A DNA stretch of 64,000 bases from Synechococcus sp. CC9616. GTDB taxonomy: Bacteria; Cyanobacteriota; Cyanobacteriia; PCC-6307; Cyanobiaceae. Position 1 is the stretch's first letter; the number at the start of each line of letters is the position of its first letter. Both the position numbers and the translations under genes were made by a program. The notes under the pieces are model-generated. The model did no database searches, was not told the DNA's origin, and saw only the letters and a list, made by a program, of their open reading frames with translations. The stretch covers positions 649,490 through 713,489 of the forward strand of contig NZ_KI911558.1 in the NCBI RefSeq assembly GCF_000515235.1, written 5' to 3'. Positions 1 to 64,000 of this stretch are shown here, one piece after another.

Positions 1-142
1 CCAGTACGGCTCTTTCGTTTATTCTGGCTTATCTTCTCGATTTTCCGGTCGTTCCGATGAACATATGACATTTATCTTACAAGATCCATCCAGCAATTTT
101 GTTGAATTCAAGCATTATTTGTCACCCGATTCGTCATTTTAA
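1..142 (+). CDS. C-terminal end of a VOC/glyoxalase-like protein (partial)
   Basis: An open frame runs from the window edge (first full codon at base 2) to a TAA at 140-142 and gives 46 residues. The end reads TFILQDPSSNFVEFKHY, which resembles the last strand of glyoxalase/bleomycin-resistance (VOC) proteins, where a QDPxGNxxEFK pattern holds a metal-ligand Glu. Only the tail is present, so the substrate cannot be judged. The next gene starts 5 bases later on the same strand, so the two may be co-transcribed. Confidence 0.6.
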   Translation, partial: QYGSFVYSGLSSRFSGRSDEHMTFILQDPSSNFVEFKHYLSPDSSF

Positions 143-147
143 TTTAA

Positions 148-1044
148 ATGATTTACTTTGATTTCTACAAACGAATTTTTGCTTTTTTGATCTGCACGCT
201 TGTTCTTTTAATCCCGTTTGTTTATTCTGATTCGGTGAATGCAGCTGAAATTAAATATATTGACCGAATAATTGAGCGTGGTTATCTAAAAGTTGGACTT
301 CCTCCATATACAACTCCACCATTTTATTTCAATGAAAGCAGCGGAGAATTGGCTGGTTATGACGTAGAAATAATTAGAAATTTTGCAAATTTTTTGGATG
401 TCGATGTTAAGTTCGACCGTGATTCAACAAGTTTTAACGATTTAGTACGACGATCTGGAGCCAATGATTTTGACATGGCCATTGGAAAGCTTGGTACTAC
501 CTATGCACGAATGTCTGATGCTCATCCTCATGAGTATATGAATTTCAGGCATTCAATTCTTGCCAAACGAAAATCAATCGCTAATCTCCAAGGAAATATT
601 CCAGACAGTGATTTTGCGAGAGTTCTGTTAAACTCTAATATCAAACTTGGATTTATTGGGCGTTCTGCATACGATACTTACGCTAGCGCCCTATTCCCTA
701 ATGCCGAGAAAATAGGCTATGAAAATTGGGATAAATGTAAAGAGGCATTGTTTGCAGGCGAAGTGGATGGAATTTACAGAGATGCAACAGAAGTTAAAAA
801 AATTGTTTATCAGGAGCCTGCGATCTCCCTTGATTATGTACCTGTTCTATTCGAAGATATAGTTGATCAAAAGTCAATATATTTATCAACAGAGGCTAAT
901 AACGATATGGCTTCTATTCTGGATTACTATTTATCGAAACAGGTTTCAATCAAGGACGATTCTGAAATCATTGCTGAATTTCCGGATTTCTATAAACCTA
1001 ACACAGATCTTCCCTCCAAAATTTCCAAGAAAGGAGCCTCTTGA
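148..1044 (+). CDS. Periplasmic amino-acid-type solute-binding protein (SBP_bac_3-like)
   Basis: A 298-residue protein with an N-terminal hydrophobic signal (about residues 9-27) ending near a NAAE cleavage site, so probably exported. The mature part begins IIERGYLKVGLPPYTTPPF and continues with GELAGYDVEIIRNFANFL, the typical opening of family-3 solute-binding proteins for amino acids or organic acids. A YRDATE segment near residue 210 fits the second lobe. It is followed after 3 bases by a symporter rather than by ABC permease and ATPase genes, so it may feed or regulate that carrier. Base composition is clearly more AT-rich than the genes after 2446, which suggests a different history. The ligand is unknown. 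Confidence 0.75.
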   Translation: MIYFDFYKRIFAFLICTLVLLIPFVYSDSVNAAEIKYIDRIIERGYLKVGLPPYTTPPFYFNESSGELAGYDVEIIRNFANFLDVDVKFDRDSTSFNDLVRRSGANDFDMAIGKLGTTYARMSDAHPHEYMNFRHSILAKRKSIANLQGNIPDSDFARVLLNSNIKLGFIGRSAYDTYASALFPNAEKIGYENWDKCKEALFAGEVDGIYRDATEVKKIVYQEPAISLDYVPVLFEDIVDQKSIYLSTEANNDMASILDYYLSKQVSIKDDSEIIAEFPDFYKPNTDLPSKISKKGAS

Positions 1045-1047
1045 TCA

Positions 1048-2400
1048 ATGACTACATTTCCTTTTGACTTCAAGAAGTTTAAGTTGAGTTTCCTGAGCTT
1101 ACGTTTATATCTGCGAAAACTTCGTACTGTTAAAGCGTTTGTCTTTTTTATCCTTCCAGCAGCTCTTATTCTAGGATTATTTCTCCCTGATGCTGCGGAT
1201 ACTCTCAATTCTTTTGGACTTACCTTGATCCAGTTGATATCATTTCCCGCTATTCCTTTGGTTCTTACTGCTGTTGTTATTTCAACCTATTCAATATTTT
1301 CACTTTCAAGCTCTCCTGAACAAGAATTTAAATTCACACGACGTCTTTTCCTTTCTCTGCTCGTCCTCATTGGTTTCGTATCTATATTTGCACTTATGTT
1401 ATCTCTGTATCAAAAGCCAGGTGTGCTTTCTCCGGACGGGAGGCTTTCTATAGGAACATATATGTTGGATGTGACTGATATCAGGCTTACGTTGTCAACA
1501 GCTGTTTCAGAAGCTGTTGATCCTTTCGAATGGGCTAAAACAATACTTCCTAATAATATTGTTGGTGATGCATCTCGAGGGCAAACATTAAAAGTGATTA
1601 GTGGATCCGTCCTGTTGGGGTGGGGTCTCTCTCTTCTTCCGAAGGATAAGTCAGCACCACTTCTTACAATAATCAGAGGTATTTACGATGTTTCAGTGAA
1701 GGTCCTTGATGAACTTCTACTGATTGCGCCTCTTGTTGTTATCTGTTTAATTGCAGGAGCCTTTTCGAGTATCAATTCTGAAATTGTTGTTTCATTACTG
1801 AATCTCACAATATGCATGCTTCTCGCGTCACTTGCTTCGCTCGGAGTTAGCCGGCTCATTGTCAAGCGTTTTACAACCTCTGCTGAACGAGCTTCTTCGG
1901 ACGTCAACCCAGCAGATTCTGTGTTCCTGCTCGGACTATCAACGGGGAGCAGTCTTGCCTGTTATCCAACAATTATGCGAGCCATGGAGAAAATGGGTCG
2001 TAACTGCTCCCATTCAGAGGCTGCTGCTTCATTGAGTTTGTTGATTTCCAGAATGGGAAATATAATTTATAACATAATTGCGATTGTGTTCGCTCTTAAT
2101 CTGTTCGAAGTGAAATTCTCTCCGGCAATTCTTTTCCAAGTTCTTGTTCTTGGTATTGTTACTGGAATATCTGCTGCTGGGTTGAATGGTGTTGCTGTTG
2201 TTCCAACCATAGGGTTAGCCCTAACAAGTTTTCAGCTACCAATCCCTCCAATCCTTGTTCTGCTTCTTGCTGTTGACCCCATCCTGACCCTGCCACGTGC
2301 AGCGACTACAGGTGTACTGGCGATGGCTGTCACTGTGATTGCGTCTGATCGAGATCCTGAGCATTCATGTGCTCATCAGTCTTACGAATCACTCGTCTAA
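1048..2400 (+). CDS. DAACS-like dicarboxylate/amino acid:cation symporter
   Basis: A 450-residue, very hydrophobic protein with about eight membrane segments. The stretch FLLGLSTGSSLACYPTIMRA followed by NCSHSEAAASLSLLISRMGN resembles the serine-rich re-entrant loop 1 region and TM7 of the DAACS (GltP/DctA) family, and the later DPILTLPRAATTGVLAMAV resembles the TM8 substrate region. The canonical NMDGT motif is not present in its usual form, so this is a divergent member. Start ATG lies 3 bases after the solute-binding protein gene; the pair forms a small AT-rich operon. Likely function is sodium- or proton-coupled uptake of an acidic amino acid or dicarboxylate at the plasma membrane. Confidence 0.65.
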   Translation: MTTFPFDFKKFKLSFLSLRLYLRKLRTVKAFVFFILPAALILGLFLPDAADTLNSFGLTLIQLISFPAIPLVLTAVVISTYSIFSLSSSPEQEFKFTRRLFLSLLVLIGFVSIFALMLSLYQKPGVLSPDGRLSIGTYMLDVTDIRLTLSTAVSEAVDPFEWAKTILPNNIVGDASRGQTLKVISGSVLLGWGLSLLPKDKSAPLLTIIRGIYDVSVKVLDELLLIAPLVVICLIAGAFSSINSEIVVSLLNLTICMLLASLASLGVSRLIVKRFTTSAERASSDVNPADSVFLLGLSTGSSLACYPTIMRAMEKMGRNCSHSEAAASLSLLISRMGNIIYNIIAIVFALNLFEVKFSPAILFQVLVLGIVTGISAAGLNGVAVVPTIGLALTSFQLPIPPILVLLLAVDPILTLPRAATTGVLAMAVTVIASDRDPEHSCAHQSYESLV

Positions 2401-2445
2401 CTGCCGTCTTTTTAAGATTGAACTGAAGCTTGATCGTTTCCTGGA

Positions 2446-3075
2446 TCAGGCTTGGTTGAGCCACTGTAAACAGGCCCGAATCCAACCTTCGCTGTCATGA
2501 TCTTCCGGGGCATCCTGTCCCTCTCGAAGCGCTTTAACTGCTCGCCTGATCTCAAGATCCTCATACCCAAGAGAGAGAAGCGTCTCTTGCAGGTCTTTGA
2601 CCTCCGTTGTGAATTGTTGGTCACCACCATCCACAAGCGATGGTTTCACGTCGATATCGCCGATGCCATCAACGCTGGTTCGTAATTCCACTGCAAGCCG
2701 TTCAGCAGTCCGTTTGCCGATCCCCTGGGCACGACAGAGGCGTCGCAGATCGCCTCCGCGAATCGCCTCAATAAGCTCCGGGCTCGTGCATTCCTGCAGT
2801 AGAGCCATTCCTGCCTGCGGTCCCACTCCGTTCACCCCAATTAATTGTCGGAACAGATCTCGTTCAACCCGATTGATGAATCCATAGAGGTTGGTGGCGT
2901 CTTCTCGTTGCACCTGATGGATCCAAAGTTCCACACTGGAGCTCACTGCAAGGTTCTGTTGTTGACGAGTGATGACCTGCACCTCGTAGCCAATGTCCCC
3001 ACAGGCGAGCAGAATTCCACTTCGATTCCCTTGCGTCCAGCACTCCATGGGACGTCCACGTAACCATCCGATCAT
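2446..3075 (-). CDS. ruvA: Holliday junction branch migration protein RuvA
   Basis: A 209-residue protein, the usual RuvA length. It opens MIGWLRG, the first strand of the OB-fold domain I, then has the two helix-hairpin-helix motifs [16 protein letters not shown] and [17 protein letters not shown] that contact junction DNA, and a C-terminal domain III (about residues 155-209) that binds RuvB. The frame extends upstream, but I chose the ATG at 3075 because the family starts at MIG. RuvA tetramers hold four-way junctions for RuvB during recombinational repair. It is head-to-head with the lipoprotein gene, with starts about 35 bases apart. Confidence 0.95.
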
Positions 3076-3109
3076 GGAGTTTCCCGATATCCCCACCATG
3101 CTGCCTGAC

Positions 3110-3541
3110 ATGCGCTCGCGCCTGTGGCGTTTTTTTGTTGGCAGCATCTGCGCTGTTTTCCTCCTCTTCAACCTGAGCGCCTGTGGGGCAGCCAACGAGC
3201 CGCCCCGTCAGCAGTTGCTGCAAGCCCTCAGCCTGCAAATCCAACTCACGCAGGCCGCCATTTCCCGATCTCTGGAATTACCGGATTCGAGTGGCACGCC
3301 GACAGTCAGCCGTGTTCGCGTCGAAAACCAGGAGGCGATTCAGATTGGAGAACAACTTGGGATGAAGGTGTCAGGCCGTTTCGATTGGCAACTTCCCGGT
3401 GACCGTATGCAGGTTGATAGTCCCTTTGAGATTTACATGGAGCGGGGCGAACGAGGCGAGAGCTGGCGTTTGGCTCGTCCGGGTGGTAGCGGTGATGGTT
3501 TTCGGCAGGACTGGTTGACGTATCCCTTGCCGGTGAGTTGA
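3110..3541 (+). CDS. Small putative lipoprotein, unknown function
   Basis: A 143-residue protein with a basic N-terminus, a hydrophobic stretch ([15 protein letters not shown]) and a lipobox LSAC followed by GAAN, so a signal-peptidase II substrate attached to a membrane by lipid. The mature part has no motif I recognise; it is polar, with a repeated ME/RGERGE-type acidic-basic segment near the end. Start choice between ATG 3098 and ATG 3110 is open; 3110 gives the more standard signal peptide. It diverges from ruvA, so its promoter must lie inside or very near the ruvA start. Confidence 0.6.
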
Positions 3542-3809
3542 GGACGTGAGTAGAGCCGCTGTAGTTATTTTTTATGTCCGTTAGTAACGCACATTGATCG
3601 TTGTCTTTGTTATCTGTATTGATGTTTTCCTGCTCGTGTTGATGTCATCCAATTTTTCAGCAATTTGGTGGCCATCTAATCATTGAGATTCCGGTTGATA
3701 ATGCTCATTCTTGCTAGGAGTAGGTACTATGTATCTTTAGGATAATGCAATGTGATGGTGAATTTCGGGTTATTTAAGTTTTATTTTCTACGTTGTAGAT
3801 TCAACGTTT
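3542..3809. other. AT-rich intergenic region between convergent genes
   Basis: About 268 bases between two convergent genes. It is clearly more AT-rich than its surroundings. I see no open frame, no strong hairpin with a T-run, and no RNA gene I can name. Confidence 0.5.
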
Positions 3810-4724
3810 TTAACTCTGCAGACGCGCCTGAAGGCTGACCAGAGTGGAAGCCAAGACAAGGAATCCACCGATCACGATCCAAAAGCTCAGCCCTTCTGCA
3901 AACCAGAGATATCCCCAAAGAGCAGCAAACACCACTTGGATGTAATTGATTGATGTGGCTTGTGCTGCAGGCATCAGGCTGAGACCGCGGGTTACCCAGA
4001 TCTGACCGAGCTGTGTGAACACACCGATCCCCAACAGCCAGAGCCATTCACCACCCATGGGCAAGACACCATTGCGAATCACCATCGGGAGTGTGAGCGG
4101 TATCGAGAGGACCGGGAAATACAAAATGATCACCAGCGGGTGTTCCCGACTGGAGAGATGGCGTACGCAGACGTAGGCGAGTGCCGTGAAGAAGGCGCCG
4201 CCCAGCGCAATCAGCACAGCCGTTGTTGGCAGCTTTTCAAGTCCTGCGTTCAACCAGTCTGGTTGAGCCACAAGGGTGATCCCGATCCAGCCAAGCAAAA
4301 TCGCAACAGCGATGCTCCGGCGCAGCTGTTCTCTGAGAACGATGGCAGCCGCCACTGCCGTGAAGGTGGGGTAGGTGTACTGAAGGACGGTTGCCGATGC
4401 CAGCGGAAGTGTTGTGATCGCCTCGAAAAAACACAGCAGAGCGAGACTTCCGCAGATGCCTCTGGCCAACAACCAGCCCGTGTGTTGACCCCAGGGTGAA
4501 ACCCTGGCTCGCTGCAGGCCAAGGCCGGTGAGCCCCACGCTGATCAAGGCTCGACTCAGCACTATCTCCGGCACCGGCAAGCGACCATCAAGTTGCTTGA
4601 CGCAAACGGTCATCAGACTGAAGGCCAGTGAACTGAGAATCAGGCATCGCACTCCCTGTCCTGTTTCGCTGCTGGGTGCATCAGTCACTGGACGGACCGG
4701 CGTGACTTCGCAGAATGGCCGCAT
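3810..4724 (-). CDS. EamA/DMT-superfamily transporter
   Basis: About 304 residues with ten predicted membrane helices in two EamA repeats, the usual size of drug/metabolite transporters. Recognisable parts are PEIVLSRALISV near the end of helix 2, FFEAITTLPLASATVLQYTYP in the first repeat, and RGLSLMPAAQATSINYIQVVF followed by FAEGLSFWIVIGG in the second. Substrate is unknown; family members export amino acids, metabolites or drugs. I start it at the ATG whose complement (4722-4724) overlaps the dnaG start, but starts further in (for example 4613) cannot be excluded. It is followed by about 270 AT-rich bases with no gene before the lipoprotein gene end. Confidence 0.8.
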   Translation of the reverse strand: MRPFCEVTPVRPVTDAPSSETGQGVRCLILSSLAFSLMTVCVKQLDGRLPVPEIVLSRALISVGLTGLGLQRARVSPWGQHTGWLLARGICGSLALLCFFEAITTLPLASATVLQYTYPTFTAVAAAIVLREQLRRSIAVAILLGWIGITLVAQPDWLNAGLEKLPTTAVLIALGGAFFTALAYVCVRHLSSREHPLVIILYFPVLSIPLTLPMVIRNGVLPMGGEWLWLLGIGVFTQLGQIWVTRGLSLMPAAQATSINYIQVVFAALWGYLWFAEGLSFWIVIGGFLVLASTLVSLQARLQS

Positions 4725-6771
4725 GCTGAATGCCCGTCTCCATCCCCGCACGATCGAGGCCGTCAAGGAACGGGCGGACATCGTCGATGTCGTTGGAGAT
4801 CACGTTGTCCTCAAGAAGAAAGGCCGGGAGTTCGTTGGCATCTGTCCCTTTCATGACGACAGCAAGCCGTCCATGACGGTGTCGCCGGCGAAGCAGTTCT
4901 ACTACTGCTTCTCCTGTGGTGCGGGCGGCAATTCCATCAAGTTCCTGATGGAGTTCCAGAGGCAGAGCTTCAGTGATGTGGTGCTGGAGCTGGCCAGGAA
5001 GTACCAGTTGCCGGTCGAAACCGTTGATGGGCCCCAGCAGGAGCGACTTCGTCAGCAGCTTTCACGCCGCGAGAAACTTCAGCGCGCAACCGCTTTGGCT
5101 GCTGGATGGTTTCGCAGCCAGCTACTCGGTGAGGCTGGTCAGCAGGCAAGGTCATATCTCAGTGAACAAAGGGGGCTGAGCCTCGCGACACAGGACACCT
5201 TTCAGCTCGGCTATGCCCCCGATCAGTGGGATGGACTGTTGAAGCATCTTCAGCAGGTGGAGGGACTCTCTCCCGAGCTGCTGGAAGCCGCCGGGCTGGT
5301 GGTTCCACGAAAGGGCGGCCGTGGTTTTTACGACCGCTTTCGCCATCGCGTGATGGTGCCCATTCACGATCGCCAGGGACGGGTGATCGGATTTGGAGGC
5401 CGCAGCCTTGATGGTGCTGAGCCGAAATATCTCAATTCGCCGGAAACAGAGCTTTTTGAAAAGGGAAAACATCTGTTTGGCCTGGACAAGGCGGCGGGAG
5501 CGATTCGTAAAGACGACCGCGCAGTGGTGGTTGAGGGTTACTTCGATGTGATTGCCCTGCATGCAGCAGGCATCACCAATGCTGTTGCTGCGCTTGGAAC
5601 CGCTCTCAGCAATCAACAGATCACCCAGCTCTCCCGCGTCAGTGACAGCAAGCGGATCGTGCTCAATTTCGATGCCGACGGCGCTGGAGTGCGGGCGGCC
5701 AACCGTGCGATCGGGGAGGTGGAACAGCTTGCGATGCAGGGGCAGCTCGAATTGCGGGTTCTGCATCTGCCCTCCGGCAAGGACCCCGACGAATTTCTCA
5801 AGGCCCATGGTTCGGGGGACTACAGGGCGCTGCTTGATCAAGCACCGTTGTGGCTTGACTGGCAGATCGAGCAGGTTCTGGCGGAACGTGATCTCAGCCG
5901 CTCAGATCAGTTTCAGCAGGCTGTCAGCGAGCTGGTGGCCCTGCTGGGCAAATTGCCCCAGAGCGCAGTCAGAACTCATTACCTCCAGCGTGTTGCTGAA
6001 CGTCTCAGTGGTGGTCAGGCGCGCTTGGCTCTGCAGCTGGAAGAGGATCTGCGACAGCAGGTGAAGGGGCAACGCTGGCACGGGCGTTCCAGTCGTCATG
6101 AACAGCCTGCCGAAGCCAGTCAGAGGGAGCGCTGTGAAGCCGATGTTCTACGGCTGTATCTGCACTGCCCTCGCCATCGCAGCACGATCCGTCAACAGCT
6201 CCGGCAACGGGACCTGGAGGACTTCGCCCTGCAGCCCCATCGTCTGCTCTGGGCCTCGATCACGGAACTGGAGGAATCCAATCTGGGCATCGGGAGGCTT
6301 GAAGCAATCAGCCGCGGGGACGATGCCGGTGAGGAGCTGGCCGATCTCGACCTTCCGACCTTGCTCACCGATCAGCTGCTGCTGGAGAACAGTGGCCTGA
6401 TTTCGAGGCTGACGCCCCTGTTGGAGCCAGGCGAGCTCGAGAAACTCTCCCTCTCGGATCCGCTTGAGCAGCTGCGGGGCACCACAGCTCTGCTTGAACG
6501 TCAGAAAAGTCTGAAGCGTTGCCGTCACCTGCTTGAAGCCTGGGGCGGGCAACGTCTGCAGACTCTGGAAGCCTGTATTGCCACCCTGATCGATCAGCCG
6601 CCAGGGGATGCTCCGGTTGATATGGAACAGCGCATTCAGAGCCTGTTTGATGAGCTCAACCGTGATGCCCTTCGTTATCAGGAGCTTTATTACACCGAAA
6701 GGAAGCACATCAACCATCTCGATCAGCAGCGCTGTCGCGGATTCGGTGATCAAAACGTTCTCTCGGCCTAA
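4723..6771 (+). CDS. dnaG: DNA primase DnaG
   Basis: A 682-residue protein. The N-terminal zinc-binding domain shows CPFHDDSKPSM and YYCFSCGAGG (CHC2 zinc ligands, about residues 39-66). The catalytic core follows with GYAPDQWDGL, RVIGFGGRSL and KYLNSPET, and the TOPRIM fold has VVEGYFDVIALHAAG and LNFDADGAG with the metal-binding Glu and Asp residues. The C-terminal part, about 250 residues, should bind DnaB helicase and is more variable. It makes RNA primers at the replication fork. The start ATG at 4723 matches the family start before HPRTIEAVKERADIVDVV. Confidence 0.96.
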   Translation: MLNARLHPRTIEAVKERADIVDVVGDHVVLKKKGREFVGICPFHDDSKPSMTVSPAKQFYYCFSCGAGGNSIKFLMEFQRQSFSDVVLELARKYQLPVETVDGPQQERLRQQLSRREKLQRATALAAGWFRSQLLGEAGQQARSYLSEQRGLSLATQDTFQLGYAPDQWDGLLKHLQQVEGLSPELLEAAGLVVPRKGGRGFYDRFRHRVMVPIHDRQGRVIGFGGRSLDGAEPKYLNSPETELFEKGKHLFGLDKAAGAIRKDDRAVVVEGYFDVIALHAAGITNAVAALGTALSNQQITQLSRVSDSKRIVLNFDADGAGVRAANRAIGEVEQLAMQGQLELRVLHLPSGKDPDEFLKAHGSGDYRALLDQAPLWLDWQIEQVLAERDLSRSDQFQQAVSELVALLGKLPQSAVRTHYLQRVAERLSGGQARLALQLEEDLRQQVKGQRWHGRSSRHEQPAEASQRERCEADVLRLYLHCPRHRSTIRQQLRQRDLEDFALQPHRLLWASITELEESNLGIGRLEAISRGDDAGEELADLDLPTLLTDQLLLENSGLISRLTPLLEPGELEKLSLSDPLEQLRGTTALLERQKSLKRCRHLLEAWGGQRLQTLEACIATLIDQPPGDAPVDMEQRIQSLFDELNRDALRYQELYYTERKHINHLDQQRCRGFGDQNVLSA

Positions 6772-6805
6772 CCATGACCTTCAATCACCTTGCAGCTGAA
6801 GCCTG

Positions 6806-7816
6806 ATGGGTCTCTTCGAGCGTTATCTCTCCCTGTGGATCGGTCTTGCGATTGTGGCCGGTGTGGTTCTTGGCGGGTTGTTGCCGGATCTGGCGGTCTG
6901 GATCGCCTCAGTGGAGGTGGGCCGCATCAATCTTCCGATCGGCGTCCTGATTTGGGGAATGATCCTTCCCATGATGCTGGCGGTCGATTTCTCTGCGATT
7001 AAGGGGATTCGACGTCAACCGCGGGGTCTGCTGATCACGGTGGTTGTGAATTGGTTGATCAAGCCGCTCACCATGACCGCCATAGCCTGGCTGTTCATTC
7101 GCGGTTTGTTCTCGCCCCGGATTCCTGATGCGATGGGGCAGGACTATGTGGCGGGCATGATTCTGCTGGGAGTGGCTCCCTGCACGGCAATGGTGTTTGT
7201 ATGAAGCCGCCTCAGTGACGGTGACCCCGGCTACACCCTGGTTCAGGTGGCTGTGAATGATCTGATCATGGTGTTTGCCTTCGCGCCGATCGCCGCCTTT
7301 CTTCTCGGGGTGAACGATCTCCTTGTGCCCTGGGACACGATGCTGGCCGCTGTTGGGTTGTTCGTCCTGGTGCCACTGGTTGTGGGATGGCTGATCCGCA
7401 TTGCTTTGAAGACTTCGAGGCGGATTCGTCACCTGGAGACTCAGCTCAAGCCAGTGTCAATGATCTGCTTGATTGCGACGGTGCTGCTGCTGTTCATGGT
7501 TCAGGCCAAGGCGATCCTGGCCAATCCCCTGGCCATTGTTCTGATTGCGATCCCCCTGATCCTGCAGACCTATCTGATTTTTTGGATCACGGCCCAGTGG
7601 ATGCGTCTCTGGAAGCAACCGCGCTCGATCTCCGCACCTGGAGCCATGATCGGTGCTTCCAATTTTTTCGAGCTTGCCGTCGCCGTGGCCATCAGTCTTT
7701 ACGGCTTGAATTCCGGAGCCGCACTGGCCACGGTGGTGGGTGTACTGGTTGAGGTTCCGGTGATGTTGTCGCTTGTTGCGATCGCCAATCGCAATCGCCG
7801 ATTGTTCCCTGTTTGA
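6806..7816 (+). pseudogene. ACR3-type arsenite/bile-acid-fold transporter, interrupted by an in-frame TGA
   Basis: The reading frame encodes a ten-helix transporter of the BASS/ACR3 type. It begins MGLFERYLSLWIGLAIVAG and contains LGVAPCTAMVFV, then a TGA at 7202-7204, then in the same frame [20 protein letters not shown] and the remaining helices to 7816. In ACR3 proteins this place normally reads MVFVW followed by a short loop, so the TGA replaces a Trp codon (TGG). Without the stop the product would be 336 residues, a normal length. As read, it makes a 132-residue fragment, and a second fragment could only start at 7247 or later. ACR3 pumps arsenite out of the cell. The gene follows dnaG and is followed after 1 base by a small gene, so readthrough or decay affects an operon-like unit. 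Confidence 0.8.
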
Positions 7817-7817
7817 G

Positions 7818-8075
7818 ATGGCCGAATTTTTCGAGGCCATCTGGCACGGTGAAGGCGTTGGCGACGGTGGAGATCTTGAAGAGGCATTGCAGGCCTTTGT
7901 TGCCGTCAAACCGGAGGCTGGTGACTGGCTGGAAGCCTGTGCCGCTGAAGGGGCGGATCCGGTGATTGAGCGCTTTGCCTCCTTTGAGGCTTATCTGGAC
8001 AATGCCGATCCCATCGAAACGATTGCCGTGACGCCCCAGATGATCGTCGACGCGATCGCCCTGCTGCCAAGTTGA
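7818..8075 (+). CDS. Small acidic conserved protein, unknown
   Basis: An 85-residue acidic protein starting MAEFFEAIWHGEGVGDGGDL. It has no signal peptide, membrane segment or metal motif. The start ATG is separated by one base from the TGA of the transporter frame and its own TGA overlaps the next ATG (TGATG), which argues for an operon of dnaG-downstream small genes. I do not recognise a family; it looks like a soluble helical protein. Confidence 0.6.
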   Translation: MAEFFEAIWHGEGVGDGGDLEEALQAFVAVKPEAGDWLEACAAEGADPVIERFASFEAYLDNADPIETIAVTPQMIVDAIALLPS

Positions 8076-8371
8076 TGAGCGCAAGCGACTTCGATTTCTC
8101 ACCGTTCACCCCTGTGAATCATCTCTGGCCTGCTCTTGTGGAGCGGTTGGGCAGTGAACGGTCCCAACAGGCGATCCGACAGGCGTTGGATTTGCAGAGG
8201 ATGCGTGGGCATGACGGCACCCTGCCTGTGTTGTTCACCGAAACCTGTGGCCTGGCACTGGCCAGCACGGATCTGGTCAGAGAACAAACAGGACTGAACA
8301 GCCATGGAGAGCGCATGGTCCTGATCCTGAGTTCGCGCAATCAGGAGTTGCAGTTGCTGCAACAGAGTTGA
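8075..8371 (+). CDS. Small conserved protein, unknown
   Basis: A 98-residue soluble protein starting MSASDFDFSPFTPVNHLWPAL. The central part contains a single Cys in TETCGLALAST, and the end is Gln/Leu-rich (ELQLLQQS). The ATG overlaps the stop codon of the preceding small gene, so the two are probably translated together. No domain recognised. It is convergent with nadA, with about 70 bases between. Confidence 0.55.
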   Translation: MSASDFDFSPFTPVNHLWPALVERLGSERSQQAIRQALDLQRMRGHDGTLPVLFTETCGLALASTDLVREQTGLNSHGERMVLILSSRNQELQLLQQS

Positions 8372-8441
8372 CCACCCAGCAACATACGCTTTTGGGAACC
8401 AATCGTTGATGAGGCCATGACAGCGCAAGGCTGCAATGGCC

Positions 8442-9374
8442 TTAAAGGCTGAGCTCCAGCATTTTTTGGATGGGCTCAAGCGCCCGGAGTCTCAAGCTCT
8501 CCTCCATCTCAATGGCGGGCTGCATCGTTTCAAGGCAGTGGTGCAGTTTTTGGAGTGTGTTGAGACGCATGTAGGGACAGGCATTGCAGCTGCATCCATC
8601 CACACCCGGAACATCAATCAGCGTTTTGTGGGGAACCCGTTGCTTCATCTGGTGAAGGATCCCTGGCTCCGTGAGAACGATGAACGTGTTTGAGCTGCTG
8701 GTTTCCGTGTAACCCAGCAGCTTGCTTGTTGATCCAATGAAATCAGCAAGATCGAGAAGGTGTTGCTGACACTCCGGATGGGCAATCACCTCGGCTTCGG
8801 GGTGCTCCAACTGCAGCTGAAGAACGGCGTCCTCATTGAAGGTTTCATGGACAATGCAGCGTCCCGGCCAGAGGGTGAGTTCACGCCCGCTTTGGCGTTG
8901 AACCCAGCGCCCCAGGTTCTGGTCCGGTGCGAACAGCACCGGTCGATCCTCCGGAATTTGTTTCACCAGATCAACCGCATTGCTGCTGGTGCAGATCAGG
9001 TCGCTCTGTGCTTTCACCGCCGCCGTGCAGTTGATGTAGCTCACGACGAAATGATCGGGATAATTGGAGCGGAAAGCGGCGAATTCATCCGCCGGGCAAT
9101 CATCCGCCAGGGAGCAACCGGCATCCAGATCCGGCAGCAGGACGGTTTTCTCGGGACTGAGGATCTTGGCGGTTTCGGCCATGAAATGGACGCCACAGAA
9201 CACGATCACATCGGCTGATGTGCTGGCGGCCTTCCGTGACAGCTCAAGGGAGTCGCCGATGAAATCAGCGATGTCCTGGATGTCCGGCTCCTGGTAATAA
9301 TGCGCCAGGATCACGGCATTGCGTTCCCGTTTCAGCTGCTCGATCGACGCTGCAAGAGCGTGGTCAGCGGTCAT
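8442..9374 (-). CDS. nadA: Quinolinate synthase NadA
   Basis: A 310-residue protein that condenses iminoaspartate with dihydroxyacetone phosphate to quinolinate for NAD synthesis. Visible family marks: [20 protein letters not shown] at the start, [62 protein letters not shown], and [12 protein letters not shown] near residue 270. Three of the conserved cysteines (in FCGVHF, ICTSSN/CIVHE and the C-terminal CNACP region) hold the oxygen-sensitive 4Fe-4S cluster. Length fits the bacterial enzyme. It is divergent from the metallophosphoesterase gene. Confidence 0.96.
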
Positions 9375-9419
9375 CTGGAGCTGGATCGGGGCAGGATGGA
9401 TTCAGCCTAGGCATCTGCT

Positions 9420-10277
9420 CTGTCGGTTCTTCGCCTCGCGATTGCCGGTGATCTTCACGGTTCATGGAGTGACGCCGATGAGCAGCTTTTGCATGGCCTG
9501 CAACCCGATGCTGTTCTGTTTGTAGGCGACCTCAGTGATGGCGACCTTCGGCTGACTCGCCGGATTGCATCTCTGCCTTTTCCACTCGCCGTCATTCTCG
9601 GAAATCATGATCGGGGTGGTGATCGCAGTGGGAACCTTCTAAGACAGCAGCTGGCCCTGCTTGGAAACTGCAACTGCGGCTGGACGCGACTGTCCTGGTC
9701 AACCCCTCCTCTTTCAATCGTGGGGGGACGGCCCTGCAGCGCTGGAGGTGGTTTTCATCTTTCCAAAGCGGTGCAGGCGGTGTTCGGCCCGGTCACCTTG
9801 GAGGAATCAGCCGCACGCATCGTCTCCGCAGCGCGGGAGGTTCCGGCTGATCAACCTCTGATTGTGCTTGCTCACAGCGGTCCGTCCGGACTCGGATCGG
9901 ACGCTGACAGTCCCTGCGGTCGGGATTGGAAACGTCCTGCCATCGACTGGGGAGATCGTGATCTGGCGCTGGCCCTCGACTCGATGTCAGCAGAGCGACG
10001 CCCGGACCTCGTTGTGTTCGGACACATGCACCACCAACTCAAGCGCGGCCACGGTCTGCGACGCAGCCTGCTTCAAGATCGTTACGGCACAGCTTTCGTG
10101 AATGCTGCCTGCGTCCCCCGCAGTGGTCTGGATGCCAACAACCGTCCCGTTCTGCACCTGTCCTGGGCCGAGTTTCAAGATCAGCGTCTGACGCATCTCA
10201 GTCATCGCTGGTACACCCCGGAGTCCGAGTTGGTGCATCAGGAATCGCTTCAGCTTCAGGATGCGTTGGCGTGCTGA
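9420..10277 (+). CDS. Metallophosphoesterase (TIGR04168-like), non-standard start
   Basis: About 285 residues with calcineurin-like phosphoesterase motifs in order: IAGDLHGSW (motif I), FVGDLSDGD (II), ILGNHDRGG (III, GNHD), LAHSGPSGLG (IV) and VFGHMHHQL (GHxH). The first standard start codon in frame is TTG 9489, but motif I with its metal ligands lies upstream of it. The frame is open only back to a TAG at 9408-9410 and holds no ATG, GTG or TTG before motif I; CTG at 9420 is the best remaining candidate. The family usually begins a few residues before IAGDLHG. The substrate is unknown. The stop overlaps the GTG start of the next gene. Confidence 0.75.
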   Translation: MSVLRLAIAGDLHGSWSDADEQLLHGLQPDAVLFVGDLSDGDLRLTRRIASLPFPLAVILGNHDRGGDRSGNLLRQQLALLGNCNCGWTRLSWSTPPLSIVGGRPCSAGGGFHLSKAVQAVFGPVTLEESAARIVSAAREVPADQPLIVLAHSGPSGLGSDADSPCGRDWKRPAIDWGDRDLALALDSMSAERRPDLVVFGHMHHQLKRGHGLRRSLLQDRYGTAFVNAACVPRSGLDANNRPVLHLSWAEFQDQRLTHLSHRWYTPESELVHQESLQLQDALAC

Positions 10278-11368
10278 TTTATCTCTGCAGCAGCAGTCAT
10301 GGGTTTGGACACGCCGCCCGCGATGCGGCTGTGCTGCAGTGGATTCACAAACTTCGCCCCGACTGGCATCTGGCATTCAGTTCTGTGGTGCAGGAATCGG
10401 TGCTCAGGTGTCTGCTCGCCGTTGATGGTGTGGAGCTGCGGCGTTGTCGTTGGGATGTGGGCATGGTTCAACAGGATGCCCTGGGCAGTGACCCCCTGGC
10501 GACGATTCACGCGCTCGAGGAGCTGGAGAGGCAACTCCCTGTTCAGCTGGATCAGGAGGTGAGCTGGATTGTTGATCAGGGAGAACCCGTCCTCGTGCTT
10601 GCGGACATTCCACCGGCTGCTGCCGAGCTTGCGAAGCGGCTTGAAGTTCCCCTGATCTGGCTCAGCAATTTTGGCTGGGATGAGATTTATGCCCCGTTCG
10701 GGGGACCGTTGAAGCACAAGGCTGAGCAGGCGAAAGAGGCCTATCAACAAGGGGATTTCCTGTTGCGATGTCCATTCGATTTGTCCATGGGCTGGGGCTT
10801 GCCAGAGGCGTCGCTCGGCCTGGTCTGCGCCTCTCCTCGGCCGATCCGCCAACGGTTGAAGGATCGGATCGACGCGATCGAGCAGCCGCTCGTGATGGTG
10901 GGATTCGGTGGACTCGGCCTGTCAATCGACGACGAGATGTTTCTCCGCTGGCCGCAGTTTCACTTCCTTGTGGCGTCGTCCGGTCTGAATCCCGAGTGTT
11001 CCAACGTCACCGTGCTTCCCGAGGGGGTCAGGCCTCTTGATGTTTACCCCTACTGCCAGAGACATCTCGGTAAGCCCGGCTTCAGCACCTTCTGTGAGGC
11101 GATGTCCCAGCAGGTTGGGCTGCATGTTGTGGAGAGACGCGATTTCGCTGAGGTTCCCGCGCTCCTGTCCGGCCTTCGCCGTCATGCCAACCACCGTTTG
11201 CTCTCCAGGCAGGCTTTTGCTGCAGGTGACTGGAAGCTTGATCAGCCACTGCACGCTGCGACCGATTCACCGCTGCCGGCGAACGGTGCCCTACAGGCAG
11301 CGGAGCACATCGTGGCCTGCGCGGAACAGCGCTGGGGTGCTGATCCAGCGTCAGACTTGATTTGTTAA
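10271..11368 (+). CDS. Glycosyltransferase-like protein (GT-B type N-terminus)
   Basis: A 365-residue protein that opens LIYLCSSSHGFGHAARDAAV, the glycine-rich SGHGFGHxxR loop shared by GT-B glycosyltransferases and the N-terminal domain of arabinokinase-like proteins. Later segments VMVGFGGLGLSIDDE and a nucleotide-sugar-like GKPGFSTFCEAMSQQVG near residue 275 fit the second Rossmann domain. No kinase domain follows. It starts at GTG 10271, overlapping the stop of the phosphoesterase gene by 7 bases, so the two are probably co-transcribed. Donor and acceptor are unknown. Confidence 0.65.
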   Translation: MLIYLCSSSHGFGHAARDAAVLQWIHKLRPDWHLAFSSVVQESVLRCLLAVDGVELRRCRWDVGMVQQDALGSDPLATIHALEELERQLPVQLDQEVSWIVDQGEPVLVLADIPPAAAELAKRLEVPLIWLSNFGWDEIYAPFGGPLKHKAEQAKEAYQQGDFLLRCPFDLSMGWGLPEASLGLVCASPRPIRQRLKDRIDAIEQPLVMVGFGGLGLSIDDEMFLRWPQFHFLVASSGLNPECSNVTVLPEGVRPLDVYPYCQRHLGKPGFSTFCEAMSQQVGLHVVERRDFAEVPALLSGLRRHANHRLLSRQAFAAGDWKLDQPLHAATDSPLPANGALQAAEHIVACAEQRWGADPASDLIC

Positions 11369-11511
11369 TCGTTCCGGGAGGCAAGTTGCTTTCCAAAGTG
11401 AGTGAGACTCATACAAACACGATGCTTCGTTAAAGATGTGGCCGATTGATTGACTGGCATAAATACCTGTTGCATCGGCTGTTCTGTTCGACAGAGTCAC
11501 CTCAAAGAAAT

Positions 11512-11532
11512 TTTGTTTGCGCTGCAAACAAA
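11512..11532. repeat. Inverted repeat upstream of the muramidase gene
   Basis: A perfect 9-bp inverted repeat (TTTGTTTGC, 3-base GCT centre, GCAAACAAA) about 60-70 bases before the next start codon. It could be a protein operator or a small hairpin at the 5' end of the transcript. No T-run follows it, so it is not a standard terminator for the upstream gene. Confidence 0.4.
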
Positions 11533-11589
11533 TCTCGTCATCCGCTTCTGACGGTGTCCTGATCCTCTTTCTGAGGAATTGTCCCCCGA

Positions 11590-12312
11590 ATGCTTTTTAT
11601 GACTACCCCTGCAACGACTGGTCGTTTTGTGACCTTTGCGACAGTCTTCGCTGGTGTACTCCCCTTTTCCTTCGCTGTTGCCCCGGCGTCGGCCAGTCTT
11701 CTCCCCCCTGCGTCCCGTGCTCAGTTGCTGAGTGCCCCTGACGCAGTACCCACGCTGGCGATCCCGTACATCATTACGCCCGAGCGCCGGGCCATGCTCA
11801 ACACCATTCGTTTTGCTGAAGGGACCTGGCGTGGCGGCCTGGATGTTGGTTACAGGGTGATGTTCGGTGGTGGCCTGATGCCGAATATGGATCGTCACCC
11901 AGATCGCGTGATCTACAGCTCCCGCTACGCCAGCGCTGCTGCGGGCGCCTATCAGTTCATGCCCTTCACCTGGAATCTGGTTCGGAGAAGTATTGGCGTC
12001 AGCGGTTTTGGCCCCGCTGCACAGGATCAAGGCGCACTGTTTTTGATCGAGCGGCGTAAGGCCCTGCCGCTCACCGATGCCGGCAGCCTTACTCCCAATC
12101 TCACCGCACGTCTTGCGCCCGAATGGGCTTCCTTCCCCACCCTTGCTGGCCGCAGTTTCTATGGCCAGCCCGTGAAGAAATACTCACGGCTTAAATCGTT
12201 TTACAACGTCAATCTCGAGGAACTGCGTCGCTTGCGTGATCAGAAGCGCCTCGACCTCACCAAGTCCGAGGTCTGCACCGGTTCTCGCATCGCCTGTGCC
12301 ACTCAGCTCTAA
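11590..12312 (+). CDS. Exported muramidase-like protein (GH104/lambda-lysozyme-like)
   Basis: A 240-residue protein with an export signal (about residues 10-36, ending SFAVAPASAS). The catalytic domain shows NTIRFAEGTW with the expected Glu, and YASAAAGAYQFMPFTW, which matches the AAGxYQFxxxTW pattern of glycoside hydrolase family 104 and phage lambda lysozyme. A C-terminal pair of cysteines (VCTGSRIAC) may form a disulfide. Likely it cuts peptidoglycan in the periplasm for wall turnover. Start may be ATG 11590 or ATG 11599. It is tail-to-tail with the psb32-like gene, overlapping by 4 bases. Confidence 0.75.
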   Translation: MLFMTTPATTGRFVTFATVFAGVLPFSFAVAPASASLLPPASRAQLLSAPDAVPTLAIPYIITPERRAMLNTIRFAEGTWRGGLDVGYRVMFGGGLMPNMDRHPDRVIYSSRYASAAAGAYQFMPFTWNLVRRSIGVSGFGPAAQDQGALFLIERRKALPLTDAGSLTPNLTARLAPEWASFPTLAGRSFYGQPVKKYSRLKSFYNVNLEELRRLRDQKRLDLTKSEVCTGSRIACATQL

Positions 12313-13124
12313 TCCTGATCAGTGTTCAGTTGTCGCCCAACCGTGGCTTGGGCGATCAGGTAGGCGATAACGGCACCACCGATGAAACCGAGGCTGTTGC
12401 GCAGCAAAGGAAGAACATCTGATGTTCTTGTGACCACCGGGGCAATGCCGAAGACCCCGAACAACATCACCCAAAGGGGAGAGAGCAGCAACAGCCAGGA
12501 CCAGGCCACCACATCTCCCTCTTTGCGCGGATAGGCCGCGAAACCGGCAATCACACCTCCGAGCACGGATGTTGTCAGCGTCCAGAGCCATTGCTCGAGG
12601 GGGAGTCCGGGGACAAACTGGCAGCCGCCGCGATCCAGGCAGATCTCAACTGCGTTGAGTGCATCGAGGATGGCTCCATCCTCACCGTGATCTTTGACGT
12701 AGTACTGGTTGCCGAATCGTGTTTGCAGCTCCACCCAGTAGGTGCGAGGCATCAAGGCGAAGAGAGCATCACCGACGTTGAAATTCAGCAGATTCCCTCC
12801 CCGAGGATCCGCCACCACCAAAAGGCTTCGTTCATCGAGTCCCCAGAACTCCCGGATTGCCAGGCCTGGTGTCCGCTCGTACTGCGTGAGAACCCGGAGT
12901 TTCCAGCCGGTGTTCTGTTCAAATTGGTCGAGGGATTTCTCCAGTCCGGCGCGTTGGTTGTCGCTGAAGGCACGCGCGAGATCGATCACAGGCGTGGGAT
13001 GGTCCGGCAGCAGATCAGGGTTGTCGTAGGCCAGGCAAGGGCTCGCCGTACTGAAAACGCCCAGCACCACCAAAAGACCGGCCCACATGGCGCTCCACAG
13101 TCCTTCGACGCGATGTGTTGCCAT
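12309..13124 (-). CDS. TPM-domain protein, Psb32/TLP18.3-like
   Basis: A 271-residue protein with an N-terminal signal/anchor (WAGLLVVLGVFSTASPCLAY), a TPM domain (about residues 45-180: VIDLARAFSDNQ, LRVLTQYERTPGLAI, LLVVADPRGGNLLNFNVGD) and two C-terminal membrane helices. This layout is that of cyanobacterial Psb32 and plant TLP18.3, lumenal proteins that help photosystem II repair and protect it from light damage. The assignment fits the other photosystem II maintenance genes in the window. Its start complement overlaps the start of the divergent methyltransferase gene at CCATGG. Confidence 0.75.
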   Translation of the reverse strand: MATHRVEGLWSAMWAGLLVVLGVFSTASPCLAYDNPDLLPDHPTPVIDLARAFSDNQRAGLEKSLDQFEQNTGWKLRVLTQYERTPGLAIREFWGLDERSLLVVADPRGGNLLNFNVGDALFALMPRTYWVELQTRFGNQYYVKDHGEDGAILDALNAVEICLDRGGCQFVPGLPLEQWLWTLTTSVLGGVIAGFAAYPRKEGDVVAWSWLLLLSPLWVMLFGVFGIAPVVTRTSDVLPLLRNSLGFIGGAVIAYLIAQATVGRQLNTDQD

Positions 13125-14346
13125 GGACCTGCAGCAGCGAACGGCATTCTCACCAATGGAACCCTCGCCTGCGTCCTGTCCGGGCTGGCTTGCTTCGCAT
13201 CTTCAACAGGCCGGAGGCGTCGTGTCGTTTCGGCGCTTCATGGATCTTGCCCTCAATGATCCTGAAAACGGTTACTACGGCAGCGGTCATGGCCGTATCG
13301 GCATCAGAGGTGACTACGTCACCTCCCCGTCGCTTGGGCCTGACTTCGCCGCTCTTCTGGCAGATCAACTGGCTCTCTGGTTAAGGGAATTCCCCTCTGA
13401 TGGCCTGCTGTCCCTGGTGGAGGTGGGTCCTGGGGAAGGTGAGATGGCCGCCGATCTGATCGCCTCTCTGGCGACGTTGATTCCTGATCGACTGCAGCAG
13501 ATGGAGCTGGTGTTGGTTGAGCTCAATGACGCCATGCGCGAGCGTCAGCGCCAACGCCTTGCAGAGGTCCGAGACCTGCCAATTCGCTGGAGTTCACTTC
13601 AGGAGCTTCGGGAGTCCCCTGTTTGTGGCGTGGTTCTGGCGCATGAGTTGCTGGACGCTCTTCCCGTGGATCGTCTCACCTGGCGCAACGGCAGCCTCCA
13701 GCAACAGGGGGTTGCCTTGAACGACAGCGGAACGCTTGAGCTGGTTCTGCTGCCCCTGTCTTCCTCGCTGTCTGATGAGATCGAGGCGATCAGCGGTCAT
13801 GCCGGCGTGGATCTTCCACCGGATGGTTCGCCTGAAGGCTGGACCAGCGAGTGGCATTCCGCCCAGTTCTCATGGCTGCAAACCATGCGATCTGGATTGC
13901 AGGAGGGTCTTCTGCTGGTGATCGATTACGCCATGGAGGCCAGGCGCTACTACAGCAATCGACGGACTGATGGGACGTTGTTTTGTATCAGCAAGCAGCA
14001 AGCCCATGGCGATCCCCTGTCCATGGTGGGTCGACAGGATCTGACGGCCCACCTGTGCCTCGAGACAATGCACGCAGCCGCTGATGCCGCTGATTGGCGA
14101 TTGCTGGCAGATGGCCGTCAGGGTGAGATCCTGCTCGGCCTCGGGCTGGCTCAACGCCTGCATGGACTGCAGATGCTTCCTCCAGATCGCTTAAGTGAAG
14201 GTTTGCGGCGCCGGGAGGCCATGCTCCGTCTGGTTGATCCGGCAGGACTGGGTGAGTTCCGATGGTTGCTCTACAGCGCAGGACTGGATCCAGGCCGTTT
14301 CAGCTTTTCAGTGCCTCAAGGCAGCGCAGAATCTCCTCTCGGCTGA
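13123..14346 (+). CDS. SAM-dependent methyltransferase, MidA/NDUFAF7 family
   Basis: About 407 residues. It shows [20 protein letters not shown] and [20 protein letters not shown] near the start, [15 protein letters not shown] (SAM-binding glycine-rich loop, about residue 108), [14 protein letters not shown], and [14 protein letters not shown], all typical of the MidA (DUF185) family. Eukaryotic members methylate an arginine of a complex I subunit; in cyanobacteria a role in NDH-1 assembly is a guess. The start could also be the ATG at 13156. The 3' end overlaps the convergent aroB gene by 47 bases. Confidence 0.85.
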
Positions 14347-15421
14347 TGTCGTCCCTGATCTCAACCTTTCCGACCCCCCGCGGCATCACGAAACGAAGCT
14401 TGCCGTCGCGGACTTTCTTGTCCCCTTGCAGGGTTGTCAGCACCGCTTGATCGTTGAGGGAAGGCCAACGGCTCGGTAGGCCGATGCGTTCGATCAGCTG
14501 TCGTTGTCGATCGGCGAGCTCTCGGCTCCAGCTGCCTCGCTGCACGGCCAGTTCACCGACGGCCACCATGCCGATGGCCACCGCCTCGCCATGCAGCCAG
14601 GTGCCGTAACCGCAAAGTGTTTCGACCACATGGCCGAAGGTGTGGCCGTAATTGAGGATGGCGCGCAAGCCACCCTCCCGTTCGTCTGCGGCCACGACCC
14701 TGGCCTTTTCCGCACAGGATCGCTCCAGCAGCGTCTCCAACAATTCACTGCCAAGGCCTGCCGGATGGTTCGGCTCAGGGCATGCCTCGAGCAGCTCAAA
14801 CAGATTTGGATCTCCGAGAACCCCATATTTGATCACCTCCGCCATCCCCGCTCGGAATTCCCGAATCGGCAGGCTGGCCAGGGTTGCTGGATCGATCAGC
14901 ACCAGTTGGGGCTGATGAAACGCCCCGATCAGATTCTTGCCGCCCGGATGATTCACACCGGTCTTTCCCCCGATCGATGCATCGACCATCGCCAGGAGCG
15001 TTGTCGGGACCTGGATAACGCCGATACCCCGTAGCCAGGTTGCTGCGGCGAAACCGGTCATGTCTCCAACCACCCCTCCTCCCAAAGCGAGCATCAACGA
15101 GCTGCGTTCCAGCCTGTGCTGAAAAGCGGCGTCATGGATCTGCGCCACCGTCGCTGGTGTTTTGTGCTGCTCGCCAGCTTCGATCAGCAGCAGTTCCGTT
15201 TTGAAGCCGTGGTGTTTCAAGGATTCAAGGCAGGTCGCGCCGTACAACTCCGCCACGTCCGGATTGCTGACCACCAAAATCTGACGCCCTTCCCGAACTC
15301 CAGCCTGGAGAAGCGCTTTCCCAGTCTCCTGGAGACATCCGTCTCCAATCACCACTTCATAGGGATCACGATCGAGCGCTACAGCAATGCGGCGGTGCGG
15401 CAATGGCGGAGCAGCGGTCAT
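14300..15421 (-). CDS. aroB: 3-dehydroquinate synthase AroB
   Basis: A 373-residue enzyme of the shikimate pathway that turns DAHP into 3-dehydroquinate using NAD and a divalent metal. Motifs in order: [76 protein letters not shown] and [13 protein letters not shown] with the metal-binding histidines. The frame is open 86 codons further upstream, but the family begins near [15 protein letters not shown], so I use ATG 15421 (15427 is the alternative). Its 3' end overlaps midA on the other strand. Confidence 0.95.
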
Positions 15422-15506
15422 CAGCATGAAGCGGCCTCGGGTCCCCATCCTGCCGGGCAAACAATCCCCAGGGGCCGTAAGGTCTGGCGAAATCCTGTTC
15501 GCTCCC

Positions 15507-16397
15507 ATGGCGGCATCGGGACATTGGCGCGGCTCCCTCACGGCTTGGGGATTCCTGTTGCCGGCTTTGGTTCTGATCAGTCTGTCCGTGCTGATTCCAG
15601 CCGTGATGGCACTGGTGATGAGCTTCAGTTCCACCGGCTTGGATGTCAGTGAGCCCCTCAGATTCATTGGACTGGCCAATTTCCGCCGACTGATCTCGGA
15701 TCCGATGGCCCGTCAGGTACTTCTCACCACCTTCCTTTATCTGTTCGGCGTGGTGCCTCCCATCGTGCTCGGCTCACTTGCTCTGGCCGTACTGGTGAAC
15801 CGCAGTCTCCCGGGAATGCATTGTCTCAGAGGTGCCTTCTACACCCCTGTATTGGTGTCGATCGTCGTTGCAGCCATCGCCTTCCGCTGGCTTTACTCCG
15901 AAAACGGCCTGATCAATGGCTGGCTGGCGGCTGCCCTAGGTGATTCGTTCACGCCAATCGGCTTTCTGACGTCCCCCCAGCTGGCGCTTCCCGCCGTCAT
16001 GTTCGTCACGCTTTGGAAGGGCCTTGGGTACTACATGGTGATTTTCCTGGCTGGACTTCAGGGAATTCCAGGAGAGCTCTATGAAGCTGCGGAGCTCGAT
16101 GGCAGCGAGGGCTGGCGTCAGCACCTGGACATCACCCTTCCACTCCTACGTCCCTACATCACGTTGGTGGCGGTGGTGTCTTCAATCGCTGCCACCAAGG
16201 TCTTCGAGGAGGTCTTTCTGATGACGCAGGGAGGACCAGCGGATGCCACCCGGACCATTGTTTATTACGTGTACAACCAGGCTTTCGCTGAACTGGAGAT
16301 CAGCTATGCCTGCACCCTCGGCCTTGCCCTGTTCCTGTTGGTGATGCTGTTCACGGCTCTCCGGCTGGCTTTCAGCAGTGATCGCTCGTTGATCTAA
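15507..16397 (+). CDS. Sugar ABC transporter permease (MalF/UgpA type)
   Basis: A 296-residue membrane protein with about six helices and the EAA loop of binding-protein-dependent permeases ([19 protein letters not shown], about residue 195), which docks on the ATPase. Opening helix is [20 protein letters not shown]. Marine Synechococcus use such systems for osmolytes such as glucosylglycerol or for sugars; the substrate is not visible here. No partner permease, binding protein or ATPase is in the neighbouring genes, so the rest of the system lies elsewhere. ATG 15426 would give 323 residues and overlap the aroB start. Confidence 0.8.
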
Positions 16398-16455
16398 GCA
16401 GCCGACGAGCCCTTGTGATGGCAAGCTTCCAGGGTCTGTCAGCGCCTTTTCGGTC

Positions 16456-17634
16456 ATGACCAGCTCGCCCGCCACGATCGGAGTTGTGGGAGGAGGCCAA
16501 CTGGCCCGGATGCTTGTTCAAGCCGCATCAGAGAGGCAGATCGCCGTGTCTGTTCAGACGGGCGCTGCTGATGACCCAGCCGTTGATGGTGCGTCGCGTC
16601 TGATCAGTGCGGATCCGCGTGATGTGGCGGGTACGCGGCAGCTTGTCGAGGGCTGTGACGGCATCACATTCGAAAACGAATGGGTGAACATCGATGCTCT
16701 GATCCCTTTGGAACTGCAGGGAGTTCGTTTCCGTCCTGCATTGGCGGCTCTATCGCCGCTGGTGGACAAGCTTCTTCAGCGGCAGTTGCTGGCAGACCTC
16801 TGTATCGCCTGCCCACCCTGGATTCCACTCAGTCGCATCTCTCCGTCTCAGCCTGCGCTGCCGACGGGATGGACCTTCCCTGTGATGGCCAAGGCTGCAC
16901 GCGGCGGTTACGACGGCAAAGGGACGCTGATTCTCAAGTCCGTGGATGATTTGGCCCAGTTAATGCGCCGTGTCAACGCAAGTGAGTGGCTGCTTGAAGC
17001 CTGGGTGCACTACGAGCGGGAATTGGCCCTGGTGGTGAGCCGGGATGGCCAGGGACGCGTCAGAAGTTTTCCCCTCGTTGAAACTCACCAATCCAGTCAG
17101 GTCTGCGACTGGGTTCTGGCTCCAGCCGCGGTTGATCAATCAATTGAAGCGCTCGCTTACAACGTGGCGGCCTCACTCCTCACCAAGTTGAACTACGTCG
17201 GTGTGATGGCCCTCGAGTTCTTCCATGGCCCCTCGGGACTGCAGGTGAACGAAATCGCTCCTCGCACTCACAATTCGGGCCATTTTTCTATTGATGCCTG
17301 CAGCAGCAGTCAGTTCGATCAGCAGCTCTGCATCGTGGCCGGCTTGCCGGTGCCATCGGTCCAGCTCACCAGTCGTGGTGCACTGATGGTAAATCTGCTC
17401 GGGTTGGATCCTGATCAAGCCGCTCCCCTCGAGCAGCGACTCAGCAGCCTGCAAAATCTCCCGGAAAGCCATCTGCACTGGTACCAGAAACCAAGCGAAA
17501 CCCCAGGACGAAAGCTGGGTCATGTCACGGTTCTGCTCAGGGAGCAGACGGCAGCAAAGCGTCGAGATGAAGCAATGGCTGCTCTAGAGGTGATTCGTCG
17601 AATCTGGCCATTGCAAGTAGAAGAAGACGACTAA
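16456..17634 (+). CDS. purK: N5-carboxyaminoimidazole ribonucleotide synthase PurK
   Basis: A 392-residue ATP-grasp enzyme of purine synthesis that carboxylates AIR to N5-CAIR with bicarbonate and ATP. Motifs: IGVVGGGQLARMLVQAA at the start, GITFENEWVNIDAL, VMAKAARGGYDGKG (ATP-grasp loop), EFFHGPSGLQVNEIAPRTHN with metal ligands, and HNSGHFSIDACSSSQFDQ. Length is normal. The structured RNA at 17641 begins only 6 bases after the stop; purK next to 6S RNA is, as I recall, a common arrangement in cyanobacteria. Confidence 0.95.
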   Translation: MTSSPATIGVVGGGQLARMLVQAASERQIAVSVQTGAADDPAVDGASRLISADPRDVAGTRQLVEGCDGITFENEWVNIDALIPLELQGVRFRPALAALSPLVDKLLQRQLLADLCIACPPWIPLSRISPSQPALPTGWTFPVMAKAARGGYDGKGTLILKSVDDLAQLMRRVNASEWLLEAWVHYERELALVVSRDGQGRVRSFPLVETHQSSQVCDWVLAPAAVDQSIEALAYNVAASLLTKLNYVGVMALEFFHGPSGLQVNEIAPRTHNSGHFSIDACSSSQFDQQLCIVAGLPVPSVQLTSRGALMVNLLGLDPDQAAPLEQRLSSLQNLPESHLHWYQKPSETPGRKLGHVTVLLREQTAAKRRDEAMAALEVIRRIWPLQVEEDD

Positions 17635-17640
17635 GATTTC

Positions 17641-17825
17641 CATGAACTGCTCTGTTGGTGACGGCCTTTCTCTAGTGCTCTGATCTGACTCTCTTTCGAC
17701 TTGGGGAGACTGTCGTGACGGTGACGTAGACCGGCCATGCAGCCGGAAACGAAACCCCACTTTGTCCCCCCTTCTGGTTCTTCCAGGTCGAAGCCTGGAG
17801 GCTGCACGGCACAGCGGTTCACCCC
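17641..17825 (+). ncRNA. ssaA: Probable 6S RNA
   Basis: About 185 nt, the normal 6S length, directly downstream of purK. The two ends pair: TGAACTGCT (17643-17651) with AGCGGTTCA (17813-17821, one G-U pair), continued by CTG with CAG-type pairs, which forms the closing stem. Inside are further hairpins: CCAGG/CCTGG (17783-17798), CCGGC/GCCGG (17731-17746 region) and a TGGGG/CCCCA pairing, leaving an open middle as in 6S. 6S RNA mimics an open promoter and binds sigma-factor RNA polymerase. The call rests on position, length and the closing stem; no covariance search was possible. Its 3' end is the repeat used by the adjoining element. Confidence 0.6.
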
Positions 17826-17826
17826 A
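17804..17826 (+). repeat. Left attachment repeat (attL core), in the 6S RNA 3' end
   Basis: The 23 bases from GCACGGCACAG to CACCCCA are identical at 28355-28377, as direct repeats. The upstream bases also match partly (AGGTCG at 17785-17790 and 28336-28341, same spacing). Together with the recombinase gene next to the right copy, this marks the ends of an integrated element of about 10.5 kb. The repeat contains the 3' strand of the 6S closing stem, so integration leaves 6S complete. Confidence 0.75.
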
Positions 17827-18579
17827 ATGATTGCATGGGTTCTCAGCGGTTCAGTTGAGGCCCGGTTCCAACAACTGGTTGCAACACATCAGGATTGGTG
17901 ATGTCTTGATGATCTGTATCGCGTGACCGATATGTGTGAAATGTAGGCAGGTGATGTGACAGCTGGGAACTGGCACACAGCTATGTCGACCATCAGTAGC
18001 TCATCCTCTGTGTCTGTTGGAACCATCCCAGTGTCCTCAAGGGAAGAACTGTTGGAACCAGCTACGAAGCCAGGTAATCAGGGTCAATAACTGGCGCAAC
18101 GTCAGCTACAGCAGGTGTTCTCCTGTGTTGCTGGTGTTGTCCCGCTCCGCTCACTACGTTCACTCCGCTCTGTCTCTTCAGTGTTGTCACTGCTTCACAG
18201 ACTGTGCGTCTGTATTGCTCTGTGACCGACCAAGGTCGCCCTGTATGACCGCTGTATTGGCCTGTATCAAGCGGCAGCAGTGCTGACTATCTGACCAGCT
18301 GACAGCAGGTAAGGCGTGACAAAGGCGACAGCAGCAGTGGCTGGTAAGCAATGACATACCCCACCCCTACCCCTATCAATCATCAACACAATGTCTGACC
18401 GCTGGCGCTGGCGCAGCAGATAAAACAACAGGCGCAGCAAAATAATCAGACAGCAGGCAAAGAAGGCATCAATAAGGCCACTTCCTGCAGCTCTCTGGCT
18501 GGCAAAGACACCCCCCCCTGGGGGTCTGTTGTGTCCCTGCTACTACGATAATAGACTTAACAAATTTATTTCATTTTTT
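17827..18579. other. Left non-coding end of the element
   Basis: About 750 bases with no convincing gene; an 89-codon open frame at 18017-18286 has no protein-like features. It holds three copies of the putative arm site (17864-17872, 18016-18025, 18051-18060). A strong hairpin at about 18506-18527 (AGAC, C-run, G-run, TCT) lies 50 bases before the next gene. The remainder is repetitive GT/CT-rich sequence that I cannot interpret. Confidence 0.5.
17864..18060. promoter_or_regulatory. Putative recombinase arm-type sites, left side
   Basis: GGTTCCAAC at 17864-17872 and the reverse complement GTTGGAACCA at 18016-18025 and 18051-18060. The same 10-mer occurs twice at the right end of the element (28249-28258 and 28262-28271) beside the recombinase gene. 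Clustering near both ends, in both orientations, suggests binding by the recombinase N-terminal arm domain. Confidence 0.5.
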
Positions 18580-18921
18580 ATGAGGTCACTACTCAGAACT
18601 ATTCCATTAATTGGTGCACTGCTCATCTCAGCAGTTCCAGTTCAGGCTTTTCCTTTTTTAACATTTGAGGAAGTAGAGAAAGCTTGTCATGCTTCAGAAG
18701 AAAACACTAATTTGTGCGTAAGTGTTGCTGAAATGAGTGCTATGAGGAGGATGGTGATTTTGCTTTGTAACTTTGAAGCGAAAGGCAGGATTACAAAAGA
18801 GGATTTAGATTTGACTTTGGATGAATGGACCTTTAATCAGAGTATGAGTATGATCCCACTGTTGAATAAAGCAGTAGAGATGACATTAAAAGAATTCCCA
18901 GAATGTTCACTTAATCCTTAG
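18580..18921 (+). CDS. Small secreted protein, unknown
   Basis: A 113-residue protein with a clear signal peptide (MRSLLRTIPLIGALLISAVP, cleavage after VQA). The mature part, about 90 residues, has four cysteines (ACHAS, NLCVS, LLCNF, PECSL) that could form two disulfides, and a helical middle. No family recognised. Codon use is AT-rich like the rest of the element. A GT/CT hairpin after the stop (TTGTAG/CTACAA, about 18921-18952) may end the transcript. Confidence 0.6.
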   Translation: MRSLLRTIPLIGALLISAVPVQAFPFLTFEEVEKACHASEENTNLCVSVAEMSAMRRMVILLCNFEAKGRITKEDLDLTLDEWTFNQSMSMIPLLNKAVEMTLKEFPECSLNP

Positions 18922-19015
18922 TTGTAGGGTCCAGCAAAAAGGCTCTACAACGAGCGATCAATGCATGCCTGATAGATTGCCTAATGTGAACATTAAGCCT
19001 GCCACAGAGCATTGA

Positions 19016-19144
19016 TCATCCAGCTTCCGGTGCCCAACCCATTGTTTTCTGCCAGGTGGGTGCCCAGAGCTTGCACTTCTTGGTGAGGTGATCGCCTTGA
19101 GCTAGTTGGTTCTGGCGGATGGTGCAGCCTAGAAGCGAGTGGCA
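19016..19144 (-). pseudogene. Relic of a small Cys-containing protein (copy A)
   Basis: The frame is open for 42 codons and lacks any standard start. It ends with KKCKLWAPTWQ followed by a short tail. The same peptide occurs on the same strand at 22747-22857. The two DNA copies differ mostly at third codon positions (AAA/AAG, CTT/CTC, GCG/GCA, CCG/CCC), which is the sign of past selection on the protein. Copy A looks truncated at its start. Confidence 0.4.
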
Positions 19145-19168
19145 TCAAGGTATTGCATTGACTTGTAA

Positions 19169-20773
19169 CTATATGGTGACAGGCGGATACATCGTGAACG
19201 ACTCGTCGATAATTGTTTTACCCAGTAAGGTAACATTAGCTGACAAATCACCTTCTATGGTGGTAACAATATTGCCATTACTTGCATTCAGTTTAATATA
19301 ATTATCTAGATCAAAAGTCATAGTAGCTAAATCATTGCCACCTATAAAAGGAATTCGTGAAGGGATTTTAATTGTTCCATCTGCTTCAGCAAAAGGATTT
19401 ACAGTTACGCCAATGGCACTGAAATCACGTGCATTTGTCTCAAATCCTGTAATATCAACTGTAGGCTTGATATCAGGACTAGTAGTGTAAAATTTACCAC
19501 CAATTACATCCAAGGATGCGGAAGGACTGAATTCAGCATTGGCATTAAACAATTGACCACTGACAGGATCACCACTAGAAGAGAATGCAGTAACATTACC
19601 TTTAATGCCTGTGTTTACGGACAATTGGCCAAAATCAGTAGTAATAGAATCGCTAGGGCCGGGAAAAATAATTGTTCGCATCGCATTAATTTTTCCCGCT
19701 GAAATATTTCCACTGAAATCAGTAGTGAGGGTTGATTTAATATCAGGTATATAATTGTGATTGGCAGCAGCAGAGGTTAGTCCACCACCAAAGTCGATTG
19801 AACCTTCAAGGCGTGGAGTTATCGTTAAATCAGCAGAGATAGGAAATTTTCTACCCGTAAGAGTAATATCTTCCCAAGTGTAACTAAAAGGCAAAGCAGT
19901 CGATGAAGTTCCATGATTAAATTGATTAACGGATTTCTTTACCTTTTGCCAGGCTGCACTTGATGTAGCAGTAAATCCTCCATTATTAGAAAAAATATTA
20001 GTTATAAATGGGATAGGTGGTGTTGGTGTTGGTGTTGGTGTTGGTGGAGGGAATTGAATAGGAGCGGGTAAAGGGGCAGGGGCAGGAGCAGGAGCAGGAG
20101 CAGGGGAGGGGGAAGGGTTATTGGAAGGACAACCAACCACTGGAAGGCAGAATGAGAATGAGAGCGGTCCTCGTTCAAACTGATTATCACCAGATTCAAA
20201 GCTTCGATAACTACGAGAATCTGATTCTAGCTTTTGACCTGAATCATAGTTTTTTGCTTGATAAAGCCAACGTTTTTTACTATTAGGATCAAGCTTGAGG
20301 TGATTTGAAACTGAACTGAAACCGTGCGCAGTTTTCAACAAGTCTTCATTTTGTTTTAGAAATCCATAATCATGAAGCTTGGCTGATGCAACAATCTTCC
20401 CATTTTTATTGAATCTTAAACTCTTATACTGGAATAGCAAATGGGTCTGACCATCAATACCAATTGCACTTCCATATACAGGCTCCTCAGATGTATATCG
20501 ATCCCAATTATTAATCAATTGACTTGAAGAGACAGAGCCCTTAGTGCCATCTGCGTGGGTCCAGTTGTGTTTTGTTCTTTTGTCGGCACTACTAATAACC
20601 TTAAAATGACCAGGCTTTATTTGATTAAAAGTAAGCTTAGGCCTGCGTAGGTTAAGTCCAAAAATATAGCTGGGGTCGTCATTGCTGGCAAAATGTTTCT
20701 GAAGAGCCACAATTGCATAACAAATACCACTATAGCTTAAACAATGCGAAAGTCCATAGAACCAAGGCAGCAT
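19169..20773 (-). CDS. Large putative surface protein with Pro-rich linker
   Basis: A 534-residue protein. The first 25 residues (LSYSGICYAIVALQ) could be a weak signal or anchor. Residues about 30-215 are a polar domain with many Lys and Ser; residues about 222-255 are a low-complexity linker of PAPAPAPAPAP followed by PTPTPTPT; residues about 265-534 form a beta-rich domain with repeating Asp/Asn/Thr/Gly strands, as in extracellular proteins. I recognise no family. The linker is encoded by short DNA repeats, so its length may vary between strains. Transcribed in the same direction as the polymerase and recombinase. Confidence 0.6.
   Translation of the reverse strand: MLPWFYGLSHCLSYSGICYAIVALQKHFASNDDPSYIFGLNLRRPKLTFNQIKPGHFKVISSADKRTKHNWTHADGTKGSVSSSQLINNWDRYTSEEPVYGSAIGIDGQTHLLFQYKSLRFNKNGKIVASAKLHDYGFLKQNEDLLKTAHGFSSVSNHLKLDPNSKKRWLYQAKNYDSGQKLESDSRSYRSFESGDNQFERGPLSFSFCLPVVGCPSNNPSPSPAPAPAPAPAPLPAPIQFPPPTPTPTPTPPIPFITNIFSNNGGFTATSSAAWQKVKKSVNQFNHGTSSTALPFSYTWEDITLTGRKFPISADLTITPRLEGSIDFGGGLTSAAANHNYIPDIKSTLTTDFSGNISAGKINAMRTIIFPGPSDSITTDFGQLSVNTGIKGNVTAFSSSGDPVSGQLFNANAEFSPSASLDVIGGKFYTTSPDIKPTVDITGFETNARDFSAIGVTVNPFAEADGTIKIPSRIPFIGGNDLATMTFDLDNYIKLNASNGNIVTTIEGDLSANVTLLGKTIIDESFTMYPPVTI
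20016..20108. repeat. Short tandem repeats coding the Pro-rich linker
   Basis: Two arrays on the plus strand: GGTGTT units at about 20016-20047 and GGAGCA/GGGGCA units at about 20072-20108. They encode Pro-Thr and Pro-Ala repeats on the minus strand. Six-base units keep the frame when copies are gained or lost. Confidence 0.8.
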
Positions 20774-20817
20774 ATATCTTCAGAGTAGGACACAAAAGGA
20801 AACAGAGATTGATGCAT

Positions 20818-21042
20818 TCAGTACTGCCTCACTTCTATCCATCCCATTGTCAGTAAGCAGCTCAAGGCGTGTGCTGATATAAGCCAATCCAGCAGTTGCA
20901 TGGTTTCTTTGAGTTGCTCCTCTGTAGGGCGGACGTGGCCACTAACCACAGCACTCATCCCTGGAATACTGTGCCTCGTGATCTCCCAAAGGAAGAACGG
21001 GATCACACGGGTGTCCAGCTCGGTATTGATCCAGCGGTTCAC
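20818..21042 (-). pseudogene. Degraded tyrosine recombinase C-terminus
   Basis: A 74-codon frame whose middle, WEITRHSIPGMSAVVSGHVR, closely matches the intact recombinase at 26992-28248 (YEITRHSIPGMSEVVSGYVR). Only about the last 60 residues remain, and the catalytic Tyr (GYV) is His (GHV) here. It starts immediately after the stop codon of the gene at 21043-21924 and in the same frame. It is best read as the remains of an older element of the same family, possibly fused to its neighbour by deletion. Confidence 0.7.
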
Positions 21043-21924
21043 CTACTTCTGTAAGTCTGATGAGTGACTCGTGAGTTCAGTCATGCAGTTGAGCGTCTCA
21101 GACATTGATGCTTGAAACCTTCTAATGGCTGCACACTCACCTAATGCTGCCCAATCAACGGATTGAGCAAGCACCGTGAATCGTTCAACCATCTCAGCAT
21201 TATTGATCTGATCAAGCTCACCATCTGTTGGTAGGGGGCTTGGTTCAGTGTGTTGCTCAGAACAAGTCTTCAAAGACTGGTTTTGATGTATTTGCTGAAG
21301 TTCCTTTGATTGTTCCTGTGGTGTCTCTGGAAAGGTGGCGGCATCACTGCTTGGCATCTCCTGCTTCGGATATGAACGACGGATCTGCTCCAGCCTTCTG
21401 ACAGAGATGCTTTGTTGACCAGCACTAAAGTCGAAATCTGGATATGACACTTCTTCCTGAACTACTCGATAGCCTTGAGAACTCATTCTGCTGAGCTCGT
21501 ATTTGTGAGACGGGGATAGTTTCTCAAACCATTGAAGCTCGTCCTTGCCGGAGAATCGACTAGTTAACCAATCCGCAGTAGAGACTAGTTTATGAGAATT
21601 ATTTTTAGAAAAACCAAGTCGTTCAATCGTCTGTTGTGCTTGCTTTCTTAGTACCTTTGACTTATACCCGTAGCGGTTGTCTTCATTAAATCGATGATTG
21701 TTGTCTAGGTAAGCAGCTTCTTTGAAGACAGCAACGGCAAAATCTAGGCCTTGCTTTGAATAGCCTTTCTGTAACTGCTTAATATGAGTGTGGAATTCAA
21801 TCAATTCCTTGATCGTCTGATCTGTTAGCTGATTCCGAATCCTTTCGAGACTGTCGTTAAAACGATGGTCTGGTTCACCTGCTTTATCAACAGGAAGCAT
21901 TAGTGTGTAATTCAATTGATTCAT
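21043..21924 (-). CDS. Unknown soluble protein of the element
   Basis: About 293 residues starting MNQLNYTLMLPV. It is mostly helical and charged. The first half has Lys/Arg/Gln-rich helices (IKQLQKGYSKQ, VLRKQAQQTIERLGF), the second half a Pro/Ser/Gln-rich linker (about residues 205-245) and a helical end. No enzyme motif is seen; a DNA-binding or regulatory role is only a guess, based on the palindrome at its start. An upstream ATG at 21966 would read through that palindrome, so I prefer the ATG at 21924. The frame runs in register into the recombinase relic after a TAG. Confidence 0.5.
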   Translation of the reverse strand: MNQLNYTLMLPVDKAGEPDHRFNDSLERIRNQLTDQTIKELIEFHTHIKQLQKGYSKQGLDFAVAVFKEAAYLDNNHRFNEDNRYGYKSKVLRKQAQQTIERLGFSKNNSHKLVSTADWLTSRFSGKDELQWFEKLSPSHKYELSRMSSQGYRVVQEEVSYPDFDFSAGQQSISVRRLEQIRRSYPKQEMPSSDAATFPETPQEQSKELQQIHQNQSLKTCSEQHTEPSPLPTDGELDQINNAEMVERFTVLAQSVDWAALGECAAIRRFQASMSETLNCMTELTSHSSDLQK

Positions 21925-21932
21925 TATTTTTA

Positions 21933-21946
21933 TCCACACGTGTGGA
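21933..21946. promoter_or_regulatory. Perfect 14-bp palindrome, putative operator
   Basis: TCCACACGTGTGGA is a perfect palindrome 8 bases before the ATG at 21924 on the minus strand. Its length and position fit the binding site of a dimeric repressor controlling the gene that follows. No second copy was noticed in the element. Confidence 0.45.
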
Positions 21947-22365
21947 CTTTCTATTGGATCACCCACTTGCCGGTGGCTTGTCCTAGTAAATGGGTAGGTA
22001 TAGGAATCATCTGGATGTCAGAAGGCATGTTTCCGCGCCAGCTCCGCTGGTGCTAGGCCTCTTTTACATCCTGATGTCACATCATCTTGGAGTGGTCTGC
22101 TGTGCCGCTATTCCATCACGTCACGCAAAGGGTCAAATTCTTGGATCTACCTGAGCTGCTGGTCTTTCTCAGTTCCTTGGCTTCTGACTTGCTAACCGCG
22201 AGTTACTCCGTTAAGGCATTCACAGCGGCCAATTTCTTTAGGCACGATTCCAAACGTGCTTTGGAGAATTGCTTTCTTCTCTACTATTAGTGTCCATTTA
22301 AGCGTAGTCCATTGCAGGACAGTGGATTACAGGGAAAACAAGTAAGGTTATTGCTAGATACACAA

Positions 22366-22530
22366 ATGATTGCAAAAGAAATAAGGAATGCAATAAGAAG
22401 AGTCAACGCCAAGCCCAACCCCTGCGCTCACTGTGGTGAACAATGCCCCGACCATCGGGGAACCTACTGCTCAGTCAAGTGCCGGGTGGCGGCCCATCGC
22501 AAGCGGAAGCGGGAGGCTGCGTCTGTGTAA
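22366..22530 (+). CDS. Small Cys/His zinc-finger-like protein
   Basis: A 54-residue basic protein starting MIAKEIRNAIRRVNAK. It has four cysteines and nearby histidines in the pattern CAHCGEQCPDHRGTYCSVKCRVAAHRKR, as in short zinc-binding fingers, and ends in a basic run. The second CxxxC in YCSVKCR resembles the DUF2256 protein at 32645 (YCSDRCR). It may bind nucleic acid. The frame is open 18 codons further upstream (to 22312). A GCCCG/CGGGC hairpin follows the stop (22545-22558). Confidence 0.55.
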   Translation: MIAKEIRNAIRRVNAKPNPCAHCGEQCPDHRGTYCSVKCRVAAHRKRKREAASV

Positions 22531-22878
22531 CGGCCTGCTGATTTGCCCGAAGGCGGGCCAACTGGTCAGCTGTTACAACCTCAAATAACAGACGCACAGG
22601 CGGATGACAGCAATGGTCAACTCTTGTCTTCGGCCCCTTGCCTCACCCCCGTGCAGCTGAGTTGGATCGTTTGCTGTCGCTGGAGTCCGACGTTGACGAT
22701 CTGAATGGTGACGATCCCAAGCCAGACGTCTCCTGACTAACCAGCCTCAGGAGCCCAGCACATCCCTCTGCCAGGTCGGCGCCCAAAGTTTGCACCGCTT
22801 CTTGAGGTGCTGTCTCTGTTGCAGCTGCTTGCAGTGAGGCTGGTGTCTATTAATCAAAGAGCAGGTGCAACGAATTAT
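22531..22878. other. Intergenic region in the element with two possible small frames
   Basis: It holds a hairpin at 22545-22558 after the finger gene, a possible 32-codon frame on the plus strand (TTG 22638 to TGA 22736, acidic, ending DDPKPDVS), and the small minus-strand frame listed separately (22747-22857). The acidic frame has protein-like composition but no support beyond that. Confidence 0.35.
22747..22857 (-). CDS. Possible 36-residue Cys-containing peptide (copy B)
   Basis: A short frame from TTG 22857 to TGA 22747, rich in Gln, Lys and Arg, with HCKQLQQRQHLKKRCKLW and the conserved end KLWAPTWQ. It shares this end with the relic at 19016-19144, with mainly synonymous DNA differences. 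Two Cys and two His could bind a metal. No family is recognised; the real start is uncertain. Confidence 0.4.
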   Translation of the reverse strand: MINRHQPHCKQLQQRQHLKKRCKLWAPTWQRDVLGS

Positions 22879-23739
22879 TTATGCTTCCAAGGCTATAACT
22901 CTGCCTGTCAAATTTTCAATCAATAACAGCAGATCTAGATTGGAATCGGTGTTGTATGTAGACGAGATGCTATTCTCTAATCCAGCGAGCCTGTCATAGA
23001 TGCCAGAAAGTTCAGTATAGATACTTTGCGTATCCTTGTAGTTGCGATTAAGGTAGTAATTGATGCCAGCATCCTTATTGGATGATGGAGTTATTGGATC
23101 AAGCTTCACGGCATCTTCAAGAGTTGAGATGCTGTTTTTCAAACCAGTTATCACATCAGAGTCAACAACACCAGAATCACCATTGTCTACTTTACTTAAC
23201 GACTTAATTTCATCCTCCAGAGAAGAAATACGATTTGTCAGTTTTATGATTTTCTGATCTGAATTATTGCTGTTTCCGTTTGAACCCTTGCCGTCGAGGC
23301 TATTCTGGATAGATTCGAGATACACGTCAAATTCATCAAGACGCCTTTTATTTTTATTTATTAGCTTAGTATAAGTCGAATCTAATTCCGGTCCGTTCTT
23401 ATTGCCTTTGGTTGATTTCCCAATCGTCTTATCCAAAGCATCAACAAGAGCCTTGTGCTCATCAACCTGCTTCTCTAATGCTAGAAAAGAAGTTTTGATA
23501 TCTTTTGTTTTTTGGTCAAGACTTTGAATGCCACACGCAATGGTCGTGAAAGGGTTACCTTTACGCGAATCTTTTCTTAAATCATGCTCGGATAATCTTG
23601 GTACCGATTCAAGATTTCTACAGTTTGGTATTCCAAAAAAATGATATGGATATTTATTAGGCTTGCGAACAAACATAAAATTTGTTTCAACCCAATTCGA
23701 CGTACCTTTATTAGAATTTTTGATTGAATTTTTAGACAT
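22879..23739 (-). CDS. Coiled-coil protein of the element, unknown
   Basis: About 286 residues starting MSKNSIKNSNKG. From residue about 75 on it is a series of heptad-like helices (LEKQVDEHKALVDALDKTI, KLTNRISSLEDEIKSLS, GLKNSISTLEDAVKL, YDRLAGLENSISS) separated by Gly/Asn/Ser-rich breaks. Such repeats are common in phage fibre or structural proteins and in filament proteins; I cannot choose. The N-terminal part is basic. It lies downstream of the RNA polymerase gene on the same strand. An ATG at 23775 is also possible. Confidence 0.5.
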   Translation of the reverse strand: MSKNSIKNSNKGTSNWVETNFMFVRKPNKYPYHFFGIPNCRNLESVPRLSEHDLRKDSRKGNPFTTIACGIQSLDQKTKDIKTSFLALEKQVDEHKALVDALDKTIGKSTKGNKNGPELDSTYTKLINKNKRRLDEFDVYLESIQNSLDGKGSNGNSNNSDQKIIKLTNRISSLEDEIKSLSKVDNGDSGVVDSDVITGLKNSISTLEDAVKLDPITPSSNKDAGINYYLNRNYKDTQSIYTELSGIYDRLAGLENSISSTYNTDSNLDLLLLIENLTGRVIALEA

Positions 23740-24096
23740 GAGAGAAAGGTGAGCAACCCATCTCTTTATAGCCACTAATTAAAGAATATGCAACAAATAA
23801 AAAGACACTCCAACATTGCAGTTGGACGTGGTGCTTACAAAGGGAAGAGAGAACCCATTCGTGACAGTCTGAACTCTATGTATCAATCACAAACATATGT
23901 AGTCTGCTAGCTAACGTGCTCTATACGGTGCCTGTGTGGTTCTGTATGAAGCGATAGGTAGGTGTTAGGTAGTATGATATCAATTGATTTTTAGAGACGG
24001 CTTATTCGTCCAGCCGAAATTATTTACTCTGATCAAGATGATAGTTCTAACATGAACTTAATATTTAAGCATATGATTTGACATGACAATGAAAAA
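23740..24096. other. AT-rich spacer after the RNA polymerase gene
   Basis: About 350 bases without a gene, strongly AT-rich from 23960 on. A CGGCT/AGCCG hairpin at about 24000-24018 could slow or end transcription coming from the polymerase gene, but it has no T-run. Nothing else recognisable. Confidence 0.4.
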
Positions 24097-26547
24097 TCAA
24101 TTAAACATATAATTGGATTCAATTATTGTTTCTAGGTCTTGACCTAGACTTTCGGGCCTTTCTAAAGACATTTTGTCTATTCCAAAGTCATCTGCTAGCC
24201 GACCAAGCGGATCACCATCACATACCTCTACAAAGCTTTTCCGTAGGCGCTCATGAGCATCTTCCATGTCGGCTGGAAGTACTGCTATGCAATCGTGAAT
24301 TGTACTTAACGGTCTCTGCCAGTTATGGAATGCTGCTTTTAAGACTGCAGCATCGTATGAATGTACAAATTGAGGACTCAGACTAGTCTTTAACTTTGAG
24401 ATGTTTGGAAGCTTTAGGTTTCCCAGCCCAATGCTGACTTTGCCAAGAAAGTGGGTTTCGACTCTTATTGCATCAGCTGGTTGGTACTCGACGTGCTGAA
24501 TGCTGTCAGCAGTGGGTGTGGACCAAGTATGGGACGTTGCACCTTGCTCTAGAGCCATCTCTGCAAGTTTCTCAATCCAAGCAAGCGTCTCAAAAGCTGC
24601 TGGAAATACCTTTTTACTGGCCTTTCGCAGTAAATCTGTCAAAACCTTTGTGTCTTTATAAGCAACCGGATTCGGATAAAGCCCTTCCTTGGTCAAAGCC
24701 ATAATGATGTCCTGACGGTTAGTCCTGTAGGAACCTCCGTAAATAGCCACCATCAAGACAGGCTTTCCAAGACTCCGGTGGATTAGGTGCTCTGACAGCC
24801 ATGCAGTCTCTCGATCAGCCTCAGCCAGCTCTCGTGCCACACGAAGCACTTCTAGGTATGCGTCCTTTGGTGGAGCATCTGGTTCCTTTTGAGGTGTCAG
24901 GTTGCTGAACTCCATCCCCTTTGGATCACGCCTCATGGCGCTCAGTAACTGCAAGCCAGAGGCTGTGGCGTCAGCCGTAACGGGTACATGCCAAAGCGTT
25001 TGCTGCTTCCTCAGTACGACCTTCACCCACTCAATAGCTAATTGAAGGAACTGCCATGGATCGTCAGCCTGTTCCCATTGAGTTGCTGTACCGATCGGGT
25101 TATCTGCAATGGCCTCCAGCAGCTGTGAGTGTGATCTCGTCCACCGAGATCGTTCATTGAAGGTTCCCCTACTACCCAAGAACGCTGCTCCAACAGCTTG
25201 AGCTGCTAACTCTTCCGATCGCTCATTTAGTAGGCAGCCTTCTGCAAATCGCGATAGGGACTTCTCCAAGTCCGACTTCTGTCTCCCTAACCAAGCCTGC
25301 TGGTCGTAGAGGCGTCCTCTGAAATCACATTCCCAGCTCAGATAAAAGTGTGGTTCCTTGGAAAACTGCCTAGCCATGGACAGTACAGACATCGTTGAAC
25401 GGGCTCTTTCAACCTGCTCATGGTGAGCTTCGTGAATGGAGTGTTGAAGCTTTCTCCAGGCAACTCGTTCTGCATCTTCTTTCGGCAGGTTTTTGATGTG
25501 TTCAGGCATTACCTGAGCCCTTCGAGGATCGTTTGTAACTGCCCTGAAACTTCCAACTGATATGTCTTTAACCCAGCACGCTTCAACGACCTTCAAGACC
25601 TCCTGGTCGATGCACCAGGCAGTGCGTTGAAGTGTATTGAGTAGGTCAATTGCTACTTGCCCAAACTGGCTATCGGAATGCATCCCCTTTCTTCCACCAC
25701 AAAGCGGATGGACCTGCCTAAGCAGAGGGGAGTGATAGCCGCCGGAGATGTTTTTCCTTGATGGCTGATCTTGAAGTTTCCAATCCAGTGGTGGCTCTAC
25801 TAGAGGCCAAGACAAATACGACCAGGAATCAATGTTGGACCTTGCATGCTCAAGCCACTGAGCAACAGCTGGTGATGGCAGCAGAACGTTCTCTGTCTTG
25901 TTCCTTGCCATCCGTTTTGGAGTTCGAGTGAACCATCCCGCTTGAACGGCTGCCTCAATCAGGAAAAGCCCAATCCCAGTACGTACTTCTGATGCCCACG
26001 TCGGAAATAGATCATCCTGTGCCCAGCCCTTATCAAGCAGTTGTTTTTCAACTGACAACTTGATGCCTAAATGCTTGTGACGAGGCGATGAGTTTTTCTT
26101 TTTTTGCTTGGCATCGACAAGCCGTTCAGTATCTTTGCCGCCAAGTTCAATGTAGTAATTTATTCTTGCTTCACTCTCAAGTATACGGCCAATTGTCGTG
26201 GCGACTTCAACTAGTTGGTTGTTCCCGGTATCGATACAATCGATCATCTTTTTCATCGCGCAATAAGCCACATACTCAACGCCAAGCTCTTCTGTTAGAT
26301 CGTGAGTGTGAATGGCGAAGTGACCCCATTTACTCGCCTTCCCCTGCATTACTATTTGCAATCGATCATTTAATGCTTCTGAGTACGGCAAAAACAAGTT
26401 TAGGAACAGCTGACGACCTTCAGTTGTTCCTGATATATATGATTTTTCTTTAGCCTGCTGAAGATCTCGTCTTCGCTTTTTAACAGCTTCTCTATGGGAC
26501 TGTTCTTCTAGTTTGAGCTGTCGTGAATTCATGTTATCAATTCCCAA
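24097..26547 (-). CDS. Phage-type single-subunit DNA-directed RNA polymerase
   Basis: An 816-residue protein, the size range of T7-like and cyanopodovirus RNA polymerases. All core motifs are present: WECDFRGRLYDQ (DxxGR, about residue 405), VTADATASGLQLLSAM (motif A with the catalytic Asp, about 523), KPVLMVAIYGGSYRTNRQDI (motif B with Lys, Tyr and Gly, about 595-612) and STIHDCIAVLPADME (motif C with the second catalytic Asp, about 749). The N-terminal 300 residues, which bind the promoter in T7, are helical and divergent. The frame is intact, so it may be active. In T7-like phages this enzyme transcribes phage genes from its own short promoters. Start could also be ATG 26532. Confidence 0.93.
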   Translation of the reverse strand: MGIDNMNSRQLKLEEQSHREAVKKRRRDLQQAKEKSYISGTTEGRQLFLNLFLPYSEALNDRLQIVMQGKASKWGHFAIHTHDLTEELGVEYVAYCAMKKMIDCIDTGNNQLVEVATTIGRILESEARINYYIELGGKDTERLVDAKQKKKNSSPRHKHLGIKLSVEKQLLDKGWAQDDLFPTWASEVRTGIGLFLIEAAVQAGWFTRTPKRMARNKTENVLLPSPAVAQWLEHARSNIDSWSYLSWPLVEPPLDWKLQDQPSRKNISGGYHSPLLRQVHPLCGGRKGMHSDSQFGQVAIDLLNTLQRTAWCIDQEVLKVVEACWVKDISVGSFRAVTNDPRRAQVMPEHIKNLPKEDAERVAWRKLQHSIHEAHHEQVERARSTMSVLSMARQFSKEPHFYLSWECDFRGRLYDQQAWLGRQKSDLEKSLSRFAEGCLLNERSEELAAQAVGAAFLGSRGTFNERSRWTRSHSQLLEAIADNPIGTATQWEQADDPWQFLQLAIEWVKVVLRKQQTLWHVPVTADATASGLQLLSAMRRDPKGMEFSNLTPQKEPDAPPKDAYLEVLRVARELAEADRETAWLSEHLIHRSLGKPVLMVAIYGGSYRTNRQDIIMALTKEGLYPNPVAYKDTKVLTDLLRKASKKVFPAAFETLAWIEKLAEMALEQGATSHTWSTPTADSIQHVEYQPADAIRVETHFLGKVSIGLGNLKLPNISKLKTSLSPQFVHSYDAAVLKAAFHNWQRPLSTIHDCIAVLPADMEDAHERLRKSFVEVCDGDPLGRLADDFGIDKMSLERPESLGQDLETIIESNYMFN

Positions 26548-26665
26548 GGCTCCAACTTTTTTTATTTTTTAGATCTTTCTCATTCTCATTGATTTGATTC
26601 GTTCCAAGGCCTATCAAAAAGGCGACAGTGAGTACAAGGGTTGGTGTCAAGATTGGATTCTGCAT
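26537..26665 (-). CDS. Possible small membrane peptide before the polymerase gene
   Basis: A 42-residue frame starting MQNPILTPTLVLTVAFLIGL, one membrane helix followed by a charged tail (NENEKDLKNKKSW). Its end overlaps the polymerase start by 11 bases, which would suit translational coupling. No ribosome-binding site is obvious, and the evidence is only composition and position. Confidence 0.35.
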   Translation of the reverse strand: MQNPILTPTLVLTVAFLIGLGTNQINENEKDLKNKKSWSLGN

Positions 26666-26991
26666 ATGAATTGAGTCTGATTTAGCAAACAGGCATAGCC
26701 ATCCCCCATTCGTGTCGTGTCTAGGGCTCTCCACTAGCCAAATCGGGTGATGGCAGGGTGGTTGTCAGTGAAGAAACGCCATTGATTGAATGGAAAAATC
26801 CTGATGTTTTACCTTTATTGAATTTGTTGTATTTGGGTGTGGTCAAATAAGGCATGAATATTTAGTTGTTATGTTGAAGTATGTTGCAATGATAGAATAG
26901 CTGATACCACTATCGTGCATCTGTATTGCTTGTGTTTGTTGAGTGTCAGTAAGTTTCATTCAATGTGTGGTTGCGTATGTTGGTTAATTAG
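26666..26991. other. AT-rich spacer between recombinase and polymerase genes
   Basis: About 325 bases, AT-rich, without a convincing gene. It should hold the promoter of the polymerase gene, which is transcribed leftward. I could not point to a clear -10/-35 pair or phage-type promoter. Confidence 0.4.
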
Positions 26992-28248
26992 CTATCCAAG
27001 TATCTCAACAACAGACCTAAGTTCATCAGTTGTAGGTCTTACGTAACCGCTGACAACCTCTGACATACCAGGGATTGAGTGCCTTGTGATTTCATACAAG
27101 ACAAACGGAGACACCCTTTCATTCATCAGACGTGTCACTACATAGCTTCTGAGGTTGTGTGAGCTGAACCCATAGCGGTCAGTAAATCTCTCTGCCCATC
27201 GCACAGCCCAACTCTCAAGAGCAGTTTTGTAGTCATCCCATATCCAGTCGGTGCTGTTGTTGGTGAATGCTTCGGGCAGCATCAACTCAAGCTTGCTCAT
27301 CAACAGTTTGTTAATTGGAACAACTCTTTCGTCCTTTGCTTTGCCCTTTAATCTCCTCACCCTTCCATCAGCTTCCCAGTTGACATAACTAATGGTGCGT
27401 CTGTTGGTGTCAATGTCACACCACCTCAACCCACCGTGTCCTGACTTTCGGCAACCCTGCGTTATCTGTATCCAGAACTGAATGTCGTTCAGCTCATCAG
27501 CCTTGTCACGAGCTGCCTGCATCTGCTCCAGAGGTATGGCTTCCTTCTTCTCGGAGGTTGCCAGCTTCCTAGTCAGACCTTCCCAAATGTTCACAGTTAC
27601 CTCACCGTTGTCCCTTGCCCAGTTCCAAAAGGCCTTCAGACAGTTGATGGAAGTTCTTACTGACTGGTGAGCGCTCTTCTGCAGCAACACAGCTTTGTAT
27701 TGCACTGCCTGTTGCTTTGTCATCCCTCCCAGGTATTCACTGCCAAGCCATTCAGACAACAGCTTCAGACGGCTCTTCCAGTTTGCGTATGTGCTTGCAG
27801 CTGGTAACTCCTCAACCCTTCTCCTCTCCATCCACTGCAGATAGGACGAGATGCCCTTCTCAGCAGCCTTCAGGCGTGCCTCAAGGGCTGGGACCTCTGC
27901 AACCTCAAGACCCTGCTCACGGACAGCCTCAGCGCCATAAACAAGCGTGTTGTATTCAGCCTCACTGTGGCCTGCTGCCCTCATATTCCTTTCCAGCTCA
28001 TCAAAGAAGGCTGGTTCGTCTGGCCTCACTTGTTTGAAGGTCTTTCCAATCGGGTCAACAGACGCAGCCTCCCTTAACCGTTGCTCTATCTGCAGCAACA
28101 GTTCAGGTCGGTTCCTCAGTGCCTCTGCTCTTGTGTTCCCTGCCTTCTTGACAATCTTGCTGGACTTGATGGCACCTCTCAGTGCACGTGGCACTGCAAC
28201 AATCAGGTAATACCCCGCTCTGCCTTTTATTTGCGTCAGTTTTGTCAC
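26992..28248 (-). CDS. int: Tyrosine recombinase (integrase) of the element
   Basis: About 418 residues. The N-terminus (KLTQIKGRAGYYLIVAVPRA) is an arm-binding domain, the middle (about 130-230: KSRLKLLSEWLGSEYL, SINCLKAFWNWARDNGEV) a core-binding SAM-like domain. The catalytic domain has GCRKSGHGGLRWCDID (Arg), a beta-hairpin Lys in LKGKAKDERVVPI, HNLRSYVV (HxxR), RHSIPGMSEV (His) and SGYVRP (nucleophile Tyr). All active-site residues are present, so it is probably functional. I chose GTG 28248; ATG 28296 would put the two arm-like 10-mers inside the gene instead of directly before it. It adjoins the right attachment repeat. Confidence 0.9.
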   Translation of the reverse strand: MTKLTQIKGRAGYYLIVAVPRALRGAIKSSKIVKKAGNTRAEALRNRPELLLQIEQRLREAASVDPIGKTFKQVRPDEPAFFDELERNMRAAGHSEAEYNTLVYGAEAVREQGLEVAEVPALEARLKAAEKGISSYLQWMERRRVEELPAASTYANWKSRLKLLSEWLGSEYLGGMTKQQAVQYKAVLLQKSAHQSVRTSINCLKAFWNWARDNGEVTVNIWEGLTRKLATSEKKEAIPLEQMQAARDKADELNDIQFWIQITQGCRKSGHGGLRWCDIDTNRRTISYVNWEADGRVRRLKGKAKDERVVPINKLLMSKLELMLPEAFTNNSTDWIWDDYKTALESWAVRWAERFTDRYGFSSHNLRSYVVTRLMNERVSPFVLYEITRHSIPGMSEVVSGYVRPTTDELRSVVEILG

Positions 28249-28271
28249 TGGTTCCAACGGGTGGTTCCAAC
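28249..28271. promoter_or_regulatory. Putative recombinase arm-type sites, right side
   Basis: Two direct copies of TGGTTCCAAC at 28249-28258 and 28262-28271, spaced 13 bases centre to centre, directly upstream of the GTG start of the recombinase. They match the copies near the left end. They could serve both in recombination and in autoregulation of the recombinase gene. Confidence 0.5.
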
Positions 28272-28354
28272 AACCTACCTTCAAAACCACTGACATACCA
28301 GCTGGTCTGCCTTCTCAGCCTCTTATGGTTTTATCAGGTCGATCACCGGGGCTC

Positions 28355-28377
28355 GCACGGCACAGCGGTTCACCCCA
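28355..28377 (+). repeat. Right attachment repeat (attR core)
   Basis: Exact copy of the 23 bases at 17804-17826. Upstream bases 28336-28354 match the 6S RNA only partly, as expected if this side derives from the element's own attachment site. The host chromosome resumes to the right with a small secreted-protein gene. Confidence 0.75.
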
Positions 28378-28398
28378 TTGACCAGTGGACATCGCTCG

Positions 28399-28617
28399 AT
28401 GACTCCGATCGCTTTATCGGTTCTTCTTGCCTGCTCCAAAGCCTCGGCAGAGGAAACCGTCAGGTTCCTTACGGATGATGCACAGGTGGCCTGTCGAGCC
28501 ATTCTTCCGGCCTGCTTCAAACGACAGGACTGGGCTGCTCTCTGTCTGAGGGAACCCGACATTCGCAGCGGTCACACCGAAGCCTGTGACCAGGCGATTG
28601 AGGCGGTTGACCCCTGA
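28399..28617 (+). CDS. Small secreted Cys-rich protein, unknown
   Basis: A 72-residue protein starting MTPIALSVLLACSKASAEET, a short signal peptide followed by a mature part with cysteines in QVACRAILPACFKR, AALCLRE and EACDQ, possibly two disulfides. It starts just after the right attachment repeat and ends one base before the convergent DUF2103 gene. I do not recognise the family. Confidence 0.5.
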   Translation: MTPIALSVLLACSKASAEETVRFLTDDAQVACRAILPACFKRQDWAALCLREPDIRSGHTEACDQAIEAVDP

Positions 28618-28935
28618 TCAGGGTCGTAGCTGGTTCACTGTGATCTGCAGGGTCTCTCTGTCGAGATTGGTGACCACGAAAACCTCCTGAGCGCTGCTGC
28701 CCTTCCGCGCCAAAAGTTTGAAGCCGCCACGGATCGGGACAGAAACTCTTAGTTGCAAGGTCTGGCAACGACCCCTCACTTTTGAGATCACGGCCGGGGT
28801 GATTGTCTGGATGGTGGGCACGCGAGCGAGAGCCTTCAGCCAGGGGATCAGGCCTTCGACGTACGTGCTGTGTGTGATGACAACCCGGCCCAAATCGGTA
28901 TGAAATCCCGAGATCTGGTCGAAGCTAGCGGCCAT
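28618..28935 (-). CDS. DUF2103 family protein (predicted metal-binding)
   Basis: A 105-residue protein starting MAASFDQISGFHTDLGRVVI. The segments VVITHSTYVEGLIPWLKALA, ITPAVISKVRG, LQLRVSVPIRGGFKLLARK and AQEVFVVTNLD match the DUF2103 pattern that I remember from cyanobacteria. The function is not known. The frame continues upstream, but the ATG at 28935 fits the family; its complement overlaps the start of the divergent gene at 28934 (GCCATGGC). Confidence 0.75.
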   Translation of the reverse strand: MAASFDQISGFHTDLGRVVITHSTYVEGLIPWLKALARVPTIQTITPAVISKVRGRCQTLQLRVSVPIRGGFKLLARKGSSAQEVFVVTNLDRETLQITVNQLRP

Positions 28936-29194
28936 GGCTATGCCGAAGAGAGCACCATGCCTGGTGATGCTCCGTTCGATCGATGCATTGCGACAGGCCG
29001 TCTCCGGTCCACTCGAGGATCGTTGCGGCCCAACCGCCCGCACCTTGACGGTGGAACTGCATGGTGCGGAGGTGCGTGGCCTGGCGATCAGCCCAGGACG
29101 CGTGTTCCGTTACGTCTTTGACAGCCGTCGAAAACGCTTTCGAACAGTCGATGTGCTCAAGCTGACCAAAGCGACACGTAAGCCTGCGGCTTGA
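28934..29194 (+). CDS. Small basic conserved protein, unknown
   Basis: An 86-residue basic protein beginning MAMPKRAPCLVMLRSIDAL. The second half alternates beta-like strands with basic residues (TLTVELHGAEVRGLAISPG, RYVFDSRRKRFRTVDVLKL) and ends KATRKPAA. It may bind nucleic acid but has no named motif. It is divergent from DUF2103 with overlapping starts and convergent with clpS, ending 1 base before it. Confidence 0.5.
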   Translation: MAMPKRAPCLVMLRSIDALRQAVSGPLEDRCGPTARTLTVELHGAEVRGLAISPGRVFRYVFDSRRKRFRTVDVLKLTKATRKPAA

Positions 29195-29195
29195 G

Positions 29196-29492
29196 TCAGC
29201 AGCGTTCCAGCGGAGCCATTGTCAGACCTTCCCCTGAAAGCTGCTGGTGATAAAGCTCTGCCTGCTCAAGGGGCCCGCACCACACTTCAGCCGCCCCCTG
29301 GCTGTCGACTCGATTGGCGAGATCCCAGGCCTTGTCCTCGCTCATGCCAGGAATGATCCTGCGCAGGCAATCCACGACGTGCTGAAAGGTATTGACGTCA
29401 TCGTCGAGGACGATGACCCGCGCCTGGGGATAACGCTGTGTGGTCTTTTCCCGCTCCAGCAGCGACGTTGATCCCGGGCTGGAGGTTGTCAT
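29196..29492 (-). CDS. clpS: ATP-dependent Clp protease adaptor ClpS
   Basis: A 98-residue protein. Core motif ARVIVLDDDVNTFQHVVDCL (D-D/N-xxT(P/F)-xx-V) and GMSEDKAWDLANRVDSQG fit ClpS, which brings N-degron substrates to the ClpC/ClpP protease. WCGPLEQAELYHQQL corresponds to the conserved end of the fold. Length is typical. A clpP gene lies 2.5 kb downstream on the other strand. Confidence 0.92.
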   Translation of the reverse strand: MTTSSPGSTSLLEREKTTQRYPQARVIVLDDDVNTFQHVVDCLRRIIPGMSEDKAWDLANRVDSQGAAEVWCGPLEQAELYHQQLSGEGLTMAPLERC

Positions 29493-29563
29493 GACAATTG
29501 TCGTGATTTTGTTTTCGGGTCCATGACCCTAGGTAGGATCTCCCTATCCAAGTGGTCAAGTAC

Positions 29564-29665
29564 ATGTTGTTCACCCTTGCCTGGGCGGCACTGGCAGCAA
29601 CCTTCAGCTTCTCGATCGCAATGGTGGTTTGGGGTCGCAACGGCGACGGAACCCTTAATTTCTGA
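29564..29665 (+). CDS. petN: Cytochrome b6f complex subunit PetN
   Basis: A 33-residue peptide, [20 protein letters not shown] and then [13 protein letters not shown], one membrane helix. It has the size and sequence of PetN (subunit VIII) of the cytochrome b6f complex in the thylakoid membrane. The next small frame begins 13 bases after its stop. Confidence 0.93.
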
Positions 29666-29678
29666 ACAGCTGAGCTTC

Positions 29679-29813
29679 TTGCTGAACTCCGAAGCGCCTT
29701 TGCTGAGCCAGACTTTGGCTGTGCTGGCGGCAGTTTTGCTTGTTTTTGTCAGCATCTGTGTTGTCTACCTGTCCACGGTTGAGTGGCGGGATCGTCGTCG
29801 TCGGGGCATGTGA
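29679..29813 (+). CDS. Possible small membrane protein after petN
   Basis: A 44-residue frame starting at TTG, with one strong membrane helix (TLAVLAAVLLVFVSICVVYL) and a basic end (EWRDRRRRGM). The basic tail after the helix predicts a cytoplasmic C-terminus. It sits between petN and the next gene, overlapping the start of the latter at ATGTGA. Composition is convincing but the start is not certain. Confidence 0.5.
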   Translation: MLNSEAPLLSQTLAVLAAVLLVFVSICVVYLSTVEWRDRRRRGM

Positions 29814-31342
29814 AAGCACTTGTGCATGACGTCCTCAAGAGGGTGAGGACGCAGCCCTTCACCAGTCTCGCGATCGCCTTTCTGGTGCTCATACCGCTGA
29901 CGTCTCTCTGGCTGAGTGACCAGAGGACCGGAACCGAATCAGATTCAAGCCCCAATGCTGATCCATTGCTTCATGTGAGCGAGGGGATGCAGATGGTGCA
30001 GAGCTTCCGGGTTGATGCGGCGAAGCCGGTTCCAGCCCTGTGGACCAAGCTTTTTGACCCAAAAACCGCTTCAGAGCTCTGGCAACAACTGGATGAACAG
30101 ATCTGGTGGCAGGCCTGGCCCCAGGAGGGAGATGCTCTGCTCATCCTGCCCGAAACGTCGGTGGTTCTACCGAGCGCCACAGCCCCTTTACGCCGAGAAA
30201 TAGAAGGATTCACCCTCGTCTTTGCAGACCTTCTGAATGCCGTCACCTTTGACCAGCAGGCGCGTTCATCAAACATTGTTCCTTCCCCTCTGGAGGCGCG
30301 ATGTTTCAAGTACCTCAGGAAAGGTTCGGCTGTTCTTTGGTCCCCAGCCGCTCTTGCATCAATGGCTGGACCGATGCTGCCTTTGCTTCAAAGTGCTTCC
30401 TATGGATGCTTCTCCTTGGAGCTCAAGGGGACGTTGTTGTCATGGAGCGGCGTTGTTGGCTCACGACCCTTAAGGCAAGCATCGAAGCGTCTTGCTCCTC
30501 CGGATCAGCCCGCTGAGATCCCATCGTTGAACACGACAGCGTCAAAGCCTGTCAAGCCATCGTCTGCCAAACAGTCCTCCAGCAAAAAAACCACCTCCAA
30601 AACACCCACCTCCAAAAAACCGTCCTCCAAAGCACCCTCCACGAAGAAAACGGCTTCCGCAGCACCTCTGCTGGAAATGTCGAGCTCGTCGTCCCGATCG
30701 CTGCTTGGCGCCATGTTGAATCGTCCCCTGATTCGGGACGGTCTCGAGGAGGACTATGGCCTTCCACCAACCCTTCAGCTTGAACTGCTTGATGCTCCTC
30801 TTTTTCTGAAAGTGATTCAGGTGGATCAGGGACCCTTCCTCGCTGGAGTCCAGTTGGATCTGCAGCTGCCAGCAGACACCAAGGCTGTGGTTTCCGCTCT
30901 CAACAGCGCCGCTGAGAAATTGAAAGAGGGAGGGCTGCAACGTCGTGAAAAAAAGTTGATCAGTCCCAATGGGCGATCTGCTGGTCGTGCCGTTCTTTGG
31001 TTTGAAAAGCACGATGAGAAGGAGCGATTGCTCGGTGGTTGGACCTTGATCAACGCTGATGACACAAAAAAACATCCAGCGCAGCTGCGACTGACTCTCG
31101 CCACGTCCCCTCATGCCAAGGCATCGGCATCGGCTTCGGGTACCGCACTCCCTCAGGACCCAGTGCAGCTGATCCTCTCCATGCAGCCCAATGACCTGGA
31201 GCAGCTCGGCCTGTTCGGTTCCAGCTGGCCGAGGCCGGTGCGACTGGCAAAACAGCTGAATCTGATTCTGCAACCCTTGGCCGGATCAGCAACAAGCCAC
31301 GAAGACTGGAGTTGGATGAGGGGTCAGCTGGCTGTTCCCTGA
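29810..31342 (+). CDS. Membrane-anchored conserved cyanobacterial protein, unknown
   Basis: About 510 residues from GTG 29810 (or 519 from GTG 29783). One N-terminal membrane helix (FTSLAIAFLVLIPLTSLWL) anchors a large domain. Two related halves each start from a segment about pseudo-repeats of LWTKLFDP/LQLELLDA type, separated by a Lys/Ser/Thr-rich linker (about residues 235-285, SSKKTTSKTPTSKKPSSK). Such proteins are conserved in cyanobacteria without a known role (DUF3352-like comes to mind, unproven). It is convergent with thf1. Confidence 0.55.
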   Translation: MKALVHDVLKRVRTQPFTSLAIAFLVLIPLTSLWLSDQRTGTESDSSPNADPLLHVSEGMQMVQSFRVDAAKPVPALWTKLFDPKTASELWQQLDEQIWWQAWPQEGDALLILPETSVVLPSATAPLRREIEGFTLVFADLLNAVTFDQQARSSNIVPSPLEARCFKYLRKGSAVLWSPAALASMAGPMLPLLQSASYGCFSLELKGTLLSWSGVVGSRPLRQASKRLAPPDQPAEIPSLNTTASKPVKPSSAKQSSSKKTTSKTPTSKKPSSKAPSTKKTASAAPLLEMSSSSSRSLLGAMLNRPLIRDGLEEDYGLPPTLQLELLDAPLFLKVIQVDQGPFLAGVQLDLQLPADTKAVVSALNSAAEKLKEGGLQRREKKLISPNGRSAGRAVLWFEKHDEKERLLGGWTLINADDTKKHPAQLRLTLATSPHAKASASASGTALPQDPVQLILSMQPNDLEQLGLFGSSWPRPVRLAKQLNLILQPLAGSATSHEDWSWMRGQLAVP

Positions 31343-31974
31343 GCCGATTCTGCCAACCGCTGCTCGCGTTTTTTGCGCTCGCTGGCCAGGGTCTCTTCCA
31401 TCAATTCGACGGCTTGTTCCATTCGCTCTCGACTCGCCAGAAAGAGGCTGATGTCCTTGTCCACCCTGGACCGGTTCAGACCCAGTGTTTCTGAAAGTTC
31501 AGATGCTTGGGTTTTGAGTTGGTCAACTTTGGCCTTCGCGTCAGCTTCGCCATTGGCGGCATCCAGAAGGCTGAACAGACCAATGGCCATCAGCCTGGAG
31601 TAATGGGCGTCCTCAGGACGCTGAAACTGTTTCACCCAGCCATCGAATACACCGTCTGATTGGTTGCCGGCCTTCTCCAGAGTTGTTGCGGCTTCCTTTC
31701 TGAGCTGGTCGGCTTCGAAGCCATTGCTGTCGCAGAGGGCCTTGAACAGCAATGGGGGGTGATCCTCAGGCCGGTACCCCTGGGTGAAGGCACGGAAGAC
31801 GGTGTCAAGCCCAACTGCAAACAAAGAATTGCTCTTGAACTGTTTCTGATGGCTCAGCAGGTGCAGCTCAACAAGAAGCTCATCGGCAAGCCTCCGATAC
31901 AGAGGGGCGATGACGTAAGGAAACAGCTGATGAAAATCGCGTTTGCTGTCAGCGATGGTCTTACGGTCGCCCAA
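31324..31974 (-). CDS. thf1: Thylakoid formation protein Thf1/Psb29
   Basis: A 216-residue protein from TTG 31974: [20 protein letters not shown], which matches the family start (short lead, then T-x-x-D-x-K-R-x-F). Further marks: [31 protein letters not shown] and a C-terminal coiled coil ([18 protein letters not shown]). Thf1/Psb29 takes part in photosystem II repair and stabilises FtsH complexes; two ftsH genes are nearby. The frame is open to ATG 32043, which would add 23 residues not seen in homologues. Confidence 0.9.
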
Positions 31975-32054
31975 CTCGTGATCCGGAATCGATGGTGATG
32001 ACCATAGCGCCGAAGATGTCGCCGTTAGGATCAAACCATTCATGCAGAGGCCAG

Positions 32055-32648
32055 ATGATCCCGATCGTGATTGAGGAGTCCGGACGGGGCGAGAGGGCGT
32101 TTGATATCTATTCGAGGCTGCTTCGCGAACGCATCATTTTTCTCGGTGAAGCTGTCACGAGTGACTCAGCAAACAGAATCGTGGCTCAGATGTTGTTTCT
32201 TGAGGCAGAGGATCCCGAAAAAGATATCTATCTGTATATCAATTCTCCTGGGGGCTCCGTCTACGACGGCCTAGGGATTTTTGACACTATGCAACATATT
32301 CGTCCTGACGTTCAGACCGTCTGTGTTGGCTTGGCAGCAAGTATGGGCGCCTTTTTGCTGTGTGCCGGCGCGAAGGGTAAGCGAAGCAGCCTTCAACATT
32401 CACGCATCATGATTCCCCAGCCACTGGGTGGCGCCCGAGGCCAGGCCAGTGATATCCGGATTCAAGCCGACGAGATTCTCTTTCTCAAGGATCGACTGAA
32501 TCAGGAATTAGCAGATCGAACAGGCCAACCCCTGGACAGGATTCAGCAGGACACCGATCGAGACTTTTTCATGTCTCCGACAGAAGCTGCAACCTATGGA
32601 TTGATCGACCAGGTGATCGATAAGCGTCCTGTGCACTCCGTCGATTGA
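32055..32648 (+). CDS. clpP: ClpP-type protease subunit with catalytic His replaced by Pro
   Basis: A 197-residue protein with the normal ClpP layout: [48 protein letters not shown] (nucleophile Ser96) and [12 protein letters not shown] (Asp170). The catalytic His should be in RIMIHQPLGG, but here the text is [10 protein letters not shown], Pro121 (codon CCC at 32415-32417). One base (CAC to CCC) explains it. With Ser and Asp kept, this looks like a recent change or an error; if real, the subunit would be inactive and could act only in mixed rings, like ClpR. The stop overlaps the DUF2256 gene start. Confidence 0.9.
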
Positions 32649-32782
32649 AATCAGGCCTTCCAACGAAAATATGCCCCGTCTGCGAACGCCCCTTCCAATG
32701 GCGTAAAGCATGGAAACAATGCTGGGATGATGTGACTTATTGTTCTGATCGATGTCGACGTCGTAAAAATAAAATCAAGTAA
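32645..32782 (+). CDS. DUF2256 family small zinc-finger protein
   Basis: A 45-residue protein from TTG 32645, overlapping the clpP stop (TTGA). It reads [20 protein letters not shown] and then [18 protein letters not shown], with two CxxC/CxxxC pairs for a zinc ion, which is the DUF2256 pattern. Its role is unknown. Translational coupling to clpP is likely from the overlap. Confidence 0.85.
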
Positions 32783-32784
32783 GA

Positions 32785-33015
32785 CTAATCGAGCAAGTCC
32801 TTGCGACTGTCTTTGAGGAGATTCCACATCGTTTTAATCTGTTCAAAATCTTCTTCTTGACCAACTTTCCCGTTGGATTGAAGTCCGACAATCAGGCCAA
32901 CGCGATCAGCAAATTCTACAAGATTCTGGTGAAAGGCAACACGCTGAGGGCTCCAGTCCGTTCCATGAAAACGGGAATGGTTCTCCATTGGAGATCGAAT
33001 ACCCTCGTCCAGCAT
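32785..33015 (-). CDS. DUF7219-like small protein
   Basis: A 76-residue protein. QRVAFHQNLVEFADRVGLIV and LQSNGKVGQEEDFEQIKTMW followed by KDSRKDLLD resemble small cyanobacterial proteins of the DUF7219 type (helix, NGKI/V turn, helix). The function is not known. ATG 32988 is an alternative start. It lies after the terminator of ftsH on the same strand. Confidence 0.65.
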   Translation of the reverse strand: MLDEGIRSPMENHSRFHGTDWSPQRVAFHQNLVEFADRVGLIVGLQSNGKVGQEEDFEQIKTMWNLLKDSRKDLLD

Positions 33016-33021
33016 TGCATT

Positions 33022-33057
33022 AAAAAAACCACGCTCAATTTAGGAACGAGCGTGGTT
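33022..33057 (-). terminator. Rho-independent terminator of ftsH
   Basis: A perfect 10-bp stem, AACCACGCTC and GAGCGTGGTT, with an 11-base loop, followed on the minus strand by seven T (plus-strand A-run 33022-33028). It lies 18 bases after the ftsH stop. Confidence 0.9.
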
Positions 33058-33074
33058 GATATCTGTGTTCTGGT

Positions 33075-34988
33075 TTAGTTCAGGCTGGGAATGGAACGCT
33101 CTTTCTCTGGGATATCCGTGAATTCAGCAACGATCGCTCTGAATTCATCGCCATCCATCGTTTCCTTTTCGATCAGGAGTTCCACAAGTCGATCCATCAC
33201 CTCACGGTGATCAGCAACGATCGCAACTGTTTCCTTGTAGCAGTGCTTCACCATGGTCCGAACCTGCTCATCGATCTGACGAGCGATCGAATCGGAAACA
33301 TCACTGCGCGTCATCAGATCACGACCCAGGAAAACCTCCTGATTGCCACCCTCGAGTGAAACAGGGCCAAGATCGCTCATGCCGAAACGCGTCACCATCT
33401 GACGTGCCATCGAGGCAACTTGTTGGATATCACCCCCTGCACCGGTGGTGACTTCCTGGTGACCAAACACCACATCTTCAGCAGCCCTGCCGCCAAGAGC
33501 TCCCATGATTCTCGATTTCAGCTGAGATCTGGTCACAAGGGTTTGTTCCTCGTCAGGAGAGAACCAGGTCAGTCCCTGAGCCTGTCCGCGGGGAATCAAC
33601 GTGACTTTCTGAACAGGGTCGTGATCTTTCACCAGCGTTCCAATAAGGGCATGGCCAACTTCGTGATACGCGATCAGACGCTTGCTACGGCCATCGGTTA
33701 AAGGACGACCTTCCATGCCGGCAATAATGCGATCAACGGCATCATCAATTTCACTCAGGCCGATCGCCTCCTTGCGACGACGAGCCGTGAGGATGGCTGC
33801 TTCGTTCATCAGGTTGGCAAGATCAGCGCCGGTAAAACCTGGTGTTCTCCGAGCAATGCTTTCCAGGGAGAGCTCGGTCTCCAGTGTTTTATTCCTGCAG
33901 TGAACTTCGAGAATGGACAGACGCCCTTTGATGTCGGGAGCGTCAACAGTGACCTGACGATCAAAGCGACCAGGTCGCATCAAAGCTGAATCAAGAACGT
34001 CGGGACGGTTGGTCGCAGCAATGATGATGATGCCGCTGTTGCCTTCAAAACCATCCATTTCGGTGAGCAACTGATTCAGCGTCTGCTCACGTTCGTCATT
34101 ACCGCCACCGATACCAGCGCCACGCTGACGGCCAACAGCATCGATTTCGTCGATGAAGATCAAGCAGGGGCTGTTTTCTTTGGCTTTCTTGAACAGATCA
34201 CGAACCCTGCTGGCTCCAACACCAACGAACATCTCAACGAACTCAGAACCTGAAAGAGAGAAGAAGGGAACGCCCGCTTCTCCTGCAATCGCCTTGGCAA
34301 GAAGAGTTTTACCGGTTCCGGGAGGACCAACCAACAGCATTCCACGGGGAATCTGAGCTCCAACGGACGTGAATCGCTCAGGCTGCTTCAAAAACGTGAC
34401 GACTTCCTCGAGCTCCTGCTTCGCCTCGTTAACGCCAGCCACATCGTCAAATTTGACGCCGGTTTCAGCCTCCATCATGAATTTCGCTTTGCTCTTTCCG
34501 AATTGCATGGCCTGACCAGGACCTCCAGGCATGCCACTGTTTCGGCGAGCAAGGAAAATCAACGACCCGATCAGAAGAAGCGGGAACAAGAGATTGCCAA
34601 GAAGACCAAGTGCAGGTGGTGTTGAGCGAGGCGGATGAATATCGAAGCTGATCCCTTCGTTTTTGAGTGTGTTGATCAATTCAGGGGCAAGACCTGGAAG
34701 ATCAACTCGCAAACGTTGAACCCGGTTGTCCAGATCCGGATCGACAGCTTCAACGACCGCATTCCTGCCACCGTCATAGATATCAACGGCCGTCACTCGA
34801 CCGGCTTCGACGTAATCGAGAAAACGGCCGTAACTCATGCGGGCAACAGCGGCATTTCTCGGTGCCACCGTCGGACCGTTTGATCCCAGCCCGTTGAAGC
34901 CTCCACTGTTGAGAACTTGCCAGCCGATCAACAGAACAACCCCAATTGGCAGCAGCCAGAGAGCAAGGAGACGCCAGCGCTGGTTCAT
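33075..34988 (-). CDS. ftsH: ATP-dependent zinc metalloprotease FtsH (FtsH2-like)
   Basis: A 637-residue membrane protease. TM1 ([20 protein letters not shown]), a lumenal domain ([20 protein letters not shown]), TM2 ([20 protein letters not shown]), the AAA+ module with Walker A GPPGTGKT, Walker [12 protein letters not shown] and SRH (RPGRFDRQV), then the zinc site HEVGH and the D in the distal helix. Cyanobacterial FtsH2/FtsH3 degrade damaged D1 in photosystem II; the length and linker fit that group. The frame is open 51 codons further; I start at ATG 34988 in front of NQRWR. A strong terminator follows. Confidence 0.95.
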
Positions 34989-35046
34989 GGAGCTGAGGAA
35001 ATGATTAAAGAGTGTAAAGGAGCTACAGCAACTGCTGTGCTGTTCT

Positions 35047-36276
35047 TCAAAGGCTTCTAAGGGCCACGATCGGATCCAGTTTCGCCGCTCTGCGCGCCGG
35101 TACGACACCGAAGAACAAGCCAATGGATCCAGATAATCCAACCGTCATCAGCACGGTGCTGGTGCCGATACTCGCTGGCAGCGGCGTCAACGTGGCGACC
35201 AGGGCAATGGTTCCAAGACCTGCCGCTGTGCCAATGGCTCCACCCAAGCTCGCCAAAACCAGCGATTCAACGAGAAATTGCTGGAGAACATCGCCACTGC
35301 GGGCTCCGAGGGCTTTTCTCAGGCCGATTTCCTGGGTGCGTTCACTGACGGACACCAACATGATGTTCATGATTCCGATGCCGCCAACAAGCAAGGAAAT
35401 TCCGCCGATCGCCGCAAGCATCAGCGTCAGGCCTCCTGTGATGGTGCCGACGATGCTCAAGGCATCTTTCTGAGACCGCACGGCAAAATCATCATCTCGA
35501 AGAATGTCGTGACGCTGCCTCAGCAAGTTGGTGATCTGGAATTTCGCAGCACTTGTACTGCTTTCATCATTGGCTTCGACACTGATGAAGCTCAGGCTGA
35601 TGCCGTACGTGGGATCACGACCGGTTAGGCGCGTGACCATCGTGCTGATCGGGATGTAAGTGTTGCCGTCTTGGTTGCTGCCAAACACGGCTCCCTTTGG
35701 AGCCATCACCCCCACAACCTGAAAGGACTGGTTGCCGATCCGTAGTGGTTGCCCAACCACAGATCCAGTAGGAACGAGTTTTGCCGCAAGATCGGGACCG
35801 ATCACGGCCACGTTCCTTGCCGCTTTGACATCCTCGGCATTGATGAATCTGCCCTTCGACACTTCGAAACTGCGAACCGGCAGGAATTCGGGCGTGATCC
35901 CTGAAATCGAGCTGGTTGAACTGCGCGCACCGAGCTGAACCACCTGGCTGCTCGAGATCTGTGGTGCGACACGCTTCACGCTGGGAACCTGCTCAGCGAT
36001 CGCTTCAGCGTCCTCCAGCACAAGCGTTCTTGGGAAGGCGACCCCTCGTCGTCGTGTGTCGTTGTTTCCAGGAACGACGAACAGAACGTTGGCACCAAGG
36101 TTGCTCAACTGCTCTTCAGCCAATCCCTGGGCTCCGCGACCGACACCTACCAGCGTGATCACTGATGCGTTGCCGATCACAATCCCCACCATGGTGAGAA
36201 GACTGCGCAGCCGGTTTGTTCTGAGGGTGGTCAGAGCCATCCCCACCGTCTCCATCGGAGGCATTCGCCTGCTCAT
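35047..36276 (-). CDS. MacB-type ABC transporter permease
   Basis: A 409-residue protein with the MacB/FtsX layout: TM1 near [20 protein letters not shown], a large periplasmic domain (about residues 50-285), and three C-terminal helices ([20 protein letters not shown], followed by [20 protein letters not shown] as the coupling loop). Such proteins, with a separate ATPase, drive mechanotransmission for lipoprotein or efflux systems (DevC/MacB). The ATPase is not next to it, so it must be elsewhere. The end is 59 bases upstream of the ftsH start on the same strand. Confidence 0.85.
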
Positions 36277-36296
36277 GTCATTCAGCCATGCTCTCG

Positions 36297-38081
36297 TCAG
36301 AGCATTGTGTCCAGCTTGCTGGCTGCATTGAGGCCCGTTCCCCGATGCACCAAACCATCGCGAACCTGCAAGGTGACCACTTCACCATGACGGAGATCGC
36401 GTGTGGCGTTGATGACGCCTGAGATGGTGGGAATTCCCAATCGCTCAGCGATGCCAGCTGCGTGAGAGGTGTCCGCTGGAGCTTCGGTCACGACTCCGGC
36501 AGCATGGCGGATGGCGTCCAGGTCTTCAGACGTGGTGTCCCGCATCACCAGGATCTCCCCAGGTTCGATCTTGCTCGAGTCCCCGGGACTGAGAGCGAGC
36601 CTCACCTTGCCACTGACGGTTCCGTTGCCGATTCCGCTGCCTCTAGCCAGAACCGCGCTGACGATTCCAACCTTGACCAGATCTGTTGAACCCGAAATGC
36701 CGGTGAGGGTCCCGGCGGTCTGGATCACAAGATCGCCCTCCTTGAGCAGACCCATGTCCTGAGCGGCACCCATCGCGACTGTGAACGTTCCGGAGGTGCT
36801 CTTCTGTTGTGGAACCAACAATGGCGTCACACCCCAGGCCAGCTGCAATTTGCGAGCCACATGCACTTCGCTCGTGATGGCCAGGATTGGAGCCGCAGGC
36901 CTGAACTTGCTCACGTTGTGGGCGGTGGCTCCACTTTTGGTGAGGGGCAGGATCGCTGATGCGTTGAGCTGGCTGGCGATCGTGCTCACAGCACTGCTGA
37001 TGGCGTTGGGAATTGTGCTTTGGATGTGACTATCCATCGTGCGGCGTGGGTAGTCCTTTTCAATCCTGCAGGCAATGGTCGCCATGGTTTGAACCGCTTC
37101 AACCGGGAAATCCCCCACCGCGGTTTCGTTGGAAAGCATGACGGCATCGGTCCCGTCGAGGATGGCGTTGGCGACGTCGCTCACTTCGGCCCGCGTGGGT
37201 CGTGGACTTGAGGCCATCGAATCCAGCATTTGGGTTGCCGTGATGATCGGAATCCCAAGGCTGTTGGCTCGACGGATCAGCTCTTTCTGCAACAACGGAA
37301 CTTCCTCAGCAGGCATTTCCACGCCCAGATCTCCCCGAGCCACCATCACGCCATCGCAGAGGGGCATGATCGCGTCGATCTGATCGATGGCCTCGAATTT
37401 CTCGATCTTGGCAACCACGGGCGTGCTGTGACCGTGATGGCGGATCAGCTCACGGATTTCCTGCATATCGGATGGATTGCGCACAAAGCTGAGGGCAACC
37501 CAATCGACCCCTTGTTTGAGTCCAAACTCCAGATCGACTCGGTCCTTCTCGGTGAGAGCTCGAACAGAGAGTTGAACGTCAGGAAAATTGACCCCTTTAT
37601 TGTTGGACAGAACTCCTCCAACAGTCACGCTGCAATGAAGGGTCTGGTCTGACTGGTCAACCTTCTCCACCTTCATTTCGACGCGTCCGTCATCCAGAAG
37701 GATCCGACTGCCAGAGGTGACCTCCTCGGCAAGCTTGTCGTAGGTGACAGTGGCGATGGTCTTGTCGCAGCTCACCGGCCGTGAAGTGAGCGCGAAACGA
37801 TCACCTTTGCCCAGGGTGATCGGTCCTTCTGCAAAGCGACCTAAACGGATCTTGGGACCCTGCAGGTCCTGAAGGATTCCGATGTGCTGGCCAAGCTCAG
37901 AGGAAACTTGGCGGATCGTGGCAATTCGAGTTGCATGCTCGCTGTGATCGCCATGGGAAAAGTTGAGACGGAAGGTCGTCGCACCGGCCAGCACAAGCTC
38001 CCGGATCCGTTCTGCGCTCTCCGTGGCAGGCCCAATGGTGGCCACGATCTTGGTTCTTCGGTTCTGATCGAACTGCGCCAT
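36297..38081 (-). CDS. pyk: Pyruvate kinase with C-terminal PEP-utilizer domain
   Basis: A 594-residue enzyme. The kinase core shows RRTKIVATIGPATESAERI, RLNFSHGDHSEHA, KIEKFEAIDQID, MVARGDLGVEMP and TATQMLDSMASSPRPTRAEV. The C-terminal 90 residues (GEILVMRDTTSEDLDAIR, GVVTEAPADTSHAAGIAERL) form a phosphohistidine-type swivelling domain, as in long cyanobacterial pyruvate kinases. It converts PEP and ADP to pyruvate and ATP. The ATG at 38081 precedes AQFDQNRRTK; an ATG at 38114 would add 11 residues. Confidence 0.95.
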   Translation of the reverse strand: MAQFDQNRRTKIVATIGPATESAERIRELVLAGATTFRLNFSHGDHSEHATRIATIRQVSSELGQHIGILQDLQGPKIRLGRFAEGPITLGKGDRFALTSRPVSCDKTIATVTYDKLAEEVTSGSRILLDDGRVEMKVEKVDQSDQTLHCSVTVGGVLSNNKGVNFPDVQLSVRALTEKDRVDLEFGLKQGVDWVALSFVRNPSDMQEIRELIRHHGHSTPVVAKIEKFEAIDQIDAIMPLCDGVMVARGDLGVEMPAEEVPLLQKELIRRANSLGIPIITATQMLDSMASSPRPTRAEVSDVANAILDGTDAVMLSNETAVGDFPVEAVQTMATIACRIEKDYPRRTMDSHIQSTIPNAISSAVSTIASQLNASAILPLTKSGATAHNVSKFRPAAPILAITSEVHVARKLQLAWGVTPLLVPQQKSTSGTFTVAMGAAQDMGLLKEGDLVIQTAGTLTGISGSTDLVKVGIVSAVLARGSGIGNGTVSGKVRLALSPGDSSKIEPGEILVMRDTTSEDLDAIRHAAGVVTEAPADTSHAAGIAERLGIPTISGVINATRDLRHGEVVTLQVRDGLVHRGTGLNAASKLDTML

Positions 38082-38154
38082 GTCCGGACCGTAAAACCGT
38101 GCGGAAACTACCATCCAGGCATCTCGGAGGCCCTCTTAACAAGGGGGTGGTGCC

Positions 38155-38484
38155 ATGGACCTCAACGCTTATCAACAAGCTGCACGACGTACGGCTGCAT
38201 ATCCGAATGTGGGCTCCAATCCCATTTACCCCACCCTTGGCCTCAGTGGAGAGGCGGGAGAAGTGGCCGATAAGGTCAAAAAGGTCCTACGTGATCGTGA
38301 TGGTGACTTCGATCGTGAGGTTCGCGAAGCGATCAAACTCGAACTCGGAGATGTTCTCTGGTACGTCGCTCAGCTGGGTAGTGAGTTGGGATTCGATCTG
38401 GACGAGATTGCATCGGCCAATCTCGAGAAGCTCGAAAGCCGTGCATCAAGAGGTCGTATCTCCGGCAGCGGTGATCAGCGCTGA
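38155..38484 (+). CDS. MazG-like nucleotide pyrophosphohydrolase
   Basis: A 109-residue protein: YQQAARRTAAYPNVGS, LGLSGEAGEVADKVKK (ExxE of the MazG fold) and KLELGDVLWYVAQLGSELGF (ExxD). These acidic residues bind Mg for hydrolysis of a nucleoside triphosphate to the monophosphate. Single-domain MazG proteins are common in cyanobacteria and cyanophages. It is divergent from pyk and followed by a small gene after 5 bases. Confidence 0.9.
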   Translation: MDLNAYQQAARRTAAYPNVGSNPIYPTLGLSGEAGEVADKVKKVLRDRDGDFDREVREAIKLELGDVLWYVAQLGSELGFDLDEIASANLEKLESRASRGRISGSGDQR

Positions 38485-38489
38485 ATCCG

Positions 38490-38738
38490 ATGCCCCGTTA
38501 TCGCTGCCCTTCCTGCTGCTGCGGCCCAGCAATCGTTCTTCATCCACCCAAAAAGGCTGTACCGATCTGTTCACGCTGCCGAACCCCACTAGAAAAGCAG
38601 CCCCTCGTCAAACCATTGCCACTCCTTGTGCTGGTGTCTGTGGGCACGGTGTTGGTGCTGTCCTCGTTCCCGATGCTCTTCAGCCCATCACCATCTCCGC
38701 CGGCGATTCCTGATCAACTGCAGGAGAAAGCGGTCTGA
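38490..38738 (+). CDS. Small zinc-ribbon membrane protein, unknown
   Basis: An 82-residue protein. Cysteines in YRCPSCCCGPA and PICSRCRTPL form a zinc ribbon (first 35 residues), followed by one membrane helix (PLLVLVSVGTVLVLSSFPML) and a Pro/Ser tail. Location is probably the inner membrane with the ribbon in the cytoplasm. It starts 5 bases after the MazG-like gene. Function is unknown. Confidence 0.6.
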   Translation: MPRYRCPSCCCGPAIVLHPPKKAVPICSRCRTPLEKQPLVKPLPLLVLVSVGTVLVLSSFPMLFSPSPSPPAIPDQLQEKAV

Positions 38739-39088
38739 AGGTCTCACAGGACCACTCCATGCATGCGTTGATAAGCGGTTAAGCAATCAGTTCAGAGTTG
38801 ATGTCGAACCCTTGAATATTCTTGATCATGCAATTGGCTTACTTGAACCATTGAATGTGTGATTGCTCTTTGGAGGGCTGATCCAAGAAATCGCAGGTGA
38901 AGCAATATCAATCTTACGAAGAATGTCGAATTCGACTCTGATTATTTTGCGGGAAATTAATGCCATTTCAAGATCCTTGCTGACACAAGTGTGGTTTCAG
39001 CAAAGCAGGTTTAGATGGATGTTGCCATTCTTAAACCCCTGAAAAGTGTTGATTTGATTGACGTTATGCCGTGTGGACTGACGTTGCA
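38739..39088. other. Intergenic region, AT-rich
   Basis: About 350 bases between convergent genes. It is AT-rich, without a convincing frame on either strand. I see no strong hairpin or RNA gene. Confidence 0.45.
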
Positions 39089-39415
39089 CTAATCAAGATC
39101 CAGCCTCAAGATGAATAACTGGAGCACTCTCGTGTTCGCCGCTTCTATTTCATGCCCATTTCTGTTTTTGGCTTTCCAGGAGCCATAGCTATTGATGCTG
39201 CCATTGCGGAAAGTGTAGGTACCATTGTTCAGCATTGAAAGGTCTAAGACTTGACCTTCGTAGTATGGTGTTTTTAATTCAATCGAGTCGTCAAGCCATT
39301 TAACGGTGCAATCGTGTTGCCCGTAGTTAATGAAACATCGCCATCGTTCCGCTTTCGCTGGCGAATGCAATTGAAACAGGAGAATTGCCGTCAGCAGGCG
39401 TAGAATGTGGATCAC
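39089..39415 (-). CDS. Small secreted protein, unknown
   Basis: A 108-residue protein with a signal peptide (ILRLLTAILLFQLHSPAKAE). The mature part has two Cys (WRCFINYGQHDCTVKW), likely a disulfide, and looks beta-rich (QVLDLSMLNNGTYTFRNGSI). No family is recognised. It is AT-rich compared with its neighbours and stands alone, with about 95 bases before the next gene upstream. Confidence 0.5.
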   Translation of the reverse strand: MIHILRLLTAILLFQLHSPAKAERWRCFINYGQHDCTVKWLDDSIELKTPYYEGQVLDLSMLNNGTYTFRNGSINSYGSWKAKNRNGHEIEAANTRVLQLFILRLDLD

Positions 39416-39510
39416 TCGATAATTGTCGATTATTCAAAGAAAGGGATTTTGTTGTTTGCTTTTAGCAAGTATTTGCAAGACGATGATGTGGATGTTGCCC
39501 TTGAAGAGTT

Positions 39511-40320
39511 TCAAGGGCTTTTGAGAAGTCGTTCCTCGAGCATCAAATTGAACTGCATGAGTTGTTGATCACTAAGTTGCTGGCGGCTTTGCGCTCCCAG
39601 TTCCGTTTGAAGAAAGTCCCTGGCCTGCGCAGCAGACCACCCCATCGTTCGGATCATCTCGTCTCCCTGGCTGAGTAAGTCGCCGCGCCGAAGGGGGACA
39701 GATGCTGTTTCTGGACTTGCGCCTGGTTGCATCTCTCGCAGTTGCCTCAGGAAAGCAACCAGATCGCTGTAGCGGGTGAGCCGATGGCGACTGGCATGAC
39801 CAAAGGCCCGCTCCAGATAAACCCGCTCACGATCCCGATCCCAGCCGATCCGCTGAACCTCAAGATCAATGGCCGCCAATTCCTCACTCCAGTCCTCTGG
39901 GTCGGTGGGTGCTTCCGACGGTGGGTCCGAGCTTGGATCTGCGGTAGAGGGAGGTTGTTCGGGGTCCATCCCTGAGGTCGGCTCTGGCGTGGACGGCTTT
40001 CCGGTTTTCTCCGTTGAAGCCGGTTTCACAGAAGTTCTTTTCACCGGACTTGTTTTCAGCGGCTGGCGGTTTATCTGCTCGTGTTTCAGCGGTTCAGTTC
40101 TGATCGCTTCAGCTGCAATCGATTCAGTTGTCTGCGGCGCTGCCATGGGGGGATCAGGAGAGATCCGACGCATCAATCGATCGAGTCCACGCTGCTCGGC
40201 CTCCTCGGATGTCTGGGCTTCTCCGAGAGCGCTTCCCAGCAGCTGGTTGTCCTGCCAGGCCTCGATCCGCACGATGCAGCGCAGCGTGTCCACATGACAA
40301 AGCTCGGCGCGGATCTGCAT
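39511..40320 (-). CDS. Conserved cyanobacterial protein with Pro/Ser/Thr-rich linker
   Basis: About 269 residues from ATG 40320. The N-terminal domain (LCHVDTLRCIVRIEAWQDNQ, AEQRGLDRLMRRI) is followed by a low-complexity linker rich in Pro, Thr, Ser and Lys (about residues 70-140) and a helical C-terminal domain (RIGWDRDRERVYLERAFG, RYSDLVAFLRQLREM, MIRTMGWSAAQARDFLQ). The two repeated GW-x-R/A helices resemble each other. No known function. It is divergent from the terC gene. Confidence 0.5.
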   Translation of the reverse strand: MQIRAELCHVDTLRCIVRIEAWQDNQLLGSALGEAQTSEEAEQRGLDRLMRRISPDPPMAAPQTTESIAAEAIRTEPLKHEQINRQPLKTSPVKRTSVKPASTEKTGKPSTPEPTSGMDPEQPPSTADPSSDPPSEAPTDPEDWSEELAAIDLEVQRIGWDRDRERVYLERAFGHASRHRLTRYSDLVAFLRQLREMQPGASPETASVPLRRGDLLSQGDEMIRTMGWSAAQARDFLQTELGAQSRQQLSDQQLMQFNLMLEERLLKSP

Positions 40321-40357
40321 GGCCTTGTCGAAGCTCTGCACTTTCTAGGCTGCCGTC

Positions 40358-41095
40358 ATGGATTTCACGACTCTGCCGTCAATCAGTGACTGGTTTGACG
40401 GAGTTGACCAATGGCGGGAGGTTCTAGCCTTGCTGCCCGTGCTTGTCGTTCTGGAGCTCGTGCTCTCCGCAGACAATGCTGTGGCTCTTGCCGCCATTGC
40501 GCGACGTTGTCGCGGACAGGATCGCGAGCGCTTAGCTCTCAACATTGGCATCGCTCTGGCACTGGTTCTGCGGATCGGGTTGATCCTTGTGGCGCAGTGG
40601 GTGCTCCAGAACCCTGTGGTGCAACTGCTCGCGGCGACATACCTGCTCTGGTTGTTTCTCGACCATCTGCGATCAATGTCAGCCAATCAGGAAGCCGCTG
40701 ATGAGGCTTCCACGCTGGAATCTGCTCCCGCATCGTTGGCTCGTGTGGTCCTTGTTTTGGCGTTCACCGATCTGGCCTTTTCGATCGATAGTGTTGCAGC
40801 GGCCGTTGCCATCAGTGATCAGTTTCTTTTGGTGATCACCGGTGCCGTGATCGGGATTGTGGCGCTTCGGTTTACGTCTGCGCTTTTTATTCGCTGGATC
40901 GAGATGTATCCCAGGCTGGAAACCGCTGGTTTTCTGGCGGTGGGCTTCGTATCCCTGAGATTGTTCATCCATGTTCTGCGGCCAGCACTTCATCAGCCGG
41001 ATTGGTTCACGCTCGTGGTGGTAACGGCACTGTTCAGCTGGGGACTCTCTCGGCGTCAGCTGATCTCTGCGCCAGGTTCCGACCATGTTGGTTGA
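40358..41095 (+). CDS. TerC family integral membrane protein
   Basis: A 245-residue protein with seven helices. The acidic motifs LVLELVLSADNAVALAA (first) and LAFTDLAFSIDSVAAAVA (second) are the hallmark of TerC, whose Asp residues probably bind a metal ion. Members act in manganese export or in membrane-protein insertion of thylakoids. It overlaps the next gene by 11 bases. Start ATG 40358 is the first in frame. Confidence 0.88.
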   Translation: MDFTTLPSISDWFDGVDQWREVLALLPVLVVLELVLSADNAVALAAIARRCRGQDRERLALNIGIALALVLRIGLILVAQWVLQNPVVQLLAATYLLWLFLDHLRSMSANQEAADEASTLESAPASLARVVLVLAFTDLAFSIDSVAAAVAISDQFLLVITGAVIGIVALRFTSALFIRWIEMYPRLETAGFLAVGFVSLRLFIHVLRPALHQPDWFTLVVVTALFSWGLSRRQLISAPGSDHVG

Positions 41096-41423
41096 GCTTC
41101 GCCAGGCGGACAGCGAGGTGTTGCTTGATCGCGTTGAGATGGATGACCCACCGCAGCCGGGTCGCTGGTTCTCGCTTGATCAGACGTCCTATCTCGTTCT
41201 GCAGCGGCGGCATCGCTATCGACTCCATAACGGTCGCTACGAGATCGGCTCCATTGCGTTGATGGTGAAGCCACAGCAGCGCCCTGACGATGCTGTGGCC
41301 TGGCGACATGGGTTTGTGATCGGGGATGCGGAGTGCCGATTCAATGCCCGCAGTCCACTGTTGCGATGTGCCGTGTGGCCTGATGGTCCCTGCGATCGCT
41401 GCACCCATCGAGAGCCGCGATGA
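41085..41423 (+). CDS. Conserved protein, DUF6464-like
   Basis: A 112-residue protein. TSYLVLQRRHRYRLHNGRYE and IGSIALMVKPQQ are the recognisable core, similar to small cyanobacterial proteins of the DUF6464 type (my recollection). The end, CAVWPDGPCDRCTHREPR, has three cysteines. Function is unknown. It overlaps terC by 11 bases and the next gene by 4, so all three form an operon. Confidence 0.5.
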   Translation: MLVELRQADSEVLLDRVEMDDPPQPGRWFSLDQTSYLVLQRRHRYRLHNGRYEIGSIALMVKPQQRPDDAVAWRHGFVIGDAECRFNARSPLLRCAVWPDGPCDRCTHREPR

Positions 41424-42076
41424 CGACCAAAGGCCCTTGGTTAACCGGCACGGTGATTTCGGGCCATGGCGTGGCCTCCGGCCGATCTGTCGATTCCCCT
41501 TACCCAGCCGGCACGATTGCACTGCAAACGCCTCACTTTGCAGCCAGGGGAATTGATCTGAGTGATTGCTGGCCCGGAACAATCAATCTCAATTTTGCTC
41601 CTTGCAGCGTCAGGCTTCGGCAGCCTGATCACTGCATTTCAGACCTTTTCTGGACAGAGCATCATCCGCCGGAAACGTTTTCCTTCTGGCGAATTGAGCT
41701 GCGTGTGACGGGTGAATTGCCCGTACGAGGTTGGATCTATCGACCGCATCCGGAAACCAAGCAACGCCACTGGCAACCGGAATCCATGCTCGAGCTACTG
41801 GCGCCTTCGGTGCCAGGTGTGGTCTCCGGAGGGTCTGTCTCCATCCACGATCCAGAGGATCGCATTCGCTTGATCGACTCGGGGCGACTTCGCGCAAGAC
41901 TTCTGGAAAGTCTCAAGTTCCGCGTTCTCGCTTCTCAAGAGCTTTTTTTTCAGGAGACAGCGAGTGATCAACGGCGTGAATGGTTGCGTCGTTTTCAACC
42001 TGATGCTCTGGATCTTGAAGATCATGATCTCGATCACATCTGGGAACAGGCGAGGCGGCTTTACACGGAGTGTTGA
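41420..42076 (+). CDS. Conserved protein, unknown (weak resemblance to riboflavin-kinase-like fold)
   Basis: A 218-residue soluble protein. The N-terminal half has GTVISGHGVASGRS and CWPGTINLNFAP, which recall the GxVxSGxG and PGTLN motifs of CTP-dependent riboflavin kinases (DUF120), but at greater spacing and without other support. The C-terminal part is helical and acidic (EDHDLDHIWEQARRLY). Its ATG overlaps the stop of the preceding gene (ATGA). I call it unknown. Confidence 0.5.
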   Translation: MTTKGPWLTGTVISGHGVASGRSVDSPYPAGTIALQTPHFAARGIDLSDCWPGTINLNFAPCSVRLRQPDHCISDLFWTEHHPPETFSFWRIELRVTGELPVRGWIYRPHPETKQRHWQPESMLELLAPSVPGVVSGGSVSIHDPEDRIRLIDSGRLRARLLESLKFRVLASQELFFQETASDQRREWLRRFQPDALDLEDHDLDHIWEQARRLYTEC

Positions 42077-42129
42077 AGAGAAAGTTTCAAATTAACCACG
42101 TTATTATTGTTTGAGGCAAATCGGTTCAG

Positions 42130-43116
42130 GTGAGGTTTATTCCTTCCTTTCTCACATTGTTCATCACCTCTTCGATTGCAGTGTGCCCGCTGCGATCGGA
42201 GACCAATTTGATTGATCAAGATCAACACACTCAACTCGATCATCAAGTTCAAGGACTTCAAGGCGATCAAGACGTTACAGAGTCTCTAGGCGTTAGAGAG
42301 GTTCAAGAAGATGATCAAGCACAACAAGATCAAAATCCGGTACTGAATACGATTCGAGTCCCCTTCGAATGGAATGCTGTTCCTGATACCCAGTGGGCCC
42401 CTAACTCGCTTGATCCCAGTGCCCGCTATGACAGGACTTTGTTTGACTTCAAAGTCAAACCTGTGATTCCTTTTAAGCTCAATGATCACTGGAGCATTCT
42501 GACCTATACGGTTTTTCGATTTGTCTCTGTTCCCTGGGCTGAACCTGTGCCTGCATTGTCAGAAGAGAGTATTCCTTATCTAGATTGGAAAGAACGTCGT
42601 GAAACCGGACTTTCCACAATTAATCCGACGGCGATTTTTGTTCCCAATATCAGTCCTAACTGGACAGTCGGTCTTGGACCATCGCTTGTGGCACCGGTGA
42701 GTTCTTTCCCAGGGAGTACAGAAAAATGGCTTGCTGGCCCTGCTCTCTTTGCTCTCTATCGCAAGAACGCTTCATTGGTTGGAGCGCGCCTGCACAACCT
42801 GTGGTCTTTTGCTGGAAATCCGGACATGGACGATGTCAATTTAATGATATTGAGACCGATTGTTCAGCTTCCGATCAGCGACGACTGGTTCCTGATTTCA
42901 TCCCCGATCATCACAACGGATTGGACGCATCCGACCGGGAAGGGTTGGACTTTACCGATCGGTTGAGGGATCGGACGACGTATTTCGATGGGGCAACAGC
43001 AACTTCAAAATTCATTGCAGGGTTACTACAATGGTATGAAGCCAGAGGTGGACGGTGATGAATTACTGGGCGATTGGACTGTGCGGACAGAAGTTATATT
43101 TTTGGTGCCAAAGTGA
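42130..43116 (+). pseudogene. Outer-membrane porin/transporter-like protein, interrupted by an in-frame TGA
   Basis: The GTG start begins a signal peptide (FIPSFLTLFITSSIAVCPLR), a Gln/Asp-rich stretch (about residues 29-65) and a beta-barrel-like domain (FDFKVKPVIPFKLNDHWSIL, NWTVGLGPSLVAPVSSFPGS). After SGKGW-type strand TGKGWTLPIG the frame meets TGA at 42964-42966, then continues in the same frame with GIGRR, YYNGMKPEVDGDELLGDWTV and RTEVIFLVPK to TGA 43114-43116. The end FLVPK is the usual last barrel strand. One base change (GGA to TGA) explains the break. As read, the product lacks its last 50 residues and probably cannot insert correctly. Confidence 0.7.
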
Positions 43117-43136
43117 AGATCATCGCAAACGATTGT

Positions 43137-44156
43137 TCAACCCAGCGTCATCCCGTCTGAAGCCTGAAGTTGTTGAAGCATGGTTGAACCTTCACTGGTT
43201 CCTTTCCCTTCCAACTGGGCCGACCGGATCAAGAGGGGACAGCCTGTGGTACTCACGACAAGACCGATATTTTGTTCACAGCTCAGCACCGTCCCCGCTG
43301 GATGCCCAGCGGTAGGCCAGCGTCCGATGAGCGCCTGGGCCTCTGTTGAGAGCTGATCGCGTAGGCGATGAATCAGCGGTTCGGTGTTGCGCAGCTTGAG
43401 ACGTTTTCCCTGCCAATGGGTGTAGGTATTTGGATAAAGCGCCATGACCTGGCGATGCAGATCAAGGGCTGAACGCCTCCAATCGACAAGGAAATCCTCC
43501 TTCTTCAGCATCCTCGCGTAACTCGCCGTTCCGCTTTTCTCATCCTGTTTGGTGACGCCAAGTCGGCTGAGACGATCCGATTCGGGACCCGGACCAACAG
43601 CAGCGATGCGACCCATCGCCTTCACCATCAGCTCACCGGTGAGTTGGCTGAGTTTTTGAGATAGTTGCTCGGCGTTGTCGCTCAACCCGATGGCTAAAGG
43701 CTGCTCAATCAGCACGGGGCCAGTATCAAGACCTTCTTCCATGGCCATGATGCCCACTCCTGTTTTGCTGTCTCCTTCCAGCAGACTCCACTGAATCGGT
43801 CCAGCGCCTCTCCATCTCGGCAAAAGAGAGCCATGGCCGTTCCAGCATCCAAGAGGTGGCTGTTGAAGGACAGACTTCGGGAGAATCTGGCCAAAGGCAA
43901 CCACAACAGAGACATCAGCATTCAATTGTTTAAGGGTTTGCTGGACCTCAATGTCCTTGCGGATGCGCTCAGGTGTGAAAACGGGACAGCCAAGATCCAG
44001 TGCCCTTGCTTTCACTGGTGATGGGATGAGCTGTTTCCCCCGTCCGCGGCGACGATCGGGTTGCGTCACCACGCCGACGATGGTGTGTCCTGATTCGATC
44101 AACGCCTCCAAGGTTGGGACGGCGTAGTCCGGTGTGCCCCAGAACAAAATCTTCAT
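43137..44156 (-). CDS. fmt: Methionyl-tRNA formyltransferase
   Basis: A 339-residue enzyme that formylates Met-tRNA for translation initiation. KILFWGTPDYAVPTLEAL at the start, NGHGSLLPRWRGAGPIQ with the catalytic Asn and His, and GVGIMAMEEGLDTGPVL with the Asp are typical. The C-terminal OB-like domain (about 210-320) binds the tRNA acceptor. Length is normal. It is convergent with the porin-like gene (20 bases) and followed upstream by the PhyH-like gene on the same strand. Confidence 0.95.
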   Translation of the reverse strand: MKILFWGTPDYAVPTLEALIESGHTIVGVVTQPDRRRGRGKQLIPSPVKARALDLGCPVFTPERIRKDIEVQQTLKQLNADVSVVVAFGQILPKSVLQQPPLGCWNGHGSLLPRWRGAGPIQWSLLEGDSKTGVGIMAMEEGLDTGPVLIEQPLAIGLSDNAEQLSQKLSQLTGELMVKAMGRIAAVGPGPESDRLSRLGVTKQDEKSGTASYARMLKKEDFLVDWRRSALDLHRQVMALYPNTYTHWQGKRLKLRNTEPLIHRLRDQLSTEAQALIGRWPTAGHPAGTVLSCEQNIGLVVSTTGCPLLIRSAQLEGKGTSEGSTMLQQLQASDGMTLG

Positions 44157-44184
44157 CTGACAAAATCCATGTCAAGGGATGTGG

Positions 44185-45213
44185 TCATGACTGCTTGAGA
44201 AGCCCTATTCCCGCATGTTTCCAGGGCATCCGAATCGATCCATAACGGCGACCGATGTCCATCGCTTTCAGATAGAGGCTGCCGCTGCGCTCCCGAAACC
44301 AGGGCCAACTCAGCACATCAAGTCCGCCGAACGGCAGGAAAGGGTTACGACGAAGAGAGGCGTAGACCTCCACCCGGGTCGTTTGAATCTTGGTTGCTGT
44401 TCGGCAGTGATAACCGTGGGTGTCGGCGATCACAAGTGTGTTGCCCGGTACCGCAAACCGGTGAGGCAGAGGCAACCCCATGGCCTTCAGATCAGCGTTG
44501 TGTGCACGGAAGGATCCCCTCGCGTGATATTTGATCGGTGAGTCCGCGGCAGTGAGGCTCTGACTTTTTTCCCAGGCAAGACGATCGCAAGACAAGCGAT
44601 GGGAACCTGGCACGTAGGCAAGTGGCCCGGCATCGTCCTGAACATCCTCCAGAAACAGCCAGGCCTTGGCGGTGGAGTGAAAGGTGTCGGAATGGACGGT
44701 GGACTGGGGGTCCGGTTGCTCGCCCGAGGCCCCCGAAAAAATGGCCTGAAGTGAGAACACTGGTTCAGCCAGCGTTCCAGCGACATAACGGATCAGATCT
44801 TTGACGTCTTGTCGATGAATCAGGTCGAACAATGCACGGTGAGAGTGTTGAAGTTGAACCCCATCCAGGAAGACGCGTCTGGTGGTGGTTCTCCCCTGCG
44901 TCATGTCGTAACGGCTCCAGGGTTGATTCAGCACCTCTTTTTGGAGAGTCCTGAACTCAGAGGCGGGCAGAAAGTTTTCGATGCAGATGAATCCGTTCTG
45001 CTCGAACTCACTGCGAAGTGCAGCGGGGATTCGTCTGCTGATCAGCCGACGCCGCCCCGCCGCGAGTTTGGCGGCAAGTTTCAGACGCATGACATGCAAC
45101 CCGTGCTTGTTCAGCCAGCGGCTGCCCAGAACTGGATTGTCTCGAAAGGACTTTGCACCAGTGAACACAGCCAGGGCCGCCAGCGGCAGGCCCAGCAGAT
45201 CACGTCCAGACAT
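44185..45213 (-). CDS. Phytanoyl-CoA dioxygenase-like Fe(II)/2-oxoglutarate oxygenase
   Basis: About 342 residues from ATG 45213. FEQNGFICIENFLPASEF begins the PhyH domain; VHSDTFHS gives the HxD iron ligands, ADTHGYHCRT the distal His, and VEVYASLRRNPF the 2-oxoglutarate Arg. Residues 1-70 hold a hydrophobic segment and a basic helix not found in minimal members. Substrate unknown; relatives hydroxylate lipids or small metabolites. The stop of tldE lies 4 bases before its start. Confidence 0.8.
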   Translation of the reverse strand: MSGRDLLGLPLAALAVFTGAKSFRDNPVLGSRWLNKHGLHVMRLKLAAKLAAGRRRLISRRIPAALRSEFEQNGFICIENFLPASEFRTLQKEVLNQPWSRYDMTQGRTTTRRVFLDGVQLQHSHRALFDLIHRQDVKDLIRYVAGTLAEPVFSLQAIFSGASGEQPDPQSTVHSDTFHSTAKAWLFLEDVQDDAGPLAYVPGSHRLSCDRLAWEKSQSLTAADSPIKYHARGSFRAHNADLKAMGLPLPHRFAVPGNTLVIADTHGYHCRTATKIQTTRVEVYASLRRNPFLPFGGLDVLSWPWFRERSGSLYLKAMDIGRRYGSIRMPWKHAGIGLLKQS

Positions 45214-45217
45214 GACT

Positions 45218-46600
45218 TCAGGCTTCGCCGGTGATTGATAGCCCGTCAACCCAAACGTGGGGACACACACCTCGGGTTGTGACCTCGGCATGGGACTCGA
45301 GATGAACGATGTTGTTCAGCACGTGTCTGATGTCGCCAGCCACTGTGGCAGCTTCAACGGAGATGAATTCACCGCCCTTCACGAGCCAGCCGTCGAAGGG
45401 GAGTGAAAAGGACCCCTGGCTGGCTTTGACGCCGGCATGAAGTGCACTGAGATCTTCGATCAGAATGAAGGGTTGGGACTCACTGCGGTGATCCAGTGTG
45501 AGACCACTGTCCTGGCCTTCAGTCGAGCTCACCACGAACCAGTCAGGCCCCACAGAAACCTTGGCACCAAGACCGGCATGCCCGGTTGGTTGCACACCGA
45601 AGGCTCGGGCAGTGGCTTCCGAGTGCAGAAAGCTCTTCAATACCCCACCTTCGATCAGGCTGAGTCGCTGCGTTGGAGTTCCTTCGCCATCAAAGGGTGC
45701 TGCTCCGATGTTGTCGGGGTGAAGACCATCGTCGTGCAAGGACAGAAAAGGAACAGCGATGTTGCTGCCCAGGTCGTCGCGTTGACTAAGACTCACACCA
45801 TCGAGAACAGCGCGAGCATTCAGCATGCTGCTGAATGCACCCATCAAGGACAGAAACGCCTCGGGTGTGAAACAGATGCGGTAGGTCCCGGTTTCAATCG
45901 GTTGGTAGGCGAGATGACTGATCGTGCGATCTGCGGCTTCCTTGATGCATCCCTCGATGTCGAGGTCATCACTGCCCAATGCCAGTCGAACCGCTCCGGA
46001 ACTGCGTGGCTTACGGCCTGCTTCTTCAGCCCGCGCATAGAGATACAAACTCGCTTGCGTCCTCTCCATCTGACGCAGAGCCCCTTCACTGTTGAGATAC
46101 AGACTCTGTGACAAGGATTCGGCCAGACCGTTGTAGGGAACTGTCTGGATGGCTGCATGCCTGCTTAAAAGTTCCGCCTCTGCGTGTCGAAGTTTGTCCA
46201 GGAGCGGCAGGATGCCTCGTCGTTGCTTGAGAGGACGATCCAGTTCCGGCAATGCAGCTGTCGCCAGGGGAGAAAAGGCAGGAACGTCGTCGGGATTGCC
46301 GAGGCGGCTGGCTTGCTGAGCGCCAAGCAGAGCCTGTTCCAGCCCGTCGGGGCTGAGATCGGTCGTACTTGTGATGCCGATCAGTCCGTCCTGATTCCAA
46401 ACGCGCACTGTGATGGAGCTGCGCTGAGCAGCCTTGAGCTGCTTGGCTTCGCCGCGGTCGACCTGTACAGAACAATCTTCGCTGCAGGCAGCACCGAGAT
46501 CCCACTGACGGATTCCGGCTTGGGTGGCCAAACGGTGGAGTTGATCCTGGAGTGCACCTGCGTTCAGTTGATTGCTGGGCGACTGGTTGTTGGATGTCAT
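45218..46600 (-). CDS. tldE: TldE/PmbA family protein (TldD partner)
   Basis: A 460-residue protein. EDCSVQVDRGEAKQLKAAQR, NSEGALRQMERTQASLYLYA and PFDGEGTPTQRLSLIEGGVL fit PmbA/TldE. It lacks the metal motif, which is in its partner TldD encoded 2 bases upstream on the same strand. TldD/TldE form a heterodimeric metalloprotease that processes small peptides such as microcin or CcdA. Its role in picocyanobacteria is not known. Confidence 0.9.
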   Translation of the reverse strand: MTSNNQSPSNQLNAGALQDQLHRLATQAGIRQWDLGAACSEDCSVQVDRGEAKQLKAAQRSSITVRVWNQDGLIGITSTTDLSPDGLEQALLGAQQASRLGNPDDVPAFSPLATAALPELDRPLKQRRGILPLLDKLRHAEAELLSRHAAIQTVPYNGLAESLSQSLYLNSEGALRQMERTQASLYLYARAEEAGRKPRSSGAVRLALGSDDLDIEGCIKEAADRTISHLAYQPIETGTYRICFTPEAFLSLMGAFSSMLNARAVLDGVSLSQRDDLGSNIAVPFLSLHDDGLHPDNIGAAPFDGEGTPTQRLSLIEGGVLKSFLHSEATARAFGVQPTGHAGLGAKVSVGPDWFVVSSTEGQDSGLTLDHRSESQPFILIEDLSALHAGVKASQGSFSLPFDGWLVKGGEFISVEAATVAGDIRHVLNNIVHLESHAEVTTRGVCPHVWVDGLSITGEA

Positions 46601-46602
46601 CG

Positions 46603-48012
46603 TCAGCGTCCTCCCACCGTGATCGAGTCAACCTTGATGTGAGGCTGTCCGACGGTGACAAAAACGCTGCCGCTCACTGAGCCACAGAACCCTGCAGCCA
46701 GCTCGAGATCGTTGGCACACATCGAGATGCGTGGCATCACCTCCTTGGCATCCCCGATCAAGGTGGCTCCCTTGACCGGTTTGGTGAGGCTGCCGTTTTC
46801 GATCAGATAGCCCTCCTCCACCGCAAAATTGAACTGTCCAGTTGGGCCGACGCTTCCACCGCCCATGGACTTGCAGTACAAGCCACGATCCACCGATGCG
46901 ATGAGCTCCTCTGGTGAATGGGGACCAGCGTCGATGAAGGTATTGCGCATCCGACTGGCCGCTGCGAAGGCATGGCTTTGGCGACGGCCACTGCCTGTGC
47001 GTTGATGACCAGTTCGCAATTCGCCGGCGCGATCGCTGATGAAACGTTGCAGGATCCCGTCCTTGATCAGCACAGTCCGTTGCGGAGCCATCCCTTCATC
47101 GTCCATGGACATGGATCCGAAGGCCCCACCACTGAGACCTTCATCGATTGCTGTGACGGCGGAGTGAGCGATCTGCGTTCCAACGCTTTCGGCAAAGGGC
47201 GTCGTGCCACGTTCAATCTGCGTCGTTTCCAACAGATGTCCGCAGGCTTCATGGAAGATGACTCCACCGAAACGATTGGCGAGAACAGCCGGCATCTGGC
47301 CGGCATCCACGTACTCCGCACGCAACATCGTTCCAGCGCTTTCACAGACTTCAGCTGCGCTCGATTCGCAATCCCAGTTGTTGAGATCGTCAGGTCGATC
47401 GGTGCTGCCGTAGCGACGACCGACACTCGAACGGTGATCACCGTCCGCTGCAAGAACGGAAAGACCGGTGGACTGGTGCAGGCGAATATCGCGGGCGAAG
47501 GTTCCGTCTGAGGCGGCCACCAGAACCTCCTGCCAGTCGCGTGAATAGCTGCCCCGACGCACCTGAAGATGTTGTCCGAGCCGCTGAAGGTGAACCGTGC
47601 CCTGCAGGAGCCTGCCGCTGGCGGAATTCAGGTCCGGACAACGGGCCAACCAGTCCTGCTTGGTGATGGCGTGATCCGTCAGATCATTCAATCCCTGAAA
47701 AGAAGAAACAGGGTTTGCTGACCCGGCCACAAGGCCAAGCATGGCAAGCGCCTGATCGAGGGATCTGGTCAATCCATCACGACTGAGATCATTTGTGCTG
47801 ACGAATCCGTCGCGTCCGTTCAGGAAAACGCGTAACCCTGCTCCCCGAGAAAAGGCGGGGTTGACACTTGTGATCGTGTCTTGCTCAGCAAGAAGGCCGA
47901 GATGGTCGGTCTTCTCGAGAAAAACCTCTACCAGATCGGCACCAGCAGTGGTTCCGCGATGAAGAAGATCCTGCAGGAGATCCTTCCAACCGGACGAAAA
48001 CGAAGCAGTCAA
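46603..48012 (-). CDS. tldD: TldD family metalloprotease
   Basis: A 469-residue protein with FGGVIFHEACGHLLETTQ, the HExxxH zinc site, and the C-terminal Cys region (FCGSVSGSVFVTVGQPHIKV) that supplies a further metal ligand. The N-terminus DLVEVFLEKTDHLGLLAEQD is typical. It forms a protease with TldE, encoded directly downstream. Both genes lie downstream of acsF on the same strand. Confidence 0.93.
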   Translation of the reverse strand: MTASFSSGWKDLLQDLLHRGTTAGADLVEVFLEKTDHLGLLAEQDTITSVNPAFSRGAGLRVFLNGRDGFVSTNDLSRDGLTRSLDQALAMLGLVAGSANPVSSFQGLNDLTDHAITKQDWLARCPDLNSASGRLLQGTVHLQRLGQHLQVRRGSYSRDWQEVLVAASDGTFARDIRLHQSTGLSVLAADGDHRSSVGRRYGSTDRPDDLNNWDCESSAAEVCESAGTMLRAEYVDAGQMPAVLANRFGGVIFHEACGHLLETTQIERGTTPFAESVGTQIAHSAVTAIDEGLSGGAFGSMSMDDEGMAPQRTVLIKDGILQRFISDRAGELRTGHQRTGSGRRQSHAFAAASRMRNTFIDAGPHSPEELIASVDRGLYCKSMGGGSVGPTGQFNFAVEEGYLIENGSLTKPVKGATLIGDAKEVMPRISMCANDLELAAGFCGSVSGSVFVTVGQPHIKVDSITVGGR

Positions 48013-48035
48013 GAAAACTTAGGGGGGTAATGAAT

Positions 48036-49154
48036 TCAGCGCACAGCTGGCTGGAAGCGCTCGCTCGGGATCGGAGACATCAGGAAGAGTTTCGCCATCA
48101 AGGACACGTTTCCGAGCCAGTGGGGCAGCTTCTTGATCACCCGTAGAGGGGCGGGTGCATCACTTGCATCAGCGGCATCGAGTGCGGCGTTATTGCTGAC
48201 AAGACCTTCGAGGCGCTCCCAGAACTTCTCGTTACGAACATCGAGCACAACGGGGAACACCCGGGCCGACGTTTCATTGGTTTTATCGATCACCATGCGG
48301 TCGTAGTCACGGGCATCGAGGCCCAGGGACTCGTAAAACTCTTTTCTTGCAACATCGCGCACGTACATCGTGGCGAACACTGCCAGAAGGAAGAATCGGC
48401 ACCAAAGTTTGGCGATTGGTCCACGAACAGTGTCCGGCTGTGCCTTCATCAAGGCATCGAAAAAATCTCCGTGGCGGTTTTCGTCCTGACACCAATTTTC
48501 GAAGAAATTGAAAATTGGGAAAATCTTGCTGTCGGGATTGTTTTCCAGATGACGATAAATAGCGATGTACCGCCAGTAGCCAATCTTTTCTGAAAGGTAT
48601 GTGGCGTAGAAGATGAATTTTGGTTTGAAGAATGTGTACTTCTTATTTGCTGTGAGGAAGCCCAGGTCGAGCTGAACCCCAAAATCACTCATTGATTTGT
48701 TGAGAAATCCAGCATGGCGGGCTTCATCCCTCGCCATGTGGGCAAAGCATTCAGCCAGCAATGGATTCTTCTGTTTGATGCGACGGCTTAGTTCCTTGTA
48801 GAGCAGAAAACCGGAGAATTCGGACGTACAGCTCTGCTCCAGAAACTCGATGAACACCTGGCGGGTTTCAGGGTCGAGTTTGTCAGCGGCACCCTCAAAT
48901 TCCTCGTTCCGGACGAAGTGGTGACGGTTGTAGTCCTTACGGAATTCTTCGCAGATCGCCTCGAGTTCAGCCTTGTTCGGTCGGAGATCCATCGAGGCCA
49001 TCGCCTCGAAATCCGTGGTGTAGAAACGGGGCGTCAGGATTGTGTCCCTGGCCGGATCTTTGGTGGCAACTGCGTTGCCTTCGGCCTGCTCGGCAACGGC
49101 GGTGGGAGGGACCATCAGCTCCTGTCTCGCGGTGTCATCCAATGTAGAGGGCAC
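48036..49154 (-). CDS. acsF: Mg-protoporphyrin IX monomethyl ester (oxidative) cyclase AcsF
   Basis: A 372-residue enzyme that forms the fifth ring of chlorophyll using oxygen. A diiron site is shown by [32 protein letters not shown] and [17 protein letters not shown] (ExxH pairs). The N-terminal 45 residues are variable and the core starts [16 protein letters not shown]. It acts at the membrane with the Ycf54 protein, not encoded here. The TldD gene follows after 24 bases. Confidence 0.96.
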
Positions 49155-49172
49155 ACGCCAGATCCTGATGGT

Positions 49173-49613
49173 TCAGTTACCTCCGAGCCATTTCTGCCCA
49201 TTGAGGCGTTGCATCAGGCGGGATACCAGAAGCGCCAACGACATTCGTTTTTCATCAATCAGAAAGGACTCCAGCAAGGTGGGGTCGCTGCCGGGATCCG
49301 CGAGCGTGATCGTTTTGGTACTGGAGATGTCGTTCTTACCGAAACAAAGCCAGAAACGTCGACCGCCGGGCAGTTCCCCCACAACCATTGGACAGGTACC
49401 TCCAACAACCGGTCGATCTCCATCAACCAGCTCCAGCCTTTCAGGAACAAGGTCGTAGCGTTTCAGCTGGGATGAGATTGCAGGCAGGAATTCCTCTGCC
49501 ATGAACAGCTCAAAGGGTTTGTCCTCAGGCTTTGGGGGTTTCGCTTTCGGCTTGGGCTTGGCCTCAACCTCCGGCGTCGCCTGCTTTGGGGCCTCGGCAG
49601 GGGTTTCGCTCAC
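49173..49613 (-). CDS. DUF2996 family protein
   Basis: A 146-residue protein: a Lys/Pro/Glu-rich lead (KPKPKAKPPKPEDKPFE, about residues 18-35) and a compact domain (FMAEEFLPAISSQLKRYDLV, RRFWLCFGKNDISSTKTITL, LESFLIDEKRMSLALLVSRL). It matches the cyanobacterial/plastid DUF2996 type, function unknown. It lies 18 bases upstream of acsF on the same strand, so co-transcription with chlorophyll synthesis is likely. Confidence 0.8.
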   Translation of the reverse strand: MSETPAEAPKQATPEVEAKPKPKAKPPKPEDKPFELFMAEEFLPAISSQLKRYDLVPERLELVDGDRPVVGGTCPMVVGELPGGRRFWLCFGKNDISSTKTITLADPGSDPTLLESFLIDEKRMSLALLVSRLMQRLNGQKWLGGN

Positions 49614-49658
49614 CGTTCACTGTTGACTGACTGAACTGTAAGCAGACCGGATGCCCAC

Positions 49659-50162
49659 TCACCAGTCTTGATCGGGATCCCTCGACCAGTCATCTGTATC
49701 CCGATTTCTTTCCTGCATCTGTTGCCTTGCAGCTGGGCTTTGAACCTCAGGAGCAGGTTTTACGGGTTCTGTGTCGGACGTTCTCGGCCGTTGAATCACG
49801 CGATAAGGAACTGCCACGGTGGGAGCCGGATCACGGATGTCACGTTCGGGCATCACAGGCGCTGCAACGGCTTCCATGGGTTCAAACCCCTCTGGCTCGG
49901 CAGCAGCAGCACGCCCCATCGGCTGGTGGAGCGTGCGACGCAGTGGGGCACGACCGGGAACCAGCAACAGAGCGGCCATTCCACTGAGAGAGGCTCCCGT
50001 TGCGGCGGCAATGGCAGTCCAGGCGCCAAGGGGTAGCGGCGGTGATCGCCAGATCAGGACCTGCAGCTGCGTTGTTCCGGTCCGATTCATGGCCGACACC
50101 ACGAGAACGGCAACAACAGGCAACAGGCAGGGAAGCAGGAGAACCCGCCGGATCAGCATCAT
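49659..50162 (-). CDS. Small two-helix membrane protein, unknown
   Basis: A 167-residue protein with two membrane helices (RVLLLPCLLPVVAVLVVSAM, and AWTAIAAATGASLSGMAALLL) joined by LQVLIWRSPPLPLG, a layout like LapA-type (DUF1049) proteins. The C-terminal 95 residues are Pro/Ala/Arg-rich and disordered. Its ATG overlaps the ubiX stop, so it is probably co-translated. Function unknown. Confidence 0.6.
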   Translation of the reverse strand: MMLIRRVLLLPCLLPVVAVLVVSAMNRTGTTQLQVLIWRSPPLPLGAWTAIAAATGASLSGMAALLLVPGRAPLRRTLHQPMGRAAAAEPEGFEPMEAVAAPVMPERDIRDPAPTVAVPYRVIQRPRTSDTEPVKPAPEVQSPAARQQMQERNRDTDDWSRDPDQDW

Positions 50163-50767
50163 TGACGTGGTCCCTGCCAGCGGTCCAGCGGAGCTAGATC
50201 CTCGTCGATTCCATCGAACAGACGGATCACCAGAAAATCGACCATTTCAGCAAGGGTGGTTGGCCTTGTATACCAAGCCGGAATCGGCGCAGCGATCCGT
50301 GCTCCTGCCTCAGCCAGTGCCGTGAGATTGCGAAGGTGGATGAGATTGAACGGCATCTCCCTCGGGACGATCAGCAGTGGGCGTGACTCCTTGAGATGCA
50401 CATCCGCGCAACGTTCAATCAGATCGGAGGCCACCCCGGCACTGATTCGCCCAACCGTGCCCATGCTGCAGGGAAGAATCACCATCGCTTTTGAGCGGAA
50501 ACTGCCGCTGGCAATCGCTGCGCTCTGATCGTTCCATCGATGGCAGATCAACTCGCCAGTTGAAACATCAAGATGATCCCTCCAGAAGACTTGTTGCTTC
50601 TCAGGATCGACAGGAATCGACAGGCCCTGCTCGGCTCTGAAAACGTCGTGGGCTCCGCGACTCAGAACCAGATGGATGCGGCGTCCCCGCTGGAGCAGCA
50701 ACTGCAAGGCGCGCTCAGCAAGAGGCTGAGCAGAGGCACCGGTCACCCCAAGCACGTAGGGCAGCAT
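50159..50767 (-). CDS. ubiX: Flavin prenyltransferase UbiX
   Basis: A 202-residue flavoprotein. VLGVTGASAQPLAERALQLL at the start binds FMN, MVILPCSMGTVGRISAGVAS and RPLLIVPREMPFNLIHLRNL are family marks, and APIPAWYTRPTTLAEMVDFL closes the fold. It makes prenylated FMN for the UbiD decarboxylase. Its stop overlaps the next small gene, and it starts 2 bases after the stop of the RNase II/R-like gene. Confidence 0.92.
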   Translation of the reverse strand: MLPYVLGVTGASAQPLAERALQLLLQRGRRIHLVLSRGAHDVFRAEQGLSIPVDPEKQQVFWRDHLDVSTGELICHRWNDQSAAIASGSFRSKAMVILPCSMGTVGRISAGVASDLIERCADVHLKESRPLLIVPREMPFNLIHLRNLTALAEAGARIAAPIPAWYTRPTTLAEMVDFLVIRLFDGIDEDLAPLDRWQGPRQ

Positions 50768-50769
50768 CG

Positions 50770-53109
50770 TTACGTCTCGCTGAGGGTGATCGGGACCAGA
50801 GGGTCTTGTTCGGAAGGGGTTTCGACAACAGGCTCAGAAGCCACCTCAAGGTCGATCTGGTTCCTGAGAACATCCACTTTGATCACCTTCACGCGAACGG
50901 AATCCCCCAGCTGATAGGTGCGTCTGCTCTTGCGGCCCACCAACCTGCTTTGTCTGGACCGGTATTCGTACCAGTCGTCGTTCAGTGAGCTGACATGAAC
51001 CAGTCCTTCAACGGCCGTGGGCCCAACCTCGACGAAAAATCCATAGCTCTGAACACCACTGATCTGTCCATCGAGATCCTTGTTCAACATCGGTTCGGCC
51101 GTTCTGGCCTGAACCATGGCGACAAGATCCCTTTCCAGCTCGATGATCTGGCGTCGCCTGCCGTTCAATTTCTGGATCAGGCGATCAGAACAAAGTTGCT
51201 GAAGCTTTTCCTCGATCGATCCGGTGAACAACGGCCACGACAACTGCTCGGCACAGTCGCGGTTGCCCAGTGTGAGGCGTTGTTTGTGTCTGACGGTTGG
51301 CCTGTCCTTCCCATCGCTGAGAAGGGTCACGATGACCTGTTGGTTGGCCAGATCGACATAGTTGATGGCTGGGCAGCACCAGGGCACTGCAGGGGCTGGG
51401 GTTGACGGAGCGGCAGCTGGTTCCTTGTCGGACACACTCGAGGTCGTATCGATCCCGTCCTGAGCCTCCTCCCCAGCATTGAGTGGTCCGAAGAATCCGT
51501 CCTGTAAGGCGTGACTGAGTTGCTGCTCCAGCACCCGTCGTTGTGGGGCGCTTTCAAATAACGCCATCAATTCCGATGCCGATGGACTTCCCTCATCGTT
51601 CAGTTCCAGGGGAAGTTCCAGGGCTACTGCCGTTTTGGCGACATCGGTCAGCACGCCATCGTCGGCTTGACCACTGTGCAGCTGAATACCTGGCAAGTGC
51701 AAGGCTGTGGCGTGAAGACCCCAGGCACGATTGGCGGCTCTCAGCAGGGGCTGAAGCAAGGACTGGGGGTCTGTTGAATCAAGTGCATCAAACCAGCGAT
51801 GACGCAGCCCGGTGGGATCGGCCCAGATCAAATCCCCCAGAGCATCGATCTCCGGAGCATGCAGGTCGAGCTGAATCGCACCTTGGCGCTGTTCGTTCTC
51901 AAGGAGACAGCGGGCGCAGAAGAGCAACGTCTCCAGTTGCCCGAGTTGATCTTTGATCTCCTTTAAGGCCGCAGGGATGGTGCGTGCCCTTGGTTTGCGT
52001 GCTGCTAAAGCCTTCAGTTGCTCCGGTCCGATGGCGGCGATCGGTCGGATCGAACTGAGCATGAACGACCAGTCGCTGAGATCGCCACTCGCCGTCAGAT
52101 CCAGCCGGACCGTGATGGCCTCGGCACTCTCTCCCACGTTGAACTGGCTGGCTTTGCCAAGTGGTGTGTTGAGGAGAGGCTGCCAGACCTCTCCGAGACA
52201 GATGGCCTCGGCACGCTCTCTCAACCAGAGATCAAGACTGTTCCCGCTACCGAGCCGTTCCGCCACTGATGGGACGTGAATCCACAACCTTGTCCCTCCT
52301 GAATGGGGCTCAACGTGAACTGCCGGCAACGATGGTGCCTCGGCACTTGTCCAGCTGCGGAGCAGCAGAGCAGGTTGGTCACTGAGGTCGGTCCTGCCCT
52401 TTGACGGTGGCGACTTGGGCGCCACCCTTGGTGGCGTGGGGCGAACCTGCAGTCCCGCTTTCGTCAGTAAGAGGTCTCGATCTGATGATGCTCCGCCACT
52501 GAGGGGGAGTGAGCGGGCCACATGCCCCTCTGCAGGGCACTGGGCCACCGGATAGCGATCCAGATGGATCTCGACAACAGAGGTTGGAGGATCCTGTTGA
52601 AGGTGCTGAACATCATCCCCAGGCAATCGAATGCTGGTCAGCAGACGATCGTCAAGGGGAACAGCAACCAGCTGGTCCTCCTGTTGTTCCACCTGACCGA
52701 GCAAGGTTGTTGTTGCCCGCTCGAGAATGCACTGGACACCGCCCTCAGGAGAGCGTCGACGCCCCCCCTCTCGAAGAATTCGAACCAGAACCCTGTCTCC
52801 GTTCCAGGCGTGATTCAGCTGATGATCACGGATGTAGACGTCATCTCCACCGTCGTCACGGATTGCGAAGCAAAAACCTTTACTGCTGCAACGCAGTCGA
52901 GCCTCGATCAAGTCTGGGGTCTGCCCACGCAGCACAGCCTCTCTGTCGTTGCTGTCGATCACCCCCAAACGGCCGAGTGCCGAGAGCTCGGTCTCCAGGG
53001 AGAGCTTGTCGGCTGCGTTGGTGAGTTTGAGGGTCTTCGCCAGAACAGCTGTTGTGGTCGGCTTATCAACAGACAGCTGATCAAGCAGGTCGGCGACCGT
53101 GAATTTCAT
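50770..53109 (-). CDS. RNase II/R-like protein lacking the catalytic aspartates
   Basis: A 779-residue protein with the RNase II/R layout: a helical N-terminal domain (MKFTVADLLDQLSVDKPTTT), a cold-shock domain (GFCFAIRDDGGDDVYIRDHQ), a degenerate RNB-like part (LWIHVPSVAERLGSGNSLDL matches the GVHIADVxxxVxxGSxLD strand), and a C-terminal S1 domain (LDGQISGVQSYGFFVEVGPT). The signature DxxxxRDxDDA before the HIADV-like strand is absent (text there is SLPAVHVEPHSGGTRLWIHV), and the later SPIRRYADL motif is missing. So the exonuclease is probably inactive, though RNA binding may remain. Confidence 0.75.
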   Translation of the reverse strand: MKFTVADLLDQLSVDKPTTTAVLAKTLKLTNAADKLSLETELSALGRLGVIDSNDREAVLRGQTPDLIEARLRCSSKGFCFAIRDDGGDDVYIRDHQLNHAWNGDRVLVRILREGGRRRSPEGGVQCILERATTTLLGQVEQQEDQLVAVPLDDRLLTSIRLPGDDVQHLQQDPPTSVVEIHLDRYPVAQCPAEGHVARSLPLSGGASSDRDLLLTKAGLQVRPTPPRVAPKSPPSKGRTDLSDQPALLLRSWTSAEAPSLPAVHVEPHSGGTRLWIHVPSVAERLGSGNSLDLWLRERAEAICLGEVWQPLLNTPLGKASQFNVGESAEAITVRLDLTASGDLSDWSFMLSSIRPIAAIGPEQLKALAARKPRARTIPAALKEIKDQLGQLETLLFCARCLLENEQRQGAIQLDLHAPEIDALGDLIWADPTGLRHRWFDALDSTDPQSLLQPLLRAANRAWGLHATALHLPGIQLHSGQADDGVLTDVAKTAVALELPLELNDEGSPSASELMALFESAPQRRVLEQQLSHALQDGFFGPLNAGEEAQDGIDTTSSVSDKEPAAAPSTPAPAVPWCCPAINYVDLANQQVIVTLLSDGKDRPTVRHKQRLTLGNRDCAEQLSWPLFTGSIEEKLQQLCSDRLIQKLNGRRRQIIELERDLVAMVQARTAEPMLNKDLDGQISGVQSYGFFVEVGPTAVEGLVHVSSLNDDWYEYRSRQSRLVGRKSRRTYQLGDSVRVKVIKVDVLRNQIDLEVASEPVVETPSEQDPLVPITLSET

Positions 53110-53217
53110 CGAGAGAGGGGGCGGAACCGATCTTCAAGATCGGGAGAAGAGTGGCTGATGGAGGAATTCGCAACAGGAGATGCGGATCGTGCAGAGAACT
53201 CCACGCCTGTTTTGATC

Positions 53218-53505
53218 CTAAGAGTCGGGTTGTTGGCTTTCGGGCCAGAGCAGACGAATACCGATCACCAAAAATCCGATTCCCGCAGCCAGTTGCAGCA
53301 TGTCCGTCGGAATCACTGTTGCAATTGATCCGCCTGCCAGGGCACCAATCAGACTTGCCAGCACCAATGCTGACGACGATCCGAGAAAAACTGCCAGCGG
53401 ACGATCGGATGTGCCGCTGAGCGCCACTGTGGCCAGCTGAGTCTTGTCACCCAGTTCCGCCAGAAAAACAGTGACGAACGTGGACAAAAGTAAGGTGAAA
53501 TCCAT
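53218..53505 (-). CDS. GDT1/TMEM165 (UPF0016) half-protein
   Basis: A 95-residue protein with three helices and the motif FLAELGDKTQLATVAL (ExGDKT), one UPF0016 repeat. It lies 4 bases after a second such gene. In other cyanobacteria a two-repeat protein of this family (Mnx) exports manganese; here the two repeats are on separate genes and probably form a heterodimer. Start ATG 53505 gives the family start; the frame is open to 53556. Confidence 0.88.
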   Translation of the reverse strand: MDFTLLLSTFVTVFLAELGDKTQLATVALSGTSDRPLAVFLGSSSALVLASLIGALAGGSIATVIPTDMLQLAAGIGFLVIGIRLLWPESQQPDS

Positions 53506-53509
53506 CAGT

Positions 53510-53839
53510 TCATGCCGCTGTTGAGGAAAGGAAAAGAGAGCGACCAGCCTGGGCACCTAGCCAGAGCCCCAGTCCGATCATCAGAACGCCCGCCATTAAC
53601 TGAAGACGTTCTGGGGGCAGAACCTGCGCCAGCCAGCGACCGACAAGGACGCCGACCAGGCTGGATGCGATCAGCGCCGTTGCAGCCCCGAGAAACACCA
53701 GCCAAGGGGCGCCTGACTGCGCCGACAGAAGCAGGGTTGCCAACTGGGTTTTATCACCCAGTTCAGCAACGAACACCGTGGTGAATGTGCTGACGAGAAC
53801 TGTCAGGAAGGCCGGTCGTTCGTTCGAGCCAGATTGCAT
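53510..53839 (-). CDS. GDT1/TMEM165 (UPF0016) half-protein, partner
   Basis: A 109-residue, three-helix protein with VFVAELGDKTQLATLLLSAQ, the same ExGDKT motif as its neighbour, and a 12-residue polar lead (MQSGSNERPAFL). It precedes the other half by 4 bases and overlaps the stop of the YkgJ-like gene at its start. The pair should act as a divalent-cation (Mn or Ca) exporter, by family knowledge. Confidence 0.88.
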   Translation of the reverse strand: MQSGSNERPAFLTVLVSTFTTVFVAELGDKTQLATLLLSAQSGAPWLVFLGAATALIASSLVGVLVGRWLAQVLPPERLQLMAGVLMIGLGLWLGAQAGRSLFLSSTAA

Positions 53840-54207
53840 CAGGATTCAGCTCGCTGGGCACGGTTGAACCTACGCATCACCATGCTCCGCCCTCCGTAAC
53901 GAGAACGGATCTGCTGACGGCAGCATTGAATTGCAAAGGCATCCAATGAATCTGAATCAACCTCGAAAAGTTCACCGAGCTCACTGACCCTGCAGAAGTC
54001 GGGTCGATCGTTGTAAATCCGACAGCGTCGTCCACCGCTGTCGTAATGGATGCACCAACCATCGTCACCCACCATCGCCAGATACTGATGGCGTTGCGCC
54101 TCTGAGAGCGCGGCCAACGCCTCCGGACGTTCCTCCGGACTGAGATGACAGCAGGCACCGCATTGTTGGATGCACTGCCACCGGTCTCCGCGACTGTTCA
54201 TTGCCAT
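53839..54207 (-). CDS. YkgJ family cysteine-cluster protein
   Basis: About 122 residues from ATG 54207. Cysteines in QCIQQCGACCHLS, GWCIHYD, RRCRIYNDRPDFCRV and AIQCCRQQI form the pattern of the YkgJ zinc- or iron-sulfur-binding family, function unknown. The frame is open to 54285, but that region overlaps the psb30 gene on the other strand. Its TGA overlaps the ATG of the first GDT1 half-gene. Confidence 0.85.
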   Translation of the reverse strand: MAMNSRGDRWQCIQQCGACCHLSPEERPEALAALSEAQRHQYLAMVGDDGWCIHYDSGGRRCRIYNDRPDFCRVSELGELFEVDSDSLDAFAIQCCRQQIRSRYGGRSMVMRRFNRAQRAES

Positions 54208-54267
54208 CGTTGTGACAAGACTACGCAGACTGTGCTGGAATCCGCTGAGTGACAGCGCCATTTTTTT

Positions 54268-54375
54268 ATGGGCATCGATTTCCACCTGATTGCCAATTTC
54301 GGCGCTCTCGCGCTGATCACCCTGGCTGGCCCTGCCGTGATCTTCATTCTCTTCTATCGCCGAGGTGCGCTTTGA
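54268..54375 (+). CDS. psb30: Photosystem II protein Psb30 (Ycf12)
   Basis: A 35-residue peptide, [20 protein letters not shown] followed by [15 protein letters not shown], with one membrane helix. This is the size and sequence of Psb30/Ycf12, a peripheral subunit of the photosystem II core. It is divergent from the YkgJ-like gene and convergent with recJ, which ends 25 bases away. Confidence 0.92.
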
Positions 54376-54400
54376 ACGTCTGAGCCTTTAGACGTTTGAT

Positions 54401-56362
54401 TCAAGGTCGTAGCCCCAGGCCTAGCGAGGCTTCCTCCAGGAGTTGATGCACCATCGGGTGGCTTGCAAGCGGGTTGGAACTGATCAACGTTGATCCAGGC
54501 CTGATTTCCGCACAAATTTCCTGCCCTTCATCGTTTCGGACGATCAGCCCGGCATCGGAAACGAGACGGGCGTTGTAGCGATGATCTCCGCGCATCAGAT
54601 CAATGCGTTCGGTGTGTTGCCTTAGGGCCTTGAGCACCAGCTGCAGCCGGGTTTCCCCTTTCCAACGGTTGATCCCGATGTTGAACGCCACATCGCAGCG
54701 TTCCGGACATGGCTCTTGACTGCGCCAGCGCCAGGCGATGGCTCGCCTCTGAACATCGTCCTGGCTGAGAGTGAGAGAGAGATGGCCTCCGTTGAGAACA
54801 CGCGATTCAACGACAACGCAATCTCTTGCCCAGAACAACGGTGTTTCGTTGCCGACACCAAACGGTTCCAGCTTCTGCAAGTCGTTCCATAGCTCCCAGT
54901 TGATCTGCTCGAGCCGGAGAAGTGCTTCTGGCTGCACCGGCAGCCCCTCTCCTGCTCCGGACAGCCAGAGCTGCGCCAGATCGTTCAGCTGTTCATGCAG
55001 GGCACTGACATGACAAGCGGCCACTGTGAAACCACCGGCGGCGGGATGCCCTCCGTATCGGTCCAAAAGCGAGTGGCATGACTGGAGAGCAGTATCAACA
55101 GCAAAGCCCTTCGGTGCTCGAACCGATGCCCGCAGCATGCCGTTCCCTTCACCAGCGAGCAGGGCTGCCGGCCGGTTGTATCGCTCGACCAGACGTGCCG
55201 CGACAATCCCGATCACACCGTGATGCCAGTGGGACTGGGCAAGCAGCACAAAGGGCGGCAGTCCGCCGTTATCCGCCTCGATCAGCGCTACGGCCTCGGC
55301 TTCGATCGCGTCGCAAAGGTCGCGGCGTTGCCGGTTGAAGTCATCGCAGCGCCGTGCCAGCCCCATGGCGACATCAGCATCCACAGATGTCAGAAGATCA
55401 ACGACCAGACCTGGCTCTCCGAGTCGGCCGACCGCATTGATGCGTGGAGCGATCTGGAATCCGATGTCGTCGCTGCGCAAGGGGCGATCGTCCAGACCAG
55501 CCAGCCGTTGAAGCGCTTTAAGGCCAGCACAGTCCGTACGGTGCAGATGTCGTAAACCCTCATGCAGCCAGCGCCGATTCGCTCCCTGCAAGGGAGCCAT
55601 GTCGGCCACGGTGCCGATGCAGAACAGATCCCTGGCTGAGCGAATTGCTTCCGGCCGCTGCAGATCCTCTGCAACAGCCACAGCCAGGACATAAGCAAGT
55701 CCCACTCCAGCCAGCCCCCGATAGGGGGAAGCCTCAGGGGTTGTGGCCGGATGGATCAGGGCCGCCATCGGTGGTCGGTTCTCCGGGATGGTGTGGTGAT
55801 CAGTGACGATCACCTCCATCGCAAGATCACGGGCCAGTTCAAGGGCTTGCCGCGCTGAAACACCGTTGTCGACCGTGATCAGAATCTTGATGCCGGCGTC
55901 ATGCAGCACCTGAACCATGCGTGGATTCAGCCCATAGCCGTCATCGCTACGCGAGGGAATTGCCACTGTCGGTCTGGCCCCCAACGGCGTTAGCGCCTGA
56001 AGCAGCAGGGCACTGCTCGTCATGCCATCAGCGTCGTAGTCACCGCATATCGCGAGCGCTTCCTGATTTCTGCAGGCTCGACTGACCCTCTCAACAGCAA
56101 TTTTGAGATCAGGGAAATGAGTCTTCGGATCCGGAAGCACTGGCGGATCAAGCAGGTCGATGGCTTCCTGCTCGGTTCTGATGCCTCGCCGCTTCAGCAG
56201 ACAGCGGAGAGGAAGAGGGAGGTCGCATCCAGACAGGGGATCCGGCTCGATCACCGCAGGAAGGGACCAGACCCAGGAATGCTTGGCTTCGGACAACGGT
56301 TGGGGCAGAGGACGGCGCCGTCGGACAGCATTGTGCTCTGCAGTTAAGGATCTGGCCTCCAT
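54401..56362 (-). CDS. recJ: Single-stranded-DNA exonuclease RecJ
   Basis: About 653 residues. DHH phosphoesterase motifs: ICGDYDADGMTSSALLL, VTDHHTIPEN, and GTVADMAPLQGANRRW; the DHHA1 domain has GVIGIVAARLVERYNRPA and GYAVD-type GFAVDTALQS followed by GGHPAAGGF. It degrades ssDNA 5' to 3' in recombination and mismatch repair. The N-terminal 35 residues (to HSWVW) are variable, so the start may lie downstream of ATG 56362, which overlaps the divergent HAD gene start. Confidence 0.93.
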   Translation of the reverse strand: MEARSLTAEHNAVRRRRPLPQPLSEAKHSWVWSLPAVIEPDPLSGCDLPLPLRCLLKRRGIRTEQEAIDLLDPPVLPDPKTHFPDLKIAVERVSRACRNQEALAICGDYDADGMTSSALLLQALTPLGARPTVAIPSRSDDGYGLNPRMVQVLHDAGIKILITVDNGVSARQALELARDLAMEVIVTDHHTIPENRPPMAALIHPATTPEASPYRGLAGVGLAYVLAVAVAEDLQRPEAIRSARDLFCIGTVADMAPLQGANRRWLHEGLRHLHRTDCAGLKALQRLAGLDDRPLRSDDIGFQIAPRINAVGRLGEPGLVVDLLTSVDADVAMGLARRCDDFNRQRRDLCDAIEAEAVALIEADNGGLPPFVLLAQSHWHHGVIGIVAARLVERYNRPAALLAGEGNGMLRASVRAPKGFAVDTALQSCHSLLDRYGGHPAAGGFTVAACHVSALHEQLNDLAQLWLSGAGEGLPVQPEALLRLEQINWELWNDLQKLEPFGVGNETPLFWARDCVVVESRVLNGGHLSLTLSQDDVQRRAIAWRWRSQEPCPERCDVAFNIGINRWKGETRLQLVLKALRQHTERIDLMRGDHRYNARLVSDAGLIVRNDEGQEICAEIRPGSTLISSNPLASHPMVHQLLEEASLGLGLRP

Positions 56363-57116
56363 GACCCAGCTTCGCGCTGTCTTCTGGGATGTCGATGGCA
56401 CCCTTGCGGACACGGAGATGGACGGTCACCGTCCGGCGTTCAACGCTGCTTTCAACAAGCTCGGCCTGCCGATCCACTGGGATCCGGAGCTTTACGCCAG
56501 GTTGCTGTCCATTCCCGGTGGTCTGCGACGGGTTCGGGCCTATCTCTCAGAGCGAAATCTGCCGGTGAATGAACAGCAGCTTCTGGACCTGCGAGAGATT
56601 AAACGCAGCATCTACCTGCAACGCATTCAGGATGGCTTCGTCGGCTGGAGACCGGGCGTTTGCCGTCTTTTGAAGGCCATTGACGCTGCCGATATTCCCC
56701 AGTGGATCGTCACGTCGAGTGGTAATGCCTCCGTCATGGCCCTGCTGGAAACTGGAGGCAAGGAACTGCCGCGGTTTGCGGGAATTGTCACGTCGGATGA
56801 TGTGGATCAGGGGAAGCCCTCACCGGCGGGGTACTGCCTTGCCTTGCAACGAAGCGGTTGCCCTTCTGCAGACGGTCTTGCCGTGGAGGATTCCGCCGTT
56901 GGTCTGCAGGCAGCTCGAGCCGCAGGGTTGTCCTGTCTGTTGACCCCTTCGCCCTGGGATACGGACCTGGTTTCACTCATCCCCGAATCTGTTGCAGCGA
57001 TGGATCATCTTGGAGATCCGACCAAACCAGCCAGCCAACTCCATGGCCCCCCTTGCCCAGATGGGCTTGTGACGCTGGAGTACCTGCAGGTTCTGATCTC
57101 CGGAACACCCCGATGA
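56361..57116 (+). CDS. HAD-superfamily hydrolase (CbbY/phosphoglycolate-phosphatase-like)
   Basis: A 251-residue protein. VFWDVDGTLADTEMDGHRPA is HAD motif I with the nucleophile Asp, IVTSSGN motif II, GKPSPAGYCLAL motif III and VEDSAVGLQAARAAGL motif IV. The spacing and the DTEMDGHRxAFN lead are those of CbbY-like sugar-phosphate phosphatases linked to Calvin-cycle by-products. The start overlaps the recJ start; the stop overlaps the ycf20 start (ATGA). Confidence 0.88.
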   Translation: MTQLRAVFWDVDGTLADTEMDGHRPAFNAAFNKLGLPIHWDPELYARLLSIPGGLRRVRAYLSERNLPVNEQQLLDLREIKRSIYLQRIQDGFVGWRPGVCRLLKAIDAADIPQWIVTSSGNASVMALLETGGKELPRFAGIVTSDDVDQGKPSPAGYCLALQRSGCPSADGLAVEDSAVGLQAARAAGLSCLLTPSPWDTDLVSLIPESVAAMDHLGDPTKPASQLHGPPCPDGLVTLEYLQVLISGTPR

Positions 57117-57451
57117 GCACAGTGCAAGACACACGTCTGTCTCGCGTTCAGGGTCGTTTTGGTGAGCGGTTTCTGCTCGGCTTCAAAGGGCCCTGGTTTC
57201 GCATCAGTCTTGTCATGCTTGCACTTCTGGGCGGATTTTTTCTGGGAAGCAATGCCACGGAGTACATCGGTGAGAGCCTTGCATTGCGGTCGCTCTCGGC
57301 CCTCACCTTTTTGGTGCTCGTGGAGCTGTTAATCCGGCTTCGATTCATGTTTGCAGGATCTCCAATGACCTTGTCCTGGCAGGTGATCGATAACCTCAGG
57401 ATTGGTTTCGTCTATGCCTTGGTTCTGGAGGCCTTCAAGGTTGGATCCTGA
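57113..57451 (+). CDS. ycf20: Ycf20 / DUF565 membrane protein
   Basis: A 112-residue protein with three membrane segments (ISLVMLALLGGFFLGSNATE, ALTFLVLVELLIRLRFMF, and the weak end LRIGFVYALVLEAFKVGS). DUF565/Ycf20 proteins are found in cyanobacteria and plastids; mutants of plant and algal members affect energy dissipation. It overlaps the HAD gene by 4 bases and the next gene by about 40, so translation is probably coupled. Confidence 0.8.
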   Translation: MSTVQDTRLSRVQGRFGERFLLGFKGPWFRISLVMLALLGGFFLGSNATEYIGESLALRSLSALTFLVLVELLIRLRFMFAGSPMTLSWQVIDNLRIGFVYALVLEAFKVGS

Positions 57452-58391
57452 TCGTCCTCTGAAGATCCCAGAGAGGGATCTCGATCGGCTGCTGGCCTCC
57501 ATCGGCGTGATGGAACGGCTGGTCTGGAAGCAAGCGTGGCTTGATCGCGGCATTGCTCAAGTTGGCCAGGAGCTCTGGGCTCCCGGGACCTCAGCTGATT
57601 GGCTCTGGTGCTTGGCCCTCCCTTTGCTCACGCTGGCTGAGCAGAGACGAGGGACCGGTCGCAGCCTGATCGGGCTGAGTGCTTTGCCTGGCTGCGGGAA
57701 GACCACGCTGGGGGCCTGGCTGGAAGTTGCCGCCGAGGCCATTGGCCTGTCGTTCCAGGTGGTGTCCATTGACGACTTTTATCTGTCCAGTCCCGCTTTG
57801 GATCAATCCATGGCGGGCAACCCCTGGGGTGTACCCAGGGCGATACCGGGAAGCCACGAACTTCAGCTCATGGCGACCGCTCTGGATGCATGGAAGTCGG
57901 GCCAATCGGTGCAGTTTCCATGTTTTGACAAGGCTCTTCGCGATGGTCGCGGAGATCGCAGCGGTTGGCGGAACTGTGATGCCTCGGTGCTGCTTCTTGA
58001 GGGCTGGTTCGTTGGTTGTGAACCGCTGGCTGAAGCCCATGCGCTTGATAGTGGTGCCGACCATCTCGAACCCTCTCTTCAGGATGGTGAACTCCGCTAC
58101 AGATCAGCTGTCCAGAGCGCTTTGGAGGCTTATCAACCGATCTGGTCAATGCTGGACCATCTCTGGCAAATCAAGGCACCGAATCTGAACGCGCCGTCGT
58201 TGTGGAAACGCCAACAGAACGAATCTCAACAGCGTCTGCGGGGGTCGGGTCTTCCGGATGACGAACTTCGGAGCTTCATCCGGATGGTCAGCTCCGCCAT
58301 CCCATCCCTCAGCTTTGAGCTTCCTCGAGCTGATGTGGTTTTCACCGCTGATGCGCAGCGGAATCTCAGTGGCCTGAGTCTCCGGACCTGA
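57414..58391 (+). CDS. P-loop kinase, D-glycerate 3-kinase-like
   Basis: About 325 residues. Walker A is GLSALPGCGKTTLGAWLEVA (about residue 90), followed by SFQVVSIDDFYLSSPALDQS, the DDFY motif of glycerate/uridine/panto kinases, then FPCFDKALRDGRGDR (FDK) and LLLEGWFVG. This set fits plant-type D-glycerate 3-kinase, the last step of photorespiration. The start is open among TTG 57402, ATG 57414 and TTG 57441; I list the ATG. It is convergent with rpmF with one base between. Confidence 0.8.
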   Translation: MPWFWRPSRLDPDRPLKIPERDLDRLLASIGVMERLVWKQAWLDRGIAQVGQELWAPGTSADWLWCLALPLLTLAEQRRGTGRSLIGLSALPGCGKTTLGAWLEVAAEAIGLSFQVVSIDDFYLSSPALDQSMAGNPWGVPRAIPGSHELQLMATALDAWKSGQSVQFPCFDKALRDGRGDRSGWRNCDASVLLLEGWFVGCEPLAEAHALDSGADHLEPSLQDGELRYRSAVQSALEAYQPIWSMLDHLWQIKAPNLNAPSLWKRQQNESQQRLRGSGLPDDELRSFIRMVSSAIPSLSFELPRADVVFTADAQRNLSGLSLRT

Positions 58392-58392
58392 A

Positions 58393-58569
58393 TCAGGACT
58401 CGCTGTCCTCTGTTTCGCTGATGGGATAGACAAATCCCTGTGCCCGGCCACTCAGAACCGACTTGCCGATCGACATGGCCCGCTGGGCTGCCACAGCAGC
58501 TTTGGCTTTCCAGGTGGCATGGCGCTGGTTGCGCTTGGCCTTGGAGGTTTTCTTCTTCGGTACAGCCAT
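58393..58569 (-). CDS. rpmF: 50S ribosomal protein L32
   Basis: A 58-residue basic protein, [20 protein letters not shown] followed by [20 protein letters not shown]. The [10 protein letters not shown] start is diagnostic for L32. Only one base separates it from the convergent kinase gene. Divergent from the ftsH gene at 58657, with about 87 bases between them that should hold both promoters. Confidence 0.96.
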
Positions 58570-58656
58570 TGCGGCTCAGACATCACCAAACGCTGATTGT
58601 CCCGTTTGAAGAGGCTTTGCGTCAAATCGCTAATGTCTGCGCAGTGCTGATCTGCC

Positions 58657-60456
58657 GTGAGTTCTGATTCGAACGGCTCAAAGGAGTCCGCGGGAACCAC
58701 GGTGTCGTCGCCATCGACGCTGTTCGGATTGCAGCGTGGTGAATCGCCCAGTTACTCAACCCTGCTGAAGGAGATCGAACAAGGCAAGGTCAAATCCCTT
58801 GAGTTGGTTCCTTCGCGACGTGAAGTGAAGGCGGTTTATCCCGATGGACGCGAGCTGACCGTTCCGGTCTTCGCCAATGACCAGCAGATCCTGCGAACGG
58901 CTGAAGAATCCGGAATCCCCCTGGAGGTTCGCGATACCCGCCAGGAACAGGCCATGGCGGGATTGGTCGGCAATCTCGCGTTGATCCTTCTGATCATCGT
59001 CGGGCTCTCCTTTCTGTTGCGCCGTTCCGCCCAGGTCGCCAATCGAGCACTTGGTTTCGGCCGCAGCCAGCCGCGGATCAAACCTCAGGACGATCTTCAG
59101 GTCCGGTTCGAGGATGTCGCTGGCATCAACCAGGCCAAGCAGGAGCTCCAGGAGGTCGTGACCTTTCTGAAGCAACCGGAAACCTTCATTCGTCTTGGCG
59201 CAAAAATCCCACGTGGTGTTCTTTTGGTCGGACCACCTGGAACCGGAAAAACGCTGTTGGCCCGAGCCATTGCCGGGGAGGCCGAGGTCCCATTTTTCTC
59301 GATGGCGGCGTCGGAATTTGTTGAGCTGTTTGTGGGTGTCGGAGCCAGCAGGGTTCGTGATCTGTTCAAAAAAGCCAAGGAGAAGGCGCCCTGCATCGTG
59401 TTCATCGATGAGATCGATGCCGTCGGTCGTCAACGCGGTGCCGGCATTGGCGGTGGCAATGACGAGCGTGAGCAGACCCTGAATCAGTTGCTCACGGAGA
59501 TGGATGGCTTTGCTGAAAACGCCGGCGTGATTCTCCTGGCAGCCACCAACCGAGTTGATGTTCTGGATGCGGCGCTGACAAGACCAGGCCGCTTCGATCG
59601 ACGGATTGAGGTGGGTCTTCCAGATCGACTTGGCCGTCAGGAGATCCTCTCTGTTCATGCCCGAACCCGTCCTTTGGATCAGGACGTCTGTCTTGAGAAC
59701 TGGGCTCGGCGCACACCAGGGTTTTCAGGTGCCGACCTCGCCAACCTTCTTAACGAAGCCGCCATCCTCACGGCTCGCCGTCGGTCGACGGCCATTGCTG
59801 AACCCGACCTTGAAGCCGCCCTTGAACGCATCACGATGGGGCTGACGGCCGCTCCCCTACAGGACAGTGCAAAGAAGCGGCTGATCGCTTATCACGAAAT
59901 CGGCCATGCACTTGTGGCAGCCTTGATTCCGGAAGCGGACAGGGTCGACAAGGTCACGCTTCTTCCCCGCAGTGGTGGGGTTGGTGGTTTTACCCGTCTC
60001 TGGCCTGATGAAGAGGTCCTTGATTCAGGCCTGATCACGCGTTCGAGTCTGATGGCCAGGTTGGTCGTGGCCCTGGGAGGCCGGGCAGCGGAAATGGTGG
60101 TGTTCGGCCGCGAGGAGGTCACCCAGGGAGCCAGCGGAGATCTCCAGATGGTGGCCCAACTGGCCAGGGAGATGGTCACGCGTTTTGGCTTCTCATCCCT
60201 GGGACCCGTAGCGCTTGAAGGGGCTGGCACGGAGGTCTTCCTTGGTCGGGACTGGTTCAGTCAGCGTCCTGGATACGCCGAGACAACCGGCCGTGAGATC
60301 GATCAACAGGTTCAGGAGCTTGCACGTCGTTCGCTTCAGCGTGCGATTGAGTTACTGGAACCGCGGCGAATTGAAATGGATCGCCTGGTTGACGCTCTGA
60401 TTGAGGAAGAGACCCTGCAGGGAGATCGTTTCATGGTTCTGGCCGGACTCACATGA
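58657..60456 (+). CDS. ftsH: FtsH-type AAA+ metalloprotease, one membrane segment missing
   Basis: A 599-residue protein from GTG 58657 (a TGA lies just before it in frame). AAA+ module: Walker [11 protein letters not shown], Walker [25 protein letters not shown]; zinc site HEIGH; a long distal helix. Usual FtsH has two N-terminal membrane helices; here the first 100 residues are polar ([37 protein letters not shown]) and only one helix ([18 protein letters not shown], about residues 105-122) is seen. This predicts a protein with a different topology or a cytoplasmic N-domain. The start is followed by UPF0182, overlapping by 4 bases. Confidence 0.9.
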
Positions 60457-63212
60457 TCCTGCTGCTCCTGCTTCCTGCGCTGCTCATCGTCTTGGCGGCG
60501 CGGATGTCGATGGAGTGGCTCTGGTTTGCGCAATTCCGCCTCGAAAGCGTTCTGCAGCAACGCTGGGGGTATGCCCTGATCTCTGCGGCAGCGGCGACTC
60601 TTGTGGTGGTTTGCCTGGCGTGGTGGCGCCGATCCCTCGATCACTGTGAAAACTCCAAACAAAGCTCCACGCCCTGGTTGAGCGGCTCCGGTTACAGCGC
60701 CGCCTTGTTGATGTGCCTGTTGGCTCTTCTTGCCAGCAGCTCCCTGGCGGTTGGGCTAGCGGTCCTGGCCTTGGTTCAACCCTTCGCCCTGCCGCACTGG
60801 CCAGAGGCGATGCGTCAGCTGAGTGGTCCCTCCACTGTTCTGATCCCAGTCGTACTGTCGCTGGTGCTCGCGGCTGCTCTGCGTCGGCGCTGGCTGGGAT
60901 GGATCACCTTCTGGGTCTCCCTGTGCCTCATTTTCATCGTCGCCAGAGCCTGGGGACTCTGGATCCTGGCGTTGAAGATCCCTGATTCAGGTTTCCGTGA
61001 TGCTCTTCTGAACACGGATTCCAGTTTTGCCCTGGGTCGCTTCAGTGCATGGCATTTCGGCCTGGAACTGGTTTTGTTGCTGTTGGTGTTTCATCTTTCA
61101 GCAGCTCTCTGGCTGCGCCTCACCCGCGCCCCCTCGCTCTCTGACTGGACGATCGCTCGTTTCGATCCAACGTTGCAGAGAGGTTTTGAGCGTTGGATAG
61201 CGGCTCTGCTCGCCGTGGTTTCAGCCCTCGTTTGGTTGTCCAGATATCAGTTGCTTTGGACGCGCACGGGAGTCGTCGCAGGTGCCGGCTGGCTTCAGGA
61301 TCACTGGTTGCTTCCGCTTCGCACCGGAATCGCTGCTCTGTTGCTTGTGGCATCCCTGGCGTTGTTTGTTCGAAGCATTCATCTCCGCTCTCACAAGATC
61401 CAGAAACTGTCCCTCGTTCTGGTGGCAGTTCTTCTGCTCACCGAACTTCTGGTTACACCTCTGGTCGGGTGGCTCTGGCTTCGACCTCGGGAGTTAGTCC
61501 TTCAGACCCCGTACATCGAGGAAGCGATCCGATCCACTCGACACGCGTTTCAACTTGATCAGATTGTTCGAAGCATCAAAACTCCCTCTCCCAAGCTCAC
61601 TGCGGACGATATTGCCGAGGGGCGCAGCACCCTCGATAACGTTCGCTTGTGGGATACCCAGCCCCTGCTGCAAACCAACAGTCAACTCCAGGAATTGCGT
61701 GTCTACTACCGCTTTTCAGGTGCTGCTGTTGATCGCTACCCGCTGCTTACTGATCAGGACACAGCCCAGCAGGTGATTTTGGCTCCCAGAGAACTGGACC
61801 AGTCGGAACTTCCGCCACGATCCAGATCCTGGCTTAACCGCCATTTCGTGTTCACGCATGGTTACGGCTTCACGCTCAGCCCCGTGAACACCTTCAGCAA
61901 CGATGGCCTGCCGGACTATTTCATCAGCGATCTCGGTTCCTCCACGCGAATCAAGGGCAACGAGGATCTCGGCATCAGTCGGGAGGTTGTTCGTCAGGAA
62001 GTGCCTGTTGATCAGGGAGGTCTGTACTTCGGCACGGTTCCTGCCACTTATGCCGTCGCTCCAACAGATGTTGATGAAATTGATTATCCAGAAGGTGATG
62101 TCAACGTCTACACAAGCTATATGGGATCTGGCGGTATTCCCATTGGGATGTTGCCTCAGCGACTTGCCGCCTCCATTTATCTCGCCGAGCCGCGGTTGAT
62201 GTTCTCGCCATCGGTTAATGCAAAAACCCGCGTGATGCTGCGCCGGGATGTTCGTGAACGCGTTGAGGCGTTGGCTCCTTTCCTTCAACTTCGTGGTGAT
62301 CCATACCTCGTTTCTGTTCCATTGGATGAGTCGAATAAAGCTTTTTCCTCAAAACAGCATCAGTTTTGGATTGTGGAGGGTTATACAGATTCGATCACGT
62401 ACCCCTACAGCTCCGCAGTGAATTCCGTAGACACCGATCGCTATCTACGGAATTCTGTAAAAGCAGTGGTCGATGCCTACAACGGCACAGTTCATCTGTA
62501 TGTCAGTGAACCAGATGATCCCCTGATTCAAGGTTGGGCTCGTGTTTTTCCTGATTTGCTGGAACCCTTGGAAGCTATGCCTCAACAGTTAAGAGATCAT
62601 CTTCGAGTGCCGGAGGATTTGTTCAGCGTGCAGGTTCAACAATTGCAGCGTTATCACGTAACAGACCCTCGAAAGTTTTATAGCAGTGATGATGTTTGGC
62701 AGGTTCCTCTTGAAACCTATGGTCGAGATCAAGTACCCGTCAGGCCTTATCACATCACAGCTCAGGTGGGGACAAACAGTGCTTCCGAGTTTTTGTTGCT
62801 GCAACCTTTAACACCATTGGCTCGTCCGAATCTCAATGCCTGGCTCGCAGCTCGAAATGACAATGAACATTACGGTGAATTGTTGTTGATCAATTTTCCT
62901 CGCACATCTCCCATTCTCGGCCCTGAACAAGTGCAGGCTTTGATCAATCAGGAACCGGAGATCAGTAAACAATTTGGCTTATGGGATCGCGGTGGATCAG
63001 AGGTCCTGCAAGGGAATCTCCTGGTTGTTCCTATCGGTGATGCGTTGATTTACGTCGAACCTGTGTATCTGAAAGCCAGTCAGGGAGGTTTGCCGTCGTT
63101 GGCTCGTATCGTCGTCAGCAACGGCAAGGAAATCGCCATGGCAAAAACACTCGATGCAGCCATTGCTGAACTGCAACAAAAAACTCCGCCAGCAGTGAAG
63201 CCAGCGGAGTGA
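60453..63212 (+). CDS. UPF0182 family membrane protein
   Basis: A 919-residue protein with about seven N-terminal membrane helices (first: [18 protein letters not shown]) and a large exported C-terminal domain. WLNRHFVFTHGYGFTLSPVN and FGTVPATYAVAPTDVDEIDY are family marks of UPF0182 (COG1615). The role is unknown. The ATG overlaps the ftsH stop (ATGA), so the two are translated together. The end has Lys/Pro/Ala (KTPPAVKPAE). Confidence 0.93.
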   Translation: MILLLLLPALLIVLAARMSMEWLWFAQFRLESVLQQRWGYALISAAAATLVVVCLAWWRRSLDHCENSKQSSTPWLSGSGYSAALLMCLLALLASSSLAVGLAVLALVQPFALPHWPEAMRQLSGPSTVLIPVVLSLVLAAALRRRWLGWITFWVSLCLIFIVARAWGLWILALKIPDSGFRDALLNTDSSFALGRFSAWHFGLELVLLLLVFHLSAALWLRLTRAPSLSDWTIARFDPTLQRGFERWIAALLAVVSALVWLSRYQLLWTRTGVVAGAGWLQDHWLLPLRTGIAALLLVASLALFVRSIHLRSHKIQKLSLVLVAVLLLTELLVTPLVGWLWLRPRELVLQTPYIEEAIRSTRHAFQLDQIVRSIKTPSPKLTADDIAEGRSTLDNVRLWDTQPLLQTNSQLQELRVYYRFSGAAVDRYPLLTDQDTAQQVILAPRELDQSELPPRSRSWLNRHFVFTHGYGFTLSPVNTFSNDGLPDYFISDLGSSTRIKGNEDLGISREVVRQEVPVDQGGLYFGTVPATYAVAPTDVDEIDYPEGDVNVYTSYMGSGGIPIGMLPQRLAASIYLAEPRLMFSPSVNAKTRVMLRRDVRERVEALAPFLQLRGDPYLVSVPLDESNKAFSSKQHQFWIVEGYTDSITYPYSSAVNSVDTDRYLRNSVKAVVDAYNGTVHLYVSEPDDPLIQGWARVFPDLLEPLEAMPQQLRDHLRVPEDLFSVQVQQLQRYHVTDPRKFYSSDDVWQVPLETYGRDQVPVRPYHITAQVGTNSASEFLLLQPLTPLARPNLNAWLAARNDNEHYGELLLINFPRTSPILGPEQVQALINQEPEISKQFGLWDRGGSEVLQGNLLVVPIGDALIYVEPVYLKASQGGLPSLARIVVSNGKEIAMAKTLDAAIAELQQKTPPAVKPAE

Positions 63213-63236
63213 ATAGATTGTATTGACTTTAAAGAA

Positions 63237-63836
63237 TCAGCCGATAGCGGAGAAATACTCCTTGCTTCCCTTGGGATCTTCTTTCATTGTTTTATCACCA
63301 GGTGTCCAGTTCGCGGGACAGACTTCATCAGGGTTGGCTTCGACATACTGATAAGCCTGAAGCACACGCAGCGTTTCATCAACATTGCGACCAACGGGTG
63401 CCTTGTTGATGGTCATGTGCATCACCATTCCCTGAGGATTGATGATAAACAAGCCGCGATCGGCTTCTCCGTCTTCGTTGAGAACGTTGTAAGCGGCGCA
63501 GATCTCTTTCTTGAGATCAGCAACGAGGGGGTATGTGATGTCACCGATTCCGCCTTGGTTGCGAGGGGTCTGAATCCAGGCAAGGTGGCTGAACTTGCTG
63601 TCAACGGACACAGCAAGGACTTCTGTATTTTTCGAGCTGAAATCTGCGTATCGGTCGCTGAATGCGGTGATCTCAGTAGGACAGACAAAGGTGAAGTCCA
63701 GCGGGTAGAAGAAGAGGACAACATATTTGCCCCTGTACTGGGACAGGCTGATCTCCTTGAATTCCTGATCCACCACTGCAGTGGCAGTGAAATCCGGGGC
63801 CATCTGGCCCACACGAAGGCAACCGTTTTCGGGCAT
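63237..63836 (-). CDS. 2-Cys peroxiredoxin
   Basis: A 199-residue thiol peroxidase that reduces peroxides with thioredoxin. [20 protein letters not shown] contains the peroxidatic Cys, [20 protein letters not shown] the resolving Cys, and [20 protein letters not shown] is a family mark. The C-terminal GG(L/I)G ([20 protein letters not shown]) sensitivity motif is present in the middle, as in eukaryote-like typical 2-Cys types. Convergent with the UPF0182 gene (24 bases). Confidence 0.95.
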
Positions 63837-64000
63837 GTTCTGAATGGCGGTGGTAATTAACCGGAACCGGTGAGCGACTTATGCGTAGTCGTACCGACTT
63901 CCAGTTCCGTCTGACAATTTATCACGATCGGCCTCCCTTCAGCTCATACACTCGATGCAGATGTGATCGCAAATGCACTGGGCCCCAACTCTGTTACGCA

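Follow-up and report, generated by a model that had tools for sequence, protein, structure and literature searches.

An interesting question raised by the analysed stretch of DNA (64,000 nucleotides of Synechococcus sp. CC9616, contig NZ_KI911558.1; hereafter the window) is whether a mobile element could use the gene for 6S RNA, the RNA that controls the main RNA polymerase of the cell, as its landing site. An initial sequence-only reading suggested that an integrative element of about 10.5 kb is inserted at the 3' end of a 6S RNA gene, that it is bounded by an exact 23-bp direct repeat, and that the RNA stays intact after integration. Here, we examined this locus and its counterparts in related genomes (denoted by G and a number). 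The observation was confirmed and is wider than first proposed, although the position of the crossover had to be revised.

The 6S RNA gene and the boundaries of the element

A search of the whole window with Rfam models revealed a single match at gathering threshold, which was 6S RNA (RF00013) at 17641-17824 on the plus strand, covering the full model (1-187) with 97.9 bits against a threshold of 46.4 bits. It lies just after purK (16456-17634), whose product contains PurK domains. The exact 23-bp repeat is located at 17804-17826 and 28355-28377 (both +), and no other copy was found in the window at up to 3 mismatches (0.00 in shuffled sequences). A 22-bp part of it, also with 3 mismatches, has only these two places in the 2,645,910-bp single-contig genome. 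The right copy is embedded in a longer but imperfect copy of the 6S 3' end (63 bases at 81% identity in one comparison, about 64 columns in another). A tyrosine integrase of 434 aa is encoded next to it at 26992-28296 on the minus strand (PF00589, 4.6e-8, above the curated cut-off; PHROG integrase, 1.3e-27). R283, K317, H380 and R383 are invariant and H406 is nearly so among ten relatives; these are likely to be the catalytic residues, with Y418, placed by eye, as the probable tyrosine. In addition, GC content is 43-48% in the five 2-kb intervals from 18000 to 27999, against 57-61% in the three intervals to the left and 51-57% in the three to the right. The initially proposed coordinates are right to within a base or two.

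We then looked for the empty site in ten genomes of the genus, four of which contained it. In G162, one alignment of 358 columns runs across the virtual junction, and in G112, G147 and G089 alignments of 182-191 columns cross the core (see below) and end 33-42 bp beyond it. On the other hand, the remaining six genomes have 1-3.7 kb of other DNA at this position, including the nearest relative, G186 (2.2 kb). The best local match of this extra DNA to the 6S tail scored 21-29, against 21-24 in genomes without an insert, so no clear 6S repeat is present there.

The position of the inferred crossover and the origin of the 6S tail

The sequence-only reading placed the boundary in the exact 23-bp repeat, in which case the 6S RNA would be wholly the host's own and the attP of the element would merely carry a longer 6S fragment on the other side. 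Several observations are in favour of this possibility: the longest exact repeat is there; the left tail pairs well with the 5' strand of the host (-72.8 kcal/mol against -65.3 kcal/mol for the virtual empty-site RNA), which could be read as co-evolution; and the 6S tails of two genomes of the genus (G347 and G314) share part of the left tail. However, most evidence suggests that the crossover is just upstream, in CAGGTCG(A), with the inferred core CAGGTCGA at 17784-17791 (+; attL, the 6S side) and at 28335-28342 (+; attR, the integrase side). Measured core to core, the element is 17784-28334, or 10,551 bp.

First, of 29 other 6S tails of the genus, 27 resemble the right-hand copy, none the left, and 2 (G347 and G314) tie. 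G186, the nearest relative by the purK region (85% against at most 73% for the other 28), is among the 27, whereas G347 and G314 are only 72-73% alike in that region, although G347 also shares an unusual base of the 5' strand of the window. Second, the left tail was found in no other of 34 genomes of the genus at 3 mismatches. Third, when a common 6S-tail pattern was searched in 201 genomes, this genome was hit only at the right end of the element (genome position 677824) and not in the 6S gene, while G156, whose tails are identical over that pattern, showed two hits. Fourth, the 6S RNA matches those of genus relatives at up to 98% only over about nt 2-151. Finally, in all 8 complete pairs of 6S and second tail (G000, G156, G086, G092, G165, G198, G023 and G326) the shared block runs from CAGGTCG to the 3' end of 6S, which selection would hardly maintain if the crossover were at the 3' end; in some pairs, however, identity runs several bases further left (7 in G165), and there the edge is less sharp. 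A crossover in the 23-bp repeat is therefore unlikely. The 6S RNA is therefore a hybrid, with nt 1-151 from the host and nt 152-184 (17792-17824, +) supplied by the element, whereas the native 3' end, a relic of the host's attB, now lies at 28343-28377 (+).

Repeats that look like integrase arm sites were also found. The motif GGTTCCAAC has five copies in the window, against 0.47 expected. Two putative arm sites are on the P side at 28250-28258 and 28263-28271 (both +; -85 and -72 from the core), one is on the P' side at 17864-17872 (+), and two further, inverted copies are near the 6S end at 18016-18024 and 18051-18059 (both -). Arm-like repeats spaced 12-13 bp, at -66 to -97 from the core, are present in 9 of 10 elements tested, the exception being G198, and they sit evenly about CAGGTCG. 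In 7 of the 8 elements with both ends, 5-14 8-mers are shared between the two ends, against 0.03-0.22 in shuffles of single bases.

Based on these sequence comparisons, our preferred explanation (probability about 0.92) is an integrative element that uses the 3' part of the 6S RNA gene as attB. We infer that the integrase recombines the core inside 6S (nt 144-151) with the same core in a circular attP, which would carry arm-type repeats about 66-97 bp to the P side and about 60-140 bp to the P' side, as well as its own copy of the 6S 3' end on the P' side. Integration would then cut the host's last ~33 nt off the RNA and move them to the far end of the element, while the element's copy re-forms a complete, and presumably working, 6S. 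No terminator was found after the hybrid 6S by a simple scan.

Related integrases and content of the element

The use of 6S is not restricted to this genome. Among 400 genomes of the family, we identified 14 loci of this integrase clade, of which 8 have 6S plus a second 6S tail at the integrase end, 2 (G145 and G389) show only that tail, 1 ends at a contig edge and 3 are not at 6S. The same tail is also present at the integrase end in the decayed pair of G211. These elements are distributed in several genera, Prochlorococcus and Synechococcus among them. The clade integrases share 100/100 support against other integrases of the family. However, the three exceptions (G101, G169 and a second copy in G156) have no 6S tail in the 0.65-1.55 kb of sequence beyond their start, so the clade is not strictly 6S-bound, and on the tree the 6S label needs 4 changes. 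It is also possible in principle that the repeats arose from ordinary duplication or homologous recombination between 6S fragments, with the integrase as a bystander, since repeats of this length can recombine and other DNA also occurs downstream of 6S in the six genomes mentioned above. Considering that related integrases lie at the same end with the same orientation and the same core in 10 loci, with arm-like repeats at similar distances in most, this is very unlikely.

Among 291 genomes of the class, strong members of the integrase clade (E <= 1e-40) were found only in G000 and G101, both of the same family. A scan of genome contigs with the single integrase sequence found nothing, although an alignment-based scan gave five named loci. 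In viral contigs, the integrase gave no hit, the RNA polymerase described below gave one distant hit at 25%, and a 6S-tail pattern, which covers only part of the tail variety, gave none, so there is no sign here of packaged copies.

Besides the integrase, the element encodes a single-subunit T7-like RNA polymerase of 816 aa (24097-26547, -), which was supported by PF00940 (4.4e-41), phrog_414 (4.7e-152, residues 8-815) and the T7 RNAP chain (5.7e-33). What are probably motifs A and C line up with T7 RNAP, and motif B could be recognised by eye only. We could not see any repeated motif that would indicate a series of T7- or SP6-like promoters in the element. ORFs of 130 aa (18529-18921, +) and 534 aa (19169-20773, -) have no Pfam or PHROG match at E 0.01. 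An ORF of 298 aa (22879-23775, -), perhaps a coiled coil, has only Pfam matches under cut-off. An ORF of 307 aa (21043-21966, -) has no Pfam hit over cut-off and only weak hits in a profile search of solved structures (E 0.022 and 0.21), but relatives of it occur in other islands that carry the RNA polymerase or a clade integrase. In addition, a fragment of a second integrase C-terminus is present at 20890-21036 (-; 55% to residues 384-433), and a non-coding block at 21978-22300 (-) is conserved with the RNA-polymerase island of G075 (84% over 331 columns; 2 of 201 genomes); this block matched no Rfam family and showed no unusual fold (z -0.77).

Because the element supplies the end of the RNA, an integration can alter a global transcription regulator. 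One speculative and rather doubtful possibility is that, by replacing the 3' end, these elements rewrite the RNA that silences the main RNA polymerase of the host, which, together with their own phage-type RNA polymerase (here and in the element of G156, probably Synechococcus sp. UW140), would let them shift host transcription while their own genes are read independently.

Comparison with known systems

Attachment in tRNA genes is well known, and the element resembles tRNA-targeting islands in having a tyrosine integrase at one end, an attP that restores the 3' end of an RNA gene and a repeat block that runs from the crossover inside the gene to its 3' end, as is probably also the case for such islands (Williams 2002). 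The difference is the target. The TIGER/Islander survey of ~1.75 million islands lists tRNA/tmRNA, protein-coding and intergenic sites only (PMC12424338), among which a 6S site would presumably fall under intergenic, and no earlier report of such a site was found in the papers that we could search. 6S RNA is added to the RNA genes that serve as landing sites, as a recurrent and mappable insertion site across several genera of one picocyanobacterial family, with decayed copies in further genomes. Surveys restricted to tRNA/tmRNA would miss it. The core and arm sites could also become an integration tool for these cyanobacteria.

The presence of a T7-like RNA polymerase raises the possibility of a decayed T7-like prophage or phage remnant that happened to use 6S as attachment site. 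The enzyme belongs to the same protein family as the polymerases of cyanopodoviruses over the full length, but the best phage records show only 26-28% identity (20 best rows of 2566 records), while relatives with 38-74% identity are present in 10 other cellular genomes of the family, several beside integrases. The integrase has no tblastn match in 50,697 phage records, and among the six element ORFs scanned with PHROGs only integrase and RNA polymerase families were recognised, with no capsid, portal or terminase gene. Moreover, of the other genomes with a 6S-site element, G086, G109, G092, G165, G198, G023 and G145 have no polymerase match at all (G326 and G389 were not in that sample). A phage remnant is therefore improbable. 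As no capsid or conjugation gene was recognised, we infer that transfer probably needs a helper phage or other vehicle.

Tycheposons of Prochlorococcus are also tyrosine-recombinase cargo elements in the same bacterial family, and the element fits their size range (4-200 kb) as described second-hand (PMC10872708). However, according to the same source they are bordered by one of seven tRNA genes, and ARAGORN found no tRNA in the 64-kb window. Finally, PICMI are likewise small and integrase-bearing, with no capsid genes recognised. Their markers are int, alpA and prim, with fis as an optional marker (PMC10803314), whereas the families recognised here, among ORFs of at least 80 aa scanned with Pfam and PHROGs, are integrase and RNA polymerase.

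Gene content of the element

The region examined lies in one closed genome of 2,645,910 bases (G000). The 6S RNA, the 23-bp repeat and the integrase were all confirmed at the places assigned to them by the sequence-only reading. The GC content of the five 2-kb windows from 18000 to 27999 is 43-48%, against 57-61% in the three windows to the left and 51-57% in the three windows to the right. No tRNA or tmRNA gene was found in the window. The element encodes a 434-aa tyrosine integrase, an 816-aa T7-like RNA polymerase, and ORFs of 307, 298, 534 and 130 aa without a family match over cut-off. In addition, a 147-bp C-terminal fragment of a second integrase of the same clade is present at 20890-21036 (-), a sign of an older element or a mosaic. 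A 43-nt imperfect repeat (81%) was also noticed at 19048-19090 and 22767-22809, beyond the 3' ends of two element genes. The host is inferred to be a picocyanobacterium from the names of family members.

Distribution of the integrase clade and its insertion sites

To examine whether the same site is used elsewhere, we searched 201 genomes of the family with the integrase and with the Rfam 6S model (181 of 201 have 6S), and then 400 genomes with an alignment of ten integrases. A distinct group of 14 loci in 13 genomes (numbered with G below) scored at least 247 bits, whereas the next best scored 164. Of these 14 loci, 8 have the 6S gene and a second 6S tail at the integrase end, namely G000, G156 (contig 14), G086, G092, G165, G198, G023 and G326. 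Two (G145 and G389) show the tail at the integrase end but no 6S in the stretch examined. G109 has 6S on the same contig about 4.3 kb from the integrase, and the contig ends 45 bases beyond the integrase. The remaining three (G101, G169 and a second copy in G156) show no 6S tail in the 0.65-1.55 kb examined beyond the integrase start. In the locus of G101 (L106, about 18 kb to the end), arm-like repeats place the core, by eye, near the start of an apparently exonuclease III-like ORF, so the clade may have retargeted.

Measured core to core by subtraction of positions, the eight run from about 6.3 kb (G165) to about 40.4 kb (G023). The integrases of G165 (two frames) and G326 (partial) look broken, and that of G023 seems to lose its frame at the C-terminus, as judged by eye from the alignment. 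Integrase remnants also follow 6S in G336, G211 and G003, while a fourth remnant, in G282, had no 6S in the 14 kb examined. Moreover, in loci of the g56 genomes (L017-L023 and L025), a 716-724-aa open frame about 42-47 kb downstream of 6S (50 kb in G086) shares the integrase's N-terminal residues ~15-79.

We reconstructed a maximum-likelihood tree, in which 13 clade integrases (G165 left out) group together with 100/100 support against 10 other family integrases. The 6S label needs 4 changes on this tree against 7.8 in shuffles, so 6S looks like the common target with some retargeting. Among 291 genomes of the class, the strong clade (E <= 1e-40) appeared only in G000 and G101, both of this family.

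Empty sites were also observed. Of 10 genus genomes whose 6S region was compared, 4 (G162, G147, G112 and G089) run from 6S into the window's right flank without an insert, and in G162 one alignment covers 358 columns across the joined flanks. The other 6 (loci L074, L077 and L080-L083) hold about 1-3.7 kb of other DNA directly after 6S without a clear 6S-tail repeat, so the spot is variable beyond this clade.

Position of the crossover and arm-like repeats

The sequence-only reading had taken the exact 23-bp repeat at the 3' end of the RNA as the boundary of the element. Here, comparison of the two ends indicated a different crossover. In each complete pair the shared block runs from CAGGTCG to the 6S 3' end. 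To the left of it the integrase-side copy is the element's own sequence, apart from a stretch of varying similarity (identity runs 7 bases further left in G165, and 0-3 bases in most others). In this window the two tails differ, which lets them be assigned. Of 29 other genus 6S tails (30 of 34 genomes have a 6S match), 27 are closer to the right-hand tail over the 18 nt after CAGGTCGA, none to the left-hand one, and 2 tie. The two ties (G347 and G314) share part of the left tail, but their purK regions are only 72-73% alike the window's, whereas the one near relative, G186 (85%), has a right-type tail. The left tail is in no other of 34 genus genomes at 3 mismatches. On the other hand, the 30 nt before CAGGTCGA behave the opposite way, being closer to the left copy in all 10 genomes compared.

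A pattern for the common tail, searched with 3 mismatches in 201 genomes, hit 35 of them. In this genome its only hit is at the right end of the element and not in the 6S gene, while G156, with two like tails, shows two hits, and in G145 the hit is the integrase-side tail. Thus, the host's native tail has been moved 10,551 bp away and the working 6S carries the element's version. The hybrid is predicted to fold at least as well as the virtual native RNA (-72.8 against -65.3 kcal/mol), and its Rfam score, 97.9, lies within the genus range of 91.5-104 bits. By eye, the window's 6S has C in GCTxTGTT of the 5' closing strand (within 17641-17690), which makes a mismatch in the closing stem, and of 29 genus relatives only G347 (locus L160) shares it.

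Close to the core, most elements have their own short repeated word, spaced 12-13 bp, between -66 and -97 on the integrase side. This was observed in 9 of 10 elements tested (the decayed pair of G211 counted), with G198 as the exception. The same words appear about 60-140 bp to the other side in 7 of the 8 tested elements with both ends. G198 shares one 8-mer between its ends, which was not counted, and shuffles of single bases give 0.03-0.22. In this window the word is GGTTCCAAC, with 5 copies in 64 kb, all within 280 bp of a core, against 0.47 expected. The placement of these repeats on both sides of CAGGTCG, and not of the 3' end, is independent support for the core, although that they bind the integrase is only inferred from known tyrosine integrases.

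The T7-like RNA polymerase and comparison with known elements

The RNA polymerase matches T7-like polymerases end to end. However, the best phage records show only 26-28% identity, whereas 10 other genomes of the family hold relatives at 38-74%, one of them partial (19 of 201 have some match). Islands in other picocyanobacteria (loci L110, L111, L112, L113, L114 and L117) pair such a polymerase with a different tyrosine integrase. In G075, G089, G129, G079 and G056 the polymerase lies next to such an integrase, and in G115 one lies about 5 kb away. The Pfam integrase score is over its cut-off in two of these six (G079 and G056) and just under it in four. Relatives of the 307-aa protein lie downstream of the polymerase in G075, G129, G079 and G056. 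So polymerase plus this unknown protein looks like a module that travels with several integrase types. Among 6S elements, only G000 and G156 were seen to carry it; G086, G109, G092, G165, G198, G023 and G145 have no polymerase match in the genome, and G326 and G389 were not in that sample.

A non-coding block of about 330 bp at 21978-22300 (-) is 84% identical to one in the RNA-polymerase island of G075 (L110, 5270-5597), upstream of a gene whose protein is only 22% identical. This block is present in 2 of 201 family genomes, has no Rfam match, and its fold is not unusual.

With regard to previous studies, none of the passages that we examined in papers mentioning both 6S RNA and integrase describes an element in a 6S gene, although prior mention elsewhere could not be excluded. 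The TIGER/Islander note (PMC12424338) has no 6S class, and a related integrase paper mentions neither 6S RNA nor ssrS. Overall, the observation made in the sequence-only reading, an integrative element at a 6S RNA gene, is confirmed and its interpretation is supported, with the crossover moved and the finding generalised to an integrase clade. The kind of element is already known, and it is the target that is new.
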